Of a stretch of 21,950 nt of DNA, positions 1 through 21,950 are shown one piece after another. Position numbers and translations under genes: made by a program. Position 1 is the stretch's first letter. The number at the start of each line of letters is the position of its first letter. Source of the stretch: a virus; the IMG/VR virus record IMGVR_UViG_3300044910_000972, positions 1-21,950 of that record, one strand, 5' to 3'. The notes under the pieces are model-generated. The model worked only from the letters and a program-made list of their open reading frames with translations. It had not been told where the DNA came from and did not search any database.

Positions 1-162
1 AATATTATATTATCAAGATATCAATGTCAAAAACATAAATTAGAAAAATTATTAGGAACTAATAACTATAATCCTAATTTATCAGAAACAGACAATATGT
101 TAAACAATGGATATATCAAAATTAAAGATTGTGGTAATAAAGTTTTTATATTAAACCTATAA
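1..162 (+). CDS. C-terminal fragment of an unknown phage protein (5' end outside window)
   Basis: An open frame runs from base 1 to a TAA at 160-162 and encodes 53 residues ending in KIKDCGNKVFILNL. The fragment is rich in Asn, Lys and Leu like the rest of the genome. I recognise no domain in it. It is convergent with the major capsid gene, and a strong palindromic terminator starts within ten bases of its stop codon, which supports it being a real gene end. No function can be given. Confidence 0.6.
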   Translation, partial: NIILSRYQCQKHKLEKLLGTNNYNPNLSETDNMLNNGYIKIKDCGNKVFILNL

Positions 163-166
163 AAAG

Positions 167-193
167 AAAAGGGGAACACGTGTTCCCCTTTTT
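167..193. terminator. Bidirectional rho-independent terminator between the left-edge gene and gp23
   Basis: The 18-base perfect palindrome GGGGAACACGTGTTCCCC lies at 171-188. It is preceded by AAAA (167-170) and followed by TTTTT (189-193), so on either strand the transcript forms a GC-rich hairpin followed by a U run. It sits between two convergent genes, ending the plus-strand gene at 162 and the minus-strand gp23 gene at 215. It is the most GC-rich hairpin noticed in an otherwise very AT-rich window. Confidence 0.92.
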
Positions 194-214
194 CTCCTAC
201 AAATAATATTACTA

Positions 215-1417
215 TTAGATGAAACTTAATGTACCTGAAGGTATATTAATTCTTCCGTAATAATCGGCACTGTTACCGAGAGATGTAGCAGAAGAGGTAA
301 AAGTAGCTTTACCATATCTGGTCATCAAACTTAAGCCAGGCATGTAGGTATTTGGATCTGTTACAACATTGCTTGACATCAATGGGATGTAAGGGCAATA
401 GAAATATCCACAATCCATTTCGCCGTTGCCACCTTTGTAACCTAAGATGATTGGTTCTGCACCAGTGTCATGATAGATATAGGTGTAAACTTTGATAGTG
501 CCGTTTAGAGTACCAATTAGTTTAGTGTTGTTAGGACCTTCGAATGAACCGCTTACTGCAGGTGCGAAAACAGATTTGCTTGCAGATTGTAAAACAGATG
601 CAATCATTGGGGAAACAACAGCCCAGTTAGCTTGACCGCGACGAGTTTTACGAGCAATTTCATTCGCAACTTTATTGATTAGAACACCTAGAACAGCATG
701 TTTATCACCAACATAGTTAGGAATACCAGTGAAAGACGGTGAAGTCATGTCAAAAGTTTCAACAGTACCAGCTAATGCAGTTAAGTCAGCAATGATTTCG
801 TTATCAATCTCAGAAACGATTTCAGCAGAAAGAGCTGCTGTAATTTCAGCTTCAAGATCTAGACCATGTTGGCTAGATAAATCTTGCATAGCTTCAACAG
901 TCCATTTTGCTTGTAGTTTACGTGAAGCTGCAGTAACAGTTTGACGTAAAACTTCTAATTGCATTTTACGACCGCCGTATCCTTCGAAATCAGAAGTTAG
1001 AGCACCAGTACCTGTAGCAGTGTTAGTACCATCAACAGCACCAGAATACCAACGTTTGGTTTTGCTGTTGTTACCGAATACTTCATCACCAACTGCGATG
1101 TCTTCAGCGCCAGCACCAGTAGCAGGAACATCTACAGCTTCAGAAAATAAGAAGCGTAATGAGTATGCTAAGCCAACTGGACCAGACATTGGTTGAGTAC
1201 CAACTAATTCAGTAGCGATAGTACCAGGAATGATACGTCTAATCATTGGGAAGATGATTTTTTGGAATTGACCAATTGCGCCGGCAGCAGATGAATCAGC
1301 AGGAGCTGTTTCAGCTAAGTATTGTTTTTGGTTTTCCATTAGTGGAGCTAGAATAGCTTTCTTACGATCTGAAAGGCCTTCTAGCAACACTTCTTTAGTT
1401 TCTTGCCATTTTTCCAT
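215..1417 (-). CDS. 23: Major capsid protein, T4 gp23-like (short form)
   Basis: This protein forms the hexamers of the head shell (HK97 fold). Matches to T4 gp23 include the RRIIPGTIATELVGTQPMSGP segment (IRRxIPxxIA..xxGxQPM), AEIVSEIDNEII, EIARKTRRGQANW, and a C-terminal GYKGGNGEMDCGYFYCPY stretch followed by LMTRYGK. It is 400 residues against 521 in T4; by eye the loss falls in the N-terminal arm and in the insertion-domain region before residue 150. T4 gp23 is cut by gp21 after an (L/I)-x-E motif near residue 65. Here LAE (34-36) is the best candidate, with LLE (11-13) also available. The start is an ATG with AGGAG 9 bases upstream. It follows gp22 by 31 bases and ends at a strong terminator, with no gp24 paralogue next to it. 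Confidence 0.96.
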   Translation of the reverse strand: MEKWQETKEVLLEGLSDRKKAILAPLMENQKQYLAETAPADSSAAGAIGQFQKIIFPMIRRIIPGTIATELVGTQPMSGPVGLAYSLRFLFSEAVDVPATGAGAEDIAVGDEVFGNNSKTKRWYSGAVDGTNTATGTGALTSDFEGYGGRKMQLEVLRQTVTAASRKLQAKWTVEAMQDLSSQHGLDLEAEITAALSAEIVSEIDNEIIADLTALAGTVETFDMTSPSFTGIPNYVGDKHAVLGVLINKVANEIARKTRRGQANWAVVSPMIASVLQSASKSVFAPAVSGSFEGPNNTKLIGTLNGTIKVYTYIYHDTGAEPIILGYKGGNGEMDCGYFYCPYIPLMSSNVVTDPNTYMPGLSLMTRYGKATFTSSATSLGNSADYYGRINIPSGTLSFI

Positions 1418-1448
1418 TGTGAATTTCTCCTATATAATTAAAGATTTG

Positions 1449-2333
1449 TTAAGCTATACCAGCCAAACGTTTTAAAGTTGCTAAGTCTGAAGAATGTTTG
1501 CTTTCTGTAATAACTTCTGGTTCAACATCACCAGTTTTAACAGTAGTCATTTTAACATCTTCTTTTTTAGACTCAACTAATTTTTTTTCTTCTTGTTTAA
1601 CATCTTCTTTTAGAACACGATTGATGAAGTGATTATAAGCTTCATCTAATTTTTTGGTTTCAATGTTTTGTAAAACAAATTGCATTTGTTCACGTTTAGA
1701 ACCAGAAAGAGGTTTTAAAAGCTCTTCCATTTTTTGTTCTCTCAATAAAACTTCTTTTTCTTTTTCCATTTCTTGAAGACGTTTTTGAACATCTTGTAAT
1801 TTGGATTCAGTGATAGTTAGTTTAGATTGGATAGCATCTTCATCAACATAAGATTTTGCGTATTCATTTACAAAAGCTTCAAATAATTTACGACCAAATT
1901 CATTTTCACGAACTACTTGTAAATCTTCACGTAGTTCTTCTAATTCTTCAGTTAAACGTTGTTCAAAGAATGCGTCAATTTTATCAACTAAAATATCTAA
2001 TTCTTGGGTCATTTGCTCAGAAATTTTTTGTTTTTCTGAAACTAATTTACCAGCATATTCAGCTTCTAAATCTCTAAAGCTTTCAATGTCAGAACGTAGT
2101 TCATTAAATTCAGTTTCTAATTGCTCAGATACAAAAGCATCTAATTTTGTTACTAGAGCTTCTCTTTCTTTAACCCATTGATCAGCCAATTCTGCGCGAA
2201 CTTCTAACATAGCTTCTTCACGAAGTTCAGCAGTCTTAGCTTTTACAGCTTCTTGCCATGCTTCAGTCAAATCTTGTTTAGTATCTTCGCTTAGAATTTC
2301 GGCTTCAAGAAGTTTTTTTAATATTTCTTCCAT
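1449..2333 (-). CDS. 22: Prohead scaffold (core) protein, T4 gp22-like
   Basis: This is the main internal scaffold on which the gp23 shell assembles; in T4 it is later digested by gp21. The 294-residue protein (269 in T4) is almost entirely Glu/Lys/Leu-rich helix with long coiled-coil potential, lies directly upstream of gp23, and has no recognisable globular domain, all as expected for gp22. Potential (L/I)-x-E cleavage sites include LLE|A at 8-10. The extreme C-terminus reads LATLKRLAGIA, resembling the N-terminus of the 109-residue protein encoded at 3090-3419. GGAGG lies 4 bases before the ATG, and a late-type box GATAAATA lies about 65 bases upstream. Assignment rests on position and composition because scaffold sequences diverge fast. 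Confidence 0.85.
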   Translation of the reverse strand: MEEILKKLLEAEILSEDTKQDLTEAWQEAVKAKTAELREEAMLEVRAELADQWVKEREALVTKLDAFVSEQLETEFNELRSDIESFRDLEAEYAGKLVSEKQKISEQMTQELDILVDKIDAFFEQRLTEELEELREDLQVVRENEFGRKLFEAFVNEYAKSYVDEDAIQSKLTITESKLQDVQKRLQEMEKEKEVLLREQKMEELLKPLSGSKREQMQFVLQNIETKKLDEAYNHFINRVLKEDVKQEEKKLVESKKEDVKMTTVKTGDVEPEVITESKHSSDLATLKRLAGIA

Positions 2334-2397
2334 GTTTCCTCCATTTCATATATTACACAAACTATTAACAATTATACATTTGCATAACTGTATTTTT

Positions 2398-2405
2398 TAT
2401 TTATC
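2398..2405 (-). promoter_or_regulatory. Late promoter box (GATAAATA) before gp22
   Basis: On the minus strand this reads GATAAATA, seven of eight bases of the T4 late box TATAAATA recognised by gp55. It lies in the 95-base gap between the small core gene and gp22, so a transcript would carry gp22 and gp23. AT-rich sequence gives chance matches, so confidence is moderate. Confidence 0.55.
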
Positions 2406-2428
2406 AAAAAACTTCAAAAACAGTGTTT

Positions 2429-2602
2429 TTATTCATTTTCTTCATTAGTTTCTTCTTCATCTACAACAGTTTTTTGTTCTTTAAATCCAGAAACTTCTTG
2501 CATTTTATCAGACATATAACTATGAAAATCTAATTGCGCAGCTTCTTGATTATCTCCAATAAAATTTTGCAGCATTGATTTTAATTTATCTTTATTATCC
2601 AT
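2429..2602 (-). CDS. Small acidic prohead core protein, gp67-like
   Basis: This 57-residue gene begins MDNKDKLKSMLQNFIGDNQE and ends in a run dominated by Glu and Asn. The central stretch FHSYMSDKMQEVSG resembles the 'F..xMxxKI' helix I associate with small prohead core proteins next to gp21/gp22 in T4-like phages; the acidic tail recalls T4 gp67 (80 residues). The start is well supported: AGGAG precedes the ATG with about 6 bases between, and an exact TATAAATA late box lies some 33 bases upstream. It sits directly before gp22. The coding call is secure; equating it with gp67 is inference from position, size and charge. Confidence 0.78.
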   Translation of the reverse strand: MDNKDKLKSMLQNFIGDNQEAAQLDFHSYMSDKMQEVSGFKEQKTVVDEEETNEENE

Positions 2603-2634
2603 TATTATCTCCTATAGTATATTGAGGATAATAT

Positions 2635-2642
2635 TATTTATA
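2635..2642 (-). promoter_or_regulatory. Late promoter box, exact TATAAATA, before the small core protein
   Basis: The minus strand carries an exact TATAAATA, the T4 late consensus, in the 52-base gap between the 142-residue gene and the 57-residue core gene. It is oriented to transcribe the core protein, gp22 and gp23. Confidence 0.75.
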
Positions 2643-2654
2643 ATAATAAAAACA

Positions 2655-3083
2655 TCACTTTTTCTTAGTTAAATATAATTTCTTAATTAAATCATAATGC
2701 CAAGATAATGATTTTTTACATTTAGATAATAATGAATTAGTATCCTTTAAATCTTTAATCATTCTTATAAATTTCTTTTCTTCTGCAAATTCTGGATTAT
2801 TAGTTATTGCTCTATCTAAACTTTTTTCTACAATAGTTAATACTTTACCATCTGCAGTAAATTGATTTAAAATATTAATTAAGGTTCCCATATCTTCAAT
2901 ATAATATTCTAAAATATCGTTAGCTTCTTCATCAGATAAATTTTCAAAATCTTCAATATTATCAAATTTTGCGCGATGGAAAATCTTTTTAACATAATCA
3001 ATATCCGAAGGATTATCTTTTTTATAATCCTTTGATAATCGAGCAACAGAACCTGCTTCACATAATAATTCTTTTACTAACAT
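2655..3083 (-). CDS. Unknown core/internal head protein candidate (142 aa) with capsid-targeting-like N-terminus
   Basis: This 142-residue protein is lysine-rich and helical, and I recognise no domain. Its N-terminus MLVKELLCEAGSV fits the T4 capsid-targeting pattern: a short hydrophobic/charged helix ending in (L/I)-x-E followed by a small residue (L7-C8-E9|A10), which gp21 would cleave. Its place among protease, small core and scaffold genes also suggests a head-interior protein. T4 gp68 is similar in size and position, but I cannot show homology. The start has only a weak ribosome site; it lies 6 bases after the TAG of the upstream gene, so translation is probably coupled. Confidence 0.75.
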   Translation of the reverse strand: MLVKELLCEAGSVARLSKDYKKDNPSDIDYVKKIFHRAKFDNIEDFENLSDEEANDILEYYIEDMGTLINILNQFTADGKVLTIVEKSLDRAITNNPEFAEEKKFIRMIKDLKDTNSLLSKCKKSLSWHYDLIKKLYLTKKK

Positions 3084-3089
3084 AAATAA

Positions 3090-3419
3090 CTACTCTGTTA
3101 AACTTGCTTTAGTTTTTTCTGCAAATAGCTGTACATCATCAGTAAATTTTTTATAATCTTTTATTAATTGTTCTGCTAACTCAACCAAATTTTGATCATT
3201 AAATTCTGATACTAATTCTTGAGCTTCATGAACTGCAACTTTAACTTCAGATAAATGTGAATACATATCATGAATAAATGACTCAAAATGTTTTTTAGAT
3301 ACTTGAAGTTCAACATTATTTGCTGAACTTGACGGCTCTGAATAATTATCATAATTTGCATCATCAACAATACTTTCACATACAATACCTGACAACTCTC
3401 TCAATCTTTTTAATTCCAT
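3090..3419 (-). CDS. Unknown small helical head-region protein (109 aa)
   Basis: This 109-residue, acidic, probably all-helical protein lies between the protease and the 142-residue gene. No domain is recognised. It opens with MELKRLRELSGIVCES; the LKRLRELSGI part closely resembles the last residues of the scaffold gp22 (LKRLAGI). L6-R7-E8 could also be a gp21 cleavage site. The middle (about residues 20-40) is Ser/Asn-rich and looks flexible, followed by two long helices. The ribosome site GGGAG lies about 7 bases before the ATG. Location and the shared motif suggest a core or shell-associated protein. Confidence 0.72.
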   Translation of the reverse strand: MELKRLRELSGIVCESIVDDANYDNYSEPSSSANNVELQVSKKHFESFIHDMYSHLSEVKVAVHEAQELVSEFNDQNLVELAEQLIKDYKKFTDDVQLFAEKTKASLTE

Positions 3420-3430
3420 TTTATTCTCCC

Positions 3431-4060
3431 TTATTTCCCAACAACTAAACTATGCAAAAATTTCTTCATCTCTTTACGTAAATACTTTTGAGCAGTAGCA
3501 TCATGCACCATAGCCTCTGCCAAAGTTACAATTTTTTGATTTTCTATTGACTCTCTAACTAAATTAGGATAACAACCTGGTCCAGATGGTTGGGATACTA
3601 TATCAACTGTAGTAAAAGAAAACCCACTAACAACTCCATCATTACCAACAGAACCAGCTCCTCTTGAAGAAACTCCCAATTTTACGCCGCCTTCTAATAA
3701 GCTTTTAGCAATGTTTCCAGACGGTGTATTGAGTAATTTCATTTTGCCAACAACAGTATTTGCATCCATTCTCATTTCAGTAATACAATGAGAAACATTA
3801 GCTAAATTGATTGACAGATTGTCTGGATGGGCCAGTTCTCCCATGATAGGACCTTCTGTTAAAATCTTATTAGTTGCTTTTTCTACAACTTGTTGCATTT
3901 CATCTAATCGATATCTTCTACCATTGCCATTTTTTTCTTCAGCAACCATTAGACGGCCTGCTAGATAATAGCTTTTATCTAGACCTTCACCTAAAATGCT
4001 TTCTACTAAATTTGCTTGATCATATGTTAAATGTTCTGTTAAAACTATTTGCTGTGTCAT
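3431..4060 (-). CDS. 21: Prohead maturation serine protease, T4 gp21-like
   Basis: This protease digests the prohead core and trims capsid proteins at (L/I)-x-E sites before DNA packaging. The 209-residue length nearly equals T4 gp21 (212). The fold's landmarks are visible: GRxxVAEEKNGNGRRY near the N-terminus, GELAHP with the catalytic His at 78, and GVSSRG with the catalytic Ser at 131 or 132; in T4 His85 and Ser140 play these roles. Candidate self-cleavage sites are LTE (7-9) and LGE (23-25) near the N-terminus and LAE near the C-terminus, consistent with autoprocessing. AAAGGAG lies about 7 bases before the ATG and an exact late box lies about 70 bases upstream. Confidence 0.95.
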   Translation of the reverse strand: MTQQIVLTEHLTYDQANLVESILGEGLDKSYYLAGRLMVAEEKNGNGRRYRLDEMQQVVEKATNKILTEGPIMGELAHPDNLSINLANVSHCITEMRMDANTVVGKMKLLNTPSGNIAKSLLEGGVKLGVSSRGAGSVGNDGVVSGFSFTTVDIVSQPSGPGCYPNLVRESIENQKIVTLAEAMVHDATAQKYLRKEMKKFLHSLVVGK

Positions 4061-4128
4061 TTATTATCTCCTTTTTATTTTTTAATAACTTTAATATTAA
4101 ATATTAAGTTATTTAATTTGAGTTATAG

Positions 4129-4136
4129 TATTTATA
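4129..4136 (-). promoter_or_regulatory. Late promoter box, exact TATAAATA, before gp21
   Basis: An exact TATAAATA on the minus strand lies in the 76-base gap between the end of the portal gene (4137) and the start of the protease gene (4060). It is oriented to drive gp21 and the downstream core genes. Confidence 0.72.
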
Positions 4137-5813
4137 TTAAATACCTCCCAGATCAGGCATTCCTCCTTCATCTCCACCACCTAAACCTCCGCCTAAATCA
4201 TCTCCCATTCCGCTGCCTAATCCACCCATATCGTCTTCTGGTGGAGCTCCTCCTTCATCTCCACCACCTTCAGGAGCTTTTCCTTTCTTAGAAGTTTCTT
4301 CTATTTTAGGTTTTACTGCAATTGCTTTACGAGCTTCCATTTGAATTGGGTCATAAATTTGACGTAAGTCGTTCAAATTTGCATTTTCATCTATACCTAA
4401 TTCGTCTTTTAGCATAATTTCATTCATTTGTAATTCATCAACAGTTAATCCCAAATATCTTTGAAGTTTAAATCTTGATGATAGCATTTTTTCATCTGAA
4501 ATTGATTTGTATGCATTAATCATTTCAGCATCTAGAGCTGCTTGTTTGTATAATGCAAAGTTCTGTGGAGAAGGAAGTCTTAGTAAGAATAGATGAGGAT
4601 TTATATTAACGCTAATATTTTTAAGATATGTCATGAATTCACTATGTAAAACTTGTTCCATTTTACCTTGTATACGTTCAATAAAATGACAAAATCTTAA
4701 TTCTTCAATGTAAGCAATACCAACTTTCCCATCATTAAATTGTGAACCTTGAGCATCAGGTCCAGCAAGATAAGAAGTTGGAACACGAAGTCCTTTAAAT
4801 AATTTATCTCTAAAATATTTTAATTCTGCAAGTTCTCCAAGATTTTCGCCGCCAGGTAATGTTTCAACTCGAGTTCCTCTTCCTGATGCAGTTGACGCTA
4901 AGAATATGTCCTCAGAAATTGAATGTGGATCATAAGTTCCATCAACAACTCCGCCACCAGGTCCTTGAGTATTTGGCATTCTTTTTTGTCTTAGTTCATT
5001 CTTAACACTTTCAAGATATTGTTTAACTCTTTGCGCTGGCATATTACCAACATCAATATAAAAAATTCTTCTTTCAGGAGCTCTGACTAATCTGTAAATA
5101 ACAACTGAGTCTTCTAAAGCAGTTAATTGTTTAAATGTTCTATAGATAGGTTGTAAAAGTGATTCGCCAAATGGCATACTATCACCCATATCATCAGAAA
5201 GCGTAAAATGAACAATAGCTTCTGCAGGAATAACATCAACTTGAGCAGATTTTGCTCCAAAACCTGCTGACATTGCTCCTGAACCTCGAAGATGGTAAGC
5301 AACTTTATTTCCTTTTTCATCAATTTCAATACCAATAACTTTAGATGGGTCTATGTATTCCCAGCGATTAGTATCTCTCGATTTTTTAAAGAAGCAATCA
5401 CCATATTTAACAAGACATCTAGCAATTCTAAAAATTCTATTATTAAGATCTTGAGTTTTTGACCATTGACGAAGAGCAGCTCTAACAGTAACAATAACAC
5501 TGTCAGCAACATCTTCATTATCTTCAGATTGGTATTCAATTTCAAATGGAAGATTAGTTTTAATATCATCATTAGAAACTTCTTCGGCAATAATATCTAG
5601 AGCTCGAGCAATATCAACATCACAGTCCATTGTATCATATTGACTATAACGTTGAAGACGACTGCCTGCACCTTTCATTACCTGTGAATACCAAGCAACA
5701 TTTGCAACAGCTCCACCAGCATTTGCATTGTAGCTATCAGTTGCTAATTTGGTATAATCAGTTGCTGTTTGTCTAGGTGTGACAATTTTAAAGTATGAAG
5801 TCCATACTGCCAT
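4137..5813 (-). CDS. 20: Portal protein, T4 gp20-like
   Basis: The portal forms the dodecameric ring at the head vertex through which DNA is packaged and to which the tail is joined. Family-typical features in order are a DIARALDIIAEEVSND helix near residue 70, a KYGDCFFKK segment near 140, IYRLVRAPERRIFYIDVGNMP near 240, and YLAGPDAQGSQFNDGKVGIAY with adjoining EELRFCHFIERIQGKMEQVL around 340-390. Length is 558 against 524 in T4. The C-terminal 50 residues are unusual: dominated by Gly, Asp, Glu and Met and probably disordered. GGAG lies 8 bases before the ATG, only a few bases after the tape-measure gene's stop. Confidence 0.96.
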   Translation of the reverse strand: MAVWTSYFKIVTPRQTATDYTKLATDSYNANAGGAVANVAWYSQVMKGAGSRLQRYSQYDTMDCDVDIARALDIIAEEVSNDDIKTNLPFEIEYQSEDNEDVADSVIVTVRAALRQWSKTQDLNNRIFRIARCLVKYGDCFFKKSRDTNRWEYIDPSKVIGIEIDEKGNKVAYHLRGSGAMSAGFGAKSAQVDVIPAEAIVHFTLSDDMGDSMPFGESLLQPIYRTFKQLTALEDSVVIYRLVRAPERRIFYIDVGNMPAQRVKQYLESVKNELRQKRMPNTQGPGGGVVDGTYDPHSISEDIFLASTASGRGTRVETLPGGENLGELAELKYFRDKLFKGLRVPTSYLAGPDAQGSQFNDGKVGIAYIEELRFCHFIERIQGKMEQVLHSEFMTYLKNISVNINPHLFLLRLPSPQNFALYKQAALDAEMINAYKSISDEKMLSSRFKLQRYLGLTVDELQMNEIMLKDELGIDENANLNDLRQIYDPIQMEARKAIAVKPKIEETSKKGKAPEGGGDEGGAPPEDDMGGLGSGMGDDLGGGLGGGDEGGMPDLGGI

Positions 5814-5828
5814 TTTTAATTCTCCTTC

Positions 5829-8800
5829 TTATCGACTGGTTAGGAAATTGATGTATGAATTTTCAGTTTTTATTCCAAATCCATTTAAATTTCCTGTCAT
5901 TTTTGAACGCATATATTCATCAGCTTCTTTATTTGTTTTTACTAAAGCTGAGAGTAATTCCACCTGTAATTTGTTTATATTATTGGTTTCAGTATTTATA
6001 TCCTTCAATTCTGTTAAATATGTTCCCATATCTTTTAAATATTCAGCTTCAGTTTTAGGTGTTTTAACATCTACTGAAGAGGTTTTTTGTTCTTCTTTAG
6101 CTCGCGACTTATCTTGTTGCGTTTCAGTATGAGGATTGACTACTGAATTCTGTTTAGCAACAGGTTCAGCAGAAGCTAATCCTGCCATTTCACTTATAAT
6201 TCCTGCTGCTGAATGAGAAGACAAATCTCCAAAAGCTGATATGCTATTAGTCGCAATATTTCTAGCTTGTTCTGCGGTTTTACCTTCAGCAATAAGAGAT
6301 TGAACTTTGTCAGAAACACTTTCAGTAGTTCCAACAATAGCATCACCAACTTTTCCAGGAACTTCTCCAACTTCTTTCCAAAATACATCCCAATCATTTT
6401 TCCAAGTTAATTCTCGCTGTTCTCCTCGTTTTTTAGCTTGAACATCATCCCAAGCATCTTTCATTAAACCACCACCTTCATACATTCCATAAGCTGCAGT
6501 ACCTATACCAGAAGCCCTTGCACCAATAGAAGCTGCACTTCCTATAAATCTACCAGCTGCTCCTATTCCCTTACCCATCATTGATTTAGCAGCTGCCCAT
6601 CTTCCTGTTTTCTTCGCAACTTGATCTCCGATTTTGTCAGAAGCTAAATCCTCAGCAACATCACCCAATGTATTTGCAATATTTCCCATTTCATTACAAC
6701 AACCAGAAGAACCTGTAACTGAACTTGCCATTGCTGATAATGCTCCACCTTTACCACCTCTTTTACCTTTTTTACCACCTTGTTTTTTTCTATTTCTTCT
6801 TCCTGAAGGACCGCCTTCCATAGTATCGCCAACTGATTGAGAAGAAGTTCTTACAGCATTTTCAACATTATTAACCGATGATACAACTTTTCCAGTTTCA
6901 ACAGCTTCTGCTTGAATTTGTTTTGAACCTGATGATTTAATAGCAGATGATATTTTACTAGCTGAACTTCCAATAGCTGTGACAACCAATCCAGAAATTA
7001 GAGCTCCAATACCTAAAATTGCCTTAACAACAGGGTCATTTAATCCAGTCATTATTTGAGCAATCTTTTTATTACCTTCAGCCATTACTTCAGGTATTTT
7101 ACTAAGTTGAGCTAATTCTTTAGCTCTATCTTCTGAAATTTTACCTTGTCCTTCTTCAGTTAAACTTGCTTCTCTACCAGCTTGCATAATTGATTTAAAA
7201 GGATCTGTCATTTCACCAATAACTTCTCCCAATTTTTCACCAGTAAAATCACCAAAAGCTGACATATCAATATGTTTTTGTAGTTCTTGAAGAGTCGCAG
7301 CTTGTTGCAATTTTTGTTGTTCTGAAGCTCTTGCTCCCATTAAGTGAGTATTGGCTGCCTGATCAGCACCTGCAATACCATACATCATTAGAGCTTGTTT
7401 TAACTTAGCAGCTTGACTAAATCTATCTGTTACTTTTTGTTTTCCTAATTCTTGCATAGCGACCATTGCTTTTTGTGCAGTTTGGGCTGACATACCCAAA
7501 TTAACAAATCGTTGTCTTAATTCCATCATATCCTTCATTTTATTCATTCGATCAACTTGATTTAATCCATTTAAAGTTGATTGAATATCATTATTGCCTA
7601 TCATTTCAGCAGTGAAAGATTTAAATTCTTCTATTGATGTTCCAGTTGTTGCTCGTAATTTACCAAATGCAGCAGTTTGCATTTGTATTGATTTTGTTAA
7701 TGTATCATTATCTCGAATGTTAATACCTGATAATGCTGCATTTTTTGTAAAATCTGCGGTAGCTTCTGCAGCTTCTAATTGATTTAATCCGTAAATTCTT
7801 AATTCTTTACCAGCACTTTCTAAAGTATTTTTAAATTTTTCGCCGCCAATAGAATTTAATACTCTAGTATTTTGTTGAAATATTTTTACAGCCTCTTCAA
7901 AAGATATACCTAATTCAACTTGAGCCCATTTAATATTATCCCATTGAGCATACATACCACTTTCACCAATTAAGGTCATTTGCTGCCATGCACCTTTAAT
8001 ACCATGGGCTAATAATCCCATTGCTGCGGTCAAAGCAGCCATTGGTCCTATACCAATACCTAAAGCTTTACCAAATACCCCTAATTTCTCTTTAACTTCC
8101 ATCATTGCTTTTATTTTAGCATATTCTTGGAATGTAGATTTTGAAATTGCTTTTACTTCAGCTTCAACACCTTTAATATGTTTTCTAATTGTGTCATCAT
8201 CAGCTTCCAACAATTTACTACTTTCAGCAAGTTTATACATTGCTCTTTCTTGTTGAGATAGTGAAGCTTCACCACTTTCAGCAACTTTTTTAGATAATTC
8301 TTTAAATACAGCGCTTAAAGAACCACCATTATCTTCCATAGCTTTCTTAAACGTAGAGGCTGCAACAGAAGCATCTCGTTGGGCATTATCTAAATCATTA
8401 ATAGTTGTTAATGCACCATCAAAATGTTTATTTAAAAATTTTAAATTTTTCGCTGAATTCATAATTTTATCAGAAAATTCATCGAATTTATCATTTTGTA
8501 ATCTATTATCTAATAAACTTGACAATACTCCAGATTGTTTTTTCAAACCAACATTTGCTTTTTTATATATTTTTAAAAATTGTTCTGCAGCATCTCCTGA
8601 TTGATAAACAGAAGATTGTAATGTCCTAAAAGCACCATCTAGCTTACCAACTGTAGATTTTATGGTTTTTGCTTGATCATCTAAAGCTTCATTAGATTTT
8701 GATAAAAGAGAATGTTCTCTTTTTCTTAAATCATTCAACATTTTCTGTAATTTCGGGTCATTACCTGAACCTCCCGAAGCTTTCAAAATACCTTCCATCA

Positions 8801-8843
8801 TTTTCATCATCTTATTAAATTGGTCTTGAGACATATCTGCCAT
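5829..8843 (-). CDS. Probable tail tape-measure protein (1004 aa)
   Basis: This long protein has the make-up of a tape measure: helical Lys/Glu/Ala/Gln-rich N-terminal and C-terminal thirds, and hydrophobic Gly/Ala-rich segments near residues 251-284, 602-630 and 754-791 that could be membrane-inserting. A basic Gly-Lys-Arg stretch lies near 670-700 (GGKKGKRGGKGG). T4 gp29 is 590 residues; at the usual roughly 1.5 angstroms per residue, 1004 residues would suggest a tail near 150 nm. A tail-chaperone-like gene starts divergently 83 bases away, which supports the call. No direct gp29 similarity is recognised. It could instead be another large internal virion protein. A late-type box AATAAATA precedes it; its ribosome site is weak. 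Confidence 0.65.
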   Translation of the reverse strand: MADMSQDQFNKMMKMMEGILKASGGSGNDPKLQKMLNDLRKREHSLLSKSNEALDDQAKTIKSTVGKLDGAFRTLQSSVYQSGDAAEQFLKIYKKANVGLKKQSGVLSSLLDNRLQNDKFDEFSDKIMNSAKNLKFLNKHFDGALTTINDLDNAQRDASVAASTFKKAMEDNGGSLSAVFKELSKKVAESGEASLSQQERAMYKLAESSKLLEADDDTIRKHIKGVEAEVKAISKSTFQEYAKIKAMMEVKEKLGVFGKALGIGIGPMAALTAAMGLLAHGIKGAWQQMTLIGESGMYAQWDNIKWAQVELGISFEEAVKIFQQNTRVLNSIGGEKFKNTLESAGKELRIYGLNQLEAAEATADFTKNAALSGINIRDNDTLTKSIQMQTAAFGKLRATTGTSIEEFKSFTAEMIGNNDIQSTLNGLNQVDRMNKMKDMMELRQRFVNLGMSAQTAQKAMVAMQELGKQKVTDRFSQAAKLKQALMMYGIAGADQAANTHLMGARASEQQKLQQAATLQELQKHIDMSAFGDFTGEKLGEVIGEMTDPFKSIMQAGREASLTEEGQGKISEDRAKELAQLSKIPEVMAEGNKKIAQIMTGLNDPVVKAILGIGALISGLVVTAIGSSASKISSAIKSSGSKQIQAEAVETGKVVSSVNNVENAVRTSSQSVGDTMEGGPSGRRNRKKQGGKKGKRGGKGGALSAMASSVTGSSGCCNEMGNIANTLGDVAEDLASDKIGDQVAKKTGRWAAAKSMMGKGIGAAGRFIGSAASIGARASGIGTAAYGMYEGGGLMKDAWDDVQAKKRGEQRELTWKNDWDVFWKEVGEVPGKVGDAIVGTTESVSDKVQSLIAEGKTAEQARNIATNSISAFGDLSSHSAAGIISEMAGLASAEPVAKQNSVVNPHTETQQDKSRAKEEQKTSSVDVKTPKTEAEYLKDMGTYLTELKDINTETNNINKLQVELLSALVKTNKEADEYMRSKMTGNLNGFGIKTENSYINFLTSR
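5993..6000 (-). promoter_or_regulatory. Candidate internal late promoter box (TATAAATA) upstream of gp20
   Basis: An exact minus-strand TATAAATA lies inside the 3' end of the tape-measure gene, about 180 bases before the portal start. It could give the portal gene its own late transcript. Being inside a gene in AT-rich DNA, it may be chance. Confidence 0.35.
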
Positions 8844-8872
8844 TGTAATTCCCTATAGTAAACGCCTAAATG

Positions 8873-8880
8873 TATTTATT
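8873..8880 (-). promoter_or_regulatory. Late promoter box (AATAAATA) for the tape-measure/head operon
   Basis: The minus strand reads AATAAATA, one base from the T4 late consensus, 30 bases upstream of the tape-measure start. It is back-to-back with a plus-strand box at 8888-8895, as expected in a short divergent intergenic region. Confidence 0.6.
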
Positions 8881-8887
8881 TTGAACC

Positions 8888-8895
8888 CATAAATA
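8888..8895 (+). promoter_or_regulatory. Late promoter box (CATAAATA) for the gp26-like gene
   Basis: CATAAATA lies 31 bases before the ATG at 8926, a distance that leaves a short leader containing the ribosome site GAGGA. It is divergent from the box at 8873-8880. Confidence 0.6.
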
Positions 8896-8925
8896 GTAAT
8901 ACGAACAACCATTTTGAGGAATTTT

Positions 8926-9702
8926 ATGTCAGATAATCCATTATTAACAAAATTACGTCTTCCAGGTAAAATGTATCAATTACCATCTAGAGGTATTTTT
9001 TACAAATTAGGTGAATTAGATCCTAATACAACTGATGCAGAATTACAATTTCATTCATTGACTGCTTTTGAAGAAATCACTATTAAGAATGTTGATTTGT
9101 TATATTCAGGAAAAGCATTAGGACAAGTGTTAAAAACAGCAGCTCCTCAAATTTTGAAGTCAGAAGAATTATATTCGAAAGATGTTGATGCTATTATGTT
9201 GTTTTTAAGATTAGCAACTTATGGTCCAGAATATGAATTAACAGTAAATCATGGTTGTGAACATGGCAAAACACATTCTTATATTGTTAATTTAGATGAA
9301 GTTGTTGGTCGTATGAAATATTTAGACCCAACTCGATTTGATATTGATTACAAAGTTAAATTAGATAATGGTCAAGAAGTTATTATTGAACCTATCAAAT
9401 ACAAACATGTAATTGAATTACTTCAAGAAAATGAAAATAAAACACAATTAACTGCTGATGATATGAAGAAAAATTTAGAAATGAGTATGCTAAACATTGT
9501 TAAAAGTGTTGATGGTATTGAAGATAGAGAATTAATAAAAGAATGGATTAGAAATATACCATCTAAGATTGCAAATCAAGTTGCGGAACGAATTGAATTA
9601 TTAAATGATTGGGGACCTGATTTAGTATATTCAGTGAAATGTAAAGATTGCGGAGAAACTTTTGATATTGAAATTCCAATTAACCCTATAAGCCTTTTTT
9701 AA
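8926..9702 (+). CDS. 26: Baseplate hub/tail assembly chaperone, T4 gp26-like
   Basis: The 258-residue protein resembles the T4 gp26 'base plate protein' family: an N-terminal KLRLPGKMYQLPSRGIFY segment, a LxxLTAFEEI-like stretch near residues 45-55, and a C-terminal CKDCGETFDIEIPINPISLF with a small CxxC. T4 gp26 (208 residues) is needed for hub assembly. The ATG at 8926 is chosen because GAGGA lies 5 bases before it; an in-frame TTG at 8914 overlaps that site and is rejected. Its neighbours are the divergent tape-measure gene and, downstream in the -1 frame, a small ORF in the position of T4 gene 51. The final codons run into a T6 tract, suggesting that a fraction of ribosomes may make a longer product. 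Confidence 0.85.
   Translation: MSDNPLLTKLRLPGKMYQLPSRGIFYKLGELDPNTTDAELQFHSLTAFEEITIKNVDLLYSGKALGQVLKTAAPQILKSEELYSKDVDAIMLFLRLATYGPEYELTVNHGCEHGKTHSYIVNLDEVVGRMKYLDPTRFDIDYKVKLDNGQEVIIEPIKYKHVIELLQENENKTQLTADDMKKNLEMSMLNIVKSVDGIEDRELIKEWIRNIPSKIANQVAERIELLNDWGPDLVYSVKCKDCGETFDIEIPINPISLF
9684..9702 (+). other. Candidate programmed -1 frameshift window joining the gp26-like ORF to the next ORF
   Basis: The zero frame ends CTT TTT TAA (9694-9702) over a T6 run at 9695-9700. The -1 frame is closed by TAA at 9681-9683 and then open through 9929, so any shift must occur within 9684-9702, which is just where the homopolymer lies. The P-site TTT at 9697-9699 can re-pair perfectly with TTT at 9696-9698 while TAA is in the A site. 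The joined protein would be 334 residues. It is not a canonical X XXY YYZ heptamer, and no strong downstream stem was found by eye. Confidence 0.5.
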
Positions 9703-9722
9703 GAAAGGTCCGCTCTGGAGAC

Positions 9723-9929
9723 ATGCAAGATATTCAACGAACCATAAAAAGACTTAACAAAGAAATTGAATTGTTAGTTAAGTCATGTTTAGAATTAAGT
9801 TGGTATTCTCGCGGAGCGTGGCCTTACGATCAAGTCCTGCAGATGTCAGCAGGCGAAAGAGATGTTGCTTTCACTTTTATTAATAAAAGATTGGAACAAC
9901 AGCAAAAAGTTAGTTATCCAGTTTATTGA
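9723..9929 (+). CDS. Small ORF in the T4 gene 51 position; possible 'T' domain of a tail chaperone
   Basis: This ORF encodes 68 residues if begun at the ATG at 9723, or 76 extra residues on the gp26-like protein if reached by -1 frameshift. It has an N-terminal helix (IQRTIKRLNKEIELL) and a YSRGAWPYDQVLQMSAGERD segment. This is reminiscent of the 'W(S)Y.x(I/V)x.M' C-terminal pieces made by frameshift in other tail chaperones. Its own ribosome site is poor: GGAG (9717-9720) is only 2 bases from the ATG. T4 gp51 is much longer (249 residues), so I do not claim homology, only matching position. It ends at a terminator shared with the convergent gene. Confidence 0.7.
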   Translation: MQDIQRTIKRLNKEIELLVKSCLELSWYSRGAWPYDQVLQMSAGERDVAFTFINKRLEQQQKVSYPVY

Positions 9930-9936
9930 GAATATC

Positions 9937-9964
9937 TTGAGCTAATTTTATAAAATTAGCTCAA
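9937..9964. terminator. Bidirectional terminator between convergent genes
   Basis: A perfect 28-base inverted repeat has arms TTGAGCTAATTTTA (9937-9950) and TAAAATTAGCTCAA (9951-9964). It lies between the plus-strand stop at 9929 and the minus-strand gene ending at 9956, and it overlaps the last codons and stop of that gene. A T-rich stretch follows on the plus side; the minus side lacks a clean U run, so termination there is less sure. Confidence 0.65.
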
Positions 9965-10345
9965 ATATTTTATTTGTTCTTTATATTTTGATTTAACGCT
10001 ATCTAATCTATTAAGATACTTTTGCTGTTTATCTTGTTTAACAAATTTTTTAATTCTAGGTTCTATATAATTAATCATGTCATATACATATTTTAATAAT
10101 ACTGGTATAACTTTTGGATTATTATATACTTGAGGTTTATCATATACTTCATGAAATGTCATTCCATTTAATATAGGCTTTCTAAATTGTTGTTGCATAA
10201 GTTTCAATTCTTCTTTGCTGTCATTGTCATTAGCGTCTTGTTGTATCATTGAAGTATTTAATGATGTAAAAAATGCTAAATCTCCTAGTAAAGAAGAATA
10301 TTCTTTTAAATCTTTTGTTGTTTCAAATAATTCTCGTACTTTCAT
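9956..10345 (-). CDS. Unknown small protein (129 aa) with capsid-targeting-like N-terminus
   Basis: I choose the ATG at 10345 rather than the TTG at 10354: it forms an ATGA overlap with the stop of the nuclease gene and gives the N-terminus MKVRELFETTKDL. That N-terminus fits the gp21-cleavable pattern (L6-F7-E8|T9). The remainder is helical, rich in Lys, Gln and Tyr, with no recognised domain. It is the last gene of the minus-strand block and ends inside a palindromic terminator. The best guess is an internal head protein; this is inference only. Confidence 0.7.
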   Translation of the reverse strand: MKVRELFETTKDLKEYSSLLGDLAFFTSLNTSMIQQDANDNDSKEELKLMQQQFRKPILNGMTFHEVYDKPQVYNNPKVIPVLLKYVYDMINYIEPRIKKFVKQDKQQKYLNRLDSVKSKYKEQIKYLS

Positions 10346-10875
10346 AATTCCCAAAATTCCTTATATTGTAATAAATCTTTTAAATGACATACTTTATCTC
10401 CAGTCGGTAATATTAAAATCTGAACTGGAGGTAATTGTATTTCAGGATTAACTGCAACATAATATGGAGTATTATTAAATTTAAAAATAACAATACCTTC
10501 CTTATTAACTTTTTCACTATCAATCTTTACTTCTTCTAACCAGCCATAAATTTTACTTTTTCCATTTAACAACAATTCCAATCGTTCAGCTTCTTTATAT
10601 GCCTTTGCTTCTATAACAAATCTAAATTTCTTTGCAACATCTGTTTCATTAGAACAAACAATATCAGATACAAAAAAATGCATAGCTTCTTGTGAATATA
10701 AATGAGCATTAGCTTCATAATTTTTTCCACCAATAACAGCACCTGAACTTTGACTTCTAATAAATTTAAAGGGAGCAAGTGCTTCTGCTAATAATTTACA
10801 AATAGCTCGTTCATTTGAATTCCCTTTGTTTTTAGAATTTACACGTTTTTTAGTTGTTTTAATTTCATCAGACAT
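10342..10875 (-). CDS. PD-(D/E)XK-type nuclease candidate
   Basis: The 177-residue protein carries the motif set of PD-(D/E)XK nucleases: an N-terminal helix with Glu22 (GNSNERAICKLL), then SDIV with Asp71, then FVIEAKAY with Glu89 and Lys91. Spacing of 18 residues between Asp and Glu is normal. The layout is like Holliday-junction resolvase or repair-type nucleases, but the substrate cannot be assigned. A basic N-terminal tail (KKRVNSKNK) could bind DNA. It has no visible ribosome-binding site: the AT-only leader follows a CATAAATA late box about 27 bases before the ATG. It overlaps the downstream gene by ATGA, so the two are translationally coupled. Confidence 0.72.
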   Translation of the reverse strand: MSDEIKTTKKRVNSKNKGNSNERAICKLLAEALAPFKFIRSQSSGAVIGGKNYEANAHLYSQEAMHFFVSDIVCSNETDVAKKFRFVIEAKAYKEAERLELLLNGKSKIYGWLEEVKIDSEKVNKEGIVIFKFNNTPYYVAVNPEIQLPPVQILILPTGDKVCHLKDLLQYKEFWEL

Positions 10876-10901
10876 AATATAATATTAATAATTTAAAATA
10901 T

Positions 10902-10909
10902 TATTTATG
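10902..10909 (-). promoter_or_regulatory. Late promoter box (CATAAATA) before the nuclease gene
   Basis: The minus strand reads CATAAATA, identical to the plus-strand box at 8888-8895, in the 48-base gap between the spanin-like gene (ends 10924) and the nuclease start at 10875. The leader between box and ATG contains only A and T. Confidence 0.55.
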
Positions 10910-10923
10910 ATTATTAAAAAGTA

Positions 10924-11184
10924 TTATTTTGTATGTGTAGAATTTATAATAGTTTCTAACTGTTCAGCATATTGTTTTCTTAATAAGTCTCTATCTCTAA
11001 TTTTATCTTTCATTTCATCAGATAAACATTCCATATCATCTCCTTTCCATGTTGGTAATGTTGGTCGAGCAGGAGCATATAAAGGAGTGGTTACATAAAC
11101 TAATTTATCAACAGGTTTTTTTTCCTGAAATAAAGAACAACCACTTAAAAGTAATAATGATGTTAAAATAATTTTTTTATTCAT
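10924..11184 (-). CDS. Outer-membrane spanin-like lipoprotein (Rz1-type)
   Basis: An 86-residue protein with a lipoprotein signal peptide: MNKK, a hydrophobic run (IILTSLLLL), then the lipobox L-S-G-C with the lipidated Cys at 16. The mature part has a Pro-rich stretch (PLYAPARPTLPTW) followed by a charged helix (IRDRDLLRKQYAEQLETII), the layout of o-spanins that fuse outer and inner membranes at lysis. The ATG at 11184 is chosen because AAGGAGA lies 6 bases upstream; an upstream in-frame start at 11202 overlaps that ribosome site. The gene directly upstream could be the partner. The lipoprotein call is firm; the spanin role is inferred. Confidence 0.8.
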   Translation of the reverse strand: MNKKIILTSLLLLSGCSLFQEKKPVDKLVYVTTPLYAPARPTLPTWKGDDMECLSDEMKDKIRDRDLLRKQYAEQLETIINSTHTK

Positions 11185-11195
11185 ATAATATCTCC

Positions 11196-11459
11196 TTACC
11201 ATTCACTGCCAAACTGTTCATCATCAGTTTTTTTAGAACGTTTTTTCTTACGTTCTTTCTTTTGTTTTTCTTGAACTTCTGCTAAAGCTTCTTGAGTTTT
11301 TTCTTGTTGAACTAAAGCTTGAGCATTTTCATCTGCTCTAATTTGTTGAACAACAGCTTGTTCTTCCTCAACCTCTTTATGCAATTCAAGTTGAGTATCA
11401 ACAGTTTTCTTATTAAAAAAACTAATAATTAATTCTAATATTTTTTTAAACAGGTCCAT
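11196..11459 (-). CDS. Charged coiled-coil protein with hydrophobic N-terminus; possible inner-membrane spanin partner
   Basis: This 87-residue protein starts MDLFKKILELIISFFNKK, a short hydrophobic or amphipathic segment, followed by a long Glu/Gln/Ala-rich coiled coil (about residues 20-67) and a Lys/Arg cluster (KKERKKKRSKK). It sits immediately before the lipoprotein gene: its stop is 11 bases from the next ATG and inside that gene's ribosome site. The order and coiled coil fit an Rz-like i-spanin, but the hydrophobic run (about 9-12 residues) is short for a membrane span. Its GGAG site is 8 bases before the ATG. Confidence 0.6.
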   Translation of the reverse strand: MDLFKKILELIISFFNKKTVDTQLELHKEVEEEQAVVQQIRADENAQALVQQEKTQEALAEVQEKQKKERKKKRSKKTDDEQFGSEW

Positions 11460-11463
11460 AATT

Positions 11464-12060
11464 TTAACTCCGTTTTTTAATTGTAAATAAAATTTTGTGT
11501 AAGAAATTTTTATCGTCAGACATCTGATTATAAAGAGAATTAATTTGTTTTTTGGATAAATTTAATTTTCTATCATATAAAACAAAATAAGTTCCTTTGC
11601 TATCTTCAAATGAAATATACGAAAAATTTGTGCCTTTTTTTGACATTGAAATAATTGTATTATAAAGAGATACTCTAGATGAATAGATTGTATCTTGTTT
11701 TTTTGCTGAAAAAATTATAATTGATGGTTTCATTAGCTTTACGCTATCCATCACAATATTATAAACTTTTGATATAACTTTTAAACTACTATTCTTTTTA
11801 ATAATTTTATCAGCATTAAAATTCATTTGGTCATTTTCATCAATATCGCCAAATGCAACATTCAATATAACTTTATTTCTAAGGATTTCTAATTCTTCAG
11901 GAATTTGCATATTATTTGTAGGAATTTTATTAAATAAAACTCCATACATTTGTTCTCCTTCTAAAAATCTTAATTCTATTTCATTTTCAGAATATTGTTT
12001 ATATAAAATATGCTCAGCTTTACTTGTAAAAGCTTCTAATAAAAATTGTTTAAATCTCAT
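11464..12060 (-). CDS. Unknown protein (198 aa) with strong capsid-targeting-like N-terminus
   Basis: No domain is recognised. The N-terminus MRFKQFLLEAFTSK is very close in form to the T4 internal-protein leader MKTYQEFIAE: basic/aromatic start, hydrophobic core, (L/I)-x-E (7-9) followed by Ala. Cleavage by gp21 would leave a roughly 189-residue basic protein with alternating beta-like segments (VILNVAFGDI, PSIIIFSAK, YFVLYDRK). Its ATG overlaps the upstream stop as TAATG, so it is co-translated with the acidic 171-residue protein. I predict a head-packaged, possibly injected protein of unknown function. Confidence 0.75.
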   Translation of the reverse strand: MRFKQFLLEAFTSKAEHILYKQYSENEIELRFLEGEQMYGVLFNKIPTNNMQIPEELEILRNKVILNVAFGDIDENDQMNFNADKIIKKNSSLKVISKVYNIVMDSVKLMKPSIIIFSAKKQDTIYSSRVSLYNTIISMSKKGTNFSYISFEDSKGTYFVLYDRKLNLSKKQINSLYNQMSDDKNFLHKILFTIKKRS

Positions 12061-12575
12061 TATGATAATCGATATTTTTTCTCAAAGTCAACTTTTGATT
12101 TCACTATTAATTTTTTAGCATCAGAAAGTGGATGAGCAATATAGTCTTCAGGATTAATATGAATAGTATGACCAGATATATTAAATTTCAATGGTTCATT
12201 TTCAACATATTGAAAAGCAATAATTTCATCTTTTAGTCTATAATCTTGAAAACCTTCAGCATCAGGTTTATCATTAGGATTAATGATTTCATATTTTTCT
12301 TCAAATTCTTCTTTATCAACTAATTTAATTTTATTAACATGCTCTGACATCCTTACAACATATTGTTCTTCTTCTGCATTTGAAACTTTTCCTGGTTCTC
12401 CTGGAAAATTAACATGAATTTCTTCACCAACTTCAGCAGGACGAATTTGAAAAGCATCTTGTCTAACATAAACCTTCAAATTATCAGCTTCATCTGCATC
12501 TGAAAATAATTGCGTTAATTTTTCTTTATCATTTTCTTCTTCTTTTAAAATTTTGTTTATTTCCTGTAATTTCAT
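12060..12575 (-). CDS. Unknown acidic protein (171 aa) with two related domains
   Basis: The first 30 residues are acidic and helical (MKLQEINKILKEEENDKEK), with a possible gp21 site L10-K11-E12. The rest looks like a tandem duplication: EIHVN ... VDKEEFEEKYEI in the first copy and TIHIN ... VKSKVDFEKKYRL in the second. Each copy ends with a Phe-Glu-Lys-type 'FEEKYE/FEKKYR' motif preceded by a beta-rich stretch. This resembles small beta-fold modules of the form 'GDYIV...FEKTYE' seen in many phage proteins; the function of those is unknown to me. AAGGAG lies 5 bases before the ATG, and a late-type box lies 25 bases upstream. Confidence 0.75.
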   Translation of the reverse strand: MKLQEINKILKEEENDKEKLTQLFSDADEADNLKVYVRQDAFQIRPAEVGEEIHVNFPGEPGKVSNAEEEQYVVRMSEHVNKIKLVDKEEFEEKYEIINPNDKPDAEGFQDYRLKDEIIAFQYVENEPLKFNISGHTIHINPEDYIAHPLSDAKKLIVKSKVDFEKKYRLS

Positions 12576-12599
12576 TTTAACTCCTTTGTGTATATGAAC

Positions 12600-12607
12600 T
12601 ATTTATC
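12600..12607 (-). promoter_or_regulatory. Late promoter box (GATAAATA) splitting late genes from gp46
   Basis: The minus strand reads GATAAATA right after the gp46 stop codon (gp46 ends at 12608) and 25 bases before the next ATG. It would let the small genes downstream be expressed late, separately from the gp55-47-46 transcript. Confidence 0.6.
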
Positions 12608-14356
12608 CTATACAATCTCATTAGCGAATTCAAAAGAACTAAATCCATTTTCTTTCTTAACAATTAACTGTCTATCAAAAGATTGCTTAATCTCAGCACG
12701 ATGCATTATAATCCAAGTATTTAAATTATCTTCTTTTGTTTTAGTTTTCAATAACTTAGCAACTGCTATTACTCCTTGTTCATCTAAACCTGCGTCAATT
12801 TCATCTACTAATAAGATATTGACTTTAGCGTGAAGATGGTGTAATACATCTCTGAAAGCTAATGTTAAAGATAAATTGACTCGTTTCTTTTCACCAGCAG
12901 ATAGGTTGCCAAAATCTAATTCTCTAGAGAATTCTTGAACAGAGCAGCTCATGTCGTCATCAAAATCAACAATGTGGGGTAATCCTAATTGCATTGCATA
13001 ATGACCAATTCTAGCATTTAAAAATGGAATTGTTTTGCTAATTATTTTTCTTCTAATAAATGAATTTTTATCTGTTAACAATTTTAATAAAAAGGCTTGA
13101 TGTTCTTTTAATTGTTTTAAGCTATCTAATACATCATAATCAATTTGGTCCATTTGCTCTTGTTCTAATTGAGTATAAGTATCAAAATGAGGATTTTCAG
13201 AATTCTCTAATTCTTTTATTTTTTCTTCAATATGTTCTAAATTATTTTTAGTAGATAATAAAGAAGGTAAATCAGAATAAGTAATTTGAGAATTAACTTC
13301 CTTTAATTCATGTTGTAAATTAACTTTTTCTGTTTCTAAATTCTTTATTTCATCTGACATATTTTCTATTTCAGGGCATAATGTAGAAATTAATTGTTCT
13401 AAATTTTCTATATTACTTTCTGATGTTTCATATTTTTGATGACAATAAGGGCATTCATTACCTTTTAAATGTGTAATTTCATGAATACTATCATTATAAG
13501 TTTTATACTTATCAGCTACTTCCTTTTTTAATGGTCCTAATTGTGTTTGAATATTTTGTAAGTTATTGTTTAATAACACCTTTTTATCAAATAATAATTG
13601 TTCTTTATCAAAATCAATATTTTGAACCTTTGCAATATCATTTTTTAATTTAGTTATATTATTATCTTTATCATTTTCCCAAGTAATAACTTTTTGTTCA
13701 GCAAATTCTAATCTTTTCTTATATGCATCAATAGAAGATAATTTTTGTTTAATTATTGCTTCTTCTACTTTAATATCTCCTTCAGTATTTTGAATTAGTT
13801 TTTTTAATTTATTTGCTTTTTCAGTTAATATAGAGATATTAAATAATTCTTCAATATGAAATCGTTGTTGAGATATAGGTAAATCCAAAAAGGGAACTGT
13901 ACTTCCAGAGAAGATAATAATTTTAGAAAATAAGTCAAATGACATACCAATAATTTGTTCAATTAATATATCTGTTTCATTAATACTATCTAAAGTAATA
14001 TCTTCATCATCACACATTAATTGAACATTAGTTTCAGAGCCGCGTTTTCTATGAACAAGATAATGGTGTCCACTCTTAGTAAATTCTATAATAACTTCCA
14101 TTAAAGTATTTTTAATAGAATTAGTAGAATTAATCAATTTTGGAAGTGATATATTAGTTAATGATTTATTATACAATCCATACGCAAGTGTTTGTAATAT
14201 AACACTTTTTCCACAACCATTTGCTGAACCTGGAACATCTAAATTTTCGCCATGAATAAATGTAGTATAATTATCTAAAAATTTTATTTCATTCCATGTG
14301 TTTCCAAAGCTCATGAAATTTTTGAATTTTGAGCTAATAATGACTAATTCTTGCAT
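12608..14356 (-). CDS. 46: Recombination endonuclease subunit, SMC/Rad50-type ATPase, T4 gp46-like
   Basis: gp46 pairs with gp47 to resect DNA ends for recombination-dependent replication. The 582-residue protein has the SbcC/Rad50 layout: an N-terminal ATPase half with Walker A (NGCGKS, 46-51), two long coiled-coil arms, a zinc hook ECPYCHQ near residue 302, then the C-terminal half with the ABC signature LSAGEKKR near 488 and Walker B ILLVDEIDAGLDEQ near 512-525. The P-loop is stretched: GENLDVPGSA is inserted before NGCGKS compared with T4's GRNGGGKS. It lies 5 bases after gp47, whose last codons hold its ribosome site (AAGGA). Confidence 0.97.
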   Translation of the reverse strand: MQELVIISSKFKNFMSFGNTWNEIKFLDNYTTFIHGENLDVPGSANGCGKSVILQTLAYGLYNKSLTNISLPKLINSTNSIKNTLMEVIIEFTKSGHHYLVHRKRGSETNVQLMCDDEDITLDSINETDILIEQIIGMSFDLFSKIIIFSGSTVPFLDLPISQQRFHIEELFNISILTEKANKLKKLIQNTEGDIKVEEAIIKQKLSSIDAYKKRLEFAEQKVITWENDKDNNITKLKNDIAKVQNIDFDKEQLLFDKKVLLNNNLQNIQTQLGPLKKEVADKYKTYNDSIHEITHLKGNECPYCHQKYETSESNIENLEQLISTLCPEIENMSDEIKNLETEKVNLQHELKEVNSQITYSDLPSLLSTKNNLEHIEEKIKELENSENPHFDTYTQLEQEQMDQIDYDVLDSLKQLKEHQAFLLKLLTDKNSFIRRKIISKTIPFLNARIGHYAMQLGLPHIVDFDDDMSCSVQEFSRELDFGNLSAGEKKRVNLSLTLAFRDVLHHLHAKVNILLVDEIDAGLDEQGVIAVAKLLKTKTKEDNLNTWIIMHRAEIKQSFDRQLIVKKENGFSSFEFANEIV

Positions 14357-14361
14357 ATGTA

Positions 14362-15396
14362 TTATATTCCTTCGTAAATATTAACTAATAATTGTGGTTG
14401 AATACCTGCAATATCTTGAACACCTTCAATAATTAATTTCTTTATTGATTGGTCTATAGAACTTAAATCCATTTCATCTAATTCTTTTATTGCACTTTCA
14501 GATATTGCTGCTTGTTGTTCTTTAATATTTTCTTCTAATATTAATTCTCTTAATTGATAAGCTTCCATTAAATCTTTCTTAATTTGCTGAGCATCTGAAT
14601 ATGAAATTGGTATATCGATTAAACATTTAATTCGAGCATTTTTTGGATAACTAATATCATTTTCTGCAATATAAGATAATGATGTTTTATGATAAGTAGG
14701 TCCATTATAATCTAATAAATCAAGCTCTTCAGTTTCAACATTTAATATTGCCATTCCCCTAGCAACATCATCAACATCTCCAAAATTAGTTCCAAAAGGA
14801 TTGCCAATATAAACAATATTATCTACAGCTTGTCGTTTATGATAATGCCCACTAAATATATATTTTGGCTTATTAAGTAATTTATGAATAAAGCCATGTT
14901 CACATAATGTATTACTGGAACCTGTTAAATAAAAGTTTCGAAATTCGAAATGCCCGAATACATATTTGTGTTCATTAATTATTGGAGCTAATGGAGCATA
15001 TTCTTCTTTAAATAAATATGGAACCAATAACATGTTATCATTTATAGATAATGGTTCATCAACAATAGTAATATTAGAAAAATTTCTAAATAATTCAAGT
15101 GAATGCATGTTTCTTGAATTTCTAAAAAATAAATCATGATTACCAACTATCATATAGATTGGAATATTTAATTCATTTAATTTTGAAATATTTTGTAAAG
15201 CATAATTGATTGTCATTACATTTAATGCATGTCTATTTTCCCACCAATCGCCCATAAAAATAATGGTATCACAATTATTTTTTTTAACTTCATCAATTAC
15301 ATAATCAATAAATTCAGAACAATCTTTTAAATGAACTTCATCGTTGCTTTTAGCTCCAAAATGAATGTCAGTGTAAATGGCAAGTTTTTTATGCAT
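14362..15396 (-). CDS. 47: Recombination endonuclease subunit, Mre11/SbcD-type phosphoesterase, T4 gp47-like
   Basis: This is the nuclease partner of gp46. All five metallophosphoesterase motifs are visible: D10-x-H12 (YTDIHFG), GDW with Asp50, GNHD with Asn86-His87-Asp88, GHFEF, and GHYHK near residue 187. Length 344 is close to T4 gp47 (339). The C-terminal 80 residues are helical and would contact the gp46 coiled-coil base. The ATG overlaps the gp55 stop as TAATG, so gp55, gp47 and gp46 form one translationally coupled transcript. Confidence 0.97.
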   Translation of the reverse strand: MHKKLAIYTDIHFGAKSNDEVHLKDCSEFIDYVIDEVKKNNCDTIIFMGDWWENRHALNVMTINYALQNISKLNELNIPIYMIVGNHDLFFRNSRNMHSLELFRNFSNITIVDEPLSINDNMLLVPYLFKEEYAPLAPIINEHKYVFGHFEFRNFYLTGSSNTLCEHGFIHKLLNKPKYIFSGHYHKRQAVDNIVYIGNPFGTNFGDVDDVARGMAILNVETEELDLLDYNGPTYHKTSLSYIAENDISYPKNARIKCLIDIPISYSDAQQIKKDLMEAYQLRELILEENIKEQQAAISESAIKELDEMDLSSIDQSIKKLIIEGVQDIAGIQPQLLVNIYEGI

Positions 15397-15896
15397 TATT
15401 CCTCCAAGAAGAAATCTGCATGACTTTCTCTATAAGCATCTTTAGCACTTTCCATAAATCCTAAACTTCCATTAAAATCTTCATTAACGAGTAATTGGTC
15501 TCTAATATCTCGTTGTTTCTTTTCAGCAGCAATCATTTGAAGTGAAGAGTGATAAAGAATTGTTGTGAAATAAGAAAATGCATTAGTTCCTTTTTCCTCA
15601 TTAAATTTTAGACCATTAGCTAATAATGCTATTACTCCATTTTGTATTAAATCTTCTTTGAATGGTAAATGAGCGAAGTTTTTAGAAGAAATATATCGTG
15701 TTGCCATTTTGATATACATTACAGCTAATTCATTAGTGACATAACCTAATTGTTTAGCTCGCATTACTTCTGGATATAAATCTGAGTTTCTTAAAAAGTG
15801 ACCTTCAGTAGAAGTTGATTTAGGACGTTTGATTTTTTTGGGTTTTTTAGGAGTTTCATTTTTTGAAATTTGTGGTTGATTTACTTCTATTTCCAT
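15396..15896 (-). CDS. 55: Late-transcription sigma factor, T4 gp55-like
   Basis: gp55 is a minimal sigma factor that steers host RNA polymerase to TATAAATA-type promoters. The 166-residue protein (185 in T4) has a basic, Pro/Lys-rich N-terminal tail and a sigma region 2-like core: LAVMYIKMATRYISSKNF, then FKEDLIQNGVIALLANGLKFN and AFSYFTTILYHSSLQMI. The C-terminus HADFFLEE is hydrophobic and acidic, like the sliding-clamp-binding end of T4 gp55. The nearest ribosome site (GGAGG) is 13 bases from the ATG, unusually far, but no alternative in-frame start exists nearby. It heads the gp55-47-46 transcript. Confidence 0.93.
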   Translation of the reverse strand: MEIEVNQPQISKNETPKKPKKIKRPKSTSTEGHFLRNSDLYPEVMRAKQLGYVTNELAVMYIKMATRYISSKNFAHLPFKEDLIQNGVIALLANGLKFNEEKGTNAFSYFTTILYHSSLQMIAAEKKQRDIRDQLLVNEDFNGSLGFMESAKDAYRESHADFFLEE

Positions 15897-15939
15897 AGTA
15901 TTATTTTAACCTCCAAGATATTGTAATATATAAAAACTT

Positions 15940-15968
15940 ATTATATACCAATTATTTCAAAAAGTAAA
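15940..15968 (-). promoter_or_regulatory. Possible host sigma-70-type promoter for gp55-gp47-gp46
   Basis: On the minus strand an exact -10 TATAAT (15940-15945) is preceded, after exactly 17 bases, by TTTACT (15963-15968), four of six matches to TTGACA. A non-late promoter here fits the early/middle expression of these genes in T4. In such AT-rich DNA a TATAAT alone means little; the spacing is the main support. Confidence 0.4.
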
Positions 15969-16012
15969 TACTTTTGTGAAAATATTTGTTAAAAAGATAA
16001 TGCTCAACATAA

Positions 16013-16020
16013 GATAAATA
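16013..16020 (+). promoter_or_regulatory. Late promoter box (GATAAATA) for the nucleotidyltransferase/baseplate operon
   Basis: GATAAATA lies 33 bases before the ATG at 16054 and is the only late-type box seen upstream of the plus-strand baseplate series. It is the same variant as at 2398-2405 and 12600-12607. Confidence 0.6.
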
Positions 16021-16053
16021 TGTTATTAAGTATAATATCTTGGATAATTTAAC

Positions 16054-16749
16054 ATGCAACTAGAAGTATTATTAGAAGAATTACCACCAGAACAAAAAAA
16101 GCGAGTAGCTTTTATGATTGGACGTATGAATCCGCCAACATCTGGTCATTATAAAGTTATTAGTAAAATGAAAGAATATATTAGAAAACATCCAGAATTA
16201 AAATTGGAAGCTCAACCAATTGTTGTAATAATTGAAGGTGTTAAATCAAGTAAAGATAAATCAAAAAATCCTTTAACTGCTGAAGAAAGAATTAAATTTA
16301 TGGAAAGTTCTGGTAAAGCAAATGGTGTTAATTTCTTAATTGCTAAAAATGGATTTGTTGCTTTAGGAGTTATTAGAGATAATGGATATGAGCCTATTGT
16401 TATTGGAGCAGGTTCAGATAGAGCTGATGGATATAAAAAATTATTAGATAAAAATTTTAAAACTAAAAATGATAAACCAATTGAACATATTATTATTCCT
16501 GGATTAGATAGAGAAGAATCATCAACTGTTGAAAGAAAGAATGATAAACAACGTGCTTTAGATAATGCAATACAAAAATTAAATGATGAAGAAGAAATAG
16601 CTGATGATGAAATTAGTGGTTCTTTAGCTAGACATGCTGTTAAATTAGGATATGAAGAAGAATTTGCAAAAATTGTTGGACTTGAACATAAACCAAAATT
16701 AGCCAAAATAATGTTTGATAAAATTAAAAAAGCTATGGAGAATTCTTAA
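16054..16749 (+). CDS. HIGH-superfamily nucleotidyltransferase with capsid-targeting-like leader
   Basis: The 231-residue protein has the nucleotidyltransferase signature GRMNPPTSGHYKVI with the (T/H)xGH motif at 29-32, and the partner SSTxxR motif as SSTVER at 156-161. It therefore transfers a nucleotide (AMP or CMP) to a small phosphorylated substrate; NMN adenylyltransferase and cytidylyltransferase activities are both possible, and the substrate is not readable here. The domain spans about residues 17-175; a helical C-terminal extension follows. The first residues, MQLEVLLEELPPEQKK, resemble a gp21-cleavable leader (L6-L7-E8). It is the first gene of the baseplate operon; its TAA directly abuts the next ATG. 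The ribosome site is weak (TTGGAT). Confidence 0.88.
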   Translation: MQLEVLLEELPPEQKKRVAFMIGRMNPPTSGHYKVISKMKEYIRKHPELKLEAQPIVVIIEGVKSSKDKSKNPLTAEERIKFMESSGKANGVNFLIAKNGFVALGVIRDNGYEPIVIGAGSDRADGYKKLLDKNFKTKNDKPIEHIIIPGLDREESSTVERKNDKQRALDNAIQKLNDEEEIADDEISGSLARHAVKLGYEEEFAKIVGLEHKPKLAKIMFDKIKKAMENS

Positions 16750-18054
16750 ATGGGTATTACTAATGGATGGGATGGATTACCTTCAAGTGGTGGTTCAGCA
16801 ATTACACCTTCGTTTTCAGGATTAGCTGATACTTCAGTTGCTTCATCAGGTGGAAAATTAAATGAAGTTGCTGACCGAATGTCATGGGTTTCTGATAGTA
16901 AGACTAATGCAGCTAATGCAATAGCACCTAAAGATTTTGGTGCTATTACCAATGGAACATTCAGCAAAAGTATGCAAGATGGTTTAACAGGTTTAGGACA
17001 AAGTTGGTCTCAGGGATTTGAGTCTGCTACAGGAATGGTTGGTATTGGAACTCCTTTAGGTGCTAATGCGTCAACGTTAGCTGATTTATTCGGTGATGGT
17101 TCTGAAGGTGGAAATGATTTTGCTGTTAAGTTAAAATCTCGAGTAACTGGTGAAGAATTTATTTGTGAAATAATGCCAACAATTTCAGAAACAGGTTCAG
17201 TTTCTTATGATGGTATTGAGATTGCTCATCATCCAGGAACTATACAGAAATATAGAACAACCCCATCTAGAGAATGGTCTATTTCTAATATTAGATTAGC
17301 TTCAGTGACAGTTTCTCAAGCAGATGCTAATCAAATGGCTATTAATTTATTAAGAAGTTGGAGAATGCCATATTATGGATATGGAACAGAAGAGGATTAT
17401 GCTCATTTATTGGGAGCGCCACCTGATGTATTAGATTTTTCTGCGTATGGAGATAAGAATATTGGTGTAATACCTGTAGTTATTTCAAGTTTGAGTATTG
17501 AATGGGCAAATGATTGTGATTATATTCATACTAGTGATGGACAACCATTTCCAGTGTTGATGAACATATCATTATCTTTATTAGAAGCTTGGTCTCCAAA
17601 ACAATATTCAGGATTTAGTTTAACCGCATTTAAAGCTGGTAATTTAGTTAAAGCCTATTCAACTGAAAAAGTTGATGCAGCTAATGCTCAAGCTAAAGAA
17701 GATTTAGCTGCTTCGCAAAAAGAACAACAATCTGCCGCTTCAACTCAACCTCCTGCTACAAGTTCAGGAGAGGTTAGTAATGAAAAAATAAATAAAACTG
17801 GAGTTGCAGAAAATAAAAAACCTGATTTATCAGTATCAAGAAATATGTTAATGAAAAATAAAGACCCTGCTTTAACTGCTAAAGCTCATGAAATGTTAGG
17901 ACAAACTAATAAAATTCAAGATCAGCAAAAATTTTCAGGAAGTGATTTGTTTGCTCCTAAACCTGGTAGTGTATTTAGCGCAAAAGATACAGCGAATAAT
18001 ATAATGTCTTCTCCACCATCTACTATAGGATTTGTAACTCGTGTCAAACGTTAA
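16750..18054 (+). CDS. Baseplate/tail-tube cap protein candidate (gp48/gp54-like)
   Basis: The 434-residue protein has three parts: a Ser/Gly/Ala-rich N-terminus (to about 120), a beta-rich core (about 120-310) and a low-complexity C-terminus rich in Ala, Ser, Gln and Lys. The core holds EFICEIMPTISETGSVSYDG, KYRTTPSREWSIS and ISSLSIEWANDCDYIHTSDG, typical of tail-tube-like beta-sandwich proteins at the tube-baseplate junction. Its place just before gp53, a hub-like gene, gp5 and gp25 supports a tube-initiator role like T4 gp48 or gp54; I cannot say which. GGAG lies 9 bases before the ATG. It overlaps the next gene by 14 bases. Confidence 0.6.
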   Translation: MGITNGWDGLPSSGGSAITPSFSGLADTSVASSGGKLNEVADRMSWVSDSKTNAANAIAPKDFGAITNGTFSKSMQDGLTGLGQSWSQGFESATGMVGIGTPLGANASTLADLFGDGSEGGNDFAVKLKSRVTGEEFICEIMPTISETGSVSYDGIEIAHHPGTIQKYRTTPSREWSISNIRLASVTVSQADANQMAINLLRSWRMPYYGYGTEEDYAHLLGAPPDVLDFSAYGDKNIGVIPVVISSLSIEWANDCDYIHTSDGQPFPVLMNISLSLLEAWSPKQYSGFSLTAFKAGNLVKAYSTEKVDAANAQAKEDLAASQKEQQSAASTQPPATSSGEVSNEKINKTGVAENKKPDLSVSRNMLMKNKDPALTAKAHEMLGQTNKIQDQQKFSGSDLFAPKPGSVFSAKDTANNIMSSPPSTIGFVTRVKR

Positions 18055-18415
18055 TTCAGTAAATAATAAAACAAGTCGATATGTTCAAGGTGGATTAACA
18101 GAAGTTGGTCCAATTGGATTAGAAATTTGGAATAGATATGATTTTCAATCAGATCCATCAGATACAGTTTATGTTGTAGAGCAAAAATTCACAGGAAGAC
18201 CTGATTTAATTGCAAATGCATTTTATGGTGATTGGAGTTTATGGTGGATAATTTGTCAGTTAAATAGAATATTAGATCCTTATTTAGAAATAGAACAAGG
18301 AACAATATTGTTATTACCTTCTAAAGAAAGATTGCAATTAATGTTTGTGCAGCCAATTGGTGGTGTTGCTACAACTCGTCAAGAAGAAACTTTATTACCA
18401 CCAATTGTTTTATAA
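18041..18415 (+). CDS. 53: Baseplate wedge protein, T4 gp53-like (LysM-type fold)
   Basis: In T4, gp53 joins neighbouring wedges around the hub. The 124-residue protein (196 in T4) contains TGRPDLIANAFYGDWSLWWI and ICQLNRILDPYLEIEQGTILLLP, matching the T4 gp53 region 'ELANAIYGNPQLYWVLLMCN...DPY' and the LysM-like pattern ending in a 'G..L.LP' strand. The start is a GTG at 18041, inside the end of the upstream gene; a stop (TAA at 18035) lies just upstream in frame and no ATG follows before the conserved part. An AGGA lies 10 bases before it. The short length means T4's later sections are absent. Confidence 0.85.
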   Translation: MSNVNSVNNKTSRYVQGGLTEVGPIGLEIWNRYDFQSDPSDTVYVVEQKFTGRPDLIANAFYGDWSLWWIICQLNRILDPYLEIEQGTILLLPSKERLQLMFVQPIGGVATTRQEETLLPPIVL

Positions 18416-18430
18416 TTTGGAGATTTTACG

Positions 18431-20545
18431 TTGAGTTCGCCATTAAATCCTTTAGATCAATATCATTCTTATTCTTATCATTTTATTTTATTAGCTTCTG
18501 TTAGTTCTGAAGCTTTACGAGTATTAGTTCAAGATAATAAAACCTTTTTGACAGGAGTTTCAGGAGCAGTATTAGGACAAGAAATAGGAAAAGATACTGG
18601 ATGTTATTTAATTACTGATACGCGTAAAACTTCTGAATTTTCAATTGAGTCATTAAATTTTGATGCATATATTGCTAATGCATCATCACCAACAGATAGT
18701 GTAACATTAACGTCAGTTATTAATATGAGATTAGTAGATCCTTCAGGAATAGGATTTTATAATTATTTAAAATATTTAGTTGACCATAAAATGCAAACTG
18801 ATATTACTGGAATATCATTTTTATTGCATATTATGTTTGTTGGACATTCTGATACTGGTAAAAGTTTTCCACTTTATGATTATAATGTTTCTATTCCTCT
18901 TGTTATGATGGAACATTTTAATTTAGCAGAATATAATACTAAAGGTGGAGTTTATGATTTAGGTTTTGTTGCTGGAAATATGGGTGGAGCTAGAGGTATA
19001 CAAAGTTATAACAAATTATATCGTGGATATAGTATAAGAGTTAAAGAAAAATTATTAGGTAATGCTATACAATCCTTTGAAAATGAATTAAATATTAGAA
19101 GCAAAGAATGGTTTTTGAAATTTAATCCAGATTTTGTTAAATCAGATGGAACACCTTCTAATAATCGATTAGAAAATCAAAAAGAACCTCCTAAACATGG
19201 AAGATTAGTTCAATATATGATTACAATTCCTGATAGTTGGTTCTATTTCACTCTTTCAGGTATACCTGATAATGGTATAGAATTATCAGATGCAATTGCC
19301 GCAAGAGCTAAAGTTGATGGCAGAGAAATAGAATATACAACGTCTGATACAAAAGTTGCTCATGATGTAAATCACGCAATATCAGCAGGTAAAACAATAG
19401 AAGAAGCTTTAAAAGATATCCTAGATATATGTCCTCAAGTCCCTGAGTTGGCCAACCTTGATAAGAAAAAAGCTGGTAAAGTGAGAATATATAAAATTCT
19501 TTCGAGTGTCACCAGCAACCTTGAAACAGTTTTGGTTCATTTTGATATTGTTGAGTATTCAGTTCCTAATGTTAATAGAGCAAAGGAAATTCAGGATAAT
19601 ACTAATAAGCAAGATAAAACACCTAATAGAAATGATACTAAAAGACCTCCTCATTCTTGGATATTTGAGTATATATTTTCTGGTAAAAATTCTGATGTTG
19701 TTGATTTTAATATAAAAGCTAATAATTTATTTTTAGGATTAATGACGCAAGGAAATATGGCGCAAGTTGTTAATAATGATATTCCTATTCAAAATCAGAA
19801 ATTAAAACCTGATACTCAAAATATATTAATTAAAGAAGGTTTTGGACACGTTTTAAAATATCAACCTCTTGCAGTTCCTCCAGCAACTTCTGAAGAATTA
19901 AAATCATTTTCAGCTCGTCCTAATGTTAGAGAACCAAATGCTGCTAAAAAAATGAGTGATGTTCAAGAATTTCAAAAAACATTATCTGATTTACATGTAA
20001 CATCTATGGATAGTGATTTACGAATTAGAGGAAATCCTGAGTTTTTAGGAAAATATGTTGTTAAAAATATTCCACCTCATATAGTTTTAGGTGGTTCAGT
20101 GAAAGACTTTTTAACTAAAGATTTGAATAAATCTTCAGCTTGGACTTATGATGCTCAAACTAAAAAAGCTCCAACAGCAGGCGGAGAAGCTATTATAACT
20201 TCAAGTCATTTAGAACATAGGAAATATATTAATTCTATAGAGAAAGAACAACAGAAAAATTTTGATGATGCTGATAGGACTGGAACAATGGGAGCTTCTT
20301 CTATTGCTACAGGAACTTGGATAAAAGTAAATGTTTATGGTCCTTCAGATTATCCTTTTAATTTTGCAAATGGAGAAGATACTTCAGTATTTAAAAAACA
20401 ATTTTTTTATGATAGTTGGTATTTCGTATCAGCAGTAAATAATTCTTTTGAGATGGGTTCATTTTATCAAAATATCAAAATACATGCATTTGATTTATAT
20501 GGTAATTATGGAACAGCAAATAAACAAATAGAGGAAAGAAAATGA
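18431..20545 (+). CDS. Large baseplate protein, possibly central hub (gp27 position), 704 aa
   Basis: The start is a TTG at 18431 with GGAG 8 bases upstream. The protein is beta-rich with several separate regions: about 10-230 (YSYHFILLASVSSEAL, FSIESLNFDAYIAN, MRLVDPSGIGFYNYLKYLVD), about 255-390 (QYMITIPDSWFYFTLSGIPD, NLETVLVHFDIVEYSVPNVN), a middle part (WIFEYIFSGKNSDVVDFNIK), and a C-terminal block (TWIKVNVYGPSDYPF, then YDSWYFVSAVNNSFEMGSFY). It ends in ATGA overlap with gp5. Neighbouring gp5, and built of repeated beta domains like T4 gp27 (391 residues), it may be the ring that holds the gp5 needle. Direct homology is not recognised. Confidence 0.5.
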   Translation: MSSPLNPLDQYHSYSYHFILLASVSSEALRVLVQDNKTFLTGVSGAVLGQEIGKDTGCYLITDTRKTSEFSIESLNFDAYIANASSPTDSVTLTSVINMRLVDPSGIGFYNYLKYLVDHKMQTDITGISFLLHIMFVGHSDTGKSFPLYDYNVSIPLVMMEHFNLAEYNTKGGVYDLGFVAGNMGGARGIQSYNKLYRGYSIRVKEKLLGNAIQSFENELNIRSKEWFLKFNPDFVKSDGTPSNNRLENQKEPPKHGRLVQYMITIPDSWFYFTLSGIPDNGIELSDAIAARAKVDGREIEYTTSDTKVAHDVNHAISAGKTIEEALKDILDICPQVPELANLDKKKAGKVRIYKILSSVTSNLETVLVHFDIVEYSVPNVNRAKEIQDNTNKQDKTPNRNDTKRPPHSWIFEYIFSGKNSDVVDFNIKANNLFLGLMTQGNMAQVVNNDIPIQNQKLKPDTQNILIKEGFGHVLKYQPLAVPPATSEELKSFSARPNVREPNAAKKMSDVQEFQKTLSDLHVTSMDSDLRIRGNPEFLGKYVVKNIPPHIVLGGSVKDFLTKDLNKSSAWTYDAQTKKAPTAGGEAIITSSHLEHRKYINSIEKEQQKNFDDADRTGTMGASSIATGTWIKVNVYGPSDYPFNFANGEDTSVFKKQFFYDSWYFVSAVNNSFEMGSFYQNIKIHAFDLYGNYGTANKQIEERK

Positions 20546-21750
20546 AATTAGAAAATAATGATAATTTAAATCCATTTATCATGGTTGGACATGTTATGGA
20601 TGTTGATGACCCACTTCAAATGGGACGTGTAAAAGTTTGGGTTCCTTCTGTTGATGGTGAATATTATTCTATTTCGCAATTACCTTGGGCTGAATATGCT
20701 TCTCCTTTAGCAGGAGTAACTGTTGATTATCCAGCAGGACGAAATAAATCAGTTTCTAAAGGTGCTGTTGCTTATGGTATGTGGGCTGTACCTCCGTTAA
20801 ATGCTCAAGTATTAGTATTTTGTTTAAATGGCGTTGCAAGTAGAAGATTTTATTTCGCGTGCATTTACGATTATCAAAGAAATCGAAGTCTTCCAGCTGG
20901 TAGAAATATATCTAGAGATAAATTAAAAGCTGGACCGTTAACTGATTTAGAAGAACCATTACAACCTGCGTATAATAATTTAAGAGCAGCGTTTGGAGAA
21001 GATTTGGGATTAGGAGAAGGTTATAAACATGGTGTTTATGAAAGACAAGTTGCACAAGCTAGAACTGAGAAAAACGGTTTAGAAGGATATGCTCCAAGTA
21101 TGGCAGACCCTGAGCATTATAAAGCAAGTCAAATATTTTGTTTTACAACGCCAGGACATCATTCTATTATTATGAATGATCATGACCAAAACTGTCGTGT
21201 TAGAGTAAAATCTTGTGAAGGTAATCAAGTTATATTAGATGATACAAATCAAAAAATTTATGTATCAACTGCTTTAGGAAATACTTGGATTGAATTAAAT
21301 GAAAATGGAGATATTTACATTTATGGTGGAAAAAGTATTTCAATGAGAGCGCAAAGTGATGTTAATATAAGAGCAGATAATAATATCAATTTGTCTGCTG
21401 GAAATGAAGTTAATATTGTTAGTGCTTCTAATACTAATATTAATACTGGTGGAAATTTAAATATTGGAGTTAGCGGAACTACTGCATTAAGTTCTTGTTC
21501 AGATATTAATATTAATGGTTCTTCTAATTTAAATATAGGAACAGGTTCAAATATTGGTTTAAAAGCTGGTGGAACTATTTTACAAACAGCTTCAGAAATT
21601 CATTTAAATGGACCATCAGCTCCAGATCCAGAATGTGCAGGAGCCGCAAAAGGTCCTTCTATTATTCCAGGACATGAGCCATTTGTTAGACCAATTTATG
21701 ATAATTCAAATGCTAAAAAACAAACAGTATCAACAGGAGCACAAGCATAA
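20542..21750 (+). CDS. 5: Central spike protein, T4 gp5-like, without lysozyme domain
   Basis: gp5 is the trimeric needle under the baseplate. The N-terminal OB-fold is clear (about 10-120): NPFIMVGHVMDVDDPLQMGR followed by VKVWVP, then LPWAEYASPL and a GAVAYGMWAVPPLNAQVLV strand. A linker (about 130-195) leads to a VgrG-like stretch (GHHSIIMNDHD, IELNENGDIYIYGG) and then a triple-stranded beta-helix of about nine to ten 8-residue repeats (about 274-346; for example VNIRADNN, INLSAGNE, VNIVSASN). T4 gp5 (575 residues) has a lysozyme domain between OB-fold and helix; here only a short linker is present. GAGGAA precedes the ATG, which overlaps the upstream stop as ATGA. Confidence 0.93.
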   Translation: MKLENNDNLNPFIMVGHVMDVDDPLQMGRVKVWVPSVDGEYYSISQLPWAEYASPLAGVTVDYPAGRNKSVSKGAVAYGMWAVPPLNAQVLVFCLNGVASRRFYFACIYDYQRNRSLPAGRNISRDKLKAGPLTDLEEPLQPAYNNLRAAFGEDLGLGEGYKHGVYERQVAQARTEKNGLEGYAPSMADPEHYKASQIFCFTTPGHHSIIMNDHDQNCRVRVKSCEGNQVILDDTNQKIYVSTALGNTWIELNENGDIYIYGGKSISMRAQSDVNIRADNNINLSAGNEVNIVSASNTNINTGGNLNIGVSGTTALSSCSDININGSSNLNIGTGSNIGLKAGGTILQTASEIHLNGPSAPDPECAGAAKGPSIIPGHEPFVRPIYDNSNAKKQTVSTGAQA

Positions 21751-21950
21751 TGGGAGCTTTATATAAAGGTTTTTCCACTCAAAATTTTGTTCAATCTAAT
21801 GGTCAAACATTATTTGCAAGAGATATTGATTTAGTAAAACAAGATTTAATACGACACATTTATACAGCTCCTGGAGAAAGAGTATCAATGCCTAATTGGG
21901 GAACAAGAATACCTTTTATGGTATTTGAACAAAATGATGAAAAAACAAGA
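21750..21950 (+). CDS. 25: Baseplate wedge protein, T4 gp25-like (3' end outside window)
   Basis: The first 67 residues are present, starting with an ATG that overlaps the gp5 stop as TAATG. The order FARDIDLVKQDLIRHIYTAPGERVSMPNWGTRIPFMVFEQ matches gp25, which has a helix followed by 'T..G.R.x.P.FG..L...lFE'. gp25 nucleates sheath assembly at the baseplate and is about 130 residues in T4, so roughly half is missing here. Confidence 0.85.
   Translation, partial: MGALYKGFSTQNFVQSNGQTLFARDIDLVKQDLIRHIYTAPGERVSMPNWGTRIPFMVFEQNDEKTR

Follow-up and report, generated by a model that had tools for sequence, protein, structure and literature searches.

How the small open reading frame (ORF) behind a gp26-like phage gene comes to be translated is the question raised by positions 8,926 to 9,929 of a T4-like virus, in which the gene ends on a run of six T residues and the next ORF lies in the -1 frame. 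An earlier note proposed that a programmed -1 frameshift joins the two, giving a pair of tail chaperones like G and GT of other long-tailed phages. The DNA analysed, called the window below, is the 21,950 nt stretch at positions 1 to 21,950 of IMG/VR record IMGVR_UViG_3300044910_000972. Its remainder (215-21950) is T4-like, with genes for Gp23 capsid, Gp20 portal and gp46/gp47-like nuclease subunits, and also for a protein with sigma-70 region 2 at the place of gp55, a gp53 wedge protein and a baseplate OB-domain (gp5-like) protein.

The gene pair and its junction

The features of the locus are as follows.
5829..8843, minus strand: tape-measure candidate of 1004 aa in divergent orientation, with a divergent homologue at the same place in relatives
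8926..9702, plus strand: gp26-like ORF, predicted short form of the chaperone, 258 aa (coordinates include the stop)
9684..9929, plus strand: -1 ORF, open from 9684 and predicted to be read from 9699 onward as the long form's C-terminal domain
9693..9702, plus strand: putative slip site C_CTT_TTT_TAA, including the T6 run (9695-9700), in codon register with the T TTT TTY of 133 relatives
9717..9725, plus strand: GGAG and, at a poor distance of 2 nt, ATG 9723, the possible separate start of a 68-aa protein
join(8926..9699,9699..9929), span 8926..9929, plus strand: predicted frameshift product, 334 aa
9751..9784, plus strand: hairpin inside the -1 ORF, about 50 nt past the slip site, from folding
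Predicted fusion: ...PISLF followed by LRKVRSGDMQDIQ
Predicted junction peptide of the long form: DCGETFDIEIPINPISLFLR
Predicted C-terminus of the short form: DCGETFDIEIPINPISLF

The gp26-like protein matches Pfam family PF12322 (T4_baseplate; E=4.8e-8, 33.4 bits, above the curated cut-off of 24.5) and phrog_150 (E=2e-10). The tape-measure candidate is indeed its immediate divergent neighbour, as the earlier note held; this ORF has no Pfam or PHROG match, and its homologue occupies the same place in relatives.

Direct reading of the zero-frame 3' end of the gp26-like ORF, ...ATT AAC CCT ATA AGC CTT TTT TAA, bears out the description in the earlier note, with the stop TAA at 9700-9702 on the T6 run, the following ORF in -1 and no stop between. 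TAA at 9681-9683 closes the -1 frame, which is then open over 9684-9926 up to its own stop at 9927-9929, and since the gp26-like frame ends at 9702 any -1 shift must fall within 9684-9702, the 19 nt originally delimited. A -1 shift leads from TTT 9697-9699 to TTA 9699-9701, and the product from ATG 8926 recomputes to the 334 residues first given (258 + 8 + 68, with 76 codons past the slip). The chaperones of lambda and P2 have standard slippery sites. In the window no standard heptamer X_XXY_YYZ lies in the gp26 frame, where the site reads C_CTT_TTT; T TTT TTA is present in the -1 frame only and was discarded as a heptamer.

Frame relation, slip motif and RNA structure in relatives

A tblastn search with the gp26-like protein returned 50 phage records, mostly RaK2/121Q/CBB/GAP32-type jumbo phages, and 49 of the 50 alignments reach as far as the terminal Phe of the query. 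A small -1 ORF follows gp26 in 15 of 16 fetched loci, the -1 frame opening 13-76 nt before the gp26 stop in those 15; LR756508, at first sight an exception, belongs to a clade with a +1 relation. Cyanophages S-SM2 and P-RSM6 have the same layout, with the -1 ORF annotated 'baseplate hub assembly catalyst'. No relative turned up in a scan of bacterial genomes. The junction set comprised 136 distinct junctions, the window and 135 relatives (RaK2/121Q-type jumbo phages, cyanophages and IMG/VR contigs), and at all 136 the small ORF is in the -1 frame; identity of the gp26-like protein to its homologues is 20-52%. Among the evidence against a fusion that the earlier note had named were ORFs in unrelated frames and a -1 frame broken by stops; neither occurs among the 135 relatives, a separate and more distant clade being uniformly +1.

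Conservation of the T run, proposed as a check together with the -1 overlap, is equally clear. T TTT TTY stands in the gp26 frame at the junction of 133 of the 135 relatives (T TTT TTC in 120, T TTT TTT in 13) and at 1 of 89 other Phe-Phe pairs of the same genes, which indicates that the motif is selected and no by-product of FF coding. In the codon alignment CTT TTT of the window sits at the TTT TTY of the relatives. The exceptions are the window (C CTT TTT TAA), L153 (A CTT TTT TCA) and L037 (G TTT TTT ATG). All three keep a T6 run in a different phase, and as they lie apart on the gp26-like protein tree, some nodes of which are weakly supported, the slip-site phase has probably been lost more than once. 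The slip at a stop codon without a standard heptamer was correctly noted for the window; judged on these sequences, it is a peculiarity of this phage and not of the family.

RNA folding was assessed on 50-nt segments against dinucleotide shuffles, starting 0-10 nt after the run and at control offsets. Mean z over 0-10 nt is -1.7 to -1.95 in cyanophages and -1.1 to -1.9 in window-like phages, and about -1.2 at 0-5 nt in jumbo phages, with control offsets mostly near zero; long hairpins lie directly downstream in relatives L141, L143, L144 and L145. The same check went against the window, which has no stem-loop within 10 nt of the slip site (z about +0.6). Its only strong hairpin, at 9751-9784 (z about -3.2 in the 50-nt segment from +40), is more stable than expected for its composition but was given no weight as a stimulator, being too far downstream for a usual one.

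Relatives with T7 or T8 runs (L001, L002, L020, L022, L029, L031-L035, L148, L150 and L151) trend to less downstream structure than those with T6+C, a difference that is not significant (p=0.10); phages of this sort may depend instead on the extra run length or on slippage by the polymerase.

These observations bear on the view that slippage of RNA polymerase puts one extra U into the T6 run of the window and so fuses the gp26-like and small ORFs, which would yield the same protein. A T7 transcript would join the frames exactly, the run of the window is out of phase for tandem tRNA slippage, and the trend among T7/T8 relatives is in the same direction; however, in 133 of 135 relatives the phase of the run is the one that lets both tRNAs re-pair, and the stem-loops after it point to ribosomes, so that we regard transcriptional slippage as improbable. 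T6 is moreover short for polymerase slippage.

Probable reading of the -1 frame ahead of ATG 9723

No ATG, GTG or TTG occurs in the -1 frame of the window upstream of ATG 9723, and the eight codons before this ATG are therefore reachable only from the gp26 frame. Their residues, LRKVRSGD, outscore 999 of 1000 controls consisting of stop-free peptides from the window's own DNA. Against a fused-peptide profile of 39 relatives, with the window left out, the fused peptide of the window aligns gap-free across the junction at 103.1 bits, compared with 79.5 bits for the ATG-initiated ORF alone. A profile of the relatives' -1 ORFs, again without the window, picks out the window -1 ORF with E=5e-27, the database searched being small.

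Independent synthesis of a 68-aa protein from ATG 9723, by its own ribosome site or by re-initiation, with no fusion and a decayed signal, would account for a window that has neither heptamer nor proximal stem-loop, and both the GGAG close to the ATG and the gp26 stop just 20 nt upstream would suit it. Yet the GGAG (9717-9720) is only 2 nt from the ATG, the poor spacing already recognised in the earlier note, the eight -1 codons ahead of it are still conserved in a frame that has stayed open, and among relatives the first -1 start is not at a fixed place, an SD-like motif preceding it at 3 of 136 junctions. We rate this slightly below even polymerase slippage. A sequencing or assembly error hiding a T7 run, where one extra T would fuse the frames into one continuous ORF or yield a canonical site, is very improbable, as the junction recurs in another IMG/VR record (L018, identical over 4195 nt and possibly not an independent assembly), a continuous gene would lose the short form kept by all relatives, and the -1 relation agrees with theirs. 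A DNA pattern scan for the exact junction of the window gave one identical record and two chance matches without a gp26-like gene.

With frame relation, slip position and fused peptide all conserved over large divergence, the comparative data strongly support a -1 frameshift fusion, and with it the central proposal of a G/GT-like pair. We consider it likely that the locus encodes a two-isoform tail-assembly chaperone whose long form would arise by a slip back of one base. We infer that this slippage takes place in the phage itself and that the ribosome is its agent. Most ribosomes would stop at TAA 9700-9702 and release the 258-aa short form, while in a minority Phe-tRNA on TTT 9697-9699 would slip by -1 and pair anew with TTT 9696-9698, in tandem with Leu-tRNA on C_CTT or alone with the stop in the A site. 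TTA would then be read instead of TAA, followed through the 76 codons to the 334-aa long form. In a tandem slip on C_CTT_TTT the Leu-tRNA would be mismatched at its middle base, whereas at a shifty stop (TTT then TAA) Phe-tRNA would re-pair perfectly, TTT to TTT; the protein is identical in both cases. Slow termination at TAA could supply the pause in place of heptamer and stem-loop. Given that both of these are lacking, the signal of the window may be weak or decayed.

Relaxed slip sites are known from dianthoviruses (G_GA) and IS3 (C_CA(A)) (PMC5009743), and these, with the 'shifty stops' of Weiss 1987 as listed there, resemble the window in a middle-base P-site mismatch or an A-site stop, though they belong to other genes and organisms. 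The RaK2/121Q/GAP32-type jumbo phages share the gene pair (a baseplate hub subunit and the small -1 ORF), the frame relation and, mostly, a divergent structural or tape-measure gene, but have T TTT TTC, or T7 in XacN1 and RAS14, and a zero-frame stop usually some codons past the slip site, where that of the window abuts it. The cyanophage gp26-gp51 pairs (S-SM2, P-RSM6 and about 80 IMG/VR relatives) likewise have the small -1 ORF and T6 at the gp26 C-terminus; unlike the window they combine a canonical T TTT TTC with downstream RNA structure, and their tape-measure-like ORF is directly downstream instead of divergent.

Kinship with T4 gp26/gp51 and a clade in +1

PF12322 matches T4 gp26 (9e-64) and also residues 1-201 of T4 gp51 (4e-52), which makes the two paralogues. 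Both the C-terminal part of T4 gp51 (1e-23) and the cyanophage -1 ORF (3e-30) match phrog_634, and the latter has a further match in the final columns of phrog_150. The -1 ORF of the window gave no direct phrog_634 match; its link to this domain runs through the cyanophage -1 ORFs and through a pooled -1 ORF profile that matches both the window and, weakly, T4 gp51 (E=0.0025). Alignment by hhalign of single T4 sequences with the alignments of relatives gave no useful match; curated profiles did match. T4 gp51 thus combines a PF12322 domain with a C-terminal domain common to the cyanophage -1 ORF, and represents the fused long form as a gene of its own, gp26 being the short form; T4 makes its long form from a second, divergent gene, and the window would make one from a single gene and a change of frame. 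The 'gene 51 position' that the earlier note gave to the small ORF fails as a T4 map position, as T4 gene 25 follows gene 26 and gene 51 is divergent from it, but stands by homology, the -1 ORF probably corresponding to the gp51 C-terminus. A T4 short/long tail-assembly chaperone pair was reportedly described by Vladimirov et al. in 2022, an account cited in PMC10885494 and PMC12846349 for the short/long chaperone pair of T4-like phages. In the T4 literature gp26 and gp51 are listed as hub-assembly chaperones, and gp51, whose function is unknown, as essential yet missing from the finished particle (PMC3004832). A comparative paper remarks on the absence of the first ~200 residues from cyanophage gp51 (PMC3037559).

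In the window the gene lies beside the divergent tape-measure candidate, and its short ORF is followed, with no stop between, by an ORF readable only by a change of frame, an arrangement of the G/GT type. Bacillus phage SP-15, Listeria phage LIS04 and Flavobacterium phage immuto each have their gp26-like gene flanked by tail tube and tape measure, the classical place for a chaperone. The window pair is, on sequence grounds, probably a tail-assembly chaperone of the lambda G/GT kind. Lambda gpG/gpGT and P2 E/E' likewise comprise two isoforms made by -1 frameshifting near the end of the short ORF, beside the tape measure (PMC5009743), with no detectable sequence homology to the window pair. As judged by lambda G/GT and T4 gp26/gp51, the role of the short form would be to coat the tape-measure protein, and the long form would use its C-terminal domain to help in recruiting tail-tube subunits. 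AlphaFold models the gp26-like protein at pLDDT 90 and the -1 domain, which is helical, at pLDDT 88. Among the PDB matches listed by Foldseek the best probability, 0.35, belongs to the HK97 chaperone gp13 (2OB9), a weak match that is not significant (E=1.6, TM to target 0.47), and the fold search gave no structural match for the small -1 domain.

A homologous tail domain lies in the +1 frame in LR756508, Microcystis phage Mel-JY01, immuto, Streptococcus phage GXN1, SP-15 and LIS04, the -1 ORF profile matching the +1 frame of these loci, several weakly. Among IMG/VR relatives of immuto type all 57 distinct junctions are +1, most of them reading TTT (C/T)TT TGG CCT GAC. Known +1 sites include CUU_UGA of prfB, which the immuto-like junction resembles. 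This points to a sister clade that may shift by +1 at the corresponding position, and, given that all 57 are +1 there, the direction of the frameshift seems to have changed within one family. The +1 loci, all 3' ends of gp26-like genes, are L158, L007, L157, L159, L161, L162 and L166-L245. In L160 (LR756511) the motif T TTT TTC is present and the -1 frame is open, but the match to the tail-domain profile is not significant (E 0.2-0.6).

It is tempting, if somewhat short of probable, to see here one chaperone family with constant short/long output whose decoding has changed repeatedly: -1 on T TTT TTY in jumbo phages and cyanophages, +1 near YUU_UGG in immuto- and SP-15-like phages, duplication in T4, and a shifty stop, TTT before TAA, in the window. 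In that event competition with release factor would set the short/long ratio in the window. Frameshifting in tail chaperones is known; what is new is a putative stop-abutting slip site without heptamer or proximal stem-loop. The window thereby offers a natural experiment on the least that a slip signal needs in order to work, as the +1 clade does on a lineage changing frameshift direction with both products kept. The long-puzzling T4 'hub assembly catalyst' gp51 is tied by this to the G/GT scheme, and the small ORF that follows gp26 in cyanophages and jumbo phages, whether called 'gp51', hypothetical or left unannotated, is most likely the frameshifted tail of gp26.

In RaK2 (L015, about 2190-2417) and PA5oct (L024, after 2346) the -1 ORF is present and unannotated; most other records carry it as a separate hypothetical protein, its start often placed downstream of the conserved segment.
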